Shown: positions 1 through 64,000 of the stretch, in pieces
Layout: every line of letters begins with the position of its first letter
Numbering within the stretch: the first letter of the stretch is position 1
Source of the DNA: a bacterium HR10
Lineage (GTDB): Bacteria; Acidobacteriota; Blastocatellia; HR10
Assembly (NCBI GenBank): GCA_002923315.1
Contig: BEHM01000018.1
Location: 1 to 64,000 of the forward strand
Length of the DNA: 64,000 nucleotides
Direction of reading: 5' to 3'
Made by a program: the position numbers and the translations under genes
Notes under the pieces: generated by a model
Seen by the model: only the letters and a program-made list of their open reading frames with translations
What the model was told of the DNA's origin: nothing
Databases searched by the model: none

Positions 1-1
1 G

Positions 2-355
2 CATCTGGATAAGCATGGCTTCAGCGACATCAAGATGACGAAGCTCGGTGGCGGCGATGAGTGGTCGCGCACGAGCGTGCGCGCGCCGGTCGTGCAAGCA
101 GTTCTGGCCGTCTACAAGCACTATGGCATTGAGCCGGCGATCTGGCCGCGCTCGGCCGGCTCGAGCCCGCAGGCGCAGTACACGCGTCCACCGCTCAATC
201 TCCCCGCCTGCTCGGGAGGCCTCGGCCACGGCGGCCGCGCGCACGCGATTGATGAATATCTGGTGATCGAGGGGAACGATCGCGTCGCGGGACTTGTCAA
301 AGCCGAGCAGTCTATTGTAGACATCCTCTTCGCCTACGCCTATTGGCCGGAGTAA
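2..355 (+). CDS. M20-family metallopeptidase, C-terminal fragment
   Basis: The frame is open from the window edge, so only about the last 117 residues are seen; the ATG at 35 is internal. The tail resembles the end of the M20 (ArgE/DapE/carboxypeptidase G2-like) catalytic domain: a GHGGRAHAIDEYLVIEG stretch, where M20 enzymes carry the late metal-ligand His and the DEY motif, followed by an amphipathic last helix. M20 enzymes are two-metal amidohydrolases that cut peptides or N-acyl amino acids; the substrate cannot be read from this piece. The family call is fairly secure, the subfamily is not. It ends 87 nt before the next gene on the same strand. Confidence 0.7.
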   Translation, partial: HLDKHGFSDIKMTKLGGGDEWSRTSVRAPVVQAVLAVYKHYGIEPAIWPRSAGSSPQAQYTRPPLNLPACSGGLGHGGRAHAIDEYLVIEGNDRVAGLVKAEQSIVDILFAYAYWPE

Positions 356-442
356 TGGGGAGAGGGGATCGGAGGGGCGGTCTCTCGCCTGAGGGACCGT
401 CTCCTCCGATGAAGCGCTCGGATCACACGAAGGAGGGGGGAG

Positions 443-3400
443 ATGAGGATCATGCTCATGACGCTTCGGCGATGGGTCACCGCGTTTGTTCTCTTCGTCC
501 TCGCGATCAGTGGAGCTTCTCCGATCTTCTCAGGATCGGTGTTGAGCGCTGCTCAGGATCGCGCGTCGCGCTTTGATCCAAAGCTGTATCACGCGATGCA
601 GTGGCGCTTGATCGGTCCGTTTCGCGGCGGACGCGTGACCGCCGTCGCGGGCGTGCCGAGCCAGCCGATGACCTTCTACATGGGCGCGACCGGAGGCGGC
701 GTATGGAAGACGGAGGATGGAGGCCTGACGTGGCGGAATATCTCCGACGGATACTTCAAGACGGGCTCAATCGGAGCGATCGCCGTGGCCGAGTCGGATC
801 CGAACGTCATCTACGTCGGCACGGGTGAGGCCTGTCCACGCGGCAACGTCTCGCACGGGGATGGGGTGTACAAGTCCACCGACGGGGGGAGGACGTGGGT
901 GAACGTGGGGTTGCGCGATACGCGCCATATCGCGCGAATTCGCATCCATCCGCAGAATCCGGACCTCGTCTACGTCGCGGCGCTCGGACATGTCTTCGGC
1001 CCCAACGAGGAGCGGGGGATCTTCCGCTCCAAGGATGGGGGGAAGACGTGGGAGAAGGTCCTCTTTGTGGACGATAAGGCGGGGGCGATTGATCTCGCTC
1101 TGGATCCGACCAATCCGCGCATCCTCTACGCCGCGTTCTGGCAAGTCCTGCGTCAGCCGTGGGCGCTCATCAGTGGTGGACCGGGCAGCGGCCTCTACAA
1201 AACGACCGATGGGGGGGACACGTGGACGAAGCTGACGACCGGACTCCCGCAGGGGATCAAGGGACGCATCGGCGTCGCCGTCTCCCCGGCGCGGCCCGAT
1301 CGCGTGTGGGCGATCGTGGAGGCTGAGGATGGCGGCGTCTTCCGCTCCGATGACGGGGGCCGAAGCTGGCGCCTCGTGAATAAAGAGCGAAAGCTGCGTC
1401 AGCGGGCCTGGTATTATTCGCACATTTATGCCGATCCGAAGGATCCGGACACGGTCTACGTTCTCAACGTGCAGTTCTTCAAATCCATTGACGGCGGACG
1501 GACCTTCGACATCACCATTCGCGCGCCGCATGGGGACCATCACGACCTCTGGATCAATCCGAACAATCCGCAGATCATGATCAACGGCAACGATGGCGGG
1601 GCCAATGTCACGTTCAATGGGGGACAGACCTGGTCGCCGCAGAGCAATCAACCGACGGCGCAGTTCTATCGCGTGGCCGTGGACAACCGCTTCCCCTACT
1701 ACGTCTATGGCGCGCAGCAGGACAACACGACCGTCGCTATTGCCAGCCGCACGACGGGACCGGGGATTGATCGGCCCGATTGGTATCCGGTCGGCGGCGG
1801 CGAGAGCGGATATGTGATCCCGCATCCGCAGGATCCGAACATCGTCTATGCGGGGAGCTACGGAGGGCTCATCACTCGGTACGATCATCGCACGCGGCAG
1901 GCGCGCAATATCACGGCCTGGCCGCAGACGGCCGTCGGCGAGGCGGCCAAGAACTTGAAGTATCGCTTCCAGTGGAACGCGCCCATTCTCATCTCGCCCC
2001 ATGATCCGAAGGTCATTTATCACGCGGCGCAGGTGCTCCTGCGATCCACCGATGAGGGGCAGACGTGGCAGGAGATCAGCCCCGATCTCACGCGCAACGA
2101 TACGAGCAAGCAGGAGTATTCGGGCGGACCGATCACGCGGGACAACACGGGCGTTGAAGTGTACGGCACTATCTTCGCGGTGGCGGAATCGCCCCGGCAG
2201 GCGGGCCTCATCTGGGCGGGCACCGACGACGGACTCGTGTGGGTGACGCGCAATGGGGGGAAGAACTGGGAGAATGTGACGCCGCGGGAGCTGCCCGAAT
2301 GGGGAACGGTCAACGCGATCGAAGCCTCTCCACATGATCCGGCGACGGCCTACATCGCCGTGCATCGCTATCGGCTCGACGACTATCGTCCGTACATCTT
2401 CAAGACGAACGATTACGGGAAGACGTGGAAGAAGATCGTGCGGGGGCTGCCCGAGAACGACTTCGTGCGCGTCGTGCGCGAGGATCCCGTGCGGCGCGGT
2501 CTGCTCTATGCGGGGACGGAGACGGGCGTCTACGTCTCCTTCGATGATGGCGAGACCTGGCAATCGTTGCAGTTGAATCTGCCGGTCGTCCCCATTCACG
2601 ATCTCGTGGTGAAGGACACGGATTTGGTGGCGGCGACGCATGGGCGCTCGTTCTGGATCTTGGATGACCTGACGCCGTTGCGCGAGCTGACCGATGCGGT
2701 CGCGCGCGCGGACGTTCATCTCTTCACCCCGCGCCCCACCTATCGCCTGGAGGGGGGCAGCGCCGAGATTCCGGGCCTGGGGAAGAATCCCCCCAACGGC
2801 GTGATCGTCTATTATTATCTCGCGCGGAAGCCCGAGGACGAGGTGAAGCTCGAATTCCTGGATGCGCGGGGACGCGTCATTCGGACCTTCAGCAGTCGCG
2901 CGCGTCCGGCGGAAGCGCCGCCGGAGCCCATGGCGGAATTCTTCGGCCAGGCGCCTCCACAGGAGCGCGTTCCGGCGGAAGCGGGCCTGAACCGGTTCGT
3001 CTGGGACTTGCGGTATCCTGATCCCGTGCGCGTGCCCGGAGCGGTCACGTGGGGGAGCGCGCGGGGGCCGAAGGTGGTGCCCGGCACGTATCAGGTGCGC
3101 CTCATCGTTGGCGGACAGACGCTCGTGCGTTCCTTCGAAGTGCGGAAGGACCCGCGCGTGGTGACGACGCAAGAGGAGTTTCAGGAGCAATTTGATCTCC
3201 TCCTGCAGATTCGCGACGCCATCAGCGATGTCCATGACGCCGTGAATCGGATTCGTGATGTGAAGCGTCAACTGGAGGAGCTGACCAAGCGCTTGAGCGA
3301 TCATTCGCAGGGGAGAGCGCTCGTGGATTCGGCCCGCGCGCTCCAGCAGCGACTCACGCGCCTGGAGGAGGAGCTGATTCAGACGCGGAACGAGGCGCCG

Positions 3401-3643
3401 CAGGATCCGCTCAATTTCCCGCCCAAGCTCAACAATCAATTGATCACGCTCTACGGCGCGGTGGCGAGCGCCGATGCGCGTCCGACCGCGGCCGCTCGCG
3501 CCCGCTGGGAGGAGCTGCGGGCTCAGGTCGCTCGGCACCTCGGCGATCTGCAGCAGGTGTTGGAGCGGGATCTCGCCGAGTTGAACCGGCGGATGCGGGA
3601 GGCGGGCATTTCGCCGCTGTTCGTCACGGCTCCGCGCCGCTGA
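443..3643 (+). CDS. Secreted VPS10/BNR-repeat (sortilin-like beta-propeller) protein
   Basis: This 1066-residue protein has an N-terminal signal peptide (about residues 1-36, hydrophobic core FVLFVLAISGASPIF) and at least ten Asp-box/BNR motifs of the S/T-x-D-x-G-x-T-W type, for example TEDGGLTW, STDGGRTW, SKDGGKTW and SFDDGETW, spread over residues 75-700. They indicate one or two seven- to ten-bladed beta-propellers as in sortilin/VPS10 and bacterial BNR 'glycosyl hydrolase' proteins. The opening WRLIGPFRGGRV is typical of the large acidobacterial/Bacteroidetes group. A beta-rich region follows, then a charged helical stretch (about 910-1050) likely to form a coiled coil. The start is fixed by an AGGAGGGGGG Shine-Dalgarno. 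No enzymatic residues can be assigned; such proteins are often called hydrolases without proof, and binding or scaffolding is equally likely. Confidence 0.85.
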   Translation: MRIMLMTLRRWVTAFVLFVLAISGASPIFSGSVLSAAQDRASRFDPKLYHAMQWRLIGPFRGGRVTAVAGVPSQPMTFYMGATGGGVWKTEDGGLTWRNISDGYFKTGSIGAIAVAESDPNVIYVGTGEACPRGNVSHGDGVYKSTDGGRTWVNVGLRDTRHIARIRIHPQNPDLVYVAALGHVFGPNEERGIFRSKDGGKTWEKVLFVDDKAGAIDLALDPTNPRILYAAFWQVLRQPWALISGGPGSGLYKTTDGGDTWTKLTTGLPQGIKGRIGVAVSPARPDRVWAIVEAEDGGVFRSDDGGRSWRLVNKERKLRQRAWYYSHIYADPKDPDTVYVLNVQFFKSIDGGRTFDITIRAPHGDHHDLWINPNNPQIMINGNDGGANVTFNGGQTWSPQSNQPTAQFYRVAVDNRFPYYVYGAQQDNTTVAIASRTTGPGIDRPDWYPVGGGESGYVIPHPQDPNIVYAGSYGGLITRYDHRTRQARNITAWPQTAVGEAAKNLKYRFQWNAPILISPHDPKVIYHAAQVLLRSTDEGQTWQEISPDLTRNDTSKQEYSGGPITRDNTGVEVYGTIFAVAESPRQAGLIWAGTDDGLVWVTRNGGKNWENVTPRELPEWGTVNAIEASPHDPATAYIAVHRYRLDDYRPYIFKTNDYGKTWKKIVRGLPENDFVRVVREDPVRRGLLYAGTETGVYVSFDDGETWQSLQLNLPVVPIHDLVVKDTDLVAATHGRSFWILDDLTPLRELTDAVARADVHLFTPRPTYRLEGGSAEIPGLGKNPPNGVIVYYYLARKPEDEVKLEFLDARGRVIRTFSSRARPAEAPPEPMAEFFGQAPPQERVPAEAGLNRFVWDLRYPDPVRVPGAVTWGSARGPKVVPGTYQVRLIVGGQTLVRSFEVRKDPRVVTTQEEFQEQFDLLLQIRDAISDVHDAVNRIRDVKRQLEELTKRLSDHSQGRALVDSARALQQRLTRLEEELIQTRNEAPQDPLNFPPKLNNQLITLYGAVASADARPTAAARARWEELRAQVARHLGDLQQVLERDLAELNRRMREAGISPLFVTAPRR

Positions 3644-3690
3644 TCCGCGCGCAGCCCGACGCCGCTCCTGTGGGGGTCGAGAGGCCTCGG

Positions 3691-3719
3691 TTGCCTTTCC
3701 CCATCATCTGTGGTAGCTT
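3691..3719 (+). promoter_or_regulatory. Putative sigma70 promoter for surE-pcm-yqaA
   Basis: TTGCCT (3691) and TAGCTT (3714) are separated by 17 nt and lie 27 nt upstream of the surE ATG. The -35 is a good match, the -10 a modest one. Confidence 0.4.
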
Positions 3720-3746
3720 TGCCCCTTCAACGAGCGTGAGGACCGT

Positions 3747-4520
3747 ATGCCGAGGATTCTCATCACGAACGATGACGGGATTCATGCAGAGGGGATTCGG
3801 AGGTTGGAGGAGAAGTTGCGCGCAGTGGGCGAGGTCATCGTCGTCGCGCCTTCACATGAGATGAGCGCGGCGTCGCATGCGCTGACGCTCAGTCGCCCGT
3901 TGCGCATTGATCGCATTGACGATCATCATTTCGCCGTGGACGGGACGCCGACCGATTGCGTGACGCTCGCCATGTGCGAGATCCTGCGCGAGGCTCCGCC
4001 GGATATCATCGTCTCCGGGATCAATCACGGGGGGAATCTCGGCGATGACGTGCTCTATTCGGGGACGGTCGCCGGCGCTCTGGAGGCGCTCGTCTACGGA
4101 TTGCCTGGGGTGGCCATCTCGCAGGTGGGGCGCGGAGAGGTGGATTTCGAACCAGCGGCTCATTTCGCCGCGATCCTGGTGCGCCGGATCTTGGCCGAGG
4201 GGTTGCCGGATCGCACGGTCTTGAACGTGAACGTCCCGCGTGGGCCGATTCGCGGCGTGCGCTTCACGCATCAGGGCACGCGCGTCGCCCGCATTCGCAT
4301 TCATCACGGGGTGGACCCGCGCGGCCGCCGCTACTACTGGATCGGCGAGGAGCACGCCGAGTGGACTCATGAGGAGATGAGCGACTACGACGCCATCCGG
4401 GAGGGATACATCTCGATCACCCCGCTGCACAATAATCTCACCAATTTTCGCGCCCTGGAAGCGCTGCACGCTTGGGCCGCGCTCACCGATGAGTTCGCTC
4501 TCCCCGAATCGAAACGGTGA
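3747..4520 (+). CDS. surE: 5'/3'-nucleotidase SurE
   Basis: SurE is a metal-dependent phosphatase acting on nucleoside 5'- and 3'-monophosphates, linked to stress survival. The 257-residue product has the family length. It starts MPRILITNDDG, where the two Asp residues bind the metal, and carries SGINHGGNLGDDVLYSGTVAGA near residues 90-112 with the conserved metal-binding Asn. It overlaps pcm by 32 nt. The surE-pcm pair is a widely conserved arrangement, Pcm repairing damaged proteins and SurE acting on nucleotides. Confidence 0.96.
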   Translation: MPRILITNDDGIHAEGIRRLEEKLRAVGEVIVVAPSHEMSAASHALTLSRPLRIDRIDDHHFAVDGTPTDCVTLAMCEILREAPPDIIVSGINHGGNLGDDVLYSGTVAGALEALVYGLPGVAISQVGRGEVDFEPAAHFAAILVRRILAEGLPDRTVLNVNVPRGPIRGVRFTHQGTRVARIRIHHGVDPRGRRYYWIGEEHAEWTHEEMSDYDAIREGYISITPLHNNLTNFRALEALHAWAALTDEFALPESKR

Positions 4521-5157
4521 TCCCTACGCGCGCGCGCGCCACCGCATGGTCGAGCGATTGCGCGAGCGGGGGATTCGCGACCCGCGCGTCCTGGAGGCGA
4601 TGGAGCGCGTCCCTCGCCATCTCTTCGTCGAAGAAGCCCTCTGGGCGCGCGCGTATGAGGATCATCCTTTGCCGATCGGTTATGGGCAGACGATCTCGCA
4701 GCCCTATATGGTGGCGCGGATGACCGAGCTGTTGGAGGTCAAGCCGGGAGATCGCGTCCTGGAAGTGGGCGCGGGCTCGGGCTATCAGACGGCGATCCTC
4801 GCCACCTTGGGGGCGCGCGTCTACGCCGTCGAACGCATCCCGGAGCTGGCCGCGCGCGCACAAGCGACGCTCGAAGCGTTAGGGATCACCCAGGTCCTGA
4901 TCCGCGCGTTCGATGGGACGCTCGGATGGCCGGAGATGGCCCCGTTTGACGCCATCTTGGTCGCGGCCTCAAGCCCCACGGTCCCACCGCCGTATTTGGA
5001 GCAGCTCGTCGTCGGAGGACGTTTGGTGATGCCCATTGGCGACGAGACGTATCAGCAGCTCATGCGCTTGATCAAGGGGGAGCGCGAGCACACGGTCGAG
5101 TGGCACGGTGGCTGCGTGTTTGTCAAACTCATCGGGCAATACGGATGGAAGGAATGA
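4489..5157 (+). CDS. pcm: Protein-L-isoaspartate O-methyltransferase
   Basis: Pcm methylates isoaspartyl residues of aged proteins using S-adenosylmethionine, starting their repair. The 222-residue product has the PCMT signature IGYGQTISQPYMVARM near residues 62-77, the SAM-binding motif VLEVGAGSGYQTA just after, and the late GGRLVMPIG motif. The ATG at 4489 lies inside the end of surE, so the two are probably translationally coupled. Repair of protein ageing would suit a warm habitat, but that is inference. Confidence 0.96.
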   Translation: MSSLSPNRNGDPYARARHRMVERLRERGIRDPRVLEAMERVPRHLFVEEALWARAYEDHPLPIGYGQTISQPYMVARMTELLEVKPGDRVLEVGAGSGYQTAILATLGARVYAVERIPELAARAQATLEALGITQVLIRAFDGTLGWPEMAPFDAILVAASSPTVPPPYLEQLVVGGRLVMPIGDETYQQLMRLIKGEREHTVEWHGGCVFVKLIGQYGWKE

Positions 5158-5870
5158 GGGACGCGGACGGGAGGATCGTCGCCGAAGAGCGCGCCGAATC
5201 CGAGGGGGCAACGCCGCCAATTGCTCCCGTGCCCCTGGTGCGACGCGCGTCTCTGAGCGGTCGCTCTCTTGTGCGAGGTCTTCGTGCGAGCCTGCATCGG
5301 CTCTATGCCTGGACGCTCCATTGGGCGGAGACGCCGCAGGCCATGCTCGCCCTCTTCGCGATCGCCTTCGCCGAGTCCTCGTTCTTCCCCATCCCTCCGG
5401 ATGCGCTCTTGATCGCCATGGTCATCGCGACCCCTCGGCGCTTCGCGCGCTATGCGGCCGTGTGCACGCTGGGCTCGGTGCTCGGCGGGATGTTCGGATA
5501 CCTCATCGGGTATGCCTTCATGGAGACGCTCGGATGGCGCATCATTGATTTCTATGGCGCGCGCGCGCTCTGGGGCGAGTTTCAGGCGAAGTATCAGGAC
5601 TATGGGCTCCTCTTCCTCGCCATCGCGGCCTTCACGCCGATCCCTTACAAGGTCGCGACGATCGCCTCGGGCGCGACGCAGATTGATGTCCTGGCCTTCG
5701 CGCTCGTCTCCGCCCTGGGGCGAGGAGCGCGATTCTTTCTGGTCGCGGGGCTGCTGCGCCTGTTCGGGGAGCCGATTCGCGCGTTCATCGAGCGCTACTT
5801 CGATGTGCTCTCGCTTCTGTTCGTGCTCTTGCTCATCGGGGGATTCCTCGCTCTCGGCGCCTTGCGATGA
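5145..5870 (+). CDS. YqaA-type DedA/VTT family membrane protein
   Basis: A DedA/VTT-superfamily inner-membrane protein of about 241 residues. The FxxSSFFPIPPDALLIAM segment and the later FTPIPYKVATIASGA are the paired re-entrant motifs of the YqaA/DedA group, followed by a GRGARFF motif and two more hydrophobic segments. DedA relatives take part in lipid flipping and envelope homeostasis, but the substrate is unknown here. The track starts at a GTG at 5100; I prefer the ATG at 5145 (ATG 5154 is also possible), which overlaps the pcm stop by 13 nt as expected for a coupled operon member. The N-terminal 35 residues are polar and poorly conserved. Confidence 0.85.
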   Translation: MEGMRDADGRIVAEERAESEGATPPIAPVPLVRRASLSGRSLVRGLRASLHRLYAWTLHWAETPQAMLALFAIAFAESSFFPIPPDALLIAMVIATPRRFARYAAVCTLGSVLGGMFGYLIGYAFMETLGWRIIDFYGARALWGEFQAKYQDYGLLFLAIAAFTPIPYKVATIASGATQIDVLAFALVSALGRGARFFLVAGLLRLFGEPIRAFIERYFDVLSLLFVLLLIGGFLALGALR

Positions 5871-5899
5871 GCGTGGTGAGCGCTCTCAGTGCGCATCCT

Positions 5900-6385
5900 T
5901 CATGGGCGGGGTGCTCTCCCGGACGTCGGTTCGAGCGCTTTCCCCATGAGGAAAGCGTCCATCTGGCCCAGGTAATATCCCTGGATCCGCTTCAGCACCC
6001 GATATCCGTGCTTCTCGTAGAAGCGAATCGCGCGGCGGTTATCCACGGCTGTCTCCAGGAAGATGGAATGCGCGCCCGCCTGGTGCAATCGCCGTTCCGC
6101 CTCTCGCAGAAGGAGGCTGCCGATGCCTCGTCCCTGCCAGTCGGGGTGCACATCTATGGTCACGAGGTGTCCGATGCGAGCCCCCCGGCGTTCTGCCTCC
6201 AGGCGCGCGATGAGGAAGCCGACGATCCGGTGCTCGGGCTCCTCGACGACGATCGTGAACGTTCGACGATCGGCGATGTAGAGGCGCATCTCCTCGGCGG
6301 TGTACGCGATGCCAGGGGGGAAACACAGCCGGTCAATCTCACAGAGGCGCGCGAAGTCTTCCGGTCGGTAGTCGCGGAGGATCAT
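5900..6385 (-). CDS. GNAT-family N-acetyltransferase (RimI-like)
   Basis: A 161-residue protein with the whole GNAT fold. The acetyl-CoA pyrophosphate-binding loop reads Q/R-x-x-G-x-G/A as WQGRGIGSLLL near residues 92-102. The preceding beta strand is GHLVTIDVHPD and the last motif RFYEKHGYRVLKRI. Its length and motif pattern are closest to RimI, which acetylates N-termini such as ribosomal protein S18, but tsaB/tsaD are not adjacent, so the target is open. It overlaps the upstream NadD-like gene by 4 nt (ATGA) and is probably translated with it. It ends 29 nt from the convergent yqaA. Confidence 0.8.
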   Translation of the reverse strand: MILRDYRPEDFARLCEIDRLCFPPGIAYTAEEMRLYIADRRTFTIVVEEPEHRIVGFLIARLEAERRGARIGHLVTIDVHPDWQGRGIGSLLLREAERRLHQAGAHSIFLETAVDNRRAIRFYEKHGYRVLKRIQGYYLGQMDAFLMGKALEPTSGRAPRP

Positions 6386-7131
6386 CGGTAGAGGCCGGTC
6401 GCCCGGATGTATGCCTCAACTGCTTCGGGGACGAGCGAGGCGATGGATTCCCCCCTTCGGATGCGCCATCGGACTTCCGTCGCCGAGATGAACCGCACCT
6501 CTTCAGGGAGCTCCATGCAGGCGATGCGCGAGCCGTACGGCAGGGCTTCTTCCTCCAGGAGCTGCTCAAGCGCTGCGCAGGTGAAGGAGCCTCGAGCGGC
6601 GACGATCACGCGGCTCGCTGAGAAGAGATCTTCGAGCACCGCCGCGCGATCTCGATAGGGCTTGTAGTAGCGTCCGAGATAGCGTCCCTGGCGATCGAGA
6701 AGACGCTCGAAGGTGTCCGAGCCGACGAGGAAGACGATCTCCGATGTCGCGTATTCCCGTCGCAGCGGCAAGATCATATCCACGAGGAAGGGATGGCTGA
6801 CCACGCCAATGGCGATCGTGGGATCGGTCCCGAAGGTCGCCAGAAGCATCGCCACGCGGTCTTCGAGCGCCGCCTCGTACGCGCGCTTATCGGCGTTGGT
6901 GAGGCCGGGCAGGAGCGCGATCGCCTCCAAGTCATAGTGCTCGCGCGCGCGCCGAATGATCTCGACGTGCGCTCGCGTTGGGGGGTTGAACGAAGCGGGG
7001 AAGACGCCGAGCCGGATGGGCGACCCTCCAGCTCGGCGAATCCATGCGATCGTGGGCGCATCGGCGCGCACGAGGGTCGCCATGGCTTCACGCGCGCGTG
7101 TTCGCCACTGTTCGATCTCGGGCGTCGCCAT
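6382..7131 (-). CDS. Nicotinate-nucleotide adenylyltransferase-like protein (NadD superfamily)
   Basis: A 249-residue nucleotidyltransferase-fold protein. The HxGH-type motif appears as GVFPASFNPPTRAH near residues 43-56, with Thr in place of the first His and Ala in place of Gly. The late loop is ISATEVRWRIRRGE, equivalent to ISSTxIR of NadD. The N-terminal 38 residues are an extra helix. NadD joins nicotinate mononucleotide to AMP in NAD synthesis; the altered motif leaves the exact substrate uncertain. The ORF in the track extends to 7500, but that part is a shadow of nrdR. I start at 7131 because an extended -10 element at 7152-7160 covers the next upstream ATG (7161). Confidence 0.7.
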   Translation of the reverse strand: MATPEIEQWRTRAREAMATLVRADAPTIAWIRRAGGSPIRLGVFPASFNPPTRAHVEIIRRAREHYDLEAIALLPGLTNADKRAYEAALEDRVAMLLATFGTDPTIAIGVVSHPFLVDMILPLRREYATSEIVFLVGSDTFERLLDRQGRYLGRYYKPYRDRAAVLEDLFSASRVIVAARGSFTCAALEQLLEEEALPYGSRIACMELPEEVRFISATEVRWRIRRGESIASLVPEAVEAYIRATGLYR

Positions 7132-7151
7132 CTGTCCCTGTCCCGATAGGG

Positions 7152-7160
7152 ATTGTACCA
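7152..7160 (-). promoter_or_regulatory. Extended -10 promoter for the NadD-like gene
   Basis: On the minus strand the element reads TGGTACAAT, a TGn extension joined to a near-consensus -10. No convincing -35 is present, as is usual for extended -10 promoters. Transcription would start near 7145, giving a leader of about 14 nt. Confidence 0.45.
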
Positions 7161-7232
7161 TCCGAACCCCCGAGAGTGCGCTCCCGTCAAAGGGCCCTAC
7201 ACCCTTCCACGTCGGCCGGGACGCTCGCGGGA

Positions 7233-7718
7233 TCAGGAGCGGGCGGACTTGCGGGGACTCTTCGTCTTCCGTCGCACCAGACGCTTGAGTTCGGCCATGA
7301 ATTCGGAGACGTCTTGAAATTCCAGGTAGACGGAGGCGAAGCGCACGTAGGCGACTTTGTCCAGCTCTTTGAGCCGCCGCATGATCAGCTCGCCGATCTT
7401 CTGCGTCGGGCGCTCTCGATCTGGAGAGGTGCGGACGTAGGATTCGACCGCGTCCACAATGGCCTCGATCTTGGCCATCGGGATGGGCCGTTTCTCGCAC
7501 GCTTTCAGGATCCCCGCGAGGACTTTTTGGCGATCGAAGGGCTCCCGCCGTCCGTCCTTCTTGATGACCATGTAGGGGATCTCATCAATGCGCTCATAGC
7601 TGGTGAAGCGGCGGCCGCATTTGAGGCATTCGCGGCGGCGTCGGATCGAGTCGCCCTCGCGCGATTCTCGCGAGTCCACCACGCGATCTTCCAGATGTCC
7701 GCAAAACGGGCACTTCAT
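7233..7718 (-). CDS. nrdR: Transcriptional repressor NrdR
   Basis: NrdR is the zinc-ribbon, ATP-cone repressor of ribonucleotide reductase genes. The 161-residue product opens MKCPFCG and continues ECLKCGRRF, giving the four zinc ligands of the ribbon. The ATP-cone follows ([20 protein letters not shown]), with [12 protein letters not shown] near residue 130 as in all NrdR proteins. The C-terminal tail is basic. It begins 10 nt after the flippase-like gene, so the two are probably cotranscribed. No ribonucleotide reductase gene is in the window, so its targets lie elsewhere. Confidence 0.96.
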
Positions 7719-7728
7719 ACGCGACAGC

Positions 7729-8799
7729 TCATCCTCGGCCGGTGCGGGCCATCACTCCCCCTTCGGCTCCATCTGAGGTCGGTTCGGCGAGCGCGGTCTC
7801 CGCCATCATCAGCTCTCGGAGCGTCGCCCAGGAGAGCCCTTCGCGCCGGAAGAAGCACGGGCTCACCAGTATGGCCGGCCCAAAGCTCACCAGGTGCGTG
7901 ATCAGTGCCATGCTCGCCGCCTTGTTCTTCTCGATGCCGAGCCCCATGAGCCCCAGCATCGTCAGCGTGTGGAATGCTCCGGCAGACCCTCCGGGCGTCG
8001 GCACCAAAGAGCCCACCATCGCGAAACCGATGACAAATATGACGGAAGCGACCGTCAAGCGCAAGCCGAAGGCGAAGGCGACCAACCAGAAGCTCAGAAC
8101 CACAAGCCCCCAGGTCAGGATCGTATAGCCCACGATGCGGGCGAGCGCCCGAATGTCGCGCAGGGCCGAGAGCCCCTCAGCCAGATGGCGGAGGAGATTG
8201 AGAATAGGCCGACGGAGCTTCCCCGGCAATCCGAGCGAGCGCCGCTCAAGGGCATCCAAGATCCCGTCAGCCCGAGAGCGAAGAGCCGACAAACCCACAA
8301 GGCCCAGGATTGAAAGCACCAGGGCCGCTCCCCCAAGGCGTGCGAACGCGGCCGGTGGCCGGTGGAGATCATCCAGACCGGAGGCGAAAGGAAGACTGAG
8401 CGCGAAGGCCAGTGCTACGGCGAGCATATCGCAGATACGCTCCAGGAGGATCGTGGCAATGGTGGCACTTGGGCGGATCCGCTCACGAAGGCTGAGGATC
8501 AGAGGGCGTGTCGCCTCTCCGATGCGCCCGAACACGAAGATCGTGGAGAAGCCGATCACCGTCGCGGCTATGGTGTTTCCGAGCGTGGGCGAACCTATGG
8601 GCGCCAGGAGGGCGCGCCATCGAAGGGATCGCGTCAGATAGGTCAGCAGAATCGGGAGCACGGCCAGAAGGACTACGGGCACGTTCACGCGCCGAAGGCT
8701 CTCTCGGATCAGCGACCAATCCAGCCGATACCAGAAAGCGCCCAGGAGCGCGACGGCCACGGCCGTCCACAGCAGGAATGTGCGCCATCGTCCTCGCAT
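7729..8799 (-). CDS. Lysylphosphatidylglycerol synthase TM-region / flippase-like membrane protein (UPF0104)
   Basis: A 356-residue integral membrane protein with about eight hydrophobic segments. The [16 protein letters not shown] motif near residues 55-70, the [13 protein letters not shown] motif and the later [13 protein letters not shown] motif mark the LPG_synthase_TM/AglD (UPF0104) family. Members are either the membrane half of MprF or stand-alone proteins thought to move lipids or glycolipids across membranes. No soluble aminoacyl-transfer domain is present, so it should not be called a lysyltransferase. It has its own promoter and shares a divergent intergenic region with the HU gene. 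Confidence 0.82.
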
Positions 8800-8815
8800 G
8801 GTTCGACCGGCGCTA

Positions 8816-8845
8816 AGGCTATCCGAATCTTCTCGGGGCGGTCAA
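8816..8845 (-). promoter_or_regulatory. Putative promoter for the flippase-like gene and nrdR
   Basis: On the minus strand TTGACC (8845-8840) and TAGCCT (8821-8816) are 18 nt apart. The -10 ends 16 nt before the ATG. Confidence 0.4.
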
Positions 8846-8883
8846 GCGCTAGCGTCCTGATGCCCGCTCCCCTGATCCACTCA

Positions 8884-8912
8884 TTGACAGGGGGGCAGGA
8901 AAGCCGTAAGAT
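8884..8912 (+). promoter_or_regulatory. Strong promoter for the HU/IHF-like gene
   Basis: A perfect TTGACA at 8884-8889 and TAAGAT at 8907-8912 have the ideal 17-nt spacer. The predicted start of transcription near 8919 lies after the in-frame ATG at 8914, so translation must begin at 8938. Confidence 0.65.
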
Positions 8913-8937
8913 AATGCCGGTGCGGGGGGAAGCGGCG

Positions 8938-9195
8938 ATGACGAAAGCGGATATCGCACGGGCGATTTACGAACGGCATGGGGGACTCTCGACGCGAGAA
9001 GCGACGGCGCTTGTGGATTTGATCCTGGAGATCATCAAAAGCCGACTGGCCCAGGGACATAAGGTCTGCCTCGGACGCGTGGGCGTGATGGAGGTCGTCG
9101 AGCGCACGTCGCGCCGAGGGCGTCCTCCGTCCGGGGGGAAGAAGCCCACCACGCGCGTCTTGATCTTCCGACCGGCCCGGGCGCTGCGGGCTTGA
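8938..9195 (+). CDS. HU/IHF-family DNA-binding protein
   Basis: An 85-residue histone-like protein. The N-terminal helices (MTKADIARAIYERHGGLSTR) and the GHKVCLGRVGVMEVVERTSRRGRPP core match HU/IHF, with the flexible DNA-binding arm following. The arm sequence (PSGGKKPTTRVLIFRPA) ends in the family motif FRPA. It bends and compacts DNA as a dimer. The order with MerR and tRNA-Pro resembles the ihfA-merR-tRNA-Pro block of many bacteria, which favours an IHF-alpha-like role. The longer ORF from 8362 is antisense to the previous gene. GGGGGGAAGCGGCG before the ATG serves as ribosome-binding site. Confidence 0.88.
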   Translation: MTKADIARAIYERHGGLSTREATALVDLILEIIKSRLAQGHKVCLGRVGVMEVVERTSRRGRPPSGGKKPTTRVLIFRPARALRA

Positions 9196-9249
9196 GTCCG
9201 AAGCCCGGAAGGCCTTGAGCGACAGGTATGAGCCAGTAGGGGGGACGAT

Positions 9250-9675
9250 ATGCAGCCTGTGAAGGCCATTCCGGATAAGCTCTATTTCAAGATCGGCGAA
9301 GTCTGTGAGATCACGGGCGTTCAACCCCATGTCCTGCGCTATTGGGAGACCGAATTCCCGCAATTGGCGCCGGAGAAGAATCGCGCCGGACAGCGCGTGT
9401 ACAAGCGGCGAGACATCGAGCTGATCTTGAAGATCAAGAAGCTCCTCTACGAGGATAAGTTCACGATCGCCGGCGCGCGCAAGCGCTTGGCTGCCGAATC
9501 GCGGTTCAAGCTCCTCTCCTCGGAAGCATCACCTGATGTGACCGAGGGCGCGAGCGAAGGGCCGACGCCGCCGGTCTCTCCCCGCGTTTATCAGGTCCTC
9601 CGTGAGGTCAAGCGCGGGTTGGAAGAGCTATTGGCAATGCTGAACCAAAGTGATATAATCGCTTCGTCAAAGTGA
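9250..9675 (+). CDS. MerR-family transcriptional regulator
   Basis: A 141-residue regulator with the MerR winged helix at residues 10-80 ([30 protein letters not shown], then [20 protein letters not shown]). The C-terminal part after a proline/serine-rich linker is a short helix, too small to bind a large ligand. This is the conserved small MerR-like regulator usually found beside ihfA; its target is unknown. The AGGGGGGACGAT sequence precedes the ATG. The 3' end of the gene carries the tRNA-Pro promoter. Confidence 0.9.
9631..9659 (+). promoter_or_regulatory. Promoter for tRNA-Pro inside the end of the MerR gene
   Basis: TTGGCA at 9631-9636 and a perfect TATAAT at 9654-9659 are 17 nt apart. 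The -10 codes for the last residues of the MerR protein. A small hairpin (CGCTTC/GAAGCG, 9660-9679) follows at the expected transcription start. Confidence 0.6.
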
Positions 9676-9709
9676 AGCGAATGGGACTCGATTGAAAGAG
9701 GATTGCGAC

Positions 9710-9787
9710 CGGGACGTGGCGCAGCCTGGCTAGCGCGCTTGCTTGGGGTGCAAGAGGTCGCCGGTTCAAATCCGGCCGTCCCGACCA
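9710..9787 (+). tRNA. tRNA-Pro (GGG)
   Basis: The cloverleaf folds by eye. The acceptor stem CGGGACG pairs with CGTCCCG. The D arm is GCGC..GCGC. The anticodon stem CTTGC/GCAAG closes the loop TTGGGGT with anticodon GGG. The T arm GCCGG/CCGGC carries TTCAAAT, and a discriminator A and encoded CCA follow. It reads CCC and CCT proline codons. An antisense ORF in the track (9591-9902) contains the well-known false peptide made when this tRNA is translated backwards. Confidence 0.97.
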
Positions 9788-10160
9788 TTTCCCTTCTATT
9801 CTGCCGGGTTCTCACCACCACGAGCTCATCCAGATGATCAGTTGCTTCCTGCTTCCTCGACCCATGGCTCAGCGAACCAGCCCGCTGCGCCGCTGCTGCC
9901 AACGGCAGTGATTGAGGGAAGAAAACGTCGTCCCGGATGTGCGAGATAAGCGGGATTGTCCTCCGCCGCAGTGGTCATTGAGGATTAAGGACGATGGCGC
10001 ATGAGATGGGCGTCGGCGACCCGCTGGTCGGCACGGCGTAGTGGGCTTGCGTTCACGCCTCCACCACTCGACGCTCGTTCTCCCCGTCGGGCAGGCGCCG
10101 ACTCAGGCATGAGCGGGAGGTATTCGGTGTGGTCAAGGACCAGCGACCGGTAGCACTCGC
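9788..10160. other. Intergenic region without recognisable genes
   Basis: These 373 bases separate tRNA-Pro from the convergent aldolase/phosphatase gene. Only short ORFs without recognisable features are present, and I saw no strong hairpin with a T-run and no repeats. Confidence 0.6.
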
Positions 10161-11294
10161 TTACTCCCGCGTGATGAATTCTCGTTCCAGGGCCTGAAGC
10201 GTCTCCACGATGCCCGTGTACGCCAGCTCCGTATGGGAGGCCATCGTCGGTCCGATGAAGCCCTGACGTCGCCACTCGTCGGCCTTGGCCTGAACCTTCA
10301 AGCGCGTCTGGTCCCAGACGGGCCCGCCGAACATATCCACACATTCCTCGGCGAAACGCCCCTCCGCATCCATGGAGAAGGCCAGGCAGGAGACGATGGG
10401 CAGGCAGAATGGTCCGGTCACCGGTGTATTGATGGGCACGGGCATGAGGGGCATCACGTGCGATCCCCGGGCATCGCCGGCGACGAAGTGTCCGAGCAGG
10501 AAGGGCTCGACGATCTCCTCAGGAGCCGGAAAGATGCCTTGCGTGCGGACGATCGCCACCGGATCGTCCTTGCCCGTGTATCGGCCAGCGATATTGTGCA
10601 AGCGCGTGGCCGAGACCGCCACGATCTGCTCATCGGGTTTGTAGCGCGAATGAATCGCCTCGACGGCGAACCGATCCGGGTTCTGCAAGAGCGTGGCCAC
10701 GTCCCAGATGCGTTCGGGGACATCGAGCCGGATGATCCGATCCCGATCCTTGGCGTCCATGTCAATGATCGTGAAGGTGAATCCCTGATGCATCTTGGGA
10801 TTGAGGAGCAATCCCCCGTTGTGCATAGGATCGCAGAAGGCGGCGTAGAGGGGGTAATTGTACGCGCCCGGACTGCACTTGTCGGCGGCGAAGATGAGGA
10901 ACGCTTCCGCCGGACGATCCTTGCTCTGCGGATCCCGCTCGAACTCGATCTCGGCGACAGCCGGACCCGCCCCGCGAATATTCCCCGAGGGCGCATCCAC
11001 CAGGAGGTCTTGTCCAGCGCCGTAGAGCCCTTGTTTGCGCGCGACTTCGGTCGCCGCCAGGAAGCATTCCCAGGCGAAGCGATGCACGGCTGGTGCTCCC
11101 ACCCCATGCGTGTGGCTCATGATGAGGGCGATGTCATCGCCCGTGAACGTGACCAGCCCGTCAATGAGCAGACCTTTGGCGGAGCACGCCGATCGCATCA
11201 TCTCCCGAACGGCGTGAAGCATCCGCTCAGAGGGACGCGTATGTCCACCAATAGACCCGACGTCGGCTTTGATGACCGAGAGCGTGACTCTCAT
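10161..11294 (-). CDS. Bifunctional fructose-1,6-bisphosphate aldolase/phosphatase (archaeal type)
   Basis: A single enzyme that condenses triose phosphates to fructose-1,6-bisphosphate and then removes the 1-phosphate, giving one-way gluconeogenesis in the cytosol. The 377-residue product is full length. It opens with TLSVIKADVGSIGGH and has GAGQDLLVDAPSGNIRG, where the metal-binding Asp residues lie, and ADKCSPGAYNYPLY. The Schiff-base Lys and its partner Tyr lie in GRYTGKDDPVAIVR near residues 230-245. The closing SHVMPLMP and FDMFGGP-like motifs are also present. The family is common in archaea and in thermophilic or deep-branching bacteria. A GGGAGGGGAGAGG Shine-Dalgarno precedes the ATG. 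The gene stands alone behind its own promoter. Confidence 0.93.
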   Translation of the reverse strand: MRVTLSVIKADVGSIGGHTRPSERMLHAVREMMRSACSAKGLLIDGLVTFTGDDIALIMSHTHGVGAPAVHRFAWECFLAATEVARKQGLYGAGQDLLVDAPSGNIRGAGPAVAEIEFERDPQSKDRPAEAFLIFAADKCSPGAYNYPLYAAFCDPMHNGGLLLNPKMHQGFTFTIIDMDAKDRDRIIRLDVPERIWDVATLLQNPDRFAVEAIHSRYKPDEQIVAVSATRLHNIAGRYTGKDDPVAIVRTQGIFPAPEEIVEPFLLGHFVAGDARGSHVMPLMPVPINTPVTGPFCLPIVSCLAFSMDAEGRFAEECVDMFGGPVWDQTRLKVQAKADEWRRQGFIGPTMASHTELAYTGIVETLQALEREFITRE

Positions 11295-11366
11295 GGCCTC
11301 TCCCCTCCCGAAGAACGTTCATCGCCCAATCTCCGGATCCTCATCACGCGTAATCCGGGAGCTGCT

Positions 11367-11372
11367 ATTATA
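11367..11372 (-). promoter_or_regulatory. -10 element upstream of the aldolase/phosphatase gene
   Basis: A perfect TATAAT on the minus strand lies 72 nt before the ATG. The -35 is weak (TTCCCC at 17 nt), so an activator may be needed. Confidence 0.45.
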
Positions 11373-11403
11373 GCATCGGGGTCCCTGTCGGGGAAACGCG
11401 CGT

Positions 11404-12111
11404 TCATCCTCTGAGCGAGAGCGGATTGAATCGCGTCTGGTCATCGTAGGCATCCAGGCCCTCGACTCGCTTCAGAAAGGCGACGATCGCGTAGGTCGCG
11501 GGCGTCGCGATGGCCTCATAGAGCGACTTCACGAGCCATTGGGTGAGGAAGGCGCGCAGCAGGGCTTGAAGTGGGATCGTCCCGGCGAAGGCGAGCGTCA
11601 GAAACAACCCCGAATCCACGGCTTGGCCGACGAGCGTGGAACCGATCGTGCGCATCCAGAGCCAGCGCCCGCGCGTGACGATCTTCAGCCGGGCGAGCAC
11701 GTAAGCATTGGCGAACTCGCCGAAGAGATAGGCCAGGAACGAGGCCGCGAGCAGACGCGGCGTGTAGCCGAGGATGCGTTCATATGCCGCCTGCCCATCC
11801 CAGAACGGCGCCGGGGGCAGGATCTGCCCGATCCAAATAGCGATGACCGTCAGGAGATTGCAGAAGAAGCCGAGCCAGATGACGCGCCGCGCCTGACGAT
11901 AGCCATAGACCTCCGTGAGGACGTCGCCGAAGATATAGCTGATCGGGAAGACGACGACTCCGGCCGGGACGATCCAGCCGCGAATCTCCACGAGCTTGAC
12001 GCCCGTGATGTTCGCCGCGATCAAGCAGGTGATGAATCCGGCGGTGACGAGGACGAACCAGATCGAGTATCCGCGCCCGACATCGAGGTCAGAGCTTGAA
12101 CCGCTTCTCAT
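11404..12111 (-). CDS. Queuosine precursor transporter YhhQ (VUT family)
   Basis: A 235-residue membrane protein with six or so hydrophobic segments. Typical YhhQ/VUT features are NITGVKLVEIRGWIVPAGVVVFPISYIFGDVLTEVYGY near the start, GEFANAYVLARLKI in the middle and VGQAVDSGLFLTLAFAGTI near the end. The family imports queuine or preQ0/preQ1 for tRNA modification, as shown for E. coli YhhQ. No que genes are beside it. It overlaps the upstream DUF3006 gene by 23 nt, so it is probably in the same transcript. Confidence 0.88.
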   Translation of the reverse strand: MRSGSSSDLDVGRGYSIWFVLVTAGFITCLIAANITGVKLVEIRGWIVPAGVVVFPISYIFGDVLTEVYGYRQARRVIWLGFFCNLLTVIAIWIGQILPPAPFWDGQAAYERILGYTPRLLAASFLAYLFGEFANAYVLARLKIVTRGRWLWMRTIGSTLVGQAVDSGLFLTLAFAGTIPLQALLRAFLTQWLVKSLYEAIATPATYAIVAFLKRVEGLDAYDDQTRFNPLSLRG

Positions 12112-12328
12112 CCGATTGCCCTCGGGTCAGTTCTCGCAGCAGCTCTTCCGCGCGACGTCGCTCGCGCTCGCGACTCTCGCGGTCCAGCTCGAAGCTCACG
12201 CGAAGATGGTCACCGGCCGTCACCCCCGGCGGCAGATAGCGCATCGGAATGTCGAAGCGGATGCGATCATCCTCGTAGAGGTAGCACACGGCGATGTCAT
12301 CTTCGATCCGATCCACGACCAGCCTCAT
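12089..12328 (-). CDS. DUF3006 family protein
   Basis: A 79-residue acidic/basic mixed protein. The pattern RLVVDRIEDDIAVCYLYEDD...DIPMRYLPPGVTAGDHLRVSFELD is the DUF3006 signature, a small beta-barrel-like fold of unknown function. The C-terminal half is a charged helix. It lies 33 nt downstream of the MBL hydrolase; DUF3006 genes are often found next to ComEC-type MBL genes, so it may be an accessory of that enzyme. Confidence 0.8.
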   Translation of the reverse strand: MRLVVDRIEDDIAVCYLYEDDRIRFDIPMRYLPPGVTAGDHLRVSFELDRESRERERRRAEELLRELTRGQSDEKRFKL

Positions 12329-12361
12329 ACGCCTGCTCCTTCACCGCATTCTGCCCCGGCT

Positions 12362-13450
12362 TCACCGGAGAACGTTCTCGCGGGGCGAAGCTCTCGGCGC
12401 TTGGCGCGACGATTCCATCGGGAGCGGAGAGCCCGCGCGCCCATTGCGCGGCGCCCAGGGCGAAGGCTCCTCGGCCCGGAAGCGCGGGCGTCGTCCGCGC
12501 CAGAGGTCCTCAGCAGCCACGGCGCGCTCGGTGTGAATCTCATAGCGGTGCCCATCCGTGCGCAGCACGATCTCGCCCTCGAGATCGGTCCGATGCAGCT
12601 CGCGCACCCAGCGGCGCAGCCGGTTGAGCGTCTCCGGCGCCGGATGGCCGTACTCGTTCTCCGCTCCGCAGGAGATGATCGCGACCTCGGGGCGCACGCG
12701 TTCCAGGAAGGCGCGCGTCGTCGAATGGCGCGACCCGTGATGCGCGACCTTGAGCACGCGCGCTTGAAGCGGCGCCGTCGTCCCGTCCTGTTCGAGGAGG
12801 CGTTCTTCGGTCTCTCGCTCGCTATCTCCCGTGAAGAGCATGGAGAACGCGTCGTACTCCAGTCGCACGACGATCGAGTTCGCATTCTCATCGCTGCGCG
12901 TCCCCTGGAGCCGCGTGGGGAAGGGCGCCAGGATCGAGAGCGTCACGCCCGTCCCGATCTCGAATTCCTGCCCCGCCTCGGCGACGGCGAATCGAATCCC
13001 CTTCTCTCGGATCTTCTCCAACATGCGCGTGTACGTGCGCGTCGGATGGGGCTGGCCGCTGTCCAGGAACATGCGGACGGGGACGGCATCGAGCACCGCC
13101 GTCATGCCGCCGATGTGATCCGCATGTGGGTGCGTGGCGATGACCAGATCCAGTTGCGTGACGCCGTATCGCGCGAGCGCCTCGCGCACGCGATCGGCCG
13201 CCTCCGGGGGACCGGCATCAATGAGCACAGCCTTACGCTCCGGGGTGAGGATCAAGAAGCTATCCCCCTGTCCGACGTCGAGCGCGACGACCGTCAATCT
13301 CCCCGTTTCAGGTGGTGGCGGACGCCGCCCGATCTCCAAACGATGGAGCAGGAGGGCAGCGATCAGCAGCAGGACGCCCAGAAGCAGCAACAGGAGCGTT
13401 CGACGAGGGTTTCTCGACGGTGCGGCGCGCGCCCTCGGTCGTCGGGCCAT
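12362..13450 (-). CDS. ComEC/Rec2-like MBL-fold metallohydrolase, membrane-anchored
   Basis: A 362-residue protein with one N-terminal transmembrane segment (about residues 17-37) after a very basic start. A metallo-beta-lactamase domain of the ComEC C-terminal type follows. VVALDVGQGDSFLIL opens it, THPHADHIGG gives the HxHxDH metal site, GDSE is the bridging Asp, and VAHHGSRHS is the last His motif. The large membrane part of ComEC is absent. In competence proteins this domain is thought to degrade or process DNA; here the protein sits outside a com operon, so another extracellular phosphodiesterase role is possible. The last 50 residues are disordered. It starts only 6 nt after purF. Confidence 0.85.
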   Translation of the reverse strand: MARRPRARAAPSRNPRRTLLLLLLGVLLLIAALLLHRLEIGRRPPPPETGRLTVVALDVGQGDSFLILTPERKAVLIDAGPPEAADRVREALARYGVTQLDLVIATHPHADHIGGMTAVLDAVPVRMFLDSGQPHPTRTYTRMLEKIREKGIRFAVAEAGQEFEIGTGVTLSILAPFPTRLQGTRSDENANSIVVRLEYDAFSMLFTGDSERETEERLLEQDGTTAPLQARVLKVAHHGSRHSTTRAFLERVRPEVAIISCGAENEYGHPAPETLNRLRRWVRELHRTDLEGEIVLRTDGHRYEIHTERAVAAEDLWRGRRPRFRAEEPSPWAPRNGRAGSPLPMESSRQAPRASPRENVLR

Positions 13451-13456
13451 ATGCGC

Positions 13457-14899
13457 TCAGCGCTCCGGTGTCAGGACGGGGCTGGCTGTCGCCGACTGGC
13501 CCACGCACCGGATGCGACGCGGTTGGTATTCGGGATCAATTTCGGTCGGGTAGCGGCCCGTATAGCAGGCGGTGCAATAGCGGGTATCTTCCGGATCGCC
13601 GCACGCGCGCAGCAGCGACTCGTAGCTCAAGTATCCGAGGCTCTCGGCGCCGAGGAAGCGGCGGATCTCCTCGACGGACATTCGCGCGGCGATCAGCTCG
13701 TCCGCGCGCGGCGTGTCGATCCCGTAATAACAGGGGGCGATCGTCGGCGGGCAACTGATGCGCACGTGAATCTCGCGCGCGCCCGCCGCGCGGATCATCT
13801 GCACGATCTCGCGACTCGTCGTCCCGCGCACGATCGAATCGTCCACGAGCACGACGCGGCGATCGTCCAGCAGCTCACGCACGGGATTGAGTTTGACCTT
13901 CACCCTCAGGTTTCGGATCGCGGCTCGCGGCTCGATGAACGTGCGCCCGACATAGTGGTTGCGCACCAGGCCGAAGACCAGGGGGATCCCCGATTCCATC
14001 GAGTAACCGATAGCGGCCGCCACTCCGGAATCGGGGACCGGGACGACGACGTCCGCCGAGGCCGGATGTTCGCGCGCCAGCAGTCGCCCCAGCAGGTAGC
14101 GGGACTGACTCACGGGCCGACCGAAGACGATGCTGTCCGGGCGCGAGAAGTAGACGTGCTCGAAGATGCATTGCGTCGGACGCCGTCGCGGAAAAGGGAA
14201 GAGCGAGCGCCGGCCTGTCGCATCTACGACGATCATCTCGCCCGGTTCCACGTCGCGCACCAGTGTGGCCCCGATCAGGTCGAAGGCGCAGCTCTCCGAG
14301 GCGAAGACCGTCGCCCCATCGAGGGTCCCCAACAGCAGCGGTCGAAAGCCGCGCGGATCGCGGACGGCGATCAGTGCCTGCGGGGTCGCAAAGAGCATCG
14401 AGTAAGCGCCCTCCAATCGGCTGAGCGCTTCGACGATCGCTCCCAAGAGATCGCGCGCGCGCGAACGCGCGATGAGATGGAGCACGACCTCCGTGTCGCT
14501 CGTGGATTGGAAGATCGCGCCCTCGCGCTCCAACTCCGCGCGCACGCGCAGCGCTTCGGGCATGTTGCCGTTATGACAGACGGCGATCTGCCCGCCATGA
14601 AAACTGACGACCATCGGTTGCGCCTCGCGCAGGCTCACGTCCCCGGTCGTCGAATATCGCACGTGGCCGATGGCCGATCGGCCCGGCAGCGCGGCGAAGG
14701 TCTCCTCGCGGAAGACATCGCTCACGTATCCCATCCCCCGAACCACATGCAGGCGCTCTCCGTCGGAGGTCGCGATGCCGGCCGATTCCTGCCCGCGATG
14801 TTGCAGGGCGTAGAGGCCGTAATAGGTCAGGCGAGCCGCTTCCTCATGGTCGAAGATCCCGAAGACGCCGCACTCTTCGCGGAACTTGTCCTCGCTCAT
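13457..14899 (-). CDS. purF: Amidophosphoribosyltransferase PurF
   Basis: PurF makes phosphoribosylamine from PRPP and glutamine, the first step of purine synthesis. The 480-residue product begins with a nine-residue propeptide before CGVFGIF, where the Cys becomes the N-terminal nucleophile after cleavage. The PRPP loop is VVLVDDSIVRGTTS near residue 350. Four cysteines match the iron-sulfur ligands of the Bacillus type (CIFEHVYFSRPDS, APCYYGID, YCTACYTGRYP), so this is probably an oxygen-sensitive Fe-S form that self-processes. It has a promoter of its own upstream and probably leads a transcript that runs into the MBL, DUF3006 and yhhQ genes. Confidence 0.97.
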   Translation of the reverse strand: MSEDKFREECGVFGIFDHEEAARLTYYGLYALQHRGQESAGIATSDGERLHVVRGMGYVSDVFREETFAALPGRSAIGHVRYSTTGDVSLREAQPMVVSFHGGQIAVCHNGNMPEALRVRAELEREGAIFQSTSDTEVVLHLIARSRARDLLGAIVEALSRLEGAYSMLFATPQALIAVRDPRGFRPLLLGTLDGATVFASESCAFDLIGATLVRDVEPGEMIVVDATGRRSLFPFPRRRPTQCIFEHVYFSRPDSIVFGRPVSQSRYLLGRLLAREHPASADVVVPVPDSGVAAAIGYSMESGIPLVFGLVRNHYVGRTFIEPRAAIRNLRVKVKLNPVRELLDDRRVVLVDDSIVRGTTSREIVQMIRAAGAREIHVRISCPPTIAPCYYGIDTPRADELIAARMSVEEIRRFLGAESLGYLSYESLLRACGDPEDTRYCTACYTGRYPTEIDPEYQPRRIRCVGQSATASPVLTPER

Positions 14900-14923
14900 G
14901 GCCGACCGCCTCTCAACGCCTTG

Positions 14924-14952
14924 CTTTTATTACACGTGCTCGGAAAAGTCAA
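14924..14952 (-). promoter_or_regulatory. Putative purF promoter
   Basis: On the minus strand TTGACT (14952-14947) and TAAAAG (14929-14924) are 17 nt apart. Transcription would start near 14917, giving a leader of about 18 nt, too short for a purine riboswitch. Confidence 0.5.
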
Positions 14953-15030
14953 TGGTGCAGCTCACACAAGAGCTATTTCGGACGCGCATCCAGCGCGACA
15001 CCCCGCGATCCACGAGGACGTCGCGAGCGT

Positions 15031-16221
15031 TCACGATTCCGGCGATTCCGCGCCTCGCAGGGCGGCGATCACCTCGCGAGCCCGCGCGCGCGCCCACGCA
15101 TCGGCCTGCAGCACCTCCTCGATCGTGCGCGGCTCCTGCGGCTCGTGTTCGCGCATCACGCGTTCGATCACCGTGGCGATGGCCGGGAAGGGGAGGCGAT
15201 GCTCCAGGAAGGCCTGTACGGCGATCTCGTTCGCGGCGTTGAGGACGGCGGGCATCGTCCCTCCTCGCCGCAGCGCCTCGTAGGCCAGGCGCACGCAGGG
15301 GAAGCGCTCGAAGTCCGGCGGGTGGAATTCCAGATGCCAGGCCGAGGAGAGATCGAATCGAGGCAGCGGCGTCGGTCGCCGATCCGGGTAGGTGAGCGCA
15401 TACTGGATGGCATACCGCATGTCGGTCGGTCCCAATTGCGCGAGGATGGAGCCGTCCACCAATTCGATCATCGAATGCACGATGGATTGCGGGTGGATGA
15501 GAATATCAATCTGCTCCGGCGCGAAGCCGAACAGCCAATGCGCCTCGATGACCTCCAACCCTTTGTTCATGAGCGTCGCCGAATCAATGGTGATCTTCGG
15601 CCCCATGCGCCAAGTGGGATGCTGCAGCGCTTGCTCGGGCGTGACGCGCGGGAGTTCGGTCGCCGGGAGCGTCCGAAAAGGCCCCCCAGAGGCCGTCAGG
15701 ATCAGCCGCGCGACATCGCGGCGTCGAACCCCTTGCAGGCATTGGTGCAGGGCGTTGTGCTCGCTGTCCACGGGCAGAATTTCGGCGCCGCTGGTGGCCG
15801 CTTGCGCGGTCATCAAGCGACCGGCCATCACGAGCGTCTCCTTGTTGGCCAGAGCCACGCGTTTGCCCTGCTCCAGAGCCCGATAGGTGGGCAGAAGGCC
15901 CACGGCGCCGACAGTCGCCACGAGCACGATGTCCACATCCGGCTGGGTCGCGACGGCGACAAGCCCTTCCGGTCCATGAAGGATCTGCGGGCGCTGGGAC
16001 GCACCCCGCCGATCGAGCTCGGCGTCCAACTCGGCCGCGGCTTCCGCCGTCGCCACCGAGACGAGACGAGGCGAGAATCGAACGATCTGATCGGCGAGCC
16101 GCGCGACATTCCGGCTCGCGGCCAATCCGATCACGCGGAAGCCCTCCAGGTGTTCGAGCAGCGCGAGCGCGCTCGTGCCGATCGAACCCGTCGAGCCCAA
16201 GATGGCGATGCGCTTCGTCAC
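15031..16221 (-). CDS. dxr: 1-deoxy-D-xylulose-5-phosphate reductoisomerase
   Basis: Dxr makes 2-C-methyl-D-erythritol 4-phosphate with NADPH, the committed step of the MEP isoprenoid pathway. The NADPH-binding ILGSTGSIGTSAL is at the N-terminus, the metal-binding ILPVDSEHNALHQ near residue 150, and the substrate motif TASGGPFR follows. I start at the GTG at 16221, preceded by GAGGGAGGG, giving 396 residues, the normal size. The track ORF is 59 codons longer, extending through the 70-nt gap and into cdsA. It follows cdsA and uppS in one direction, linking isoprenoid precursor supply to undecaprenyl phosphate and lipid synthesis. The usual neighbour rseP does not follow. Confidence 0.96.
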   Translation of the reverse strand: MTKRIAILGSTGSIGTSALALLEHLEGFRVIGLAASRNVARLADQIVRFSPRLVSVATAEAAAELDAELDRRGASQRPQILHGPEGLVAVATQPDVDIVLVATVGAVGLLPTYRALEQGKRVALANKETLVMAGRLMTAQAATSGAEILPVDSEHNALHQCLQGVRRRDVARLILTASGGPFRTLPATELPRVTPEQALQHPTWRMGPKITIDSATLMNKGLEVIEAHWLFGFAPEQIDILIHPQSIVHSMIELVDGSILAQLGPTDMRYAIQYALTYPDRRPTPLPRFDLSSAWHLEFHPPDFERFPCVRLAYEALRRGGTMPAVLNAANEIAVQAFLEHRLPFPAIATVIERVMREHEPQEPRTIEEVLQADAWARARAREVIAALRGAESPES

Positions 16222-16291
16222 GCCCTCCCTCGCCGCTTCTGCGGTTTCGCGCCTTCGAGGAGCTCCCTCTGCCACAGGCGATCCGAGCCGA

Positions 16292-17095
16292 TCATGATAG
16301 GAGAAGTCGGCTGTAGATGTAAATGATCGGCGCGTTGAAGAGGATGCTATCGGCGCGGTCCAGAATCCCCCCGTGACCCGGGAGCAGGCGTCCGGCATCT
16401 TTCAGGTTCGATCCGCGTTTGAGCATGGATTCGACCAGATCGCCGATCTGTCCAATCGCGTTCAGGATGAGCGCGAGCCCGATCGCGTGCGCGATCGGCA
16501 ACGCTTCGAAGAACCAGAATTTCCCTCCCAGGGCGGCCAGCACGCTTCCCAGCACCCCCCCCACAGCCCCCTCGACCGTTTTGCCCGGGCTCACACGCGG
16601 CGCCAGTTTGTGGCGCCCGAAGGCGCGCCCCACAAAATAAGCCGCCGTATCGCCTGCGAAGATGATGAAGAAGAAGAGCGAGAGGAGCCGAGCCGCCATC
16701 CTCGCTTCCACGCTCACGCGCAGGAGGATGAGGAACCCCAAGCACACGGCGACGTAGAGGACGCCGGCGACCGTCACGGCGCTCTCAGGCAGCACCCGCT
16801 CGAACCGCTCCGCCGTGAAGAGCGAGAGCGCGAGCGTGAGCGCCAGCAGCAGCAACAGGCCTCCTACGATCAGCAGCGCATTCTGCTGGTAGAATCCGAA
16901 GAGGACGACCAGAGCCGCGGCATATCCGAGCCCGCGATCACTCCGATATCCCGCGCGCTCGGCCAGGGTGTAGAACTCATGCAGGCCGATGAGCGTTCCG
17001 GCGACGACCCACCCGATCAGGTAATGTGGGCTTGAGGCCCATAGGGCGAAAATGAAAAAGGGCAACAGAACGAGAGCCGTGAGCACTCGCGCCAT
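16292..17095 (-). CDS. cdsA: Phosphatidate cytidylyltransferase
   Basis: CdsA makes CDP-diacylglycerol from phosphatidate and CTP in the inner membrane. The 267-residue product has about seven hydrophobic segments. It has the SPGKTVEGAVGGVLGS motif near residue 170 and the C-terminal family signature GQIGDLVESMLKR..KDAGRLLPGHGGILDRADS. It sits between uppS (49 nt upstream) and dxr (70 nt downstream). PgsA and PgpA, the next two steps of phosphatidylglycerol synthesis, are elsewhere in this window. Confidence 0.96.
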   Translation of the reverse strand: MARVLTALVLLPFFIFALWASSPHYLIGWVVAGTLIGLHEFYTLAERAGYRSDRGLGYAAALVVLFGFYQQNALLIVGGLLLLLALTLALSLFTAERFERVLPESAVTVAGVLYVAVCLGFLILLRVSVEARMAARLLSLFFFIIFAGDTAAYFVGRAFGRHKLAPRVSPGKTVEGAVGGVLGSVLAALGGKFWFFEALPIAHAIGLALILNAIGQIGDLVESMLKRGSNLKDAGRLLPGHGGILDRADSILFNAPIIYIYSRLLLS

Positions 17096-17143
17096 CGCTC
17101 TTCCTCCTCGCGCCTTCCCATGGGATCTCCGCCAGACGGTGGT

Positions 17144-17977
17144 TCAGGAGAGCGCGGCCGGGGAGCGCTCGACCGCACTGAGCCCTCCATAGCGCCGCTC
17201 GCGTTTCTGATATTCGATCAGGGCCTGAAAGAAATGGGCCGGGCGAAAATCGGGCCAGAGCGTCTCGGTCACATAGAGTTCCGTATAGGCGATCTGCCAG
17301 AGCAAGAAGTTGCTCACGCGCATCTCGCCGCTGGTTCGAATTAAGAGGTCGGGATCGGGCAGATCGGCCGTCTCCAAATATCGCGCGATGAGCGCCTCGG
17401 TGATCGCCTCCGGCGGCAGCCCGCTCTGGCGCGCCTCGCGGTAGAGGCGGCGGAAGGCGTCCACCAACTCCGCGCGCCCGCTGTAGTTGAGCGCGACGAC
17501 CAGTTGCATTCGCCGATTCGCCGCCGTCTCGACCATGGCCCGATGCAGCTCTTCGCGAATCGCCTCCTCCAGCTCCTCCCATCGCCCGATGATGCGCAGA
17601 CGAATGTCATGACGCTTGAGCGTCTCCAACTCTTTGCGGAGGAATTCTCGGAGCAAGCTCATGAGCGCTTCGATCTCCTCCTGCGGCCGCTTCCAGTTCT
17701 CGGTCGAGAAAGCGTAGAGCGTCAACACGGGGATGCCCAAGCGAGCGGCCGTCTCCACGATCCGGCGCGCGGCCTTGGCGCCCGCGCGATGACCGACCAC
17801 GCGCGGCTTCCGCCGTCGCAGCGCCCAGCGCCCATTCCCATCCATGATGATGGCGACGTGTTGGGGGAGACGCTCGGGACGGATCTGCGTGAGGAGGAGC
17901 GCTTCGCGCGAGCCGGGTTTGATGACCCCCTCGAACTGCTTCTGCAGATCCTCCATCGAATCACCCTGGAGGGCCAT
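17144..17977 (-). CDS. uppS: Isoprenyl transferase / undecaprenyl diphosphate synthase
   Basis: UppS adds isopentenyl units in cis to farnesyl diphosphate to make the lipid carrier for cell-wall sugars. The 277-residue product has the catalytic HVAIIMDGNGRWA near residues 40-52, LYAFSTENWKRP near residues 107-118 and the C-terminal PDLLIRTSGEMRVSNFLLWQ and WPDF motifs. An alternative start is the ATG at 17956, which would remove seven residues. It leads the uppS-cdsA-dxr run. Confidence 0.96.
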   Translation of the reverse strand: MALQGDSMEDLQKQFEGVIKPGSREALLLTQIRPERLPQHVAIIMDGNGRWALRRRKPRVVGHRAGAKAARRIVETAARLGIPVLTLYAFSTENWKRPQEEIEALMSLLREFLRKELETLKRHDIRLRIIGRWEELEEAIREELHRAMVETAANRRMQLVVALNYSGRAELVDAFRRLYREARQSGLPPEAITEALIARYLETADLPDPDLLIRTSGEMRVSNFLLWQIAYTELYVTETLWPDFRPAHFFQALIEYQKRERRYGGLSAVERSPAALS

Positions 17978-18037
17978 CGCGTGGCCCCCGGTGATCTGCG
18001 CGGTGCGCGATCGCTCGCCTCACCGACGGATGCAATC

Positions 18038-18772
18038 TTAGTAACGGACGCGCAGCAGCGTCAAGCCCTTGGCCGGAAAGGTCGGACCGGCCCTTCGCCG
18101 ATCGCGCGCGCGCAGGATGCGCTCCATGTCTGAGGCGCGCCAGCGTCCGCGCCCGATCTCGCAGAGCGTGCCCATGAGCGTGCGCACCATGTAACGGAGG
18201 AACCCATTGGCCGTGATCTCCAGGTGCAGCAGATCCCCCTCGCACCATAAGCGCGCTTCGTGGACGCGTCGCACCGTCGTCTTCCCCGCGCGCTCGCGCG
18301 TGCCGAAGGAGGCGAAATCGTGTTCGCCGATGATCACCTCGAGCGCCTCACGCATGGCCGCCAGATCGAGGGGGAAGGGGAAATGATGCACGTAGCGATA
18401 GAGGAAGGGGCTGAGCACCGGTCCGAGACAGAGGGTGTACCGATATGTCTTCGACACCGCGCTATAGCGGGCGTGAAAATCCGGCGGGACGAATTCCACA
18501 GCCATCACGCGCACGTCCGGCGGGAGATTCGCGTTGAGCGCGCGTTGCCACTCGGCTTCGGACATCTCGCGCGTGAGGAAGACGCTGGCGACCTGCCCGT
18601 GCGCATGCACGCCGCGATCCGTCCGTCCGGCGCCGTGCACGGTCACAGGACGATGCTCCAGACGCGAGAGCACGTCGGTGAGCACGCCCTGGACCGTCCG
18701 CGCCTCAGCCTGAATCTGCCAGCCGTAGAAATCTGTCCCGTCGTACTGCAGGAGGAGCTTCGCGTTTGGCAC
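18038..18772 (-). CDS. truA: tRNA pseudouridine(38-40) synthase
   Basis: TruA isomerises uridines 38-40 in the tRNA anticodon arm. The catalytic Asp is in GAGRTDRGVHAHGQVA near residues 52-67, the N-terminal motif is LLLQYDGTDFYGWQ, and the C-terminal motif is NGFLRYMVRTLMG. I start at GTG 18772 (244 residues); the track ORF begins 40 codons earlier with sequence that does not look like TruA. GAGGGAGGGT overlaps the start region as ribosome-binding site. It lies 60 nt before uppS. Confidence 0.95.
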   Translation of the reverse strand: MPNAKLLLQYDGTDFYGWQIQAEARTVQGVLTDVLSRLEHRPVTVHGAGRTDRGVHAHGQVASVFLTREMSEAEWQRALNANLPPDVRVMAVEFVPPDFHARYSAVSKTYRYTLCLGPVLSPFLYRYVHHFPFPLDLAAMREALEVIIGEHDFASFGTRERAGKTTVRRVHEARLWCEGDLLHLEITANGFLRYMVRTLMGTLCEIGRGRWRASDMERILRARDRRRAGPTFPAKGLTLLRVRY

Positions 18773-18831
18773 ACCCTCCCTCCTTCTGCATCGCGTTTGT
18801 TGGAAGCGCCCGAAGTGGTGTCGTCGTCCCC

Positions 18832-19407
18832 TCAGGCGAGGTAGCGGCTGCCCGGTGTCGTCAACGGCAGACCGGCTGCGCACAAAGGGCATTCATCCGG
18901 CGGATATGTGGGCAGCTCCACCTGCAGCAGGGCGCGCAACGGCACGCCAAAATAGAGCGCTCTGCCGCTGCGGTCAATCAACGCGCCGACGCCGACAACG
19001 CGCCCCCCTGCTGCGCGAACCAGCTCGATCACTTCGCGCGTCGAGCGTCCGGTCGTGATGACGTCTTCGACGACGAGCACGCCTTCGTCAGGAGCGATGG
19101 CGAACCCCCGACGGAGCGTGAATCGCCCCTCTTCGCGCTCGGCGAAGATGGCGCGCGCGTCCAGATGCCGCGCGACCTCATGCGCGACGAGGATGCCGCC
19201 GATGGCCGGAGCGATGACCGTCTGGATCGGTGCATCCGCGAAAGCCTCGGCCAATCGTGCGCCAAGTGCCGTGGCGATCTTCGGATATTGCAGCACGAGC
19301 GCGCACTGGATGTAGCGCGCGCTGTGCAAGCCCGAGGAGAGCCGGAAGTGGCCCTCCAGAAGAGCCCCAGCCTCCCGAAAGAGGCGTCCGATGTCGTCTG
19401 TGCTCAT
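18832..19407 (-). CDS. pyrE: Orotate phosphoribosyltransferase
   Basis: PyrE transfers orotate to PRPP to make orotidine monophosphate in pyrimidine synthesis. The 191-residue product has HFRLSSGLHSARYIQCA, the PRPP-binding VLVVEDVITTGRSTREVIE near residues 109-126, and PAIGGILVAHEVAR. The C-terminal tail after residue 165 contains PPDECPLCAAGLPL, a short CxxC extension typical of the thermophile-type PyrE. Its ATG overlaps the stop of the giant TPR gene by 4 nt, so a metabolic gene is translationally coupled to a repeat protein and kinase, an odd arrangement. Confidence 0.95.
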   Translation of the reverse strand: MSTDDIGRLFREAGALLEGHFRLSSGLHSARYIQCALVLQYPKIATALGARLAEAFADAPIQTVIAPAIGGILVAHEVARHLDARAIFAEREEGRFTLRRGFAIAPDEGVLVVEDVITTGRSTREVIELVRAAGGRVVGVGALIDRSGRALYFGVPLRALLQVELPTYPPDECPLCAAGLPLTTPGSRYLA

Positions 19408-22400
19408 CCCGTCGTCTCCTTCAGAGGATCCTCCTCGCGTGGAGGAGAGGATGTCGCGCCTTGTTGCTCTTCCTCTGTCGCCGGCGAGGCGACCTCTGCC
19501 TCGCCTCCGGGGGCGAATGCGATCGAGGGAGAAGGGGGCGTCGGAGGGGTCACCCGAGGAGCCGAGCGCAACCGCTGGGCGAGCCGATCGAAGAGTCCGC
19601 CGAGCAAGAGGGCCACGTCTTGCTCCGGAGAGCGAACGGCCGGGCGCGGGACCGATTCGCCTCGTTGTTGAATCGCCTTGCTGTAGGCGGCTGTCGCCCC
19701 TTCGAGATCTCCCTTGATGTAGAGCATCCGCCCCAGCTCATTGTAGGCCTCGGCGAAGACGCCCTGACGTTGGGCGATGGCCTTCTGGAACGCTTCGATG
19801 GCCCGAGCGACTTCACCCCGACGCGCGTGCACACGCCCCTTTTGATAGTAGGCTTCGGGGAAGACGCCGCGATTGGCCGCGATCGCCAGCGAGAATTGAT
19901 CCAGAGCCGGATCGAGCATCCCCCGGCGGCTGTAGAGCAAGCCCAGCTCGTAGTGGGCCTCGGGGAAGCTCTTCGGATGCGTGGCGCAGACCGTTTGCAA
20001 GGCGGCGATGGCTCCGTCCACATCACCCTGCGCCGCCAGCGCGCGCCCGAGCCAGTAGTGCGCTTCCGGGAAATCGCCCTGCTGCTCAAGCGCCATCTGG
20101 AACTCGCGGGCAGCCGCGGCATACTCCCCCTTCTCGTAGAGCGCCTTGCCGAGGTCGAAATGCGCTTCGGGGAAGGGACCGCTCTTTTGCTCTAACGCCT
20201 GGCGCAGCTCCCGGAGCGCCTCCTCCAGGCGCCCCCGGCCGAGCGCGAGCACACCCAAATAGTAGTGCGCTTCGGGATCGTTCGGGTGAAGCTCCAGCGC
20301 TTTCCGGAATGAGGCTTCCGCCTGCTCCCATTCACCCGCTTGCAGCAGCACTAGGCCCAGGTTGTGATGGAGAGCAGGATCGCGCCCGCCCGTTTGCTCT
20401 ATCGCCTGCCGATACGCCTCGATGGCCCTCGTGATGTCTCCCTGCCGCACGTACGCATTCCCCAAGTTCCAGAGGGCTTCGGGGAAACGCCCGCTGCTTT
20501 GTTCGATCGCCGTGCGATAGGCTGAGATCGCATCCTCGATTCGCCCTTGAGCGAGGAAGACGTTCCCCAGACTGTAGTACGCCAGGGGGAACAGCTCGCA
20601 CTGCGCGATCGCCTGACGGAGCGCTTCCAGAGCCGCATCCAGCTCTCCGTGCTCGAGGAGCATGACGCCCAGGCTGTAGTACGCCTGGGGGAATGCCTGC
20701 GGCTCGACTTCGATCGCGCGGTGAAAGGCGGCGCGCGCTTCGGCCACTTCTCCACGTTCCCAGAGGGCGAGGCCGAGCCGATAGTGCGCTTGACCGAAGT
20801 CAGGCTTGTGCTCGATGGCTGTGCGATAGGCGGCGATCGCTTGCTCCAGGTCTCCGCGCGCGAAGTAGGCATTGCCGAGATCGTAATATCCCTCCGGGTA
20901 TGGTCGTCCCGCTGTTTGAATCGCCGCTTGGAAGGCGGCGATAGCGCGCTCGATCTCGCCCCGATCCAGAAGTGCCACTCCCAGGTCATGATGCGCGCGC
21001 GGGAGATCGGGCTTGAGCTCGAGGGCGCGCTCCAGGGCGCGGATCGCTTCGTCCAGCTCGCCGTTCAGATAGAGCGCGACGCCCAGGCCGTGATACGCGT
21101 GCACGAAGTCGGGGCGGAGTGCGAGCGCCTGCCGATAGGCTTCAATGGCCTCCTCCACGCGCCCGAGGTGCAGCAGCGCGCGCCCCAGGTGATCGTAGGC
21201 CTCGGGGAACTCCGGCTGCTGTTCAATCGCCTGGCGCAGACTCTGGATCGCGCCTTCCCACTCTCCGGCATCAAGCAGGGCGCACCCCAGATGATAGTGC
21301 GCCTCGGGGAAATCGCTCCGCGCGCGCACGGCCTGGCGGAAGGCCTCGATGGCTTCCGGAAGCGCATCCATTCCTTTCTGTTGGAGCGCGCGCCCGAGTT
21401 CCAGGTACGCTTCCGGCCACGGTGTCGGGCACGCCGCGATCGCGCGCCGATAGGCCTCGATAGCCTCCTCCAGCTTCCCCTGCACGAGGAACGCGAGCCC
21501 CAAATCGCGCCATGCTTCCGGATACGGCTCTTGGCGCTGGTGGATCGCCGTCTGGTACGCGTCAATGGCTTCGGCCAGGTCACCACGGCTATATGCGATG
21601 CGCCCCAGCAAATGATACGCCTCCGGGAAGTGACGCTCGCGTTGCTCGATGGCCGTCTGAATCGCCTGGCGGGCCGCCTCCAGCTCCCCCAGCTCCAGGA
21701 GCGTGCGGGCCAAATTGAAATGCGCGTTGGGGAAGTGCGGATGTTCAGCGATCGCGTGGCGGAAGGCGTCGGCCGCCGCCTGCAGCTCGCCTTTCTCGTG
21801 CAGCACGCGCCCGAGGTTATACCGCGCGCGCGGGAATGTCCCCCCGGCCGCTTCCAGCGCCTGGCGAAAAGCCGCAGCCGCTCGATCCAGGTCCTTTCGG
21901 AGGAAGAAGAGATGCCCCAGCTCGTACCAGCTCTCAGCCACCTCATATCCTTGGGCGATCACACGCTCCAGATGCGCGATGGCCTCCTCCAGACGTCCAG
22001 CGCTGGCGAGCGCCCGCGCCAGCTCCAGCTCCGCTTCGGGAAAGTGCCCCTGCCGCTGTTCCACGGCGCGGCTGAGAGCCGCGATCGCCTCCTCATACGC
22101 GCCTTGCGTCGCATACAGACGGCCGAGATCGTAATACGCCCTGGGGAAGAAGGGATTCTGTTCGATGGCACGATGATACGCGGCGGCGGCTTGCTCGACA
22201 TCCCCTTGCTGCGCGAGCAGCAGTCCGAGTTGGTGATGCGCCGCGGCGAAGTTCCCCCCGCGTTGGCGAATGGCCGTCTCCAGGGCTTCGCGCGCGGCCT
22301 CCAGATCTCCCTGCCGCAAGTACGCGCGTCCGAGGTTGAAATAAGCCTCCGGGTGATTCGGATTCACCTGAAGCAACGTGCGGAAAGTCGTGATCGCTTC

Positions 22401-23096
22401 CTCCAGGCGCCCTCGCGCCAGCAACGCTCTCCCCAGCTCGTACTGCGCTTCCGGATATACCCCCCCACGTTGTTCGATCGCCGTGCGAAAGGCCTCGATC
22501 GCTTCTTCCAGATCGCCCTTCCCCATCAGGAGCCAGCCGAGCTGAAAATGGATGTCCGGACTGTGCCCTCCGGACTGCTCAATGGCCGTGCGATAGGCCG
22601 CGATCGCCTCCTCGATGCGTCCGGTGTGCGCCAGCGCGAACCCCAGGTGAAAATGGGCGCGCGGGAAGACGCCGCCGCGTTGCGCGATCGCCTGCCGAAA
22701 GGCTTCGATCGCTCGTTCGACCTCTCCCTTGCCGAAGAGCGCGAGCCCGAGATTGTGATACGCGCCCGGATGGTTCCCCCCCGTTTGTTCAATGGCGCGC
22801 TCATAGGCCGCGATGGCCTCTTCGAGCTCGCCGCGCCGAGCCAGCGCCATCCCCAAATAATAGTGCGCTTCCGGGTACTGGGGCTGTTGCTCAATGGCCG
22901 TTCGAAACGCGGCGATCGCCCGCTCGACATCCCCGGCGTCATACAGGGCTCGGCCCAGTAGGAAATAGGCTTTGGGGAACCGACCTTGCTGCTGCTTGAT
23001 CGCCGTGCGGAGGGCCGTGATCGCCGCCTCCAGCTCCCCCCGCTGATAATGGTGCTGCGCCTGGTCGAGATAGTGCTGAGCGAGATAACCCGTCAT
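19404..23096 (-). CDS. Giant 33-repeat TPR protein
   Basis: A 1230-residue protein made almost wholly of tetratricopeptide repeats. I count 33 consecutive units of 34 or 35 residues (one of 36), each close to PEAHYxLGxALxxxGxxExAIxAYRxAIEQ. The 35-residue units carry an extra residue in a GG-x-F-P-E-A turn. There is no signal peptide or transmembrane segment, so it is probably cytoplasmic. The array would form a superhelix of about four turns, a protein-binding scaffold. The last 80 residues are proline/acidic rich and disordered. It starts 30 nt after the Ser/Thr kinase gene, whose own TPRs have the same style, so the two probably act together; the partner is unknown. Confidence 0.88.
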   Translation of the reverse strand: MTGYLAQHYLDQAQHHYQRGELEAAITALRTAIKQQQGRFPKAYFLLGRALYDAGDVERAIAAFRTAIEQQPQYPEAHYYLGMALARRGELEEAIAAYERAIEQTGGNHPGAYHNLGLALFGKGEVERAIEAFRQAIAQRGGVFPRAHFHLGFALAHTGRIEEAIAAYRTAIEQSGGHSPDIHFQLGWLLMGKGDLEEAIEAFRTAIEQRGGVYPEAQYELGRALLARGRLEEAITTFRTLLQVNPNHPEAYFNLGRAYLRQGDLEAAREALETAIRQRGGNFAAAHHQLGLLLAQQGDVEQAAAAYHRAIEQNPFFPRAYYDLGRLYATQGAYEEAIAALSRAVEQRQGHFPEAELELARALASAGRLEEAIAHLERVIAQGYEVAESWYELGHLFFLRKDLDRAAAAFRQALEAAGGTFPRARYNLGRVLHEKGELQAAADAFRHAIAEHPHFPNAHFNLARTLLELGELEAARQAIQTAIEQRERHFPEAYHLLGRIAYSRGDLAEAIDAYQTAIHQRQEPYPEAWRDLGLAFLVQGKLEEAIEAYRRAIAACPTPWPEAYLELGRALQQKGMDALPEAIEAFRQAVRARSDFPEAHYHLGCALLDAGEWEGAIQSLRQAIEQQPEFPEAYDHLGRALLHLGRVEEAIEAYRQALALRPDFVHAYHGLGVALYLNGELDEAIRALERALELKPDLPRAHHDLGVALLDRGEIERAIAAFQAAIQTAGRPYPEGYYDLGNAYFARGDLEQAIAAYRTAIEHKPDFGQAHYRLGLALWERGEVAEARAAFHRAIEVEPQAFPQAYYSLGVMLLEHGELDAALEALRQAIAQCELFPLAYYSLGNVFLAQGRIEDAISAYRTAIEQSSGRFPEALWNLGNAYVRQGDITRAIEAYRQAIEQTGGRDPALHHNLGLVLLQAGEWEQAEASFRKALELHPNDPEAHYYLGVLALGRGRLEEALRELRQALEQKSGPFPEAHFDLGKALYEKGEYAAAAREFQMALEQQGDFPEAHYWLGRALAAQGDVDGAIAALQTVCATHPKSFPEAHYELGLLYSRRGMLDPALDQFSLAIAANRGVFPEAYYQKGRVHARRGEVARAIEAFQKAIAQRQGVFAEAYNELGRMLYIKGDLEGATAAYSKAIQQRGESVPRPAVRSPEQDVALLLGGLFDRLAQRLRSAPRVTPPTPPSPSIAFAPGGEAEVASPATEEEQQGATSSPPREEDPLKETTG
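19600..23090 (-). repeat. Tandem TPR-coding repeat array (33 units of about 102-105 bp)
   Basis: The DNA keeps a recurring core coding for GELEEAIAAYRTAIEQ, with blocks such as GCGATCGC and CGCACTATTATTTGGG-like variants on the minus strand. Units are diverged, not identical, so recent expansion of single units is not obvious. Confidence 0.8.
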
Positions 23097-23126
23097 GATC
23101 CCCCCTCCTGGCGCCCCGTGCCGGTC

Positions 23127-25643
23127 TCATTCCCGAAAGTGGAAGAGCACGGCTCGACCGCCACGAAGCCAGACAAGAAGCGGAGCGCTCGCGGTTGCTC
23201 CCGTTCGCTTCGCCCGGACGATCTCTCGACCGTTGAGCGCCAGCGCCACTTCGTTTCGATCCGCCACGAGCGTGAGCGCCCAGGGTCTGGACGGATCCGG
23301 CGGATCGTTGAGCGGCTCCAGCACGTCCTCGCGCGCGCCGGTGAGACGAACGGGGCGAACGCTCCAGGCGGAGAATTCGCGCGCGCGCTCGAGCCGAAAG
23401 CCGAGCGCCACATCCCCTGATCGGAAGAGGAGGACGCAGTGCCGTTCGGTCGAGGGCGGAGCGAGCGCCAGCTCGAAGGTGAGTCGAGGGGGGATGTCCG
23501 CTCGGAGCAGGCGTTGGATGGGTTCTCCCGGAGCGTGAAGCAGAAGAGCATCGCGCATTCGATCGAGCCACGCGGCTCCGTCGCTCTGAGAGGGCGCCTG
23601 CTGCCACAGACGGCGCGCATCCTCCAGGCGACCGAGGCGCAGTGCGTACAGCTCGGCGAGCGCTTCCAGAGCCAACTGATCACGCCGCCGCTCGAGCGCC
23701 AGGCGCAATTGCTCTTCCGCTTCCTCATAGCGTCCGACAGCGGGATCGGCGAGGACCAGGGCCAGGTCGTACTGAGCCTCCGGAAAATTCCCCCCGCGCA
23801 AGAGGAGAGCCGCGCGAAGCTCAGCGAGCGCCCGCTCATAGTCGCGCACGCGATAGAGCGCGCGCCCCAGCAAGTGACGAGCGGTCGGATCATTCCCCCC
23901 ACGCTTGGCGAGCGCTGTCGAGAGCACCTCGATGGCCATCGGAGCCTCTCCCCGTTCCAGGAGCACGCGCCCGAGCACGAGATAGGCTTCTGGAAAGAGG
24001 CCGTTCTTCAGTCGAATCGCCCGCCGGAGTTCCCGCACGGCCAGTTCGTACTGCTTGTGCAGAAGCAGGATGCGCCCGACCTCGAGCAGATCCTCGGGAT
24101 TCTCCCCCGCCCGCTCAAGCACCTCACCGAACAAGCGCTCGGCTTCCTCGCGCCGCCCCTGATGCAGATACAGCTCGCCGAGAGCCGTGGCGGCGGCGAT
24201 CAAACGGCCGCGACTCTGTTCGAGGGCCGCTCGAAAGGCGCGCTCGGCGCCCTCGGTATCCCCCTCCTCCCACAATACGCGCCCGAGCTGAAGTTGCGCC
24301 TCCGGGAACACCCCGCCCGCCTGCTCCAGCGCCAGCAGGACTTCGCTCTTGGCTCCGGCGATCTCTCCCTGATCCAGATAAATGAGGCTCAACAGATAAT
24401 GCGCGCGCGCATTGCCCAGTGCGCTCCCGGCGATGATCTCCCGCAACAGTCGAGCGGCACCCTCTCGATCCCCCTCCTCGAACAGGCGCCAGGCCTCCGA
24501 GAGCGGATCGTAAATCGCGCGCGGAGCGGGTGGAGCGGCGATCGCAGGCGGCGGTGGAAGGGGCGGCCAGTCGGTCAACCACCGATAGGTTCGATAGCCC
24601 AATCCGCTCGCGCCCATCAGCAGAAGCGCACCCGCCAGCGCTGCCCCCCATCGGGGGCGGATGAGGCGAGCGGTGGGCGCCGCGCTCTCTTGAGGACGCG
24701 TGGGATGAACCGGAACTCCTTCGACCGAGGTCGGACGTGAGGGAAGCCGCACGGTTCGTCGCCCCGCGCTGGCGCGCACCGCGCGCTCGAACTCCTCGGC
24801 CAATTCCCACGCACTCTGCGGCCGGGCCGCCGGATCCTTGCTGAGCGCGCGCCGCACGACGGCCTCGATCTCCGGGCTCACATCGGGTCGCAGCGCTCGA
24901 AGCGGCGGTGGCTCCTCGTGGGCGTGCTTGAGCATGACCTCCATCGGATCTCCCTCGAAGGGGGGACGTCCCGCCAGCATCTCGTACAGGATCACGCCCA
25001 CGCTGTAGATGTCCGAGAGCGCGGTCGGGCTCTTCGCCTGACATTGTTCGGGAGAGGCGTATTCGGGCGTGCCGATGAAGACACGGCGCGAGATGGGGTC
25101 TCGATCTCGCTTCTGCTCATCCACCACCTTCGCGATGCCGAAGTCGAGCACCTTGACGTAATCCCTCTCTCCAGCCGCCTGCTGCAAGATGATGTTGTCC
25201 GGTTTGAGATCGCGATGGATGATCCCATGAGCGTGCGCCTCGGCCAGCGCCGAACAAATTTGCGTGAGGATGCGCGCCGCGCGTGCGGGCGAGAAGGGAC
25301 CTTCGCGCTTCAGCACTTCGGTGAGCGTCTCCCCCTCCAGATACTCCATGAGCAGGTAGACGACGTCGTCCTCGCGTCCGCAATCAATGATGTTGATCGC
25401 GTGCGGGTGCGTGATGCGGGCCGCCGCGCGCGCCTCATACAGGAAGCGTTCGACGAAGCTCGGATAAGCCGCTAAATCCTCCAGCAGGACTTTGAGCGCG
25501 ACCACCTTCCCCGTCACGACGTTCCGCGCGCGGTAGACGCTCCCCATCCCCCCTTGTCCGATCTTCGCCTCGATGTGATACTTGCCCGCGATCGTGCGTC
25601 CCAGCAGCCGATCCGGCTTGGTCTCTTCCATCGGTCCGGTCAT
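23127..25643 (-). CDS. Transmembrane Ser/Thr protein kinase with extracytoplasmic TPRs
   Basis: An 838-residue PknB-type kinase. The catalytic domain spans about residues 22-290, with glycine loop GQGGMGSVY (29-37), Lys51 in VALKVL, HRDLKPDN (143-150), DFG (167-169) and GTPEYASPEQ, so all key residues are present. A proline-rich linker leads to one transmembrane helix (about 333-349) and a second proline linker. About nine TPRs follow (about 380-690), and the last 110 residues form a beta-rich domain resembling LamG/DUF1080 jelly rolls (LLFRSGDVALGFRL..NGREIV). The TPRs and the final domain should face the periplasm as a sensor. It heads the operon with the giant TPR protein and pyrE. Confidence 0.9.
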   Translation of the reverse strand: MTGPMEETKPDRLLGRTIAGKYHIEAKIGQGGMGSVYRARNVVTGKVVALKVLLEDLAAYPSFVERFLYEARAAARITHPHAINIIDCGREDDVVYLLMEYLEGETLTEVLKREGPFSPARAARILTQICSALAEAHAHGIIHRDLKPDNIILQQAAGERDYVKVLDFGIAKVVDEQKRDRDPISRRVFIGTPEYASPEQCQAKSPTALSDIYSVGVILYEMLAGRPPFEGDPMEVMLKHAHEEPPPLRALRPDVSPEIEAVVRRALSKDPAARPQSAWELAEEFERAVRASAGRRTVRLPSRPTSVEGVPVHPTRPQESAAPTARLIRPRWGAALAGALLLMGASGLGYRTYRWLTDWPPLPPPPAIAAPPAPRAIYDPLSEAWRLFEEGDREGAARLLREIIAGSALGNARAHYLLSLIYLDQGEIAGAKSEVLLALEQAGGVFPEAQLQLGRVLWEEGDTEGAERAFRAALEQSRGRLIAAATALGELYLHQGRREEAERLFGEVLERAGENPEDLLEVGRILLLHKQYELAVRELRRAIRLKNGLFPEAYLVLGRVLLERGEAPMAIEVLSTALAKRGGNDPTARHLLGRALYRVRDYERALAELRAALLLRGGNFPEAQYDLALVLADPAVGRYEEAEEQLRLALERRRDQLALEALAELYALRLGRLEDARRLWQQAPSQSDGAAWLDRMRDALLLHAPGEPIQRLLRADIPPRLTFELALAPPSTERHCVLLFRSGDVALGFRLERAREFSAWSVRPVRLTGAREDVLEPLNDPPDPSRPWALTLVADRNEVALALNGREIVRAKRTGATASAPLLVWLRGGRAVLFHFRE

Positions 25644-25695
25644 CCGCGCGATGCTCTTGCCTGATCCCCCCTCTTGCCGTATCCTGATAGGCTTT

Positions 25696-25723
25696 ATCTT
25701 ATCGCAAAACGAATCGGATGCAA
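25696..25723 (-). promoter_or_regulatory. Putative promoter for the kinase-TPR-pyrE operon
   Basis: On the minus strand TTGCAT (25723-25718) and TAAGAT (25701-25696) are 16 nt apart, about 50 nt before the kinase ATG. The -10 hexamer is the same as in the HU promoter. Confidence 0.4.
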
Positions 25724-25750
25724 GCCATTTCCAGCCAGGGAGGTGAGCGA

Positions 25751-26815
25751 ATGCCGAAACTCACGCGCCGCCATTTCGTGTTGAGTGGAATGACCGCCCT
25801 CGTCTCCGCGCGGATGCGATCCGCACGGGCGCAGTCACGAACCCCGAATCGGCCACTGGCGATCGCCAGCGCCAATCGCGTCACCTTGCCCGATGGCACG
25901 GTCTATTACAACGGGATTCGCGCGACGGCGCGGGCGTTCGAGCTGATGCGCGCCGGGAGCGATCCCCTGGATGCGGTGATCGCCGGCGTCACGATCGTTG
26001 AGGATGATCCCAATGATATGAGCGTCGGATATGGTGGCCTGCCGAATGAGGAAGGCGAGGTCGAATTGGACGCCTCGGTCATGCACGGACCGACGGGCCG
26101 CTGCGGCGCCGTCGCGGCCTTGCGCTACATCAAGAATCCCTCTCGGGTCGCGCGTCTGGTCATGGAGGAGACCGATCACATCTTGCTCGTCGGCGAAGGC
26201 GCGCTGCGGTTCGCGCTCTCCTTCGGCTTCCAGAAGCAAGACCTGTTGACCGAACGCGCGCGCCAGGTGTGGCTCCAATGGCGACGCGAGCGCGGCGAGC
26301 GGGATCACTGGATGCAGCAGAAGCTTCCCGGGGCGTTGCGCTCGGCGCTTCAGACTCCGGATGGGGCGCACTTCACGGGGACGATCAATTGCCTGGCGAT
26401 CACCGAAGCGGGGGATCTGGCCGGTGTGACCACCACAAGTGGCCTGGCCTTCAAAGTCCCCGGGCGCGTCGGCGACTCCCCGATCATCGGGTGCGGCCTC
26501 TACGTGGATAATGACGTCGGGGCAGCGGGCTCGACCGGGTGGGGCGAGGATAATATTCGCGTCGTCGGTGCCCACACGGTCGTGGAGAATATGCGGCGCG
26601 GCATGAGCCCGCTCGAGGCGTGCCTGGATGCCCTGCGGCGCATCGTCAAACTCTATGGCGGACGGCCCGCGCATCAGGTGAATTTCTACGCCCTCAACAA
26701 GAACGGCGAGTACGCCGGAGCCGCCATCTTCAAGGGAGCGCAATTCGCCGTCACCGATGCGCGCGGCAGTCGCGTCGAAGACTCCGCTTATCTCCTCGAG
26801 CGCCCGCCGCAGTGA
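25751..26815 (+). CDS. N4-(beta-N-acetylglucosaminyl)-L-asparaginase, exported
   Basis: An Ntn-hydrolase of the glycosylasparaginase family, which cleaves the bond between N-acetylglucosamine and Asn. The protein should self-cut before the Thr in TGTINCLAI, near residue 200, to expose the nucleophile. The substrate loop GLAFKVPGRVGDSPIIGCGLYVDNDVGAA follows, as in known enzymes. The start at 25751 has a GGGAGGTGAGCGA ribosome site, and the N-terminus MPKLTRRHFVLSGMTALVSA looks like a Tat signal with twin arginine, so the enzyme is probably periplasmic. It stands alone. Asparagine- or glycopeptide-scavenging is the likely role; substrate specificity is not shown. Confidence 0.88.
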   Translation: MPKLTRRHFVLSGMTALVSARMRSARAQSRTPNRPLAIASANRVTLPDGTVYYNGIRATARAFELMRAGSDPLDAVIAGVTIVEDDPNDMSVGYGGLPNEEGEVELDASVMHGPTGRCGAVAALRYIKNPSRVARLVMEETDHILLVGEGALRFALSFGFQKQDLLTERARQVWLQWRRERGERDHWMQQKLPGALRSALQTPDGAHFTGTINCLAITEAGDLAGVTTTSGLAFKVPGRVGDSPIIGCGLYVDNDVGAAGSTGWGEDNIRVVGAHTVVENMRRGMSPLEACLDALRRIVKLYGGRPAHQVNFYALNKNGEYAGAAIFKGAQFAVTDARGSRVEDSAYLLERPPQ

Positions 26816-26877
26816 GCCCGCGCGATCGCCGACATAGCCGGGGACAGTGAGCTCATCCGTCAGCCGAGATGCTCGCG

Positions 26878-26898
26878 GAGGACCCGCACCAGGTCCTC
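26878..26898. terminator. Hairpin between convergent genes
   Basis: GAGGACC and GGTCCTC form a perfect 7-bp stem with a 7-nt loop between the glycosylasparaginase and binding-protein genes. No T-run follows in either direction, so termination is only suggested by position. Confidence 0.35.
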
Positions 26899-26974
26899 AA
26901 CCTGAAAGTGGAGTGAGAGCGCGCGAGCCCAGGATGCCTCTCGCGACAGCGCGTCTGATCCGTCGCTCGCGGCC

Positions 26975-28696
26975 TCATCGGCGCGCGGCGAGAGGGTGGA
27001 TGCGCAACTCCTCGACGTTCCACAGGAGGAAATCGGGGATGAGGCCAGGTTTGAGGTTCTCCACATGGGCCTTCGCCGCGACGATCAGATCGCGAGCCAA
27101 CAGGTAAATGAACGGCACCTGCTCTGCCATAATCTCCTGCACCCGATCGAAGAGCGCCTTTCGCCGTGTGGGATCGAATGTGCGCATCTGTGCGTCCATC
27201 AGTTCGTCAATCTCTCGCTCCCATGCGGTGGCCGGAGCCTTCTGCCGCGGATACCACCAGTGGCTCGTCCCCCAGCTGGGAAGGACATTGTTGAGGGCCG
27301 AGGGATCCGTGTCCCCGAGCGCGAGCCCCAGCAGTCCGGCTTCGTAGTCGAAGCTTTGTTCGATGCGAGCAAATAAGGATTTCGCTTCCAGAGGCACGAG
27401 CTGGACGTGGAGCCCCACCTTCCTGAGGTCCTCTTGGATCATCAACCCGAGGCGCTCGCGAATCGGATTTCCCGCAGTCGTCACAATGGTGAAGGCCACC
27501 GGATGCCCCTGCCGATCTTCCAATCGCCCATCCCCATCGCGGTCGGTCAGCCCCATCTCGGCCAGGAGGGTGCGGGCGCGAGTGGGATCATACGGATAGG
27601 TTCGCACCCCCGGATGGTACCAAGGGCTCGAAGGCGGAACTGGCCCCCACACCGGGGTCGCCTTTCCCGAGAAAAGGACTTCGACCAGGGCCTGACGATC
27701 AATGGCGAAGGCGATCGCTTGGCGAAATCGCACGTCTTGAAACCACGCCCGCTTCCATGGGGGAATGCGCGGCGCTTGCGGGTTCAGGTTGAACCACAGG
27801 ACTTCGGAGATGAGGCTCGGACCGAGATCAAGCACGCGAACAGCGCGGGCCTCTACCTGAGGCTGCAATCGCGCAGCTTCCTCCGGCGTGATCGGAGCCA
27901 GAAGATCCAGCTCTCCTTGCTGGAACTTCAGAAATCGGGTGTTCCGATCGGGCACGATCAGGAAGAGGAGCTCATCCAAGTAGGGGAGCCGTCGCTTCTG
28001 CGCATCGCGCTTCCAGTAGTAGGGATTGCGCACGAGGACGGTCCGTTGTCCGGGCACATACTCTTTCAACATGAAGGGGCCGGCGCCGACGATTTCCGAT
28101 GCCGGTGTGGAGAGTCCCCACGCTGAACGGAAGCGCCCCTCTCGGTACGGCCGCTCCAGGCGATGTCGGGGCAGGATGAAGACCGCGTCAAACACGCGCT
28201 CTATCGGGGCGTAGGCATATGGGAGTGTGAACGTGAGGGTGAGCTCATCCTCGCGATGGACCGCGATCTTCCGCCCTCCAATTTTCAATAGGTCGGCCAG
28301 AGCGTTCGGCACGTTCGGATCATAAATGACCTCAAACGTGAAGAGGACGTCGTCGGCCGTGAGTGGATGCCCATCGGAGAAGGTGAGTCCGCGCCGGAGC
28401 CGGAGGCTCAGTTGCGTTCGATCCCGTGAGTAGCTGAGCGATTCGGCCAGTTCGAGTTCCGGCTGGCCCGTTTGCCGATTGATTCGAATCAGTGGAGCCA
28501 TCAGGCAGCTGAGGACGCTCAAGCTCTCTTGATCGTCCGCGAAGAGCGGATTGAACGTCTTCGGCCCTGCGGCCTGGGCGAGCACCAAACGCCCTCCCGA
28601 TCCTGCCGAGGATGGTGGAGAGGGAGCGCGATGGCAGGAGGCCGTCACGCTCACAAGCAGAAGAATCCCCAGTCGAGTGATTTTCGCGCTGTTCAT
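26975..28696 (-). CDS. ABC transporter peptide-binding lipoprotein (SBP_bac_5)
   Basis: A 573-residue extracytoplasmic binding protein of the DppA/OppA family. The N-terminus has a lipoprotein signal with lipobox VTASC (Cys21), so it is membrane-anchored. Family features include PELAESLSYSRD-like and FSDGHPLTADDVLFTFE near residues 85-120 and DVRFRQAIAFAIDRQALVEVLF near residue 330. It delivers oligopeptides or similar ligands to a permease. It is divergent from two permease genes that start 66 nt away and surely belong with it; no ATPase gene is in the window. A palindrome lies in the shared intergenic region. Confidence 0.92.
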   Translation of the reverse strand: MNSAKITRLGILLLVSVTASCHRAPSPPSSAGSGGRLVLAQAAGPKTFNPLFADDQESLSVLSCLMAPLIRINRQTGQPELELAESLSYSRDRTQLSLRLRRGLTFSDGHPLTADDVLFTFEVIYDPNVPNALADLLKIGGRKIAVHREDELTLTFTLPYAYAPIERVFDAVFILPRHRLERPYREGRFRSAWGLSTPASEIVGAGPFMLKEYVPGQRTVLVRNPYYWKRDAQKRRLPYLDELLFLIVPDRNTRFLKFQQGELDLLAPITPEEAARLQPQVEARAVRVLDLGPSLISEVLWFNLNPQAPRIPPWKRAWFQDVRFRQAIAFAIDRQALVEVLFSGKATPVWGPVPPSSPWYHPGVRTYPYDPTRARTLLAEMGLTDRDGDGRLEDRQGHPVAFTIVTTAGNPIRERLGLMIQEDLRKVGLHVQLVPLEAKSLFARIEQSFDYEAGLLGLALGDTDPSALNNVLPSWGTSHWWYPRQKAPATAWEREIDELMDAQMRTFDPTRRKALFDRVQEIMAEQVPFIYLLARDLIVAAKAHVENLKPGLIPDFLLWNVEELRIHPLAARR

Positions 28697-28735
28697 CTCA
28701 TCTCGCGTCTCATGTTAGCATGAGAGAGGTGAGAT
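28695..28735. promoter_or_regulatory. Palindrome in the divergent ABC transporter intergenic region
   Basis: TCTCATG-ttag-CATGAGA is a perfect 7-bp inverted repeat centred at 28716, flanked by ATCTCA and TGAGAT, extending the dyad unevenly. It lies between two divergent genes of one transporter, so it may be the operator of a shared regulator. It could also form an RNA hairpin. Confidence 0.4.
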
Positions 28736-28762
28736 CGCACGCTTTCAAGGAGGCGAACGATC

Positions 28763-29731
28763 ATGCGCGTTCTTTTGCTGCGGCGGGGTATCCAGGCGAT
28801 CGGGCTGTTGATCGCTCTCTCTTTCGTGACTTTTCTGGTGCTGGCGCTCACCCCGGGGGATCCGCTCGCCCATATGGAAGGGCGTCTCTCCCTCTCTCCG
28901 GAGGTGCGCGAGGCGTGGCGCCGGCAGTGGGGGTGGGATCAGCCTGTCCTGATTCGATACGGAAGATGGCTCGCTCAGGTCGCGAGGGGGCACCTTGGGT
29001 ATTCGATCGCGTACCAGATGCCGGTCTCGGAGGTGATCGGTGCGCGTCTGGGGGCGACGCTCTTGCTCACCATCGCGGCGAGCGCGATCGCATGGGGGGT
29101 CGGTCTTCCGCTTGGGATCGTCGCCGCTCTTCGAGCCCACACCTGGATTGATCGTCTCCATGCATTGCTCATGACGGCGGCGTTAACGACGCCCCGATTC
29201 TTCTTGGCCTTAGTCGCCCTTCTTTTTGCGATGGTGACGGGATGGTTCCCCTTAGGGGGCTTTCACTCCCCGGGGATCGAAACGGCGCCCGCTGTCCCGC
29301 GGATCCTGGACGTGATCCATCATCTGGTGCTCCCGGCGCTGGTGCTCAGCGTGCACCCGCTGGCTGTGGTTTCCACCCACCTGCGGGGCATGCTCGTGGA
29401 AGTTCTGCAGGCGGATTTCGTACGCACTGCTCGCGCCAAGGGACTTCCGCCGTGGGGCCTCCTGTGGCGGCACGCACTGCGTCCGGCGCTCGCTCCCGTG
29501 ATCGTGCTCCTCGGCTACTCCATTGGGAGCCTCCTGAGCGGCTCCGCGGTCGTCGAAACGGTCTTGGCCTGGCCCGGGCTCGGACAGCTCGCCGTCGAGG
29601 CGGCATTGGCCCGAGATCCAAATGTCCTCATGGCCGCCGTTCTCGTGAGTGGAGCCGCATTGATGTTCGGAAATGCTATCGCCGATGTGCTCCTCATGCT
29701 GAATGATCCGCGCGCTCGCATCGAGGTGTGA
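28763..29731 (+). CDS. ABC transporter permease, DppB type
   Basis: A 322-residue inner-membrane permease with six hydrophobic segments. The N-terminal FVTFLVLALTPGDPLAHM is the OppB/DppB entry motif. The EAA loop, which docks the ATPase, reads ADFVRTARAKGLPPWGLLWRHALRPAL near residues 210-235. The end has TVLAWPGLGQLAVEAALARDPNVL, also family-typical. An AAGGAGG ribosome site precedes the ATG. It is followed after 1 nt by the second permease gene. Confidence 0.93.
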   Translation: MRVLLLRRGIQAIGLLIALSFVTFLVLALTPGDPLAHMEGRLSLSPEVREAWRRQWGWDQPVLIRYGRWLAQVARGHLGYSIAYQMPVSEVIGARLGATLLLTIAASAIAWGVGLPLGIVAALRAHTWIDRLHALLMTAALTTPRFFLALVALLFAMVTGWFPLGGFHSPGIETAPAVPRILDVIHHLVLPALVLSVHPLAVVSTHLRGMLVEVLQADFVRTARAKGLPPWGLLWRHALRPALAPVIVLLGYSIGSLLSGSAVVETVLAWPGLGQLAVEAALARDPNVLMAAVLVSGAALMFGNAIADVLLMLNDPRARIEV

Positions 29732-29732
29732 G

Positions 29733-30863
29733 ATGATGGCTTCTTCATCAGGTCTCCGTCGGATATGGGCCCATCCGCGAGCACGCCGACTGTTGATGGC
29801 TGCTCTGGGCATTTCCCTGCTGGCACTTTTGGCCGGATTCATTGCTCCGTATGATCCCCGGACTCAAGATCGAGAAGCCGTGAAGATGCCACCCCATCGG
29901 TTGCGCTTTCGTGATGCCGATGGGCGTTTTCATCTGCGCCCCTTCTTTCATCCCTGGCGCATTGTGGATCGGGCGCGTTGGCGATATGAGGAAGACCGAT
30001 CGCGCCGCTATGAGCTGGTGTTCTTCGTTCGCGGGGAGCAAGCCCCGCTTTTCCTCGGCGTGAGGACCTCGTGGCATCTCTTCGGGGCCCGCCCTGCTTC
30101 TTCGACGCGCCGGGCGGGTGTCTTCGATCGAAGGGATTGGGAGCGCCCCCCGCGCTTTTATCTGCTGGGCGCAGATCCGCTAGGGCGCGACGTTTTCTCC
30201 CGCCTCATTCACGGCGCGCGCCCCGCGCTCTTGATCGCTTCGTTGAGCCTGGCCGGAGCTTTCTTCGTCGGATTCGCGCTTGGTGGTCTGGCTGGATATT
30301 ACGGTGGGATTGGAGACGCCGCGCTCATGCGTATCGCCGAGTTGGTGGAATCCGTTCCTGTTCTCTTCCTGCTCTTGGCCTGGCGTGCGGCCCTCCCGCT
30401 GCAACTTCCGGTCGAGATGAGCCTCTTCACGTTGGTGGCCCTGTTTGTGCTCGTGAGCTGGGCAGCTGTCGCCCGTATCACTCGCGGATGCGTGCTCTCG
30501 TTGAAGACGCAGGACTTCGTTCTGAGCGCGTTCGCTCTGGGAGCGGGGCCGGGGTGGGTCTTGCGACATCATCTCCTCCCGCATGCGCTCACGCCCGCGC
30601 TCATTCAAGCGACGGTCATGCTCCCCAGCTTCCTCTTAGGAGAAGCCGCGCTCTCCTTCCTCGGACTCGGGGTTCCAGAACCTGAGCCGAGTTGGGGGAA
30701 TATGTTGGCAGCCGCGCGAGACCTCTCCGTGCTCTACGCACATCCATGGCTCCTCGCTCCGGGATTCGCCATTTGGGGACTCGTTCTGCTCTTCACGCAG
30801 CTTGGCGAGGCCGTCCGCGCTGCATCTGATCCCCGCCGTCCACAATCGGCGCCGCTCATGTGA
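29733..30863 (+). CDS. ABC transporter permease, DppC type
   Basis: A 376-residue permease pairing with the DppB-type protein. An N-terminal transmembrane helix (about residues 18-40) is followed by FIAPYDPRTQ, the OppC_N motif. An unusual hydrophilic insert of about 110 residues comes next, rich in Arg and aromatics, before GADPLGRDVFSRLIHGARPALL and the core permease. The EAA loop is QDFVLSAFALGAGPGWVLRHHLLPHAL. The start is ATG 29733 (or 29736), overlapping the end of the first permease by one codon step. The insert lengthens the protein well beyond the usual 290-300 residues and is probably periplasmic. Confidence 0.92.
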   Translation: MMASSSGLRRIWAHPRARRLLMAALGISLLALLAGFIAPYDPRTQDREAVKMPPHRLRFRDADGRFHLRPFFHPWRIVDRARWRYEEDRSRRYELVFFVRGEQAPLFLGVRTSWHLFGARPASSTRRAGVFDRRDWERPPRFYLLGADPLGRDVFSRLIHGARPALLIASLSLAGAFFVGFALGGLAGYYGGIGDAALMRIAELVESVPVLFLLLAWRAALPLQLPVEMSLFTLVALFVLVSWAAVARITRGCVLSLKTQDFVLSAFALGAGPGWVLRHHLLPHALTPALIQATVMLPSFLLGEAALSFLGLGVPEPEPSWGNMLAAARDLSVLYAHPWLLAPGFAIWGLVLLFTQLGEAVRAASDPRRPQSAPLM

Positions 30864-30991
30864 GGAGGTCGCTGTTCCCTCGTTCGGCAGCATGAGTTCT
30901 CGGAGGTCCGGACGTTGGGGGCATCTCATGCTCTCTCGTGCAGGAGGGACAGTCGTCCCTTTGAGGCCGTTGGCGCGGGCAGGGCGGATGC

Positions 30992-31021
30992 TTGACAAGG
31001 AGCGGACCGAAAGCGTAGTAT
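30992..31021 (+). promoter_or_regulatory. pgsA promoter
   Basis: A perfect TTGACA (30992) and TAGTAT (31016) are 18 nt apart, with a predicted leader of about 22 nt. The 186-nt stretch after the permease gene holds nothing else recognisable. Confidence 0.6.
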
Positions 31022-31049
31022 CCCGCAGGGAACTCGCGCGAAGGGGGAT

Positions 31050-31793
31050 GTGTTGAACGCGCCGAATGCGGTGACATTGCTCAGAATCTTCATCGTCCCG
31101 TTGCTGGTCGTCGTCTTGCTCACGCGCGTCTCGGAGGCCTGGTTTGGCGTCTCGCAGCGATTGTTAGGCGTGGCCATCTTTCTGGTGGCGGCCCTCACGG
31201 ATTGGTTGGATGGGTTTTTGGCGCGCCGCCGTCGCCAGGTCTCTCCACTGGGCATGTTGCTCGATCCTCTGGCCGACAAGCTCTTGATCTCAGCGGCCTT
31301 GATCGCGCTGGTGGATAATCGGCTCGCGCCGGCCTGGGCCGTCGTCATCATCATCGGACGCGAATTCGCCGTGACGGGCTTGCGCAGTATGGCCGCGCAC
31401 GAGGGGTTGGTGATCGTTCCCTCCCGGATGGGAAAGTTCAAGATGCTCGCTGAGGTCGTCGCCGTCGCCTTGCTCATCCTGAGCATGACCGATGAGGGGG
31501 GGCCGCCGGTGACGCCCTACGCCGTTCCCGTCTTCTGGGAAGCTCCGGCCTTCGTCCACGTGCTCGCGCGTTTCTCCGAGAGCGGGCACCTCTCGGCGCA
31601 GGATCTGCGCATTTTGCTCTACAGCGCGGGCCGCGCTGTCCTCTGGCTCGTCGTCATCTCCTCGATCTGGTCCATGTACGGCTACTTCCGGCAGTTCTAC
31701 ACCTTCGTGCGCGAGTCAGCGCCGTCGCGCCATCGGGTCGCTTCGGCCAGTGAGGATGCGGTCGCGCCGTCGTCCGGGCGAAGGCTCCGGTGA
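31050..31793 (+). CDS. pgsA: CDP-diacylglycerol-glycerol-3-phosphate 3-phosphatidyltransferase
   Basis: PgsA makes phosphatidylglycerophosphate from CDP-diacylglycerol and glycerol 3-phosphate. The 247-residue product has the CDP-alcohol phosphotransferase motif D-G-x2-A-R-x8-G-x3-D-x3-D, read as DGFLARRRRQVSPLGMLLDPLAD near residues 52-74. It starts with NAPNAVTLLRIFIVPLL, typical of PgsA. A GTG at 31050 after AAGGGGGAT is the best start; TTG 31053 is possible. There is an extra loop of about 35 residues near the C-terminus. It ends 2 nt from the convergent CPBP gene. Confidence 0.93.
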   Translation: MLNAPNAVTLLRIFIVPLLVVVLLTRVSEAWFGVSQRLLGVAIFLVAALTDWLDGFLARRRRQVSPLGMLLDPLADKLLISAALIALVDNRLAPAWAVVIIIGREFAVTGLRSMAAHEGLVIVPSRMGKFKMLAEVVAVALLILSMTDEGGPPVTPYAVPVFWEAPAFVHVLARFSESGHLSAQDLRILLYSAGRAVLWLVVISSIWSMYGYFRQFYTFVRESAPSRHRVASASEDAVAPSSGRRLR

Positions 31794-31794
31794 T

Positions 31795-32838
31795 TCACCC
31801 GTGGAAGAAGAGGCCCCAATAGCTGTTCACCATCCAATGCAGAAGCGCCGCGGTGATCACCTTCCCCGTCCGCATGTAGGCGAGCCCGTAGAACCATCCG
31901 GCGATGGTCGCGAGCACGACGTACACCCAGACCGGTTGATCGGGATTGTTGGCGTGAGCCAGGCCGAAGATGAGCGAAGCGAGCGCGAGCGCTCGGAGCG
32001 GATGCGCGCGGAAGCGCCGAACGAGGAGATTTTGGATCACGCCGCGGAAGAGCAGCTCTTCCGGGAGCGCGATCAAGAATGCCGTGCCCAGCAGAAGGAC
32101 GCCGATTTCCGAAAGCGGTCGCATCCTCGCCGAGGAAGCGGCGAAACCGGTGGGAATCGCCAGGGGGAGGGCGAAGAACGTCACAAAGAGCGCGAAGTAC
32201 ACCAGGGCGCGCTTCACGTCCTCTCGTCCGAGAAGGAACGTGTATCCGATGTCCAGGCGGCGCACGGCGAGAAAGAGCACGAGCAACCAGGTCACGCCGA
32301 CAAGCTTATCCAGGCCGATGCCCGGTCGTCGGGGGATCTCCGCCAGCGGCAGCCACTCGAATTCGATGGGGAACCAGAGGGCCAGAACAGCGAGCGCGTC
32401 CGGCCACGTGAGCCCCTCCGAACTCGGGCGTCGCAGCGTGAGCAAGATAGCGGGAAGTGAGAGATACACCGCGCACGCCCCTACACTCCTCCAGTGGAAT
32501 TGGCCGAGCCCGAGGGCCACAAGCGCCACGAGCGTCGTGAGGACGAGCGCGAGGCCGAAGACGCGCGGGCGACGGATCAATTCGCCCGCGTGGAAGAAGG
32601 CCATGAGCCGCTCCCGCACGTCCGCGAGGCTCAGCAGGAGCATGGGCCAGAAAAAGAGCGCGAACGCGAGAAGCGCTCCAAGGCGGATGCGCCAGGACTC
32701 GTCCCTCAAGGTATAGAGGGAGAACGCCGCCGTCGTCACGAGGATGAGGAGGAGCACGATCCGTCTCTCTGGCGTCGTCGAAGGCATCAGCGTCACGTCC
32801 GTTTCAGCAGGCGCTTTGCTCTCGCTGTCTCGCCCCAT
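31795..32838 (-). CDS. CPBP-family intramembrane metalloprotease
   Basis: A 347-residue polytopic protein with about eight hydrophobic segments. The C-terminal third has the CPBP (CAAX protease and bacteriocin-processing, Abi) motifs PEELLFRGVIQNLL, FGLAHANN and ALLHWMVNS, the Glu pair and His residues needed for the metal site. The N-terminal half is a variable membrane region. The proteolytic substrate cannot be told. It overlaps the SWIM-domain gene upstream by 46 nt, so the pair is probably one transcript. Confidence 0.87.
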   Translation of the reverse strand: MGRDSESKAPAETDVTLMPSTTPERRIVLLLILVTTAAFSLYTLRDESWRIRLGALLAFALFFWPMLLLSLADVRERLMAFFHAGELIRRPRVFGLALVLTTLVALVALGLGQFHWRSVGACAVYLSLPAILLTLRRPSSEGLTWPDALAVLALWFPIEFEWLPLAEIPRRPGIGLDKLVGVTWLLVLFLAVRRLDIGYTFLLGREDVKRALVYFALFVTFFALPLAIPTGFAASSARMRPLSEIGVLLLGTAFLIALPEELLFRGVIQNLLVRRFRAHPLRALALASLIFGLAHANNPDQPVWVYVVLATIAGWFYGLAYMRTGKVITAALLHWMVNSYWGLFFHG

Positions 32839-33950
32839 TCCTGATAGAGCGCGGCCAAGCGCTCGCGCAATCGCGGCGCTTTCGCGCCGAGCGCCTTGAT
32901 CCCTTGTTCCCCCACGCGCATGGCCCGATCCGGGTAGTTCGTCGCCAGGTAATGATCGAATAGCTCCACGTAGTCCTCTTCGGCGACCAGGCTCTTATGC
33001 CGGGCGGCCTCGTACTCTTCGATTCGGCCTTCGAGGCGGCAGAGCCGGGCGAGCAGGGCATACGCGCCGGTATCCGATCCGAGCCATTGCTCCTGCAAGA
33101 CGGCGATAGCCTCCGCGCGTCGGTTCCAGCGTTCGGTCAGCTTCAGTAGTGCCGGCTCAATGAGTGCGCGCGCCGGGGCGCGCGCCAGGAGGAAGAGTTC
33201 GGTCAGAGCGCGCACGAAGGATGTCGCGAGTTTCGGATCGCGCCCGAAGGCCTCGGCCTGGTGCTCGATGAGTTCGAGCGCGTGCGCGATAATAGGCGTC
33301 AGCTCCGCGTCCGGCCGATGCCGGCGCAGCTCGAGCGCGCGCTGCAGCGTCTCGCGCGCGATCGCAGCCGCAGCGGTGGGCTCGAAGGTCTTCGCCCATA
33401 CGAGCAGGTGCGCGATGCGCTCCTGGTTACGCCGAAGGCCTTCTTGAGAAGCCCGCCACATGCCGCGGAACAGGTGCGCGATGCGCGTGGGGAGATGCTC
33501 CGGGCGCAGCGCCTCTCTCCATCGGTGAAGGGCCTCTTCGACCGCGCTGTTGGTGCGGCTCTCGTCAGAGAGCACGTCGCGGAGGATGTCGGGCGGGATC
33601 GTCTCCAGCCACATGGCCAAAGAGGCGGCGCGATCACTCATGGGCCTGCCCTGGCCGATCTCTTCGCGCCGATCGAGCCACGCGAAGAGGGTGGCCACCA
33701 CGTGCTTGCAGACGCCCCAGCTATATGGGCACGAGCAGTGCGAATACAGCTCTTGGTCTTCGATCCAGATCTCCACGCGGTACGCGCGCTCCTGCTGGCC
33801 ACGGACGCGCGCCTGCAGCCGATCCTCGGCCACAAGTTGCAGCTCGCGGACGCGGCCGCTGCGATAGTAGCTCCGCCCGCGTTCCAAGATGATCTCGCTG
33901 CCGGCGTACCACTCAATATCCCGGTGGCTGAGCGTCCAGAAGTCCGGCAT
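32793..33950 (-). CDS. SWIM zinc-finger protein with helical repeat tail
   Basis: A 385-residue protein. The SWIM motif CxCx(n)CxH reads HCSCPYSWGVCKHVVATLFAW near residues 72-92, preceded by a domain beginning RDIEWYAGSEIILERGRSYYRSGRV. The remaining 280 residues are helical and TPR-like, ending in repeat-like motifs. SWIM domains bind DNA or protein and are common beside SNF2 helicases, but no helicase is present here. I start at ATG 33950, since the ORF upstream to 34046 is not conserved-looking and would overlap the divergent slt promoter. Confidence 0.78.
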   Translation of the reverse strand: MPDFWTLSHRDIEWYAGSEIILERGRSYYRSGRVRELQLVAEDRLQARVRGQQERAYRVEIWIEDQELYSHCSCPYSWGVCKHVVATLFAWLDRREEIGQGRPMSDRAASLAMWLETIPPDILRDVLSDESRTNSAVEEALHRWREALRPEHLPTRIAHLFRGMWRASQEGLRRNQERIAHLLVWAKTFEPTAAAAIARETLQRALELRRHRPDAELTPIIAHALELIEHQAEAFGRDPKLATSFVRALTELFLLARAPARALIEPALLKLTERWNRRAEAIAVLQEQWLGSDTGAYALLARLCRLEGRIEEYEAARHKSLVAEEDYVELFDHYLATNYPDRAMRVGEQGIKALGAKAPRLRERLAALYQEWGETARAKRLLKRT

Positions 33951-33966
33951 ACGTCTTCCGACCTGT

Positions 33967-33996
33967 TTGACCCGCTCGTTCGGCCATTGGTATTGT
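33967..33996 (+). promoter_or_regulatory. slt promoter
   Basis: TTGACC (33967) and TATTGT (33991) are 18 nt apart. The -10 ends only 6 nt before an ATG at 34002, so transcription would begin at or next to that codon. Confidence 0.5.
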
Positions 33997-34025
33997 ATGT
34001 CATGGGTATGCGAGCGGAGAAGCGG

Positions 34026-36296
34026 ATGACCAGCACCGGGCGACATCGCGGGTGGGCGTTGGTGATCAGCGGGATCGTCGCGCTAGGGGGGATGTTTCCG
34101 GTCCCGTCTCATGAGAGCGCTTCCGTTTGGTGGAAGCTCGTCGGGCAACCGGCCGAAGACACGACGCGGGGCATGGCGGAACTTCAGGCACTCTGCTCGC
34201 GCGGGAGGGACCCCTCAGACGCCGAGCTGCACTCCGTAGAGCGCCGGCATCCGAACACGAAGGCGGCGGCACTGGCGCGGCTGCTGCGGGGGTATCGGAA
34301 GTACGCGAATCGAGAATATGCCGCGGCCGTGGATCTCCTTCGAGATCCGCTCATTCCGACCCGAACGCGGCTCGGGGATTACGCGCTCTTCTACTTGGCC
34401 AAGAGTCTTCTGGCTCTCGGCCGCGCGACGGAGGCCGAGGCGCAGTGGATGACGCTCTGGCATTCTTATCCGAATTCGATCCATGCGCGCTCGGCAGTGC
34501 TGGAGGCGGCGCGTTCGGCGCTCAATCGCCGGGATGCGCGCGCGGCGATCCAGTATCTGACGCCGTTGGCGGAAGCCGGAGATGTCGAGGCGCTGCTTGT
34601 GCAGGCCGAGGGGTATGAGCAACTCGGTGAGCGGGAGCGCGCGATCGCGCTCTACGAGCGCATTCACTTCGATCTGCCACCGGTGCGCGCCAGTGCGCGC
34701 GCGCGCGAGCGGCTGCTGCGATTGGGCGTGGCCGTGGATGAGGTGGCGCGCTATCCGCTGGACCGTGTGCGCGGGCGCGCGGATCGGCTCTACGCGTCCG
34801 GGGCCTTTGAAGAGGCGGCGCGGGCCTATCGAGCGCTGCTGGCGGCTTTTCCCGAAACGGCGCGCGACGACGCGGTGATGCTTCGCTTCGGCATCAGCCT
34901 CTTGCGCAGCGGGGCTGTGGGAGAGGCGATCGCCACGCTCGCGCGCGTGAGCGATCGCGCCGCGGCGGAGCTGCAGGCGGAGGCGCTCTATCATCTGGCC
35001 GAAGGCTACCGGCGGCTCGGGCGCGTCGCCGAATTCTTGGAGACCAGTCGGCATCTGGTCGGGCGCTATCCCTCAAGTTCCTGGGCAGCCCGCGCCCTCT
35101 TCTCGCGCGCGCAATTCCATCTGAGGAACGGAGAGCGCGAGGCCGCGCTGGAGGCGTTCGAGCAACTCGTTCGCCTGCATCCCGATTCCGAGTTCGCCCC
35201 GGAAGCGCTGTGGGCGATCGGATGGGAGGCCTATCGTCGGCGGCAGTACGAGCGAGCGGCGACGACGCTGCTTCGGATCGTCGCGCGACATCCTCACGCG
35301 GACGTCGTCGCTCAAGCCGCATACTGGGCGGCGCGCGCTGAGGAGAAGCGGGGGCAGGGCGCGCGCGCGGCGCTCCTCTACGAGAAGATCGTCCAGCGAT
35401 ACCACGATGCTTATTACGGACAATTGGCGCGGCAGCGCGCCGAACGCTTGAGCGCTCGGGGCATCGCGCCTGTGGCGCCGCGACCGGCGCGGCGGCAGGG
35501 GGAGGTGGCCGCGAACGATCCGCTCTTTGATCAAGCGGTGACGAACCTGCGTCCCATTCGCGCCCCGGAGGAGACGGCCGGACCGACGACGCTCGAACGC
35601 GTGGAGAAGGCCGTCGAGCTGCGCGTGATTCGGCTGGATGAGCTGGCGCTCGGCGAACTCACCGCCGCTCAACAGGAGGCGCCCACATCCCCGCGCGTGG
35701 CCCTGGAACTGGCTCGCCTCTGGCGAGATCGCGGCGATCCTCTGGCGGCCATCAACGCCTTGCGGCAGGCGCATCCCGAATATGCGGCCTATCGCGGCGA
35801 TGAGGTGTCGGAGGAGGTCTTCCGCTTGCTCTTCCCCCTCACCCATTGGGAGGTGATTCGGCGGAATGCGCGCGCGCAGGGCCTGGACCCGTATGTGATC
35901 GCCGGGCTGATCCGTCAGGAATCGGGGTTCCATCCGCGCGCGCGTTCGGTCGCCAACGCGCGCGGGCTGATGCAACTGATCCCTTCGACGGGACGATTGG
36001 TCGCGCGGCGATACGGTCTGCGGCGCCTCTCTCCGGAGCGGTTGTACGATCCGGTCTTGAACATTCGCTTGGGAACGGCATATCTTGCCGAACAGCTCCG
36101 GCGGTTCGGGCGGATCGAGTACGCCCTGGCGGCCTACAATGCCGGACCCGCGCGCGTCGCGCGATGGCTCGCGGAGCTGCCCACCGAAGAGATGGACGAG
36201 TGGATCGAGAGCATCCCGATCACGGAGACGCGCCAGTATGTCAAGAGCGTGCTCCGCAACGTGGCGCATTATCGCCGAATCTACGGCGCATCCTGA
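34026..36296 (+). CDS. Lytic murein transglycosylase (Slt70-like)
   Basis: A 756-residue periplasmic enzyme that cuts peptidoglycan between MurNAc and GlcNAc, leaving 1,6-anhydro ends. An N-terminal signal peptide (WALVISGIVALGGMFPV) precedes a long helical superhelix of TPR-like pairs (about residues 60-560). The SLT domain is last, with catalytic Glu in RQESGFHP, then GLMQLIPSTGR and AAYNAGPARV. I use ATG 34026, with GGAGA five bases upstream; ATG 34002 and 34008 are alternatives if the transcript is leaderless. The track ORF starts 255 codons earlier in shadow sequence. It is followed after 6 nt by the PEGA gene. Confidence 0.9.
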   Translation: MTSTGRHRGWALVISGIVALGGMFPVPSHESASVWWKLVGQPAEDTTRGMAELQALCSRGRDPSDAELHSVERRHPNTKAAALARLLRGYRKYANREYAAAVDLLRDPLIPTRTRLGDYALFYLAKSLLALGRATEAEAQWMTLWHSYPNSIHARSAVLEAARSALNRRDARAAIQYLTPLAEAGDVEALLVQAEGYEQLGERERAIALYERIHFDLPPVRASARARERLLRLGVAVDEVARYPLDRVRGRADRLYASGAFEEAARAYRALLAAFPETARDDAVMLRFGISLLRSGAVGEAIATLARVSDRAAAELQAEALYHLAEGYRRLGRVAEFLETSRHLVGRYPSSSWAARALFSRAQFHLRNGEREAALEAFEQLVRLHPDSEFAPEALWAIGWEAYRRRQYERAATTLLRIVARHPHADVVAQAAYWAARAEEKRGQGARAALLYEKIVQRYHDAYYGQLARQRAERLSARGIAPVAPRPARRQGEVAANDPLFDQAVTNLRPIRAPEETAGPTTLERVEKAVELRVIRLDELALGELTAAQQEAPTSPRVALELARLWRDRGDPLAAINALRQAHPEYAAYRGDEVSEEVFRLLFPLTHWEVIRRNARAQGLDPYVIAGLIRQESGFHPRARSVANARGLMQLIPSTGRLVARRYGLRRLSPERLYDPVLNIRLGTAYLAEQLRRFGRIEYALAAYNAGPARVARWLAELPTEEMDEWIESIPITETRQYVKSVLRNVAHYRRIYGAS

Positions 36297-36302
36297 GCGG
36301 CG

Positions 36303-37217
36303 ATGATTCGTTCGTGTGTCCTCGGTTTTGTGTGCTCAGCGCTCCTCTTAGGAGGAGATGGGCTGTCTGCGCGCGCACCTTCGGAGAATCCGCGCGCTCA
36401 GGCGCAGGTGGTGATCTCCACGCTGCCGGAAGCCGTCGTCTTCCTCAACGGCGTGCGCCGGGGGGTGACTGATGCGCGCGGGACGTTGACGCTCACGGTG
36501 GAGCCCGGGACGTACACGCTGCGGGTGAGCAAGCTCGGGCGTCAGGAGGTCGAGAGGCGCGTACACCTTCAGCCTGGGGCCGCACGACGGCTTGTGCTCT
36601 CGCTCCCACCGCTGCGGGATCGCGCCGAGCGCCATCGCCAGCAAGGCGATGCCTGGCGCGAGCAGAAGCTCTTCGCGCGCGCCGTCGCCGAATATCGGCG
36701 GGCGATCGCGTTGAGGAGAGGGAGGTTCCCCCGCGCGCGGCTGGGACTGGCGCGCGCCCTGCTGGCGCTCGAAGAACACGAGGAGGCTTTGCGACAGGTC
36801 CGACGGGCTCTTGCCGAGAGTCGAGCCCCGTTGCCCGAAGCGCACACGCTCTTGGGGAATATCCTCCGCGCTCAGGGCCTGTATGAGGAGGCGATTCGCG
36901 AATATCGCGCGGCGCTTCGACACGCGGGCGGTTTCTCTCCGGAAGCGCATGCCGGCTTGGCCCTCGCCTTGGAGGAGATCGGAGAGACCGAAGCCGCCAT
37001 CACCCATATGCGAACGGCGATCGCGCAAAATGCGGACACCGAGCCGATCCTGTATTACCTCCTCGGCAACCTCTTGCTCACGGCCGATCGTCTGCCTGAA
37101 GCCATCGCCGCGTATGAAGCGTATCTGCGATTAGCCCCGCAGAGCGAGACGGCCCCGGCGGTCCGGTCGCTCGTCGAACAGCTCCGCCGAGAGCTCGCAT
37201 CGCAGGAGCAGCGATGA
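36303..37217 (+). CDS. Secreted PEGA-domain and TPR protein
   Basis: A 304-residue protein with a probable signal peptide (about residues 1-25). A PEGA domain (about 33-95, VVISTLPEAVVFLNGVRRGVTDARGTLTL) is followed by four TPR units in which GRFPRARLGLARALL and GGFSPEAHAGLALAL have the same FPEA style as the giant TPR protein. It lies between slt and der and overlaps der by 4 nt. PEGA domains occur at cell surfaces and may bind peptidoglycan-linked partners; a role with Slt in the periplasm is plausible but unproven. Confidence 0.82.
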   Translation: MIRSCVLGFVCSALLLGGDGLSARAPSENPRAQAQVVISTLPEAVVFLNGVRRGVTDARGTLTLTVEPGTYTLRVSKLGRQEVERRVHLQPGAARRLVLSLPPLRDRAERHRQQGDAWREQKLFARAVAEYRRAIALRRGRFPRARLGLARALLALEEHEEALRQVRRALAESRAPLPEAHTLLGNILRAQGLYEEAIREYRAALRHAGGFSPEAHAGLALALEEIGETEAAITHMRTAIAQNADTEPILYYLLGNLLLTADRLPEAIAAYEAYLRLAPQSETAPAVRSLVEQLRRELASQEQR

Positions 37218-38593
37218 AGCCGTCGGCCGAAGACATGCGGGTCGTCGAGCAGGAGGTCGAGACCGGGCGCGGAACGTCCGGTGAGAATCCGAGCGTCGTC
37301 ATCCTGGGGCGTCCCAATGTCGGGAAATCCACGCTCTTCAATCGCCTGGTGGGCATGCGGCGGGCGATCGTGGGGGATGAGCCGGGGATCACGCGCGATC
37401 GGATTCACGGGCGCGTGCGCTGGCGTGGCCGCGAGTTCGAGCTTGTGGATACGGGGGGACTGCTCCCGGACGAGGCGGCGATCATTCCGGCCAGCATCGT
37501 GCGCCAAGCCGAGGCGGCCATCGCGCGCGCGCATCTGCTCCTCTTTGTGGTGGATGTGCGCGAAGGGGTGACGCCGCTTGATGAAGACCTGGCGCGGCGC
37601 TTGCGCCGCTTTGGCAAGCCCATCTTCCTGGTCGTCAACAAGGTGGATGCCGCGCGTTGGGAAGCGCATGCGGAGGATTTTCGGCGTCTCGGCTTCGCGC
37701 GCGTCTTTCTCATCTCCGCCGAGCACGGGCATGGCATCGGTGAGCTGCTGGACGCGATCCTCGAGATCGTCCCGGCTCCGGAAGTCGTCGAGACGCGCCC
37801 GGATGAGATTCGTCTCGCCATCATCGGGAAGCCGAACGTCGGCAAGTCCTCGCTGGTGAATCGGCTGCTCGGCACCGAGCGCGTGATCGTCGCACCCACG
37901 CCGGGCACGACGCGCGACGCCGTAGATTCGGAGCTTGAGTTCGAGGGGATGCGCTTCCGCCTCATTGATACGGCCGGCATTCGCCGGAAATCGCGCGTGC
38001 TGGAACAGACCGAGCGCATCGCCGTGCTCATGGCCGAGCGTCACATCGAGCGCGCGGATGTCGCCGTGCTCGTGATTGATGCGACCGAGGGGCCGACGGC
38101 TCTGGATGCGCGCATTGCGGGGTTCGCGCATGAGGCGGGGAAGTCGCTCATCATCGCCGTCAACAAGTGGGATTTGGTCCCACAGGATCCCCGGATGGCC
38201 GCGCGGATGGAGGAAGCCATCCGCGTGCGCTTGCGATTCCTCGATTACGCGCCCATTGTCTTCATCTCGGCCCTCACGGGGCAGCACGTCACGCGCGTTT
38301 TGGAGCTGGCCGTGCGGGCGCACGAGGCGCGCCATCGGCGCATCCCGACGGCCGAGTTGAACCGCTTCTTCCAGCAGTTCGTCGCCGAGGCGCGGGCGAC
38401 CACACGCCATCGGGGAGTGCGCGTGCAGTACCTCACGCAGGCGGGCGTGGACCCGCCGACCTTCGTCCTCTTCCTCAACTCGCGGCGCGAGAAGCTGGAG
38501 GCCGCCTATGAGCGCTACATCGAGAATCGGTTGCGCGAGCAATACGAATTCTTCGCCACACCGATTCGCATCAAGCAGCGACTCAAGGCGTGA
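37214..38593 (+). CDS. der: Ribosome biogenesis GTPase Der (EngA)
   Basis: Der has two tandem GTPase domains and helps assemble the 50S subunit. In the 459-residue product the first G1 is GRPNVGKST (about residue 33) and the second GKPNVGKSS (about residue 204). G3 motifs are DTGG and DTAG, and G4 are NKVD and NKWD. The C-terminal KH-like domain follows. The start codon overlaps the preceding stop (ATGA). The N-terminal 26 residues before the first domain are a polar extension. Confidence 0.97.
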   Translation: MKPSAEDMRVVEQEVETGRGTSGENPSVVILGRPNVGKSTLFNRLVGMRRAIVGDEPGITRDRIHGRVRWRGREFELVDTGGLLPDEAAIIPASIVRQAEAAIARAHLLLFVVDVREGVTPLDEDLARRLRRFGKPIFLVVNKVDAARWEAHAEDFRRLGFARVFLISAEHGHGIGELLDAILEIVPAPEVVETRPDEIRLAIIGKPNVGKSSLVNRLLGTERVIVAPTPGTTRDAVDSELEFEGMRFRLIDTAGIRRKSRVLEQTERIAVLMAERHIERADVAVLVIDATEGPTALDARIAGFAHEAGKSLIIAVNKWDLVPQDPRMAARMEEAIRVRLRFLDYAPIVFISALTGQHVTRVLELAVRAHEARHRRIPTAELNRFFQQFVAEARATTRHRGVRVQYLTQAGVDPPTFVLFLNSRREKLEAAYERYIENRLREQYEFFATPIRIKQRLKA

Positions 38594-38619
38594 GCCGCGG
38601 TCGCAGTGGAGGCGAGCGC

Positions 38620-39102
38620 ATGGAAGGTAAGCGCGTCAGTGAGAGCCAGGTCGTCCTCAGCCAGATGATGCAGCCGGAGCACGCGAACATTCTCGGGAAT
38701 GTTCATGGCGGATGGATCATGAAGCTCATTGACGAGGCGGGAGCGATCGTCGCCTCACGCCATGCGCGAAAGCCCGTCGTCACGGTCGTTGTGGATTCGA
38801 TCCGATTTTGCGCGCCCGTGCATGTCGGCGATCTCGTGCATGTGCGAGCCCGCCTGACACAGGTGTGGCGCACCTCGATGGAAGTGGAAGTCGAAGTGGA
38901 GGCCGAGGCGTTGCTCACCGGAGAGCGTCGCGTGACTTCGACGGCCTATCTCGTCTACGTCGCCCTGGATGAGGCGGGGCGGCCGACGCCTATTCCTCCG
39001 CTGCTTCTCGTGGACGAGGAGGAGCGCCGGCGCGCTGAGGAGGCCGAGCGCCGGCGCGTCGAACGTCTGGCCCGACGGACGGCTGAAGACGCGCTGCGGT
39101 GA
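38620..39102 (+). CDS. Acyl-CoA thioesterase (hotdog fold, YciA/BFIT type)
   Basis: A 160-residue hotdog-fold thioesterase that hydrolyses acyl-CoA to free CoA and fatty acid. The signature MQPEHANILGNVHGGWIMKLIDEAGAIVASRHA covers the catalytic region, the Asp/Glu in LIDEAG being the typical base. The last 30 residues are a highly charged helix. I start at ATG 38620, with GGAGGCGAGCGC in front; GTG 38590 overlaps der by 4 nt and would add ten residues. It may act with the following enoyl-CoA hydratase. Confidence 0.9.
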   Translation: MEGKRVSESQVVLSQMMQPEHANILGNVHGGWIMKLIDEAGAIVASRHARKPVVTVVVDSIRFCAPVHVGDLVHVRARLTQVWRTSMEVEVEVEAEALLTGERRVTSTAYLVYVALDEAGRPTPIPPLLLVDEEERRRAEEAERRRVERLARRTAEDALR

Positions 39103-39155
39103 GTGGAATATGCCTCCTGCTCCCTCCCGCGCTTGGGTTCTCCCCGCGCCGCTGC

Positions 39156-39185
39156 TTGCTCATCTTCCGCCGTCTTCGATAAGAT
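39156..39185 (+). promoter_or_regulatory. Weak promoter upstream of the enoyl-CoA hydratase gene
   Basis: TTGCTC and TAAGAT are 18 nt apart. The -10 matches the one used by the HU gene, but the -35 is poor, so this is tentative. Confidence 0.25.
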
Positions 39186-39260
39186 CGCATATTCCGTCGC
39201 GCGGAGGGCTCGCGATCGGGAGGGCTCTCCGCGACATCTCCGAGGCGAGGGGTGATGCGT

Positions 39261-40049
39261 ATGGAGACGAGATTGGTCGAATATCGCGTGGAGGACGGCA
39301 TCGCCATCATCGAGCTCTCCGATCCCCCGGCGAACACCTACACCTACGAGATGATGCGGCAGTTCGATGACGCCATCCTTCAGGCGCGGTTTGACGACCG
39401 CGTGCACGTGCTCGTGGTCACCGGAGCGGGCGATCGGTTCTTCTGCGCGGGCGCCAATATCCGCATGCTCGCCGAAGTCACGCCGCAGTACAAGTACTAT
39501 TTCTGCCTGCATGCGAACGAGACGCTGAACCGGTTGGAGAACACGCCCAAGCTGGTGATCGCCGCGCTGAACGGGCACACGGTAGGCGGGGGACTAGAGA
39601 TCGCCCTGGCGTGCGATCTCCGCATCGCGCGGAAGGATAGCGGGAAGATCGGGCTGCCCGAGGTCTCGCTCGGCGTTTTACCCGGCACGGGGGGGACGCA
39701 GCGATTGGCGCGCCTTCTGGGAAAGGCGCGCGCGCTGGAGCTGATGGTCACCGGGCGCCTGATGACCTACGAGGAGGCTCTGGAGATCGGGCTCATCCAT
39801 CACATCTTCCCGAACGAGAACTTCATGGCGCACGTCCTGGACTACGCGCGCCAATTCCTCCCGCCGCGAAAGGCCAGCCGCGCCGTCGGTCATATCAAGC
39901 GCGCCGTTCAATCCGGATGGGAGATGTCCCTCCACGATGGATTGGCTCTGGAGCGCGAGCTGCAGCAACTCCTCTTCCAGAGCGAGGACGCCCGAGAAGG
40001 GCTCACGGCCTACGTCGAGAAGCGCGAGCCGCGATTCCAGGGGCGATGA
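39261..40049 (+). CDS. Enoyl-CoA hydratase/isomerase (crotonase family)
   Basis: A crotonase-fold enzyme of 262 residues acting on acyl-CoA. The oxyanion-hole motifs FFCAGANIRML (about residues 60-70) and NGHTVGGGLEIALACDLRIA (about 101-120) are present. The usual second catalytic Glu region is GLPEVSLGVLPGTGGTQRL, where both Glu positions of the hydratase family can be assigned to the A/G/E pattern. Its role is probably beta-oxidation or degradation of a related acyl-CoA. ATG 39261 has a GAGGGG ribosome site 8 nt upstream; ATG 39255 is possible. The nearby thioesterase supports fatty-acyl metabolism. Confidence 0.9.
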   Translation: METRLVEYRVEDGIAIIELSDPPANTYTYEMMRQFDDAILQARFDDRVHVLVVTGAGDRFFCAGANIRMLAEVTPQYKYYFCLHANETLNRLENTPKLVIAALNGHTVGGGLEIALACDLRIARKDSGKIGLPEVSLGVLPGTGGTQRLARLLGKARALELMVTGRLMTYEEALEIGLIHHIFPNENFMAHVLDYARQFLPPRKASRAVGHIKRAVQSGWEMSLHDGLALERELQQLLFQSEDAREGLTAYVEKREPRFQGR

Positions 40050-40064
40050 AGCACACTGGATGCT

Positions 40065-40094
40065 TTGACAGCCAACGCCGCGCCTCCCTACAAT
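40065..40094 (+). promoter_or_regulatory. Strong promoter overlapping the SLC13 start
   Basis: A perfect TTGACA (40065) and TACAAT (40089) are 18 nt apart. The -10 contains the first bases of the ATG at 40093. Confidence 0.55.
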
Positions 40095-41658
40095 GGCGCG
40101 CGTGAGCGCGGAGCGAGCGGCGGCGTTCGAGCGCGCGCGTTCGGGGATCGGCTTCTTCGCTGGTCCCCTGGTGTTTCTTCTCGTCCTCCTGCTGCCGACG
40201 CCCTCGGCCTTCTGGCGCGAAGCCGAGGCGCTCGTCGCCACATCGCCGGAGGTCGCGCAGCTCGCCTTCGGCATGAAGGTGACGCTCGCGCTGCTTCTGC
40301 TCATGGTCATCTGGTGGGTGACCGAAGCCGTCCCCATCCCCGTCACCGCATTGCTCCCTGGCCTCATCCTCCCGGTCTTTCAGGTCGTCGGCGTTCAGGG
40401 GGGGCAGGTGGTGGAGCTGAACGCTCGCGCCGTGCTCGCTCATTATGCCAATCCCGTGATCTTCCTCTTCCTCTCCGGATTCCTGATCGCAGGCGCCATG
40501 CAGAAATGGGGGGTGGATCGGCGCATCGCCCTCTGGATCTTGACGCGCGGACGCGCGGCCAAGAGTCCCGATCGGGTCCTGCTCAGCCTGATGGGGGCCT
40601 CGGCCTTCATCTCCATGTGGGTCTCCAATACGGCGACGACGGCCATGATGCTGCCGATCGGTTTGGGCGTGCTCTCGCGCGTGCGCGGCGCGTCCTCGAA
40701 CTACGCGCGGGCGATGCTGTTGGGCATCGCCTATGCGGCCTCCATCGGCGGTGTGGGGACGATCATCGGGACGCCGCCCAATGGCATCGCCGTCTCCATT
40801 CTCCGGCAGCAGAACATCGCGCAGCTCCATTTCCTGGAGTGGATGAGCTTCGGCGTCCCCTTCGTCCTCGTGGGCGTTCCGCTGGCCTGGCTCGTGCTGC
40901 GCGCGCTCTTCCCCTGCGACGTCACCTTCGATGAGGGGGTCGGCGCGCTCCTGCGTGAGGAGCGAGCGGCATTGGGGCCGTGGGGGCGAGGCGAGAAGCT
41001 GACGCTCGTGGGATTCCTTCTGGCCGTGACGCTCTGGACGACCACCCCCGTCTGGTCGCTCATCCCCGAGATCGGTCGCCGATTGTCTGGGCTCGATGAG
41101 CACCTGATCGCTCTGGGCGCCGCGATCCTCCTTTTCCTCCTGCCGGTGGATTGGTCCTCACGACGGTTCGTCCTGCAGTGGGAGGATTCCCGCTATGTGG
41201 ACTGGGGGACGCTGCTGCTGTTCGGCGGAGGGATCGCGCTCTCCGATGCCATGTTCAAAACGGGATTGGCGCGCGTGCTCGCCTCGGAATTCGTGACGCT
41301 CTTTGGGAAGCCGGTCCCGCTGGTGCTCGTCCTCCTGGTGGTGATCTTCATGGAGCTGCTCACCGAGGTGACCTCGAATACGGCGGTCACCTCGATGATG
41401 GTGCCGATTCTGATCTCGATGGCTTCGGGGTTGGGCGCCGATGCCCTCTCGCTCGTCCTCCCGGCGACGATCGCGGCCTCGATGGCCTTCATGCTCCCGG
41501 TGGCGACGCCGCCGAATGCGCTCGTCTACGCGACGCGGCGCGTGGCGATCGCCGATATGCTGCGCGCGGGCATCGTCCTGGACCTGGTCGCCTGGCTCTA
41601 CATCGTCGCGTTCTTCTACGGCTATGTCTCTGTGGTCCTCGGGCTCGTCCGCTTCTGA
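40093..41658 (+). CDS. SLC13/DASS-family anion symporter
   Basis: A 521-residue inner-membrane carrier with about twelve hydrophobic segments, related to sodium/dicarboxylate and sodium/sulfate symporters. The two substrate/sodium-binding SNT motifs of the inverted repeats are SNTATTAMMLPI (about residue 180) and SNTAVTSMMVPI (about residue 430). IGTPPNGIA and VATPPNALVY are the paired helical hairpin tips. The ligand (succinate, malate, sulfate or other) is not decided by sequence alone. The promoter overlaps the ATG, so GTG 40102 may be the real first codon. Confidence 0.9.
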   Translation: MARVSAERAAAFERARSGIGFFAGPLVFLLVLLLPTPSAFWREAEALVATSPEVAQLAFGMKVTLALLLLMVIWWVTEAVPIPVTALLPGLILPVFQVVGVQGGQVVELNARAVLAHYANPVIFLFLSGFLIAGAMQKWGVDRRIALWILTRGRAAKSPDRVLLSLMGASAFISMWVSNTATTAMMLPIGLGVLSRVRGASSNYARAMLLGIAYAASIGGVGTIIGTPPNGIAVSILRQQNIAQLHFLEWMSFGVPFVLVGVPLAWLVLRALFPCDVTFDEGVGALLREERAALGPWGRGEKLTLVGFLLAVTLWTTTPVWSLIPEIGRRLSGLDEHLIALGAAILLFLLPVDWSSRRFVLQWEDSRYVDWGTLLLFGGGIALSDAMFKTGLARVLASEFVTLFGKPVPLVLVLLVVIFMELLTEVTSNTAVTSMMVPILISMASGLGADALSLVLPATIAASMAFMLPVATPPNALVYATRRVAIADMLRAGIVLDLVAWLYIVAFFYGYVSVVLGLVRF

Positions 41659-41660
41659 AA

Positions 41661-41676
41661 CGCCATCGCTATGGCG
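41661..41676. terminator. Hairpin at convergent gene ends
   Basis: CGCCAT-cgct-ATGGCG is a perfect 6-bp stem between the SLC13 and DCC genes, overlapping the DCC stop codon. It lacks a T-run. Confidence 0.35.
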
Positions 41677-42142
41677 CGCGACACGCGTTCAGGCCGAGCC
41701 ATCGCGAGAGCCGGTGACGGTATTTCGCCACGAGCGCGTACAGGGCCATCTCCAGGAGAAGGAGCGGGGGCAGGGCGTAGATGGCGAGCACGAGAAATCG
41801 CCAGGGGAAGAGGTGAAAGAAGAACGCATTGATCCCGAAGACGCCGCCCCAGACGCGCCCACGTCGGGTGATGACATAGAGGCGTTGGGCGCATCGTTCG
41901 AGCGTGAGACCGACGCGCGCGAGCGCTTCGGCCGAGACGGCTTGATAGGGGAGGAGGGTGAACCTCCCGCGCCGATCGCGGCGGCGCGCCCAGCGAGCGA
42001 ACGCCGTGCAGAGGCCGCACGCTCCGTCGAAGAGCAGATAGTTCGTAGCGCCGATCCTCAGGGAGATGGTCCCCTCCTCATTCGGTCGCTCCGCGCGCGC
42101 GTCGCGCGAACGTGAGACGTCAGACGTCAGGGTCGCGCGCAT
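41669..42142 (-). CDS. Thiol-disulfide oxidoreductase DCC family protein (DUF393)
   Basis: A 157-residue protein of the DCC family, named from the Asp-x-x-Cys-x-x-Cys motif. Here LLFDGACGLCTAFARWARRRDR carries the motif near residues 36-58. The C-terminal part is membrane-like (about residues 108-140), a hydrophobic tail that would fix it to the inner membrane. DCC proteins are assumed to be thioredoxin-like but have no proven reaction. The first 30 residues vary; an internal start is possible. It is 13 nt from the M48 gene. Confidence 0.82.
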   Translation of the reverse strand: MRATLTSDVSRSRDARAERPNEEGTISLRIGATNYLLFDGACGLCTAFARWARRRDRRGRFTLLPYQAVSAEALARVGLTLERCAQRLYVITRRGRVWGGVFGINAFFFHLFPWRFLVLAIYALPPLLLLEMALYALVAKYRHRLSRWLGLNACRAP

Positions 42143-42155
42143 CTCACTCCTCGCA

Positions 42156-43706
42156 TCAGGCGAAAAGCTCCGCCCCTCTCCTCCCCGCGAGCGAATCGGT
42201 CTCCCGCCCCCATGTGTGCCGAGCGAGACAGCAGAGCAGGGATCGGTTCGAATCGGAGGGTGGAGTCGGCGATTTCGGCGGCTCGTCTTCGGGGCAGGTC
42301 TCCTCTTTTCGCAACCGCGGTCGCTTGCGCTCTTGCTCCTTCTGCTGCTCCATCGCCTCTTTGGACAGTGTGCGCAAGCGCTCTTTGATCCGGTGGAACT
42401 CCTCGCTATCGGTGATATAGTCCTCGCGCGGCGGCAAGAAGGCGAATTCCCGGAAGCTGTGGATGATGCGGTCGGCGAAGGCCGGATGCGTGCGGAAGAA
42501 GCTCGTCCCTCGCGCGTACCCGTGCTTGCTCGCCATCTTGTCGAAGAAGGTGATGAACGCGCGCGGATCGTAACCGCTCTTCCAGAGATATTGCGCGCCG
42601 AGCTGATCGGCCTCCAGCTCGAACTCCCGGCTCACGCCGAGCAGCTTCAGCTCGATGACCAGCCCTAAGCCCGCGAAGCCGTATTCGAGCAGATAGTACG
42701 TGAGGAGGCTCACCACGCCGCCCGTGGCGATGTAGGCCGCGATCTGCGCCGCCTGGTAGAGGATCGAGGCGATCGTCGCGCGCTTCATCAGGCGCGCGCT
42801 GTGGCGCGCGGCCGCGTGCGCGATCTCGTGGGCGATGACGCCCGCCAGCTCCGACTCCGACTCCGCTTCGAGCACCAGTCCCGTGTTGATGAAGAGGAAT
42901 CCGCCCGGCAGGGCGAAGGCGTTCACCTCATCCGTCAGCAAAAGCTGCGTCTTCACCGGGACGCGCAAGTCGGAGTTCCGCGCGATGTGCTCGGCCAGGT
43001 TCCGAATGTAGGTCTCGATCTCCTCGTCCTTGAATTCGGGCGGCATGAGCCCGAGCGCCTTCAATTCGCGAATCGCGTCCTCACCCATCTTGATGTCCTT
43101 CTCCTGACCCTTCCCGACGTCGCGGAATCCGATGTCCTCCACATCGCCGTAGGGCCGCTGCCGCGCGCGTCCCAGTCGGATCTCCTCCTCAATGCGTTTT
43201 TTCTCAGGAGGCCAGCGCGTGAGCAGATCCAGTTTCGCCTCTTTGTTCTCGTACGTGACCTCGACGGTCTTTCGCTCGAGGGCTTCTTTCTCAACGAGCT
43301 TCTTGCGGAGGCGCTGGATATGGCAGTGGATCTCGCGCCGCTCTTTCGCCGTTTGCGGGTCATCGCGCGAGGAGCGCCGGTTCAGCTCCGAGAGCTTCTG
43401 ACGCGCCGCCTCGATCTGCTGGCGGAGCGCCGCGATCTCCTGCTTGAGCGCTGCGAGCTTCTGCTCCTTCTCCTTCTTGAGCTGCTCGCGGAACGCCTCG
43501 ATCTCATTCTGGCGGAACGAATATTGCTCGGCGATCGTGAGGACGTCCAGATACGGTTTCTCGATGATCTCCGCCAGAGCAGGCGGAGGCCCGGCCCGAT
43601 CCTGCGGGACCGATGCGCTCGCTCTCGCGCTCTCGACGGGCAGACTCACCAGGCCGAGCGCGAGCATCACTGCCACTGCGAGGATGCGCCGTGTCCATCC
43701 CTTCAT
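42156..43706 (-). CDS. M48-family zinc metalloprotease with coiled-coil N-terminal region
   Basis: A 516-residue exported protease. A signal peptide (about residues 1-30) is followed by a coiled coil of roughly 100 residues (AFREQLKKEKEQKLAALKQE and onwards). The M48 domain is next, with zinc motif HEIAHAAARHSA (about residue 290), the third ligand Glu in FELEADQLGAQYL, and substrate-groove sequence. M48 periplasmic relatives such as BepA/LoiP act in outer-membrane protein quality control. The long coiled coil is unusual for the family. ATG 43706 has a perfect AGGAGGAG site; the track ORF extends 33 codons upstream without support. Confidence 0.88.
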   Translation of the reverse strand: MKGWTRRILAVAVMLALGLVSLPVESARASASVPQDRAGPPPALAEIIEKPYLDVLTIAEQYSFRQNEIEAFREQLKKEKEQKLAALKQEIAALRQQIEAARQKLSELNRRSSRDDPQTAKERREIHCHIQRLRKKLVEKEALERKTVEVTYENKEAKLDLLTRWPPEKKRIEEEIRLGRARQRPYGDVEDIGFRDVGKGQEKDIKMGEDAIRELKALGLMPPEFKDEEIETYIRNLAEHIARNSDLRVPVKTQLLLTDEVNAFALPGGFLFINTGLVLEAESESELAGVIAHEIAHAAARHSARLMKRATIASILYQAAQIAAYIATGGVVSLLTYYLLEYGFAGLGLVIELKLLGVSREFELEADQLGAQYLWKSGYDPRAFITFFDKMASKHGYARGTSFFRTHPAFADRIIHSFREFAFLPPREDYITDSEEFHRIKERLRTLSKEAMEQQKEQERKRPRLRKEETCPEDEPPKSPTPPSDSNRSLLCCLARHTWGRETDSLAGRRGAELFA

Positions 43707-43784
43707 TTTCTCCTCCTTTCCCACCTCTGAGATGCTCTCATGGGCCACTCGGGTTCCCTCCTCAGCAATCCCCTGCCTCGCATC

Positions 43785-43813
43785 AGTATAGAGCGAATTC
43801 CGCACGCGCCCAA
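43785..43813 (-). promoter_or_regulatory. Promoter for the M48 protease gene
   Basis: On the minus strand TTGGGC (43813-43808) and TATACT (43790-43785) are 17 nt apart. The leader would be about 70 nt. It sits next to the stop codon of khtU. Confidence 0.45.
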
Positions 43814-43814
43814 G

Positions 43815-45506
43815 TCATTCCCTGGATGCGGCCGATTCGGAAGCAGTGGGGATCGGACGACTCCATGCACGATACCACGCCCACGCCCATCCGATATGGA
43901 TGAGCGCGAGGAGAGGAATCCCCAAGAGCGTCCAGGCGCCGAGGTCCTTCCACCAGGTGGCGATCAGCAACGCGGCCAGCGGCACGCTCGACGCGACGCG
44001 AGCCGTATAGGCGATCACCCGATGTGGGTCGGCCCAAGGCGTGGGCAAGCGCGAGAGCTCCAGGTGCTCTCGAATCGGCTCGAGCGCGCGCTGCGTGACG
44101 CGCGACGAGCGCACGAGCACCACCACCCCGATCGCGAAAAGGAGCGCGCGCTCCATCACCGAGCGCGCGGCGAGCGCACCGAGAAAGAGCGGTCCGATCG
44201 CCCCCCAGAGCAGGAGGCAGCGAGCCGTTCCACATCGCGCGCGTGCCGTCGCTCCGGAATTCGCTGTCGCGGACCGCATCGTCATCGGCCGGAGCGTGAT
44301 CGAGATGAGCATGCCGGCGAAGGCGATCGGTCTCGGAATGAAGCGGTGCAGGACGCGATAGAGCGCTCGGGTGTTCTTCATGAAGACGGGCGCCAGCAGG
44401 GTCATCGCGAAGACGTACCATCCCGTGAATTGAAAGAGGTCCGAGCCGATGAGTCCGAGCTGCTGCCCGAACGCCGCGTAGAGGAGGGCGTACTCCCCGC
44501 GCGGGATCATTCCCGCGCCAATCGCCAGCGCCACAGGCCCGGGGAAGCCAGCCAAGAAGGCGAGCGAGGAGGTGACCACCAGTTCGGTCAGGATGGAGAG
44601 CGGGGCGATCAGCAGCACCAGGGGGAGGACGCGCCGCAGGCTCTCCCCCTCCAGCATGGTCCCGAACGTGAGGAAGAACAGGGCGAGGAAGACATCGCGG
44701 AACGATTCCAGCCGGCTGTAGATGCGCTCGCCGAGATCGCTCTGGCGCGCGGGAGCGATCATGCCGAGCAAGAATGCTCCGGCAGCCGGGGCGAGGCCGA
44801 AGAGCGACGCTCCAACTCCCGCGAGGGCGATCAGCGCCAGCCACAACAGGGCGAACAGCTCCTCCGATCGCACGCGCAGAGCGAGGGTCAGAAGGCGGGC
44901 GAGACTCTTCCCGCCGAATCCGAGGATGAGCGCGTAAAAGGCGATCGCCTTCAGCAATGAGACGACGGCCGGCGATGTGCGCGCGCCTTCGCCGGAGAGC
45001 CCCGCGAGCACGCCCAGGTAGAGCACGGCGATGAAATCCTCGAAGATCATGATGCCCATGAGGGCTTCGGCCTCAGGGTTGGCCGTGCGTCGCCATTCGA
45101 TCAGGAGTTTGGCGACGACCCCACTGCTGCTCATGGCGACGATCCCCGCCAGAAATGCGCGTTCCATCAGGCTCCATCCGAGCGCGTATCCGACCAGGAA
45201 GCCCACCGAGAGGTTCGCCACGAGCTCTCCTATGCCGATGAGCAGGACCGCCGCGCGCACACGCCGGAGACGCTCCAGGGAGAATTCGACGCCGAGGAAG
45301 AACATGAGCAAGACGATGCCCAACTCCGCGAGCGTTCGCATCAACGCGGCGTCGGCGATGACGCCGAGGGCGTGAGGACCGAGCACGGCTCCGATCAGGA
45401 TGTAGCCGATGATGACCGATTGGCCGAGGCGGACGGCGAGCCACGCGCCGAGGAAGCCAAAGAGCAGGAGCACTCCGAGATCGCGCAAGAACGAAGATTC
45501 CGGCAT
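43815..45506 (-). CDS. khtU: Cation/proton antiporter, CPA2 family (KhtU-like)
   Basis: A 564-residue membrane protein of the CPA2 (KefB/KhtU) antiporter family with about twelve segments. The early GYILIGAVLGPHALG and MLFFLGVEFSLERL motifs and MSSSGVVAKLL (about residue 120) are diagnostic. Family signatures for potassium or sodium exchange with protons (FGQQLGLIG, GMIPRGEYALLYA) are in place. The gene lies immediately after khtT on the same strand, as in the KhtTU pair of Bacillus subtilis. It extends about 170 residues beyond the core in more hydrophobic segments. The track ORF is longer at the 5' end; ATG 45506 is the natural start. Confidence 0.85.
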   Translation of the reverse strand: MPESSFLRDLGVLLLFGFLGAWLAVRLGQSVIIGYILIGAVLGPHALGVIADAALMRTLAELGIVLLMFFLGVEFSLERLRRVRAAVLLIGIGELVANLSVGFLVGYALGWSLMERAFLAGIVAMSSSGVVAKLLIEWRRTANPEAEALMGIMIFEDFIAVLYLGVLAGLSGEGARTSPAVVSLLKAIAFYALILGFGGKSLARLLTLALRVRSEELFALLWLALIALAGVGASLFGLAPAAGAFLLGMIAPARQSDLGERIYSRLESFRDVFLALFFLTFGTMLEGESLRRVLPLVLLIAPLSILTELVVTSSLAFLAGFPGPVALAIGAGMIPRGEYALLYAAFGQQLGLIGSDLFQFTGWYVFAMTLLAPVFMKNTRALYRVLHRFIPRPIAFAGMLISITLRPMTMRSATANSGATARARCGTARCLLLWGAIGPLFLGALAARSVMERALLFAIGVVVLVRSSRVTQRALEPIREHLELSRLPTPWADPHRVIAYTARVASSVPLAALLIATWWKDLGAWTLLGIPLLALIHIGWAWAWYRAWSRPIPTASESAASRE

Positions 45507-45537
45507 ACAACATCCGCTTCGCCGTCTGGGCCGGCAC

Positions 45538-45556
45538 CCCCCTTGTGCGCAGGGGG
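45538..45556 (-). promoter_or_regulatory. GC-rich hairpin between khtT and khtU
   Basis: CCCCCT-7 nt-AGGGGG forms a stable stem in the 64-nt gap between the two genes. It may tune relative expression of the antiporter and its regulatory subunit, or mark an RNA processing site. Confidence 0.35.
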
Positions 45557-45570
45557 CGTATCCGCTCGCC

Positions 45571-46059
45571 TCAGGCGGCCATCTCGATGAGTCGGCGGAA
45601 GGCGTCGAACCCCTCCTGCTTGCCGAGGACGACGATCGTGTCTCCGGCGCGCAGGACCTCGTCGGCCGGAGGATTCGGGACGCTCTCCGGCTCACGAATG
45701 ATGGCGATCACGGAGACGCCCGTCCGCTTTCGAATCTCCAATTCGCCGATGCTCTTGCCGACCACAGGAGAGCGCGCATCGAGTCGGAACCACTCGATGC
45801 GCAGCTCCTGAAGGACGACCTCCAAATTCTCCACGGCCTTCGGTCGAAAGAAAGCACCGGCGAGGATCGAGCCGATCTGTCGCGCTTCGTCGTCCCTCAG
45901 TTCCACGGCGAAGAGGGGGTCGGACTCATCGCCGCGATAGATGTAGATCTCACGAACGCCGCTGTGATGAATAACGATCGTGAAGCGGTCACGCTCGTAC
46001 GTGGTGATCTCATACTTTCGCCCGACGCCGGGCAATTCGACTTCGGAGATGACAGCCAT
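45571..46059 (-). CDS. khtT: Potassium/proton antiporter regulatory subunit KhtT
   Basis: A 162-residue cytoplasmic regulator. The N-terminus ISEVELPGVGRKYEITTYERDRFTIVIHHSGVREIYIY is the KhtT signature, and residues 80-160 form a TrkA-C (RCK-C) domain (FRLDARSPVVGKSIGELEIRKRTGVSVIAI) that binds c-di-AMP in known homologues. It lies 64 nt upstream of khtU, so the product should control that antiporter in response to ligand and pH. Ligand binding here is inferred from the family. Confidence 0.88.
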   Translation of the reverse strand: MAVISEVELPGVGRKYEITTYERDRFTIVIHHSGVREIYIYRGDESDPLFAVELRDDEARQIGSILAGAFFRPKAVENLEVVLQELRIEWFRLDARSPVVGKSIGELEIRKRTGVSVIAIIREPESVPNPPADEVLRAGDTIVVLGKQEGFDAFRRLIEMAA

Positions 46060-46072
46060 AGCGCCCTCCTCA

Positions 46073-47230
46073 TCACCTCCTGGCCCTCTCGACCTCCCGA
46101 TCGTTCACGCTCGGGGTGGGTGGTGCGATCCCCTCCGCCTCCTCCCCCCGCGAGTGCCACAGCGGGTCGGTCTGCGCGCGAATCTGCTCCTTCAGGCGCG
46201 CGTAGCCCTCGGCGAGGATCGCCTTCTGCTCCTCGGTGAGCGCGGGCGTGCCGGGCGCCACATGATCGCTCGCGATGATCCCCTCCCGATAAAGCGCATG
46301 TTTCATGCCGGCGATGAGCTTGAAGACCGGCCGCCCGCTCTCCCAGAAGGTGCAGAGGCGTTCGAACGCCCCAAGCAGCGACCGATAGCGGGACATGAGC
46401 GGCTCATCGCCCGCCGCGCAGACGCGCCATGCCTTCTGCCATTCGCGGGGGAAGACGTTCGCCGGACCCGCGACGACGCCGATCGGCAGAGCGTGATGCA
46501 GGAGGTAGAGGTTCCAGGACTCGCGAAGCTTTCCCAGAAGACCACGCGTGGGCCGGAAGAGATCGAAGATGAGCATCGCTTCGCCCACGTAGATCCCGAA
46601 GGCGCCTCGCTCGTTGAAATGCAGCGCCGCTTTCGTGTAGTGGCCGAGCACGCGGCGCGGGGCGGTGACCTTGATCCCGCGAACGTAGGGGAGGCGACTG
46701 AGCCGCTTCACATCGCGCGTGCGGATGTGGGGGATCGTGGGGTGAACGGCGATCTCCGCGTTGTCATAGAGGAGCAACGGCAGCTCCCTCCCTTTCCGTT
46801 CAAAGAGCGGCGTCACCTCGCGATGGAAGAAGGTCACGACGTCGCCGATGTCCTCGATCGAGAGCGGGGCGATCACCCCCGCATCCGCACCCAGCTCCAG
46901 CGCCCGCTCCAGGCCGACTCGTGTTTCGGCGCGCGTTCGCCCCGTCACCCCCACCCACACTTCGATCGGGGGCCGTCCCAAACGACGGAGGTGCTCGTTG
47001 ATCGTCCGTCGCTCATCGAGAGCGACGGCGATGAGCCGTTCCCGTTGCTCCATGGGGATTCGGTTCCATTCGCCCGTCGTCCCCAGGATGAAGAGAACAT
47101 CCGCCCCGAACCCCGATTGGACGAGGTAACGCAGGAGGCGTCGCTGATCGGCATCCAGCAGGCGCCCCTCCTCGTCCAGGATCGTGAGGACGGGGATGCT
47201 CAACCCTCCTCGCGGGCGATCGTCCTTCAT
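46073..47230 (-). CDS. DapA-like (dihydrodipicolinate synthase family) lyase
   Basis: A 385-residue protein of the DHDPS/N-acetylneuraminate lyase family, a class I aldolase fold. The Tyr in ELPLLLYDNAE and the Schiff-base Lys in VRGIKVTAP correspond to family catalytic residues. GTTGEW, near residue 50, is the substrate-carboxylate loop. It is about 90 residues longer than DapA, with a C-terminal helical tail of unknown use. Without the other lysine genes it may act on a sugar acid or other keto acid. It begins 72 nt after the NUDIX gene and is followed 13 nt later by khtT. Confidence 0.8.
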   Translation of the reverse strand: MKDDRPRGGLSIPVLTILDEEGRLLDADQRRLLRYLVQSGFGADVLFILGTTGEWNRIPMEQRERLIAVALDERRTINEHLRRLGRPPIEVWVGVTGRTRAETRVGLERALELGADAGVIAPLSIEDIGDVVTFFHREVTPLFERKGRELPLLLYDNAEIAVHPTIPHIRTRDVKRLSRLPYVRGIKVTAPRRVLGHYTKAALHFNERGAFGIYVGEAMLIFDLFRPTRGLLGKLRESWNLYLLHHALPIGVVAGPANVFPREWQKAWRVCAAGDEPLMSRYRSLLGAFERLCTFWESGRPVFKLIAGMKHALYREGIIASDHVAPGTPALTEEQKAILAEGYARLKEQIRAQTDPLWHSRGEEAEGIAPPTPSVNDREVERARR

Positions 47231-47302
47231 AGCCTCCTCCGCGAGCGCGCGGGCGGATCGCCCTCTCCGTTCGAGAGACGGAGCGGCGCTCCGTCGGGGA
47301 GG

Positions 47303-47848
47303 TCACGCGCGGCGTCGGAGCGCATAGAGGTAGAGCGCCGCCAGCGTCTTCCCGTCGCGGATCTCGCCCGCGCGCACTTTCTCGTACACGGACTCCCAGG
47401 TCAACGGGACGACCTCGATGAGCTCATCGCTATCCAACTGTTGCGCCGCCGGGCGCAAGTCTTCGGCTTGGAAGACGTGCATGCGCTCATCGGTGAACCC
47501 GGGGGCGGTGAAGAATTCCCCGAGCCGGATCAAGCGACCCGCGCGATACCCCGTCTCCTCCTCCAGCTCGCGATGCGCGCATGCTTCCGCGCTCTCGGCC
47601 GCGCGATCGAGCGTCCCGGCCGGAAACTCCCACAGGACTTCGCCCACGGCATAGCGGAACTGGCGGATCAGGAGGACGCGCTCCTCATCGAGTACCGGGA
47701 TGATGACCACCGATCCGGGATGACGCACGATTTCGCGCGTCGTCTCGCGCCCGTTGGGCAGGCGGATGCGATCCACATCGAGGGCGACGGCCCGCCCCGT
47801 GTAGATGCGTTGCGTGTGGAGCCGTTGTTCGCGCCACTGCTCAGCCAT
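47303..47848 (-). CDS. NUDIX hydrolase, ADP-ribose pyrophosphatase type
   Basis: A 181-residue NUDIX enzyme. The NUDIX box G-x5-E-x7-R-E-U-x-E-E-x-G-U reads GTLDRAAESAEACAHRELEEETGY, near residues 78-101. The preceding VLLIRQFRYAVGEVLWEFPAG and the later FFTAPGFTDERMHVF match the ADP-sugar pyrophosphatase subgroup (NudF-like). It cleaves ADP-ribose or a related nucleotide sugar. Its ATG overlaps the glycosyltransferase stop by 8 nt. The track ORF runs 111 codons further upstream as shadow sequence of the GT gene. Confidence 0.9.
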   Translation of the reverse strand: MAEQWREQRLHTQRIYTGRAVALDVDRIRLPNGRETTREIVRHPGSVVIIPVLDEERVLLIRQFRYAVGEVLWEFPAGTLDRAAESAEACAHRELEEETGYRAGRLIRLGEFFTAPGFTDERMHVFQAEDLRPAAQQLDSDELIEVVPLTWESVYEKVRAGEIRDGKTLAALYLYALRRRA

Positions 47849-48992
47849 ACGCCTCCTCTTCGGCGCCGCTTCGGCGCGCGCGCGATGGAGTCGCGCGCTG
47901 CAGAGCGGCCTCGTAGACGGATTCGATACGACGCAGGATCTGCTCTCGATCGAAACGCCGTCGGACGGCTTCGCGCGCGGCCTGGGCCAAGCGCGCGCGG
48001 AGCGCCGGGTCCTCCAGAAGCTCGCGCACGCGATCGGCCAATGCCGCGACATCTCCGGGAGGGATGAGCCATCCCGTCTCCCCGTGGACGATGATCTCGG
48101 TGGGGCCTCCGGCGGCGAAGGCCACGACGGGCACACCGGCCGCCATGGCTTGAACGAGCGCGAGCGAGAAACCCTCCCCATGCGAGGGGAGGACGAAGAG
48201 ATCGCTCGCCGCCCACACCAAGCGCAAGTCCTCCACGTGTCCGAGGAAGCGCACGCACGCCTGGAGGTCGAGCTCGCCGACCAGCCGTCGCAGCCGGGCT
48301 TCGAACGCGCGATGTTTCGTCGGGGCCGCGCCGACGATCACGAATTCGCAATCGTCGCGCCACCGACGAAGCAGATGCGCCGCGCGCACGAATTCCTCCT
48401 GTCCTTTGGCTGGAGCCAGTTGGCCCACCGTCGTGATCACCAGCGGGCGTGTGAGGCCCAAACGCGCGCGCGCCTCCGAGCGTTCGGGGAGCGGCGTCAG
48501 GTCCTCGCGCCTCACCCAGTTGGGGATGGTCACGACCTGCGCTTCGGGCAGGCCGAGCCCAAGAAGCGTTCGCCGCACGAAGTCGGAGACGGCGATGATG
48601 CGATCCGCGCGCCGCAAGATTGCGCGATACACCGGATTCCGCTTCAACGGGAGATAATGATGTCGCGTCACGATCGCGCGCGCGCTTCCGGCCCACATGG
48701 CCGCCAGAATCGCCGGCAGATAGTCGCGCCCCAGGTGCGCGTGGATGATCTCAATGGCGTGCGCGCGCAGCAGGCGACTCAGTCGGTATGCCGAGAGGCC
48801 GTCCAGCGAATTCCGCAGCGGCAGAACGTGCGTGGCCGCCACATGCGCGCCCACGCGCTCCGGCAGCGGGCTGCCGCGACGCACGGCCAGATGGACTTCG
48901 TGTCCGCGCTCGTGAAGTCCCGCCACCAGGTCGGCGACGTGAAGTTCGCCACCGCCCATCTCTATCGCTGAGCACACCTGAAGAATACGCAT
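47841..48992 (-). CDS. GT4-family glycosyltransferase
   Basis: A 383-residue GT-B fold enzyme. The N-terminal domain starts MRILQVCSAIEMGGGELHVADL. The C-terminal nucleotide-sugar domain has TVGQLAPAKGQEEFVRAAHLL and SHGEGFSLALVQAMAAGVPVVAF. The E-x7-E motif of GT4 has Gln in place of the second Glu, which is unusual and may change catalysis or donor. The acceptor and donor are unknown; lipid or exopolysaccharide glycosylation is likely. ATG 48992 is the start, with a divergent promoter region shared with pilD. The NUDIX gene follows with an overlap. Confidence 0.88.
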   Translation of the reverse strand: MRILQVCSAIEMGGGELHVADLVAGLHERGHEVHLAVRRGSPLPERVGAHVAATHVLPLRNSLDGLSAYRLSRLLRAHAIEIIHAHLGRDYLPAILAAMWAGSARAIVTRHHYLPLKRNPVYRAILRRADRIIAVSDFVRRTLLGLGLPEAQVVTIPNWVRREDLTPLPERSEARARLGLTRPLVITTVGQLAPAKGQEEFVRAAHLLRRWRDDCEFVIVGAAPTKHRAFEARLRRLVGELDLQACVRFLGHVEDLRLVWAASDLFVLPSHGEGFSLALVQAMAAGVPVVAFAAGGPTEIIVHGETGWLIPPGDVAALADRVRELLEDPALRARLAQAAREAVRRRFDREQILRRIESVYEAALQRATPSRARRSGAEEEAYG

Positions 48993-48996
48993 CGGC

Positions 48997-49044
48997 TTGA
49001 CAAATCCAGGGGCAACCATACACGATGCCTTCGGTATGTGGCAA
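48997..49044. promoter_or_regulatory. Overlapping divergent promoters for GT4 (-) and prepilin peptidase (+)
   Basis: On the plus strand TTGACA (48997) is followed at 16 nt by TACACG (49019). On the minus strand TTGCCA (49044-49039) and TATGGT (49020-49015) are 18 nt apart. The -10 regions overlap, so the two promoters should compete. Confidence 0.45.
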
Positions 49045-50262
49045 GAGAGGCCGTGGGGAATCGCTCCTGAGGGGGAGCCACTTGTCCTCCTCCTGCTGGT
49101 GGCGTTCCTCTTCGGGCTCGTGGTGGGCAGCTTCCTGAACGTCCTCATCTATCGCATCCCGCGCCGCCTGTCCATCGTTCGACCCGGCTCGCAGTGCCCG
49201 CACTGCGGCGCTCGAATTCGACCGCGCGACAACGTCCCACTGCTCAGCTTCTTTCTCCTCAGGGGGCGATGTCGCTCGTGCCGGCAGCCGATCTCATGGC
49301 AATACCCGGCCGTCGAGCTGGGGACGGCCCTGCTGTTTGTGCTCCTCGTGTGGGAGCGAGGATGGGGGTGGGAGCTGGTGCCGGAGGCGTTCTTTGTGAG
49401 CGCGCTCATCGCCCTCGCCGTCATTGACGCGCGCCATCGCCTGCTGCCGGATGCCCTCACCTATCCGGGATTCGTGCTGGCCGTCGGATTGCGCGCGCTG
49501 GTGCCCGCTGAGCCCATCGCGGGCGCGCGCGGTCTCGTGGAGAGGCCTTCGGGCAATCCGCTCTCAGTGCTGCGACATGCCGTCTTCGAGCACGCGCTCG
49601 GCGCGGGTGCAGTGCTCATCCTGATGAGCAGCGCCCTGCTCCTCCTTCTGGAGCGCGTGGATTACCGATTGCTCGGCCGTAAACTGGAGGGATTGGACGA
49701 GGCGCATTCGCCGGAGGACGAACCCTCCGCACCTGCGCCTGGTCCTGCGGCGCGCGTCGAGGACCCGCGTCAGGCCATCGGGGCCGGTTCGGAGTCTCCC
49801 CTGTCGAGCGCGGGGATCGGGAGTGGGGGGTATCCTCGCGATGCTGAACGAAAAGACTCGTGGTCGCCCGAATGGATGGCGATCGTCACCGCGATCGGGC
49901 TCGCGGGGGCCTTCGTGCTCCGTGGGCTGCACGATCCGTCCTTCGCCCTCTCCGGCGTGCGCTCCGCTCTCAGCGCTCTTGAGGGCGCCGTGATCGGAAG
50001 TGGCGTGCTCTGGCTCTCGCGCCTCGGCTATTATGCCCTGCGCCGCCTGGAGGGCGTGGGGTTCGGCGATGTGAAGATGCTGCTCATGATCGGCGCCTTC
50101 CTGGGATGGGGGGAGACGCTGCTGACCATCTTCCTCGCTTCACTGCTCGGCTCCGTCTACGGCGTGACGCTCATGCTCCTCAGGCGCGAGCGCAATCCCA
50201 CGCTGCCCTTCGGCTCGTTCCTGAGCCTGGCGGCGCTCGTCGTCCTGCTGTTTCTCCCCTGA
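49036..50262 (+). CDS. Prepilin peptidase (A24 family, PilD/TapB)
   Basis: A 408-residue inner-membrane aspartic protease that cuts and methylates type IV prepilins. The N-terminal methylase domain has two zinc CxxC pairs (CPHCGARIRPRDNVPLLSFF and CRSCRQPISWQYP). The catalytic Asp residues are in ALAVIDARHRLLPDALTYPG and GVGFGDVKMLLMIGAFLGW. A disordered, proline-rich insert of about 100 residues separates the halves, longer than usual. ATG 49036 starts the protein; the track begins at TTG 48997. There is no other pilus gene in the window, so pilins are encoded elsewhere. Confidence 0.92.
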   Translation: MWQERPWGIAPEGEPLVLLLLVAFLFGLVVGSFLNVLIYRIPRRLSIVRPGSQCPHCGARIRPRDNVPLLSFFLLRGRCRSCRQPISWQYPAVELGTALLFVLLVWERGWGWELVPEAFFVSALIALAVIDARHRLLPDALTYPGFVLAVGLRALVPAEPIAGARGLVERPSGNPLSVLRHAVFEHALGAGAVLILMSSALLLLLERVDYRLLGRKLEGLDEAHSPEDEPSAPAPGPAARVEDPRQAIGAGSESPLSSAGIGSGGYPRDAERKDSWSPEWMAIVTAIGLAGAFVLRGLHDPSFALSGVRSALSALEGAVIGSGVLWLSRLGYYALRRLEGVGFGDVKMLLMIGAFLGWGETLLTIFLASLLGSVYGVTLMLLRRERNPTLPFGSFLSLAALVVLLFLP

Positions 50263-50319
50263 GACTCTCGCGCGAATGAATGCATGCGGAGGGCGTTGTC
50301 CGGCGCCTCCTTCATTGAT

Positions 50320-50338
50320 CGGGCTCGAGCCGAGCCCG
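50320..50338. terminator. Strong hairpin between convergent genes
   Basis: CGGGCTCG-agc-CGAGCCCG is a perfect 8-bp stem with a 3-nt loop between prepilin peptidase and the PL26-like gene. A looser stem (GGAGG/CCTCC) lies just before it. There is no T-run, so it may be a Rho-independent-like or processing element in both directions. Confidence 0.45.
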
Positions 50339-50347
50339 AGAGGCAGC

Positions 50348-52990
50348 TCAGTGTGCGGCGAGCACGCGCAGAGCGAAGGGCAGACCGTAGGCGTGCGTCC
50401 AGCCGAAGACCCGCAGCCCGTGCGTGAAGCTCCATAGGGGACGACTGCCATCGGGATTGCGCGGGAGGTGACTCGCCTTCTCCAAGGCGAGGAACAGTTC
50501 GCGTTGCGTCCAGGTGTCATCAATCGGGCGAGGGAGCGGATCCATCCTCATGACCTCAAGGCGTCGCCGCAATTCTTCCAGGAAGCTGGGCTCGCCCGTC
50601 AGGTCGTAGCCCACGACGAGGCTGTGAATCGTCGCCAGGTAGGATTCCATCCCATGGCTGAGCGGGGGGACATCGCGCACGCGTCGCGCGTGACGCACGA
50701 GCGCGGCGCGCACGGCTCGGTCTGCCGTGAGATCGAGATATCGCGCCAACGCATACGAGGCGTAGTTTTGAGCGTACCCGTAACGATCCATGACCAGACT
50801 CCCCCCCTGCTCGCGCTCTTGCCACATGAGCATGCGCGCGATTCGTTCTCTCAACTCGCGATGATAGCGTTCGTCCTGGGTCGCTTCCCACACCTCGAGC
50901 AGATTCCACACTGAGAGATAGAGCCGACGCCCGGTGAGATCATGCTCCCCCCAGATGCGTTTCAAATACGTCTCCGCCGTTTGAAGAGCCACGTCCAGGC
51001 CGCGATGGTACCCGGCCACGTAATAGCTCGCGATCCATCCGGCCACCCAGACGTGCGCGCTCAGGGCGCGCGACCAGTGCTGCATGCCGTGTCGGCGCCC
51101 GATGCCGAGGTACTTCGTCCCCGGCGGCCGTTTGAGCGTCTCCCAGAAGTCGAGCGCCGAGTTCGTGTCCCCGTAGTACTTCGGATCGGTCGGCCAGTGC
51201 GTGTTATCCACGTCCATGGAATGGCGGCTCGCTGCCTCCGCGGCCAGATGAAAGCGGCGATCCCCCGTGCGGAGAAAATGGAGCCAGAGCATGAAGTCCA
51301 CGGCCGGCTCGTTGCACACCCAGACGTCCCACTTCTCGCCGTCGAAGTTCCACTTCCCATCGCCGTAGTCGAACATCCCGAACCAGGGCACCCATCGCTG
51401 GTTGAAGAGCCACCACTCGAATTTATAGTCGAGGGCGCGCTCGAGTTCGGGGAAGCGTTCTGCGCGCGGAGCGAAGCGCCCGTAGACGCCGCTCTCGGCG
51501 TACCAGCTCGGATCGGCGTGCGCGATCGGCGGATCCAGGACGTAGCTCATCGTGCGCGCGATCTCTTCCGCAGAGGTGTCGCCTGTGTGGAAGTAGAAGA
51601 TCAACTCACTCGTCTTCGCCAACCCCTGTGCCCAGTTCTCCACCGTTCCCTCGGAACCATCCTCATACTCCAGCTCGCTCGACCAGCGGGCGAAGGTCAT
51701 CGGTTCGACGCGCGGCGACCAGAGGAACGCCGTCAGGCGATCCGGCGCTTCCCAGCGGATCTCCTTCGGGTATTCTTCGAGGAAATGTCGAATCCCGATG
51801 GCGAGGCCCCATCGGTCATCCGCGAGGCTCAGCCATCCATCGGCGCGCTCCGCCCGAACGAGCGTTCGGTCGTCCACATCGAGGTGCGCGAAGAAGCCCT
51901 CCAGTCGCCGATCCGGCGTGGATTCGGGAACGGGAGGCATGCGGGTCGGTTTCGGCCCGGATTGCAGCAATGAGACCTGACGCGCCGCCGGTATCGGGCG
52001 CGCGAGCACGCGGCGGGTGCCCTCTTGCCACCATCGGCCCTCGCGATAGGCCGTCTGCAGCCGTCGCCGTGGCGAGAGGTTCACCTGGAGCGCCAGACCA
52101 GCGGCCGCGATGCGATCATTCGGTTGCGTCCATCCGGGATCGCCCGGCTCCTCCCGACGGATCCGCTCGCCCTGCGTGGCGACGTGCGCGTGTTCCCCCT
52201 CCTGCGGTCGGTGGTGATCGGGAACGCCCGTATAGACGAACGTGTGGAGGACGCGAAGATACGGCTTCCCCGCATAGGCATGAAGGCGCATCACGAAGGG
52301 GGCCGGATGGTTATCGGCGCGCGCGTAGCGGTATTCGCCCTCAATGCGCACGATGGCGTGGAGCGGTCCCGACCCCTTCTCGACGACCGTGCGCGTGATG
52401 AAAGCACGCGAGGGATCCAGGCCCGCATCGTCGAGGAGATCGAGGAACGATCCGCGTCCGACCGGCCCTTCAGCGATCACATCCGACTCCTCGAATCCGT
52501 TGCCCTCGAGATCCAGGTGCACGCGATGCAGAAATCCTCCTTCGCCTTTTCGCACGAGGACGCGCAGCGGTCCCGTCGTCACTTCGACGAATCCGCGCTC
52601 CCCTTGATTGTTCACGACGCTCACGCGCGCGTCTCCAGATGCGGTGCGTCGAACTCCGGGGCCGTACTCGACGAAGTACTCGGTGGCGGCCTCGGCGAAG
52701 AAGAAGACCCAAGCCCATCTCACGCTCTCATCAGCCGGCTCCCACGTGCTCACCTCCGTGATCTGCGAGGGGATCTCGCGACCATCTGGCGTGAGGACGC
52801 GCACGTGATCGGGCGAACGCAGGGCGCCTTTGGGGAAAGGGAGGCCGAAGAGAATGGGCGCCCCCTCCTGCGGCCGCTCGATGCGGATACGCACGCGCTG
52901 GGCGATCGGTGCGGGACGGATCGGTGATCCGTCCATGAGGCCCGCGCGCGCCTGAGCAAGGATGAGGATCGCCGAGATCCAGACCCTCAT
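50348..52990 (-). CDS. PcRGLX/YetA-like polysaccharide lyase (PL26-like)
   Basis: An 880-residue exported protein. After a signal peptide (about residues 1-17), an N-terminal RIFT-barrel-like domain and a central part with WAWVFFFAEAATEYFVEYGPG lead to a C-terminal alpha/alpha-toroid (about 500-860, with SWYAESGVYGRFAPR, YGDTNSALDFW and RYGYAQNYASYALARYL). This domain plan matches the PcRGLX/YetA family, founded on exo-rhamnogalacturonan lyase (PL26), so the enzyme probably removes uronic-acid-containing units from an acidic glycan. The exact bond cannot be assigned. It is the last gene of the ROK-TonB-PIG-L run, 10 nt after the deacetylase. Confidence 0.8.
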   Translation of the reverse strand: MRVWISAILILAQARAGLMDGSPIRPAPIAQRVRIRIERPQEGAPILFGLPFPKGALRSPDHVRVLTPDGREIPSQITEVSTWEPADESVRWAWVFFFAEAATEYFVEYGPGVRRTASGDARVSVVNNQGERGFVEVTTGPLRVLVRKGEGGFLHRVHLDLEGNGFEESDVIAEGPVGRGSFLDLLDDAGLDPSRAFITRTVVEKGSGPLHAIVRIEGEYRYARADNHPAPFVMRLHAYAGKPYLRVLHTFVYTGVPDHHRPQEGEHAHVATQGERIRREEPGDPGWTQPNDRIAAAGLALQVNLSPRRRLQTAYREGRWWQEGTRRVLARPIPAARQVSLLQSGPKPTRMPPVPESTPDRRLEGFFAHLDVDDRTLVRAERADGWLSLADDRWGLAIGIRHFLEEYPKEIRWEAPDRLTAFLWSPRVEPMTFARWSSELEYEDGSEGTVENWAQGLAKTSELIFYFHTGDTSAEEIARTMSYVLDPPIAHADPSWYAESGVYGRFAPRAERFPELERALDYKFEWWLFNQRWVPWFGMFDYGDGKWNFDGEKWDVWVCNEPAVDFMLWLHFLRTGDRRFHLAAEAASRHSMDVDNTHWPTDPKYYGDTNSALDFWETLKRPPGTKYLGIGRRHGMQHWSRALSAHVWVAGWIASYYVAGYHRGLDVALQTAETYLKRIWGEHDLTGRRLYLSVWNLLEVWEATQDERYHRELRERIARMLMWQEREQGGSLVMDRYGYAQNYASYALARYLDLTADRAVRAALVRHARRVRDVPPLSHGMESYLATIHSLVVGYDLTGEPSFLEELRRRLEVMRMDPLPRPIDDTWTQRELFLALEKASHLPRNPDGSRPLWSFTHGLRVFGWTHAYGLPFALRVLAAH

Positions 52991-53000
52991 CTCCCCCCCT

Positions 53001-55829
53001 TCAGCGTTCGGTCCGGCCCGCGTAGAGCAGATTCACGAAGAGGCGGATGGCGCCGGGCACGCCGGCCGGCAGTTGCCGAAAGAAGGCGTAACCGGTGTAA
53101 ATGTACGTGCCCGCTCCGTATCGAGCGCGCAAGAGGCCGCCCATGAGCAGCGGCTCGCCCGGATCGCGCGAAGCCAGCAGCGGCGTGAACCGCTCATCCC
53201 AGCTCTCCATGAAGTAGAGGCCACGCTCGTGCACCCATCCCTGAAAGTCGCGCTCGGCGATGCGATTCGGCCAGTGAAAGAGCCGATCCTCCGGAGCCAG
53301 GATCTCGACCGGCGCGTCCTCGACGCTCACGCGTCCGCTGCCGAGCGTCGCCGGATAAGGCGTGAATCGCCCCGCGTTGAAGGCCGCGATGTTCTGATTG
53401 TATTGCACGATGAGCGTTCCCCCGCGCTCGACGAAGTCCAGGAGCCGCCGATTGTGGTCCCGCACGTCCGATCGCACATCGTAAGCCCGGATGCCGAGGA
53501 TGATCACGTGGAAGCGATTGAGGTCCTCCCGCGCGAGCTGTTCGGCGGTGAGCAGCTCCACATCCAGTCCGAGTTGCGCGAGCACGCGCGGGATGTCGTC
53601 CCCAGCGCCCATGACGTATCCGATGCGCATCTCACCGGGCGGCACACGGACATCCACGACGTGGAGGCGAACCCGAGCCGGCTGGCAGAACGGGAACCAG
53701 CCGATCTCACGCCGTCCGAGGATCGTGCACCCTTCGCTGTATGTCCGCCCTTGATATTCGGCGATGGCCGTCACCTCATAGCGGCCTTCGCGCACATCCC
53801 CAGGCGTGAGCGTGAAGGTGACGCTCTGCACCTCCCCCTCGCGGGAGAAGTCGAGGACGCGCGCCGCGGGCTCAGCGCGCCAATCCGGCGGTGCCTCAAG
53901 ACGCAGCCTGACGCGGGCTCCGCCGATCACCTGGTTGCGCACGCTCACCGTCACCGGGATCGCTCGGGGCGCAGACGCGCTCTGAACGACGGATTCCGGG
54001 TGAACATGAACCGAGAGCGGCGGTCCGATGACGAGCGGACGGTGTTCCTCACCGTACATCGGGTCCACCACGCGCGCGCGGGGAATGGCGGCGATCTCGC
54101 CCTTCAACTCCTCGATCGCATAGATCGCGCGAACGCGCAGCGGCAACGGTGGCAGCGGAAGCGTCACATACTCCGGGACGTCAAGCCGAAGGATCGCCTC
54201 CGTCGGCGGATCCTCGCGCCGCCAGTACGGGCGCGTCCACAGGGAACGCGCGACGTCGTGAGGGAGCGTCACCTGACACTGGACGAGAGCGCTCTCATTC
54301 GGACCCAGCGACCGGAGATCGCGTCCAAGTACGGTGACGGTGAAGTCCGAGGGCGCTTCGCACCGGATGTCCTCGGCGCGCACGCGCTCACGCCCGCGGT
54401 TGACCAGGCGCGCCGTCAGCGTGAACGTCTGCCCCGGAGAGGCCACCGCGAGCGTCTCGCGCGGACGCGAGAATCCGAACGCGCCGGCTCGCTCCGCTGG
54501 GGTATCGCTTGGCGCGTCCACCAGCGCTTCGAGCGTGAGCCCGAGCGCCAGATTGATCGCACGAAGGCATTGCGCGCGCTTGGTCCGCAAGGGGACCAGG
54601 ACGTTCTGCCGCGCGGCGGGAGAGAGGGGCGCGCGCTCAAGACGCGCGATGAGATCGGTGAGCGCCGCCAGACCGCGCAGCAGGGGACGAGCGACGCGCT
54701 CCGGATGCTCAGGGGTGAGTGCGGCCATCGCTTCGGCGATGCGCTCCTCCAGCGCGCGCAAAGCGGGGCGGAGCCACGGCACCGCGCGCTCTTCCGCGCC
54801 GAGTCGCGCGGCCAGTCCGGGCAAGCTCGTGTCCAGGCCGTCGAAGAAGCTCTCCTCCCGACGATCGCCCGGTCGAGGGGATGGCACCCGCGTGGCGACG
54901 AGCCGATAGTACGCATACCGGTCTCCGGCCGGAACAACAACGCCGCCCGCTCCCTGCGTGAGCTGCAGGCTCAACCCCTTCATGGCGAGTTGCGCGTACG
55001 ATTGACCGAGCGCGGGATCATAGGCGCCCGTGTTGAGTCGCAGCACATCGCCTTCATCCGCGCGCACATTCCCCACATAGAGCTTGTACGGCGACCAGGG
55101 GAGCCATCCCGCCGCGATCTGCTCCGGGAAGCGGCGCGGATCGCCCGCCGCCTCGAATGCTTCGCGCGCGAGCAGGCCCGCGGCTTGATGCTGGCCATGC
55201 CCATCGCGGGGCGCTCCCTGAAAGCGCGCCACGATCACATCGGGGCGAAACGCGCGGATGACGCGCACCAGGTCGGCGAGCGCCGTCTCACGTCCTCGCC
55301 ATTTCTCGAAGGTCTCCTCGGCCGTTTTCGAGAAGCCGAAATCAGCGACGCGCGTGAAGCGCTGGCGCACCCCATAGTGCGCATCGGCGGAGAGCAGCTC
55401 CAGTGTGCGCAGCAGCCCCAGGGCATCGAAAAGCTCCGGCCCCGTCTTATTCTGCCCTCCCTCGCCCCGCGTGAGCGTGAGCAGCATCACCTCGGCGCCC
55501 AGACCACGCGCCAGCAGCGTGAGCATCGCACCGTCTTCGTCATCGGGATGAGCCGTCACATGCAGCACCCGCGCCGTCGTGCGCAGCTTGCGCAGCGCCT
55601 GCACAAGCCCCGCCAGACCGAGATCCTCGCTCGGCTTCGGGATGATCTCCATCCACGGCTCATCGTCCGTCTCCCACTCGGCGACTGCAGCCTCTGGCCC
55701 CCGGACGCCGAGCGCCTCCCGCGGAAACGGTCCCGCTCCAGCAAGGAGTATCGCGCCCAGGACGAGCAGAGCCACCCGCGCCCGATGAGGCCCGCGAGCC
55801 ATCGAAGCGCCGCCCGCGTTTGATCGCAT
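53001..55829 (-). CDS. Giant PIG-L family deacetylase
   Basis: A 942-residue exported protein. The signal peptide is near residues 10-40. A PIG-L/LmbE N-acetylglucosaminyl-deacetylase domain (about 80-330) has the zinc motif TAHPDDEDGAML and DGHGQHQAAG. The middle is beta-rich (two or three Ig-like domains, about 430-730). The last 210 residues resemble a ThuA/GATase-like alpha/beta domain (FHVIILGIRAYDVRSD..FVERGGTLIVQYNQN). PIG-L domains remove acetyl groups from amino sugars, so this could prepare a substrate for the neighbouring lyase. It starts at ATG 55829 next to GGGGGAGGAGG. The track start (TTG 55859) is ten residues longer. Confidence 0.88.
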   Translation of the reverse strand: MRSNAGGASMARGPHRARVALLVLGAILLAGAGPFPREALGVRGPEAAVAEWETDDEPWMEIIPKPSEDLGLAGLVQALRKLRTTARVLHVTAHPDDEDGAMLTLLARGLGAEVMLLTLTRGEGGQNKTGPELFDALGLLRTLELLSADAHYGVRQRFTRVADFGFSKTAEETFEKWRGRETALADLVRVIRAFRPDVIVARFQGAPRDGHGQHQAAGLLAREAFEAAGDPRRFPEQIAAGWLPWSPYKLYVGNVRADEGDVLRLNTGAYDPALGQSYAQLAMKGLSLQLTQGAGGVVVPAGDRYAYYRLVATRVPSPRPGDRREESFFDGLDTSLPGLAARLGAEERAVPWLRPALRALEERIAEAMAALTPEHPERVARPLLRGLAALTDLIARLERAPLSPAARQNVLVPLRTKRAQCLRAINLALGLTLEALVDAPSDTPAERAGAFGFSRPRETLAVASPGQTFTLTARLVNRGRERVRAEDIRCEAPSDFTVTVLGRDLRSLGPNESALVQCQVTLPHDVARSLWTRPYWRREDPPTEAILRLDVPEYVTLPLPPLPLRVRAIYAIEELKGEIAAIPRARVVDPMYGEEHRPLVIGPPLSVHVHPESVVQSASAPRAIPVTVSVRNQVIGGARVRLRLEAPPDWRAEPAARVLDFSREGEVQSVTFTLTPGDVREGRYEVTAIAEYQGRTYSEGCTILGRREIGWFPFCQPARVRLHVVDVRVPPGEMRIGYVMGAGDDIPRVLAQLGLDVELLTAEQLAREDLNRFHVIILGIRAYDVRSDVRDHNRRLLDFVERGGTLIVQYNQNIAAFNAGRFTPYPATLGSGRVSVEDAPVEILAPEDRLFHWPNRIAERDFQGWVHERGLYFMESWDERFTPLLASRDPGEPLLMGGLLRARYGAGTYIYTGYAFFRQLPAGVPGAIRLFVNLLYAGRTER

Positions 55830-55933
55830 CCTCCTCCCCCCTCGGAATGCCCCCTGCAAGGGAAGGCGCGGTGAGATGCCGGCATCACGTCCTCTCGCCC
55901 CAGCATCTCACCGAAGGTCTCACGCCCGCTCGT

Positions 55934-58780
55934 TCAGAAGTTGAGCTTGAAGCCGAGCTGCAGCTGCCGCGATTCGAGCGCTCCCGCGCGCGGGAACCGC
56001 TGCGGGAGGGCCGAGACCGGACTCCCATCGGCGTTCACCGCCACCGTCGTCGTCAGGTTCGTGATGTTCGGATGATTGGTCAGATTCGTGAACTCGGCGA
56101 AGAACTCCACGTTCGCGCGCTCCCCCAGCCGCACGAAGCGCGAGTATCGAAGGTCGAGGTTGAAGTGGTTCGGTCCATCCACCGTGTTGCGCCCGATGAA
56201 GAGCGGACGATCCATGAGGATGCGGTCGTTGTTGAGATCGCGATTGGCCAGGATGTTGAACGTGTCGCCGCTGTCGGCGCTCAGGATGAAGCTCACCTGA
56301 TTGTCGTTGAGCAGGGCGCTCCAGAAGCGATTCGAGAGATCCACCTTCGGCGCCAGGACGCCGTTCACGTAGAAGATGTGCCGGCGATCCGAGAGGGAGT
56401 TGCCGCGATCGCGACGCCGGTTGGTCGGGTCCGAGAGCTGGACGTTGCTGTCGAGCACATTCACCTCAGGCGCGTCGTCAATGGCGTGCGACCAGGTGTA
56501 GGAGGCGGTGAACTGATACCCGCGCGAGAAGCGCTTGATCAACTGCACGGTGACGCCATTGTAGTTGGAGTTCCCCACAGATTCGGCGAGGAAGACGTTG
56601 TCGAAGTCGGGGAAGCGTCGCGTCTGCGGATTCACCGCGGTGTCGAAGACCGGTCGCCCATCGGCCAGGGTCCGGATCGGGTTGATCGGGTTGATGTTCC
56701 GCTGCACGGGGATGCGCGTCCCCTTGGCGAAGACGTAGCTGAGGACGATGGACATCTCGTGGGTGAGCGCCCGCTCGATCTGCAGATTCGCATTGCTCGA
56801 ATAGAGGTTGGCGAAGTCCGGCGCCACGGCGTTGATGCTCACGCGCGGGAGCGGAAAGCCCGCGGGCAACTGATCGAACGTCTGTGGGAAAGCCGGCGCG
56901 AAGGGGCTCGTCCCCGAGACCGAGATGTCGCGGAAACGCGGATTCCCGTTGTTCAGGAGCGCGAGCCGATAGAAGTCGAGCTTCGGGAAGTCGTAGTAAA
57001 TCCCCGCGCTCGCCCGCACGACCGTCTTGCGCTCTCGTCCGATCCCGTACGAGAGCCCGATGCGCGGCGCGAAGTTGTTCGTGTCCACATTGAAGTCGCG
57101 CGAGAGCGGGAGCGGAGCCGTCGGATCCGGATCGGGCACGTCATACAGCTCATAGCGCACGCCGTAGAGGAGCTTGAGATTCTGCGTCACGCGCCAATCG
57201 TCCTGCCAGAAGGCTCCCCAGAAGAAGGCGCGCTCGCTGATCTGCGGATTCCCGATGCGCTGGCGGAAGGTCGTGTAGCTCCTCGGATTCGTCCCGTTGA
57301 CGGCGCTCAGGTAGGCATCAATGTTGGGGAAGACGTATTCGGCGAAGAGCGGCTCGCGCCGGAAATCGCCATAGGTCGTCATCGTGAATCCGAATTTGAA
57401 GGCATGGTTGCCGCGAATGAGCGTGACATTGTCCACGATGTCCACGCTGGTCTGGCGGAAGCGCTGGCCGTCATCGGTCGGTCCCCCGAACTGCGCCACG
57501 CCCGAGATCGTGATGGCCGGGCCGCGAACGGCGTTCTCCGGATTGGCCGTGCGGAAGAAGCGGCGTCGCGCGTACTGGAAGCGCAGCTCGTTGATGGCGC
57601 GCGCCGAGATCGTCGAGGTGAGCTGCGTCGCCACCGAGTCGGCCGCATCAATGAAATCCGTCGAGCGCGTCACCGAGAGGAGTCCGGCCGAGAGCGCCCC
57701 GCCGATGTTATTCGGCGAGCTGTTGCGGAAGAGGTTGTATCGGGCCATGAGGCGATGCCGCTCGGAGATCGTGTAATCGCTGCGCGCGATGAAGAAGTTG
57801 ACCCGTTGCGAGGCCGGGACCACGCCGGTCTGCTTCGGCGTCAGCCCGATGCGCGCCGCATTCTCCGGAGTGATGGTGATCGGGCGCGGGATGTCGCGCC
57901 GCGTGAATTCATACGCGCTGAAGTAGTGGAGCCGATCGCGTCGGATCGGACCGCCCAGTCGCGCCGTCACCGTATCGGCCGCGAAATCGGGCTTCGGCTG
58001 CGTGGGCGACAACAGCGTGGGACGCGCCGAGAAGGACTTGCGGCGGAAGCGATACCCAGCCTCCCCATGCACCTCATTCGTCCCCGAATCGGTGATGGCA
58101 TTGTAGACGGTCCCCGTCGTCGTCCCGAACTCCGGAGCGAAGCCGTTGTTGACGACCTGGATCTCGCGGATGAAGACTTCGGAGATCGGCATCAGGCGAA
58201 TGCCCGCGCGATCGGCCTGCGTGTTCGTATTGCCGTCCAGTTGGTAGTTGATCCGGTCAATGAACCCGTTCGTGTTCACCTTGCGCGGCACGCCGAATTC
58301 GGGATTGGGGCGCGCGCTCACCCCCGGCTGCAGGAGCATGAAGTTGTAGATGTTGCGCGAGACCAGGGGTAGGTTCCGCACCTCTTGCGTCGAGATCGTA
58401 TTCCCCTGCTCGATCTTCCCGATATCGGCCACAGGGACATCAGCCGTGACCGTCACCGCTTGCTCGATCTGCCCGACCTCCAGCGTGACATCCACGACGG
58501 CCGTTCGCCCAGCCGTGAGGACGACACCCGAGCGCACAGCGCGTTTGAAGCCCACAGCTTCCACGCTGATCTCATAGCGGCCCAAGGGCAGAAGCGTCGC
58601 GCGGTAAAATCCGCGCTCGTTCGTCGTCAGTGTTCGGGCATAGCCCGTGTCCATATTGACGATGCGCACGGTGGCGCCGGCGATGACCGCTCCCGAAGGG
58701 TCCAGGACGATCCCCTCGATGACGCCGTCGGTCGCCTGCGCCTGCACGAGCAGGAACATCGCCAGAACGATGCTCTTCAT
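55934..58780 (-). CDS. TonB-dependent receptor, Oar-like with N-terminal Cna/carboxypeptidase-regulatory domain
   Basis: A 948-residue outer-membrane protein. A short signal peptide (about residues 1-17) is followed by a carboxypeptidase-regulatory-like domain (IEGIVLDPSGAVIAGATVRIVN, about 20-105), a plug domain (VEVGQIEQ-VTVTADVPVAD and LPLVSRNIYNFMLLQPGVS) and a 22-strand-type barrel ending LQLGFKLNF. It imports a nutrient, probably sugar oligomers, driven by TonB. No SusD partner is present. The ROK regulator is 15 nt upstream, and the PIG-L and PL26-like genes follow, so it is the uptake part of the locus. Confidence 0.93.
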   Translation of the reverse strand: MKSIVLAMFLLVQAQATDGVIEGIVLDPSGAVIAGATVRIVNMDTGYARTLTTNERGFYRATLLPLGRYEISVEAVGFKRAVRSGVVLTAGRTAVVDVTLEVGQIEQAVTVTADVPVADIGKIEQGNTISTQEVRNLPLVSRNIYNFMLLQPGVSARPNPEFGVPRKVNTNGFIDRINYQLDGNTNTQADRAGIRLMPISEVFIREIQVVNNGFAPEFGTTTGTVYNAITDSGTNEVHGEAGYRFRRKSFSARPTLLSPTQPKPDFAADTVTARLGGPIRRDRLHYFSAYEFTRRDIPRPITITPENAARIGLTPKQTGVVPASQRVNFFIARSDYTISERHRLMARYNLFRNSSPNNIGGALSAGLLSVTRSTDFIDAADSVATQLTSTISARAINELRFQYARRRFFRTANPENAVRGPAITISGVAQFGGPTDDGQRFRQTSVDIVDNVTLIRGNHAFKFGFTMTTYGDFRREPLFAEYVFPNIDAYLSAVNGTNPRSYTTFRQRIGNPQISERAFFWGAFWQDDWRVTQNLKLLYGVRYELYDVPDPDPTAPLPLSRDFNVDTNNFAPRIGLSYGIGRERKTVVRASAGIYYDFPKLDFYRLALLNNGNPRFRDISVSGTSPFAPAFPQTFDQLPAGFPLPRVSINAVAPDFANLYSSNANLQIERALTHEMSIVLSYVFAKGTRIPVQRNINPINPIRTLADGRPVFDTAVNPQTRRFPDFDNVFLAESVGNSNYNGVTVQLIKRFSRGYQFTASYTWSHAIDDAPEVNVLDSNVQLSDPTNRRRDRGNSLSDRRHIFYVNGVLAPKVDLSNRFWSALLNDNQVSFILSADSGDTFNILANRDLNNDRILMDRPLFIGRNTVDGPNHFNLDLRYSRFVRLGERANVEFFAEFTNLTNHPNITNLTTTVAVNADGSPVSALPQRFPRAGALESRQLQLGFKLNF

Positions 58781-58795
58781 AGCCCCCTCCTTTCG

Positions 58796-60010
58796 TTAAA
58801 GCCGCGCGACCACATCGGCGAGTTGTCGTTCGACCAGTTGCAACGCCGAGAAGATCGCCCCATAGAGTTGCGCGCGATCCTCCAGGGCCGAGACGACGAC
58901 CGCCGGTTTGGCCGGAACAGTTCGCGCGATGGTCTCCCGAATGGGCTCGGTGAGAAGCTCTCCCGCCAGGCTCACGCCTCCCCCGAGCACGATCATCTCC
59001 GGATCCAGGAGCGTGGCCACATTCGCCACAGCCGCGCTGAGATAGGCTGCGATTTCATCCACGAGCCGTCGGGCCGTCTCGTCACCTCGACGGGCCGCGT
59101 CGAAGACGGCCTTGGCGTCCAGGGCACGGGATCGCCCCATGAGCTGGCGGGCGCGCGCCGCCATCGCCGGTCCGGAGGCGCGCATCTCCAGAAATCCCAG
59201 CTCGCGGAATTCCTCGCACGTCGCCTTCGGATCCAGAAGCATGTATCCGACTTCTCCAGCGGCGTGCGTCGAGCCACGATAGAGTTCCCCGTTGATGAGC
59301 AGGCCCGCTCCGATTCCCGCGCCGATGGCGATGAAGGCGACATTTCGGAGCCCGCGCGCGGCTCCGCGCCAGCTCTCGCCCAGCACGGCCATGTTCACGT
59401 CGTTATCCACGTGGACGGGGAGGCGCAGTGCGCTCTCCATCAACTCGCGGAGCGGGACGTCGCGCCAGCCCGGGAGATTCGGGGCGTGACGAACGATCCC
59501 GCGCTCCACGTCGGTGATGCCGGGAGCGCCGATGGCCAACAGTCGCACCTCACGCCAACGCACGCCGGCCGTCTTCACCACCTGACGGCTGAGCGTCGCG
59601 ATCTGCTCGACGACAGTGCGGACATAGGGCGGAGACTTTCGCGTCGGCTCCTCCGCGTGCGCGAGGAGTTCGCCGTTGAGATCGGCCACCGCGACGCGCA
59701 CGCGCGTCCCTCCGATGTCGGCGCCGAGCACATACCCGAAGCGCGCGTTGAAGCGCAGCAGCGTCGGGCGACGCCCACCGCTGGAGTCCCCGACGCCCTC
59801 TTCTCGCAAGAGTCCCGCGCGCAGCAGCTTCGCCACCAGGGCCGAGACCGTCGGCGGACTCAGCCCCGAACGGCGCGCCAACTCGGCGCGCGAGATCACC
59901 TCCGATGCGCGCGCCAGCCGCAACAGCGCGAGCATGTTCAGTTGCTTGAGGAGTCCGTGATTGGCCGGACCCATCGCCTCCGCCGCCCGCTTGTGCCCGT
60001 GCCCATCCAT
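58796..60010 (-). CDS. ROK-family transcriptional regulator
   Basis: A 404-residue repressor. The N-terminal winged helix (RAELARRSGLSPPTVSALVAKLL, about 35-57) is followed by a ROK sugar-kinase fold with DIGGTRVRVAVADLNG and VDNDVNMAVLGE. The zinc motif of ROK proteins (CxCGxxGCxE) is lost: the segment reads ATCEEFRELGFLEM, and the His of GEIGHM is Tyr. A sugar derepresses such proteins. I start at ATG 60010 because upstream ATGs (60049, 60028) lie inside the promoter. The TonB gene follows after 15 nt; rimO is divergent. Confidence 0.9.
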   Translation of the reverse strand: MDGHGHKRAAEAMGPANHGLLKQLNMLALLRLARASEVISRAELARRSGLSPPTVSALVAKLLRAGLLREEGVGDSSGGRRPTLLRFNARFGYVLGADIGGTRVRVAVADLNGELLAHAEEPTRKSPPYVRTVVEQIATLSRQVVKTAGVRWREVRLLAIGAPGITDVERGIVRHAPNLPGWRDVPLRELMESALRLPVHVDNDVNMAVLGESWRGAARGLRNVAFIAIGAGIGAGLLINGELYRGSTHAAGEVGYMLLDPKATCEEFRELGFLEMRASGPAMAARARQLMGRSRALDAKAVFDAARRGDETARRLVDEIAAYLSAAVANVATLLDPEMIVLGGGVSLAGELLTEPIRETIARTVPAKPAVVVSALEDRAQLYGAIFSALQLVERQLADVVARL

Positions 60011-60015
60011 GACTT

Positions 60016-60054
60016 TGTTCGGGAACATAATAAACTTCTCCTCGCCCATGTCAA
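60016..60054 (-). promoter_or_regulatory. ROK-TonB operon promoter with operator-like dyad
   Basis: On the minus strand TTGACA (60054-60049) and TATTAT (60032-60027) are 16 nt apart. The dyad TGTTC-gg-GAACA (60016-60027) covers the start point and touches the -10, as an autoregulatory ROK operator would. Confidence 0.5.
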
Positions 60055-60124
60055 GCCCGGATCGGCGCAGCGCCCGGTCGCTTCGGACGAGCGCGCGGCG
60101 CCCGAAGACGGCGAAGAGGCGCGC

Positions 60125-60154
60125 TTTACAACGGAGAGCGACTCGATTTACCAT
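60125..60154 (+). promoter_or_regulatory. rimO promoter
   Basis: TTTACA (60125) and TACCAT (60149) are 18 nt apart. The -10 ends 9 nt before the rimO ATG, so the leader would be very short. Confidence 0.45.
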
Positions 60155-60163
60155 GCCGGAGGT

Positions 60164-61600
60164 ATGGCGAAGGTGGGCATGGTCAGTCTCGGCTGTCCGA
60201 AGAATCTCGTGGACAGCGAGGTCATGCTGGGGCTGCTCGTGCGCGAGGGGTTCGCGCTCACGACGGAAGCGGCTGAGGCCGATATCCTCATCGTGAACAC
60301 GTGCGCCTTCATTGATCCGGCCAAGATGGAGTCCATCGAGACGATCCTCGAAATGGCGCGATGGAAGGCGCACGGGCGCTGCCGCAAGCTCATCGTCACC
60401 GGCTGTCTGGCCGAGCGCTATCGCGAGCACCTGCAGCGGGAGTTGCCCGAGGTGGATGCGCTCGTCGGGACGCGAGAGATCGAGCGCATCGTCGAAGTGT
60501 GCCGCGACGGCGAGTGGGGAACGACGACCCGATCGCGGCGTCGCCTTCCGATCCTCCCCGCAGAGCTGGCCTCTCGATACGTGGAGGATGCAGCGCGTCC
60601 GCGCGTGCTGGCGACGCCGCCCTTCTCGGCGTATCTCAAGATCGCCGAGGGGTGCGATCACACGTGTTCCTTCTGCATCATCCCGACGCTGCGCGGGCCG
60701 TTTCGCAGCCGTCCCCTGGAATCCTTGCTTCGAGAGGCGGAGGCCCTGGCCGCGCGCGGCGTTCGCGAACTGATCCTCATCGCGCAGGACACGACGCATT
60801 ACGGGGCGGACTTGGGGATGAGGGAGGGATTGGCCACGCTGCTGCGGGCGCTGGCGCGGATTGAGGGGATTCGATGGATTCGCTTCCTCTACGGCTATCC
60901 GCATCACGTGAGCGAGGCGGTGATCGAAGCCGTCGCTTCTGAAGAGAAGGTGTGCGCCTACTTCGATATCCCCTTTCAGCACGCGAGCGGGCGTCTGTTG
61001 CGCCTCATGCGTCGCGGAGGGACGCGTCGCTCGTTCGAACGTCTCGTGGAGCGGATCCGGCGCCGTATCCCGGACGCGACGTTGCGGACGACGTTCATCA
61101 TTGGATTCCCCGGAGAGACGGAGCGCGATTTTCGCGAGCTGCTCGACTTCTGCCGGACGGTCGAGTTCGACTACGCGGGAGCGTTCCTCTATTCGGATGA
61201 GGAGGGAACGGCGGCCTTCGGATTGACCACGAAGGTGCCCCGGGAGGTCGCGCGCGAGCGCTTGAGACGGTTTCAGCGCGAGCAAGCGCGTATTGCTGCT
61301 CGGCGGAGCCATCGGTGGATCGGTCGAACGGTCGAGGTTTTGGTGGAGGGAAGCCTCGAGGGGGAGGCCTTCGATCGTCGCCCGCGCGCTTCTCCGATGC
61401 CTCTTCTGCTGCGGGGGCGGATGGCCGGGCAAGCGCCGGAGATTGATGGTCGCGTGATCCTGGATCTGGGGGATGGGGTGAAATCGGCCTTCGAGCCGCG
61501 ACTTCCCCAGCCGGGGGAATTCGTCTCGGTCGAGATCGTTGACACCATCGGGTGTGATCTGATCGGGCGGGTGTGCGCGCCCGGGAAGGCTTCGCGATGA
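60164..61600 (+). CDS. rimO: Ribosomal protein S12 methylthiotransferase RimO
   Basis: RimO is a radical-SAM enzyme that adds a methylthio group to an Asp of ribosomal protein S12. The 478-residue product has the N-terminal UPF0004 domain (VSLGCPKNLVDSEVMLG) with three Cys ligands, radical-SAM cluster CDHTCSFCIIP (about residue 165) and a C-terminal TRAM-like domain (about 390-450). The track ORF from 58385 includes antisense shadow. It overlaps pgpA by 4 nt (ATGA), heading a rimO-pgpA-cinA run. Confidence 0.95.
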   Translation: MAKVGMVSLGCPKNLVDSEVMLGLLVREGFALTTEAAEADILIVNTCAFIDPAKMESIETILEMARWKAHGRCRKLIVTGCLAERYREHLQRELPEVDALVGTREIERIVEVCRDGEWGTTTRSRRRLPILPAELASRYVEDAARPRVLATPPFSAYLKIAEGCDHTCSFCIIPTLRGPFRSRPLESLLREAEALAARGVRELILIAQDTTHYGADLGMREGLATLLRALARIEGIRWIRFLYGYPHHVSEAVIEAVASEEKVCAYFDIPFQHASGRLLRLMRRGGTRRSFERLVERIRRRIPDATLRTTFIIGFPGETERDFRELLDFCRTVEFDYAGAFLYSDEEGTAAFGLTTKVPREVARERLRRFQREQARIAARRSHRWIGRTVEVLVEGSLEGEAFDRRPRASPMPLLLRGRMAGQAPEIDGRVILDLGDGVKSAFEPRLPQPGEFVSVEIVDTIGCDLIGRVCAPGKASR

Positions 61601-62181
61601 ACATGCGCGCGCGTGTTGAGAGCCTCGCTCGCGTTCGGCGTTCCTCCGAAGGCGGCACGGCATCCCTCGCTGATCGCGTGGCGTGGTGGATCGCTGCCGG
61701 TGGAGGAGCCGGTCTGGCGCCGATAGCTCCCGGGACGGTGGGGGCTCTTGTTGGACTCGGGCTCTTCGCGCTTGGCTCCTGGTTCGAGCGCGCGCTGGGC
61801 ATCGTGGGAGTGAGCTGGAGCATCGCTGGAGTTCTCTTGGGCATTGGCACGTGGGCGTCTTCCCGAGTGGTGCGGCTCTTGGGGAGAGAGGATCCTCCGC
61901 AGATCGTGGTGGACGAGGTCGTCGGTCAGTTCCTCGCGCTGCTCTTGAGCGTCAGTGGTCGTGCTTTCTTGCGAGGGGCCATCGAAGGAGCGGTGTCGTG
62001 GCCGGGATGGGGGATGCTGTGGGCGAGCTTCGGGCTCTTTCGCCTGTTCGACATCTGGAAGCCGTATCCCATTCGGCGAGTCGAACAGTGGAAGGGGGGG
62101 ATTGGGGTCATGGCGGACGATGTGTTGGCGGGGATTTGCGCCGGGCTCGCGACCGTTCTCCTGGTCGAGATCATCTCTTGA
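61597..62181 (+). CDS. pgpA: Phosphatidylglycerophosphatase A
   Basis: PgpA removes the phosphate from phosphatidylglycerophosphate, the last step of phosphatidylglycerol synthesis. The 194-residue membrane protein has GLAPIAPGTVGAL (about residue 48), the metal-binding DPPQIVVDEVVGQ, FRLFDIWKPYPIR and GGIGVMADDVLAG, all expected motifs. It starts at ATG 61597, coupled to rimO. CdsA and PgsA are elsewhere in the window. Confidence 0.94.
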   Translation: MNMRARVESLARVRRSSEGGTASLADRVAWWIAAGGGAGLAPIAPGTVGALVGLGLFALGSWFERALGIVGVSWSIAGVLLGIGTWASSRVVRLLGREDPPQIVVDEVVGQFLALLLSVSGRAFLRGAIEGAVSWPGWGMLWASFGLFRLFDIWKPYPIRRVEQWKGGIGVMADDVLAGICAGLATVLLVEIIS

Positions 62182-62194
62182 AGGAGGATCGAGG

Positions 62195-63445
62195 ATGCGG
62201 CCCATACGACCGCGACGGGCGGAGATCATCGCCGTCGGATCGGAGCTGCTGACGCCCTTCCGCGTGGATACGAATTCCCTCTGGTTGACCGAACGGCTGA
62301 ATGCGCTCGGGATCGAAGTCGTCGTGAAGATGATCGTCGGCGATGACGAGTCGTTGCTGGAGCGGCTGGTTCGCGAGGCCCTGACGCGCTCGGAGGTGAT
62401 CGTGATGACCGGCGGATTGGGGCCTACGGAGGACGATGTGACGCGCAAGGCGCTCTCACGCGCGCTCTCGCGGCCCTTGGTGCTCGATGAGCAGGTTCTG
62501 GAGCGGATTCGAGCGCGCTTCGCCCGTCGCGGACTCGCCATGCCGAAGATCAATGAGCGACAGGCGCTCGTGCTGGAGGGCGCGGTCGTCTTGGAGAACC
62601 GACATGGGACGGCACCGGGGATGTTCGTGGACCATGAGGGGCGCGCGCTCGTCGTGTTGCCGGGGCCGCCGACGGAGATGCAGGCCATGTTCGAGAGCGA
62701 GGTCGTGCCGCTGCTGGAGCCGCTCGCCGGCGGCGTGAAGATTCGTCGCCGCACGCTGCGGGTCGCAGGCCTGAGCGAATCCGCCGTGGATCAGGCGATC
62801 GCGCCCATCTACACGCAGTATGCGAATCCGCAGACGACGATTCTGGCCACGACCGGCGGGATCGAGATCCACCTCACGGCCAGCGGCGTGACCGAGGAGG
62901 AGATCGAAGCGCGGCTCGATGAATTGTCGGATCGCATCGAGCAAGCGCTGGGCGCGCGCGTCTTCACCACGCGCGGCGAATCCCTGGAGGAGGTGATCGG
63001 CCGCCTCGCTCTGACCAAAGGCTATACGATCGCCGTCGCCGAGAGCGTGACCGGCGGCCTCATCGCCAAGCGCCTGACCGATGTTCCCGGAAGCTCGCAG
63101 TATTTCCGCGGGGGGATCACCGCCTACTCGGATGAGGCGAAGTGCGCGCTCCTGGGGGTTCCAGCAGACATGCTCGCCACGCATGGCGCCGTCAGCGCGG
63201 AGGTCGCCGAGGCGATGGCCCGACGCGTGAAGGAATCCTTAGGCGCGACCGTGGGCGTGGCCGTCACGGGAGTGGCCGGACCCGGAGGGGGAACGTCGGA
63301 GAAGCCCGTCGGTTTGGTCTTCATCGGTTTGGCCGATGATGTCCATGTCGAGAGCCATCGGCATTGGTTTCCGGGGGATCGCGCGCGCATTCGGGAGCTG
63401 GCCGCTCAGGCGGCCCTGGCGCTTCTGTATGAACGCTTGTTGTGA
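62195..63445 (+). CDS. cinA: CinA-family protein (NMN amidohydrolase/competence-damage domain)
   Basis: A 416-residue CinA with both domains. The N-terminal MoaB/MogA-like COG1058 part (AEIIAVGSELLTPFRVDTNSLWL and TGGLGPTEDDVTRKALS) carries the ADP-ribose pyrophosphatase region. The C-terminal part has the NMN deamidase signature (AESVTGGLIAKRLTDVPGSS and GVAGPGGGTSEKPVGLVFIG). It recycles nicotinamide mononucleotide in NAD salvage. The NadD-like protein in this window belongs to the same pathway. ATG 62195 follows AAGGAGGATCGAGG. It ends 23 nt before grpE, convergent. Confidence 0.93.
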   Translation: MRPIRPRRAEIIAVGSELLTPFRVDTNSLWLTERLNALGIEVVVKMIVGDDESLLERLVREALTRSEVIVMTGGLGPTEDDVTRKALSRALSRPLVLDEQVLERIRARFARRGLAMPKINERQALVLEGAVVLENRHGTAPGMFVDHEGRALVVLPGPPTEMQAMFESEVVPLLEPLAGGVKIRRRTLRVAGLSESAVDQAIAPIYTQYANPQTTILATTGGIEIHLTASGVTEEEIEARLDELSDRIEQALGARVFTTRGESLEEVIGRLALTKGYTIAVAESVTGGLIAKRLTDVPGSSQYFRGGITAYSDEAKCALLGVPADMLATHGAVSAEVAEAMARRVKESLGATVGVAVTGVAGPGGGTSEKPVGLVFIGLADDVHVESHRHWFPGDRARIRELAAQAALALLYERLL

Positions 63446-63468
63446 TGCGCCGGGCTCCGAAGGCGGGC

Positions 63469-63945
63469 TCACGCCCTCTTCGAAGTCGGGCGCACGGCGA
63501 CTTTGACGCGCGCCGGTCGCAGCAGGCGATCGCCCATCAGGTAGCCGCGCTGATATTCGTCAATGATGGTGTTCTCCTCATATTCGTCGGTCGGCTCCAC
63601 AGCGAAAGCCTCATGACGCGTGGGATCGAACGGGCGTCCGAGCGTCTCCATGGGTCTGACGTTGAAGCGGGCGAGCAGCTCCAACAGCCGACGGTGGATC
63701 ACGGTGAGCCCGTGCAGCACCCCATCGAGATCGCGAAGCCAACGCGCGGCTTCCAGAGCGCGCTCGAAATCATCCACGATGGGGAGGAACTCGGTCAGGA
63801 CTTCGACAAGCGCCTCCTCCCGCATGCGCTCTCGCTCGCGCTCGATGCGCTTGCGATAGTTCTCGAATTCGGCAGCCAGGCGCAGCAGGCGCTCGTAGAG
63901 CGCTTCTCGCTCCTGCCGAAGTCGCGTGATCTCGTCCTCCGGCAC
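63469..63945 (-). CDS. grpE: Nucleotide exchange factor GrpE
   Basis: GrpE releases ADP from the DnaK chaperone. The product has the long N-terminal coiled coil (RLRQEREALYERLLRLAAEFENYRKRIERER) and C-terminal beta-wing motif (GRPFDPTRHEAFAVEP and IIDEYQRGYLMGDRLLRPARVKVA), which match the GrpE signature. The GTG at 63945 gives 158 residues, but the frame stays open to the window edge, so the true start may lie outside and the N-terminus may be longer. Confidence 0.93.
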   Translation of the reverse strand: MPEDEITRLRQEREALYERLLRLAAEFENYRKRIERERERMREEALVEVLTEFLPIVDDFERALEAARWLRDLDGVLHGLTVIHRRLLELLARFNVRPMETLGRPFDPTRHEAFAVEPTDEYEENTIIDEYQRGYLMGDRLLRPARVKVAVRPTSKRA

Positions 63946-64000
63946 AGATGCGACCTCTGGGCGGTGGGCGTCAATGACCTCCCGGCCGATCTCGCGAATA

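What the first reader, a model, noticed from the sequence alone, without database searches (positions are those of the whole stretch)
50348..60010. SusD-less glycan locus: ROK regulator, TonB receptor, PIG-L deacetylase and PL26-like lyase
Four minus-strand genes with gaps of 15, 104 and 10 nt combine a sugar-responsive repressor, an Oar-like outer-membrane importer, an amino-sugar deacetylase and a lyase-like protein. Together they suggest uptake and breakdown of an acetylated uronic-acid or amino-sugar polymer. The absence of SusD sets this apart from Bacteroidetes PULs.
Basis: partly seen in the sequence, partly recalled or inferred. Interest (0 to 1): 0.7.

Follow-up and report, generated by a model that had tools for sequence, protein, structure and literature searches.

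The report
Amino-sugar uptake and breakdown gene cluster
Four adjacent genes in a hot-spring-type Acidobacteriota genome belong to a gene set, kept together across distantly related bacteria, that most likely imports an N-acetylated, acidic sugar compound, removes the acetyl group and splits it with a pectin-lyase-like enzyme, and no description of this set turned up in the papers searched.

Summary
The four minus-strand genes are real: ROK regulator (58796-60010), SusD-less TonB receptor (55934-58780), secreted PIG-L deacetylase (53001-55829) and PcRGLX/PL26-like protein (50348-52990). The set recurs, so its first refutation condition is not met. All four genes are in every species of the genus with enough flank. 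In Balneolota, Bacteroidota and Rhodothermota the same lyase sits, mostly in SusC-SusD loci, with PIG-L, a ROK kinase, a sugar MFS and a DASS anion symporter. PIG-L is beside the lyase in 33 of 41 non-redundant loci.

The amino-sugar half of the reading gains support: PIG-L keeps its zinc site, linked ROKs keep kinase motifs, and NagB-type GlcN6P deaminases occur in several loci. The rhamnogalacturonan/uronate half does not: no pectin gene families turned up, GH88/105 is absent here and in most carriers, and the PL26 tyrosine mutated in a PDB complex is absent in all 50 homologues.

Best reading: import, de-N-acetylation, then cleavage by a PL26-fold enzyme into glucosamine plus an organic anion. 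The substrate is unknown. SusD absence is a difference of importer, not of pathway.

The parts
58796..60010 (-). ROK-family protein with N-terminal winged HTH (404 aa). Keeps DxGGT and NDxN kinase motifs, lacks the Zn Cys motif, ExGH changed to ExGY
55934..58780 (-). Oar-like TonB-dependent receptor (948 aa), CarboxypepD_reg + OMP_b-brl_4, no SusD partner
   Evidence: 92-95% identical across the genus
53001..55829 (-). Secreted PIG-L/LmbE metal deacetylase with two NEW3 stretches; likely start ATG at 55829; H104, D106, D107 and H224 (numbering from the TTG start at 55859) invariant
   Evidence: fold match to MshB and diacetylchitobiose deacetylase
50348..52990 (-). PcRGLX/PL26-fold protein (880 aa) with signal-like N-terminus; putative carbon-oxygen lyase
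60027..60054 (-). Sigma70-like promoter TTGACA-16-TATTAT upstream of the ROK gene
60014..60029 (-). Inverted repeat TGTTC-CC-GAACA between the -10 box and the ROK start; candidate ROK operator (inference)
40093..41658 (+). DASS/SLC13 sodium:anion symporter (521 aa), 70% identical to the one adjacent to the lyase in the sister genus; functionally linked, not in the operon

Best explanation
An inducible scavenging locus for an acidic glycoconjugate that carries an N-acetylated amino sugar. (1) The TonB receptor brings the compound into the periplasm. (2) PIG-L removes the N-acetyl group, giving a glucosamine-type residue. (3) The PL26-fold enzyme cuts the bond between the amino sugar and its acidic partner, probably by beta-elimination. 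(4) Glucosamine enters the cytoplasm, is phosphorylated (ROK kinase in the relatives) and deaminated by NagB; the acidic product enters through the DASS symporter. (5) In this genus the ROK protein carries an HTH and most likely represses the operon at the promoter/inverted repeat until it binds the sugar. Shown: gene order, conservation, intact PIG-L and ROK motifs, PL26 fold, co-occurrence. Inferred: order of reactions, glucosamine as the sugar, the anion, beta-elimination, autoregulation.
For: Full-length lyase orthologues (47-57% identity) in Acidobacteriota, Balneolota, Bacteroidota and Rhodothermota, in two well-supported clades. Among 47 loci with enough flank: PIG-L in 38, outer-membrane receptor in 38, ROK in 35, SusD in 30, SLC13 in 27, MFS in 25. 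PIG-L beside the lyase in 33 of 41 non-redundant loci versus about 0.03 expected per locus, binomial p about 4e-44 (loci share ancestry, so this overstates independence). In the order of Rhodohalobacter, close PIG-L homologues are in 26 of 30 lyase genomes and 11 of 99 others, Fisher p 1e-14. Two Vicinamibacteria have one PIG-L in the whole genome, and it is the one next to the lyase. One clade uses long PIG-L, TBDR and ROK-HTH; the other uses short PIG-L, SusCD and ROK kinase, so the same functions are met by different proteins. NagB-PIG-L fusions above the nagB cut-off lie in several loci. The short PIG-L is nearest to diacetylchitobiose deacetylase among solved structures. None of the linked ROKs has the Zn Cys motif and, where the motif could be read, all but one (G059) have lost the ExGH His; the six unlinked ROKs compared from the same genomes keep it. 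Listeria NanK, an amino-sugar kinase, also has Tyr there and no Zn cysteines (PMC5458393).
Against: Four Balneolales genomes have the whole locus but no close PIG-L homologue, so deacetylation is not obligatory. Several Vicinamibacteria lyases have none of the partners. The sister genus splits the set into TBDR-PIG-L and lyase-SLC13. No MFS, ROK kinase or NagB lies beside this window's operon. Oar-like receptors are so abundant (77 matches in this genome) that receptor adjacency alone says little. DASS presence is only weakly associated (27 of 30 versus 57 of 99). The lyase model is poor in the conserved cleft region.
Confidence: 0.58

Rival explanations
1. One reading: a locus for a uronic-acid polysaccharide such as rhamnogalacturonan or a heparosan-like glycan. 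The PL26-like protein is an exo-lyase giving unsaturated uronides and PIG-L trims acetyl groups.
For: Fold and three-domain architecture of PcRGLX. PL26 is the only solved relative. A heparosan-like polymer would explain both an acid and GlcNAc.
Against: GH88/105, which opens unsaturated uronyl oligosaccharides, not found in G000, its relatives and most carriers. No pectin GH, PL, rhamnose or KDG-type families seen in the flanks annotated. The tyrosine mutated in the 5xqo complex is V/I/L in 46 and Tyr in none of 50 homologues.
Confidence: 0.17
2. A small-molecule glycoside scavenging system: an amino sugar joined to a hydroxy-acid, for example a GlcN-malate (bacillithiol-type) or lactyl/glyceryl amino sugar. 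The PL26-fold enzyme eliminates the acid and DASS or LctP imports it.
For: No glycoside hydrolase is a constant partner. An anion transporter is: DASS in most loci of the Bacteroidota/Balneolota clade, and in one Chitinophagaceae locus LctP plus glycerate 2-kinase. The best NCBIfam match of the short PIG-L is BshB1, below cut-off.
Against: SusCD/TonB import is unusual for such small molecules. BshB1 is only the nearest family, and diacetylchitobiose deacetylase is nearest in the PDB. No direct evidence for the acid.
Confidence: 0.12
3. The four genes are an accidental neighbourhood: an Oar-like receptor family so common that it lands beside anything, with unrelated enzymes.
For: 77 receptor-family matches in a 3.1 Mb genome. 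The gene set is partly split in the sister genus.
Against: The same companions recur around the lyase in different phyla with non-orthologous versions of each function. Tight gaps and one conserved promoter.
Confidence: 0.05

Closest known systems
PcRGLX, PL26 exo-rhamnogalacturonan lyase (PDB 5xq3, 5xqg, 5xqj, 5xqo)
   Same: Three PcRGLX Pfam domains in the same order; full-length fold match (E 1e-27, TM about 0.65, 17% identity)
   Different: Tyrosine altered in 5xqo absent in all 50 homologues; no rhamnogalacturonan genes nearby; GH88/105 usually absent from the genome
Bacteroidetes SusC-SusD polysaccharide utilization loci
   Same: Outer-membrane importer, exported enzymes and inner-membrane transporters in one locus; orthologous lyase loci in Balneolota/Bacteroidota are of this type
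   Different: Here the importer is an Oar-like TonB receptor without SusD, the linked regulator is a ROK-HTH rather than an ECF sigma/anti-sigma pair, and there is no constant glycoside hydrolase
Deacetylate-then-cleave amino-sugar pathways (archaeal diacetylchitobiose deacetylase followed by a glucosaminidase; recalled, not tested)
   Same: A deacetylase of the same PIG-L family prepares an amino sugar for cleavage
   Different: The cleaving enzyme here is PL26-fold, not a glycoside hydrolase
NanK-type ROK kinases without zinc site (F. nucleatum and Listeria NanK, PMC5458393)
   Same: DxGxT and catalytic Asp kept, Cys zinc motif lost; Tyr in place of the ExGH His as in Listeria NanK
   Different: The window protein carries an N-terminal HTH; substrate unknown

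Membership tests
PL26 polysaccharide lyase | PcRGLX domain architecture (1st, 2nd, 3rd) and fold | tested here: met
PL26 polysaccharide lyase | Tyrosine mutated to Phe in the PcRGLX substrate complex 5xqo (presumed catalytic) | tested here: not met
   the aligned column is V/I/L in 46 of 50 and Tyr in none; alignment there is of moderate confidence and the residue's role was not verified in a paper
PL26 polysaccharide lyase | Exo-rhamnogalacturonan lyase activity | not testable with these tools
   needs assay
Rhamnogalacturonan or uronate utilization locus | GH88/105 to process unsaturated uronides | tested here: not met
   no match in G000 (87.5% complete) and 14 of 21 carriers in all; matches over cut-off in 6 carriers
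SusC-SusD polysaccharide utilization locus | Adjacent SusC and SusD | tested here: not met
   no SusD in the operon; met in Balneolota/Bacteroidota relatives
PIG-L/LmbE metal deacetylase | AHPDD motif plus downstream zinc His | tested here: met
   H104, D106, D107, H224 invariant in 11 homologues; ligand pattern as in PMC4101496
PIG-L/LmbE metal deacetylase | De-N-acetylation of a GlcNAc moiety | not testable with these tools
   needs assay
ROK repressor/kinase | HTH plus ROK domain | tested here: met
ROK repressor/kinase | DxGxT and catalytic Asp | tested here: met
ROK repressor/kinase | ExGH and CxCGxxGCxE zinc motif | tested here: not met
   Zn-less members are known (PMC5458393), so this does not exclude the family
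TonB-dependent transporter, Oar-like | CarboxypepD_reg N-domain and outer-membrane barrel | tested here: met
   (OMP_b-brl_4 370 bits; no separate Plug match)

The most novel reading that the evidence does not exclude
The lyases of these loci form a new enzymatic class with a PL26 fold that does not act on uronic acids. It eliminates an organic acid (for example malate as fumarate) from a de-N-acetylated glucosamine conjugate, so the locus is a dedicated scavenging pathway for amino-sugar/hydroxy-acid glycosides of the bacillithiol or muramyl type.
Probability: 0.1. Interest if true: 0.8.

Novelty: new variant of a known kind. Interest (0 to 1): 0.47.

Why it matters
It defines a recurrent gene set of unknown substrate, kept across at least three phyla with non-orthologous importers, deacetylases and ROK proteins, around a PL26-fold subfamily that lacks the tyrosine altered in the one solved PL26 substrate complex. 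Testing one lyase with its PIG-L partner would show what PL26-fold enzymes do outside pectin, and which amino-sugar compound these hot-spring, saline and marine bacteria live on.

Tried and rejected
Rhamnogalacturonan locus: rejected as the leading idea after the GH88/105 and neighbour checks. A locus confined to one genus: rejected. Literature searches for PL26 with PIG-L/CE14 loci, PcRGLX mechanism, bacillithiol breakdown and SusD-less Acidobacteria loci gave nothing on this gene set; the library lacks most subscription papers. NTP-transferase and GlmS beside the Balneolales loci were not used as evidence because they may be housekeeping neighbours. DUF5916, 2-hydroxyacid dehydrogenase and fucosidase occur in few loci and were not used. 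High conservation of the receptor (92-93% versus 75-84% for its neighbours, with raised fourfold-site identity) could be expression-linked codon bias or recent homogenisation; not resolved.

Full report
Observation. The four ORFs exist as described. Pfam assigns ROK with winged HTH, CarboxypepD_reg plus OMP_b-brl_4, PIG-L plus NEW3, and all three PcRGLX domains. Choosing the PIG-L start with a Shine-Dalgarno sequence gives exactly the quoted gaps of 15, 104 and 10 nt. rimO upstream and a prepilin peptidase downstream, in the other orientation, delimit the operon. A TTGACA-16-TATTAT promoter unique in the window precedes the ROK gene, followed by the inverted repeat TGTTC-CC-GAACA. The promoter boxes and the GAACAAAGTC half-site are conserved in the other species of the genus, the left arm less so.

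Distribution. The genome is a 3.1 Mb Acidobacteriota assembly with one PcRGLX protein. Its lyase is present in all six genomes of the family, in 9 of 396 sampled Acidobacteriota, in 31 of 129 genomes of the order of Rhodohalobacter, one of these a distant match, and in 7 of 351 of the family of Flagellimonas. Named loci add Vicinamibacteria, Balneolaceae, Salinivenus and Chitinophagaceae. A maximum-likelihood tree separates an Acidobacteriota clade from a Bacteroidota/Balneolota/Rhodothermota clade with full support. The family is therefore old and patchily kept.

Co-occurrence. Within the genus the order ROK-TBDR-PIG-L-lyase is fixed. Three Vicinamibacteria-type loci have TBDR-lyase-PIG-L-MFS; G059 has lyase-PIG-L-ROK; the sister genus has TBDR-PIG-L on one contig and lyase-SLC13 on another. 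The other clade has, typically, SusC-SusD-PIG-L-MFS-ROK kinase-lyase-SLC13, often preceded by an ECF sigma and anti-sigma gene (the sigma labels are from sequence similarity within these loci, not from a profile search). Counts over 47 loci with enough flank: PIG-L 38, receptor 38, ROK 35, SusD 30, SLC13 27, MFS 25. After reduction to 41 lyases under 90% identity, 33 have PIG-L nearby; PIG-L numbers 1 to 10 per genome. Presence/absence over 129 genomes agrees: 26 of 30 against 11 of 99. The window holds the SLC13 orthologue of the sister genus at 40093-41658.

Function of the parts. PIG-L keeps all zinc and base residues (PMC4101496) and its model matches MshB and diacetylchitobiose deacetylase. 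The relatives' short PIG-L matches diacetylchitobiose deacetylase best among solved chains and BshB1 best, but below cut-off, in NCBIfam. The linked ROKs keep DxGxT and the catalytic Asp, lack the zinc Cys motif and, except in G059, have lost the ExGH His; the unlinked ROKs compared from the same genomes keep ExGH. Zn-less NanK proteins, one with Tyr at that His, are known (PMC5458393). NagB-PIG-L fusion proteins, over the nagB cut-off, lie in several of the loci: in L109 directly downstream of the lyase and in L087 and L088 directly upstream of PIG-L. Together these point to glucosamine as the sugar that is used. The SLC13/DASS symporter, replaced in one locus by LctP with a glycerate 2-kinase, points to an anion as the other product.

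The lyase. Its predicted fold is that of PcRGLX over the full length, and more than 100 positions are invariant or nearly so in 50 homologues, so it is very probably an active enzyme. The tyrosine that differs between 5xqo and wild-type PcRGLX aligns to V/I/L here in 46 of 50 and to Tyr in none. The cleft region of the model is of low confidence, so the replacing residue is not identified. GH88/105, needed for unsaturated uronide products, was not found in this genome and in 14 of 21 carriers in all.

Mechanism and limits. I commit to import, de-N-acetylation, and cleavage into glucosamine and an anion, with ROK control. Shown are gene content, order, motifs, fold and co-occurrence. Inferred are the substrate, the reaction type, the order of reactions and the regulation. 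Deacetylation is not universal, since four Balneolales genomes have the locus without a close PIG-L homologue. SusD absence is real, but it marks a different importer on a shared pathway. The co-occurrence p-values treat loci as independent although many share ancestry; the recurrence in two deep clades with different proteins for the same roles is the stronger argument.

Noticed in passing
window 40093-41658 (+): DASS/SLC13 gene, 70% identical to the one adjacent to the lyase in the sister genus; in two other species of the genus the DASS matches lie on other contigs than the lyase.
   Followed up: yes
window 55934-58780 (-): The receptor is 92-93% identical between species while its operon neighbours are 75-84%, with raised fourfold-site identity too.
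   Followed up: partly
whole genome G000: OMP_b-brl_4 receptors are strongly expanded: 77 matches in 3.1 Mb.
   Followed up: no
window 46073-47230 (-): Divergent DHDPS/NanA-family aldolase (33 bits), about 3 kb from the lyase; role unknown.
   Followed up: no
L097, L098, L100, L101: Balneolales loci with SusC-SusD-MFS-ROK-lyase-SLC13 but no close PIG-L homologue anywhere in the genome.
   Followed up: partly
L109, L112: Lyase gene interrupted by a stop (G657) or split in two frames (G833) in Flavobacteriaceae.
   Followed up: no
L024: Contig titled Acidimicrobiia (VFZF01000002) matches a genome grouped here with Acidobacteriota (G139 and G403 give identical places).
   Followed up: partly
L017: Chitinophagaceae locus adds two Gfo/Idh/MocA enzymes, a TIM-barrel isomerase, lactonase, LctP and glycerate 2-kinase around the lyase; a TIM-barrel isomerase also lies upstream of the receptor in L028.
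   Followed up: no
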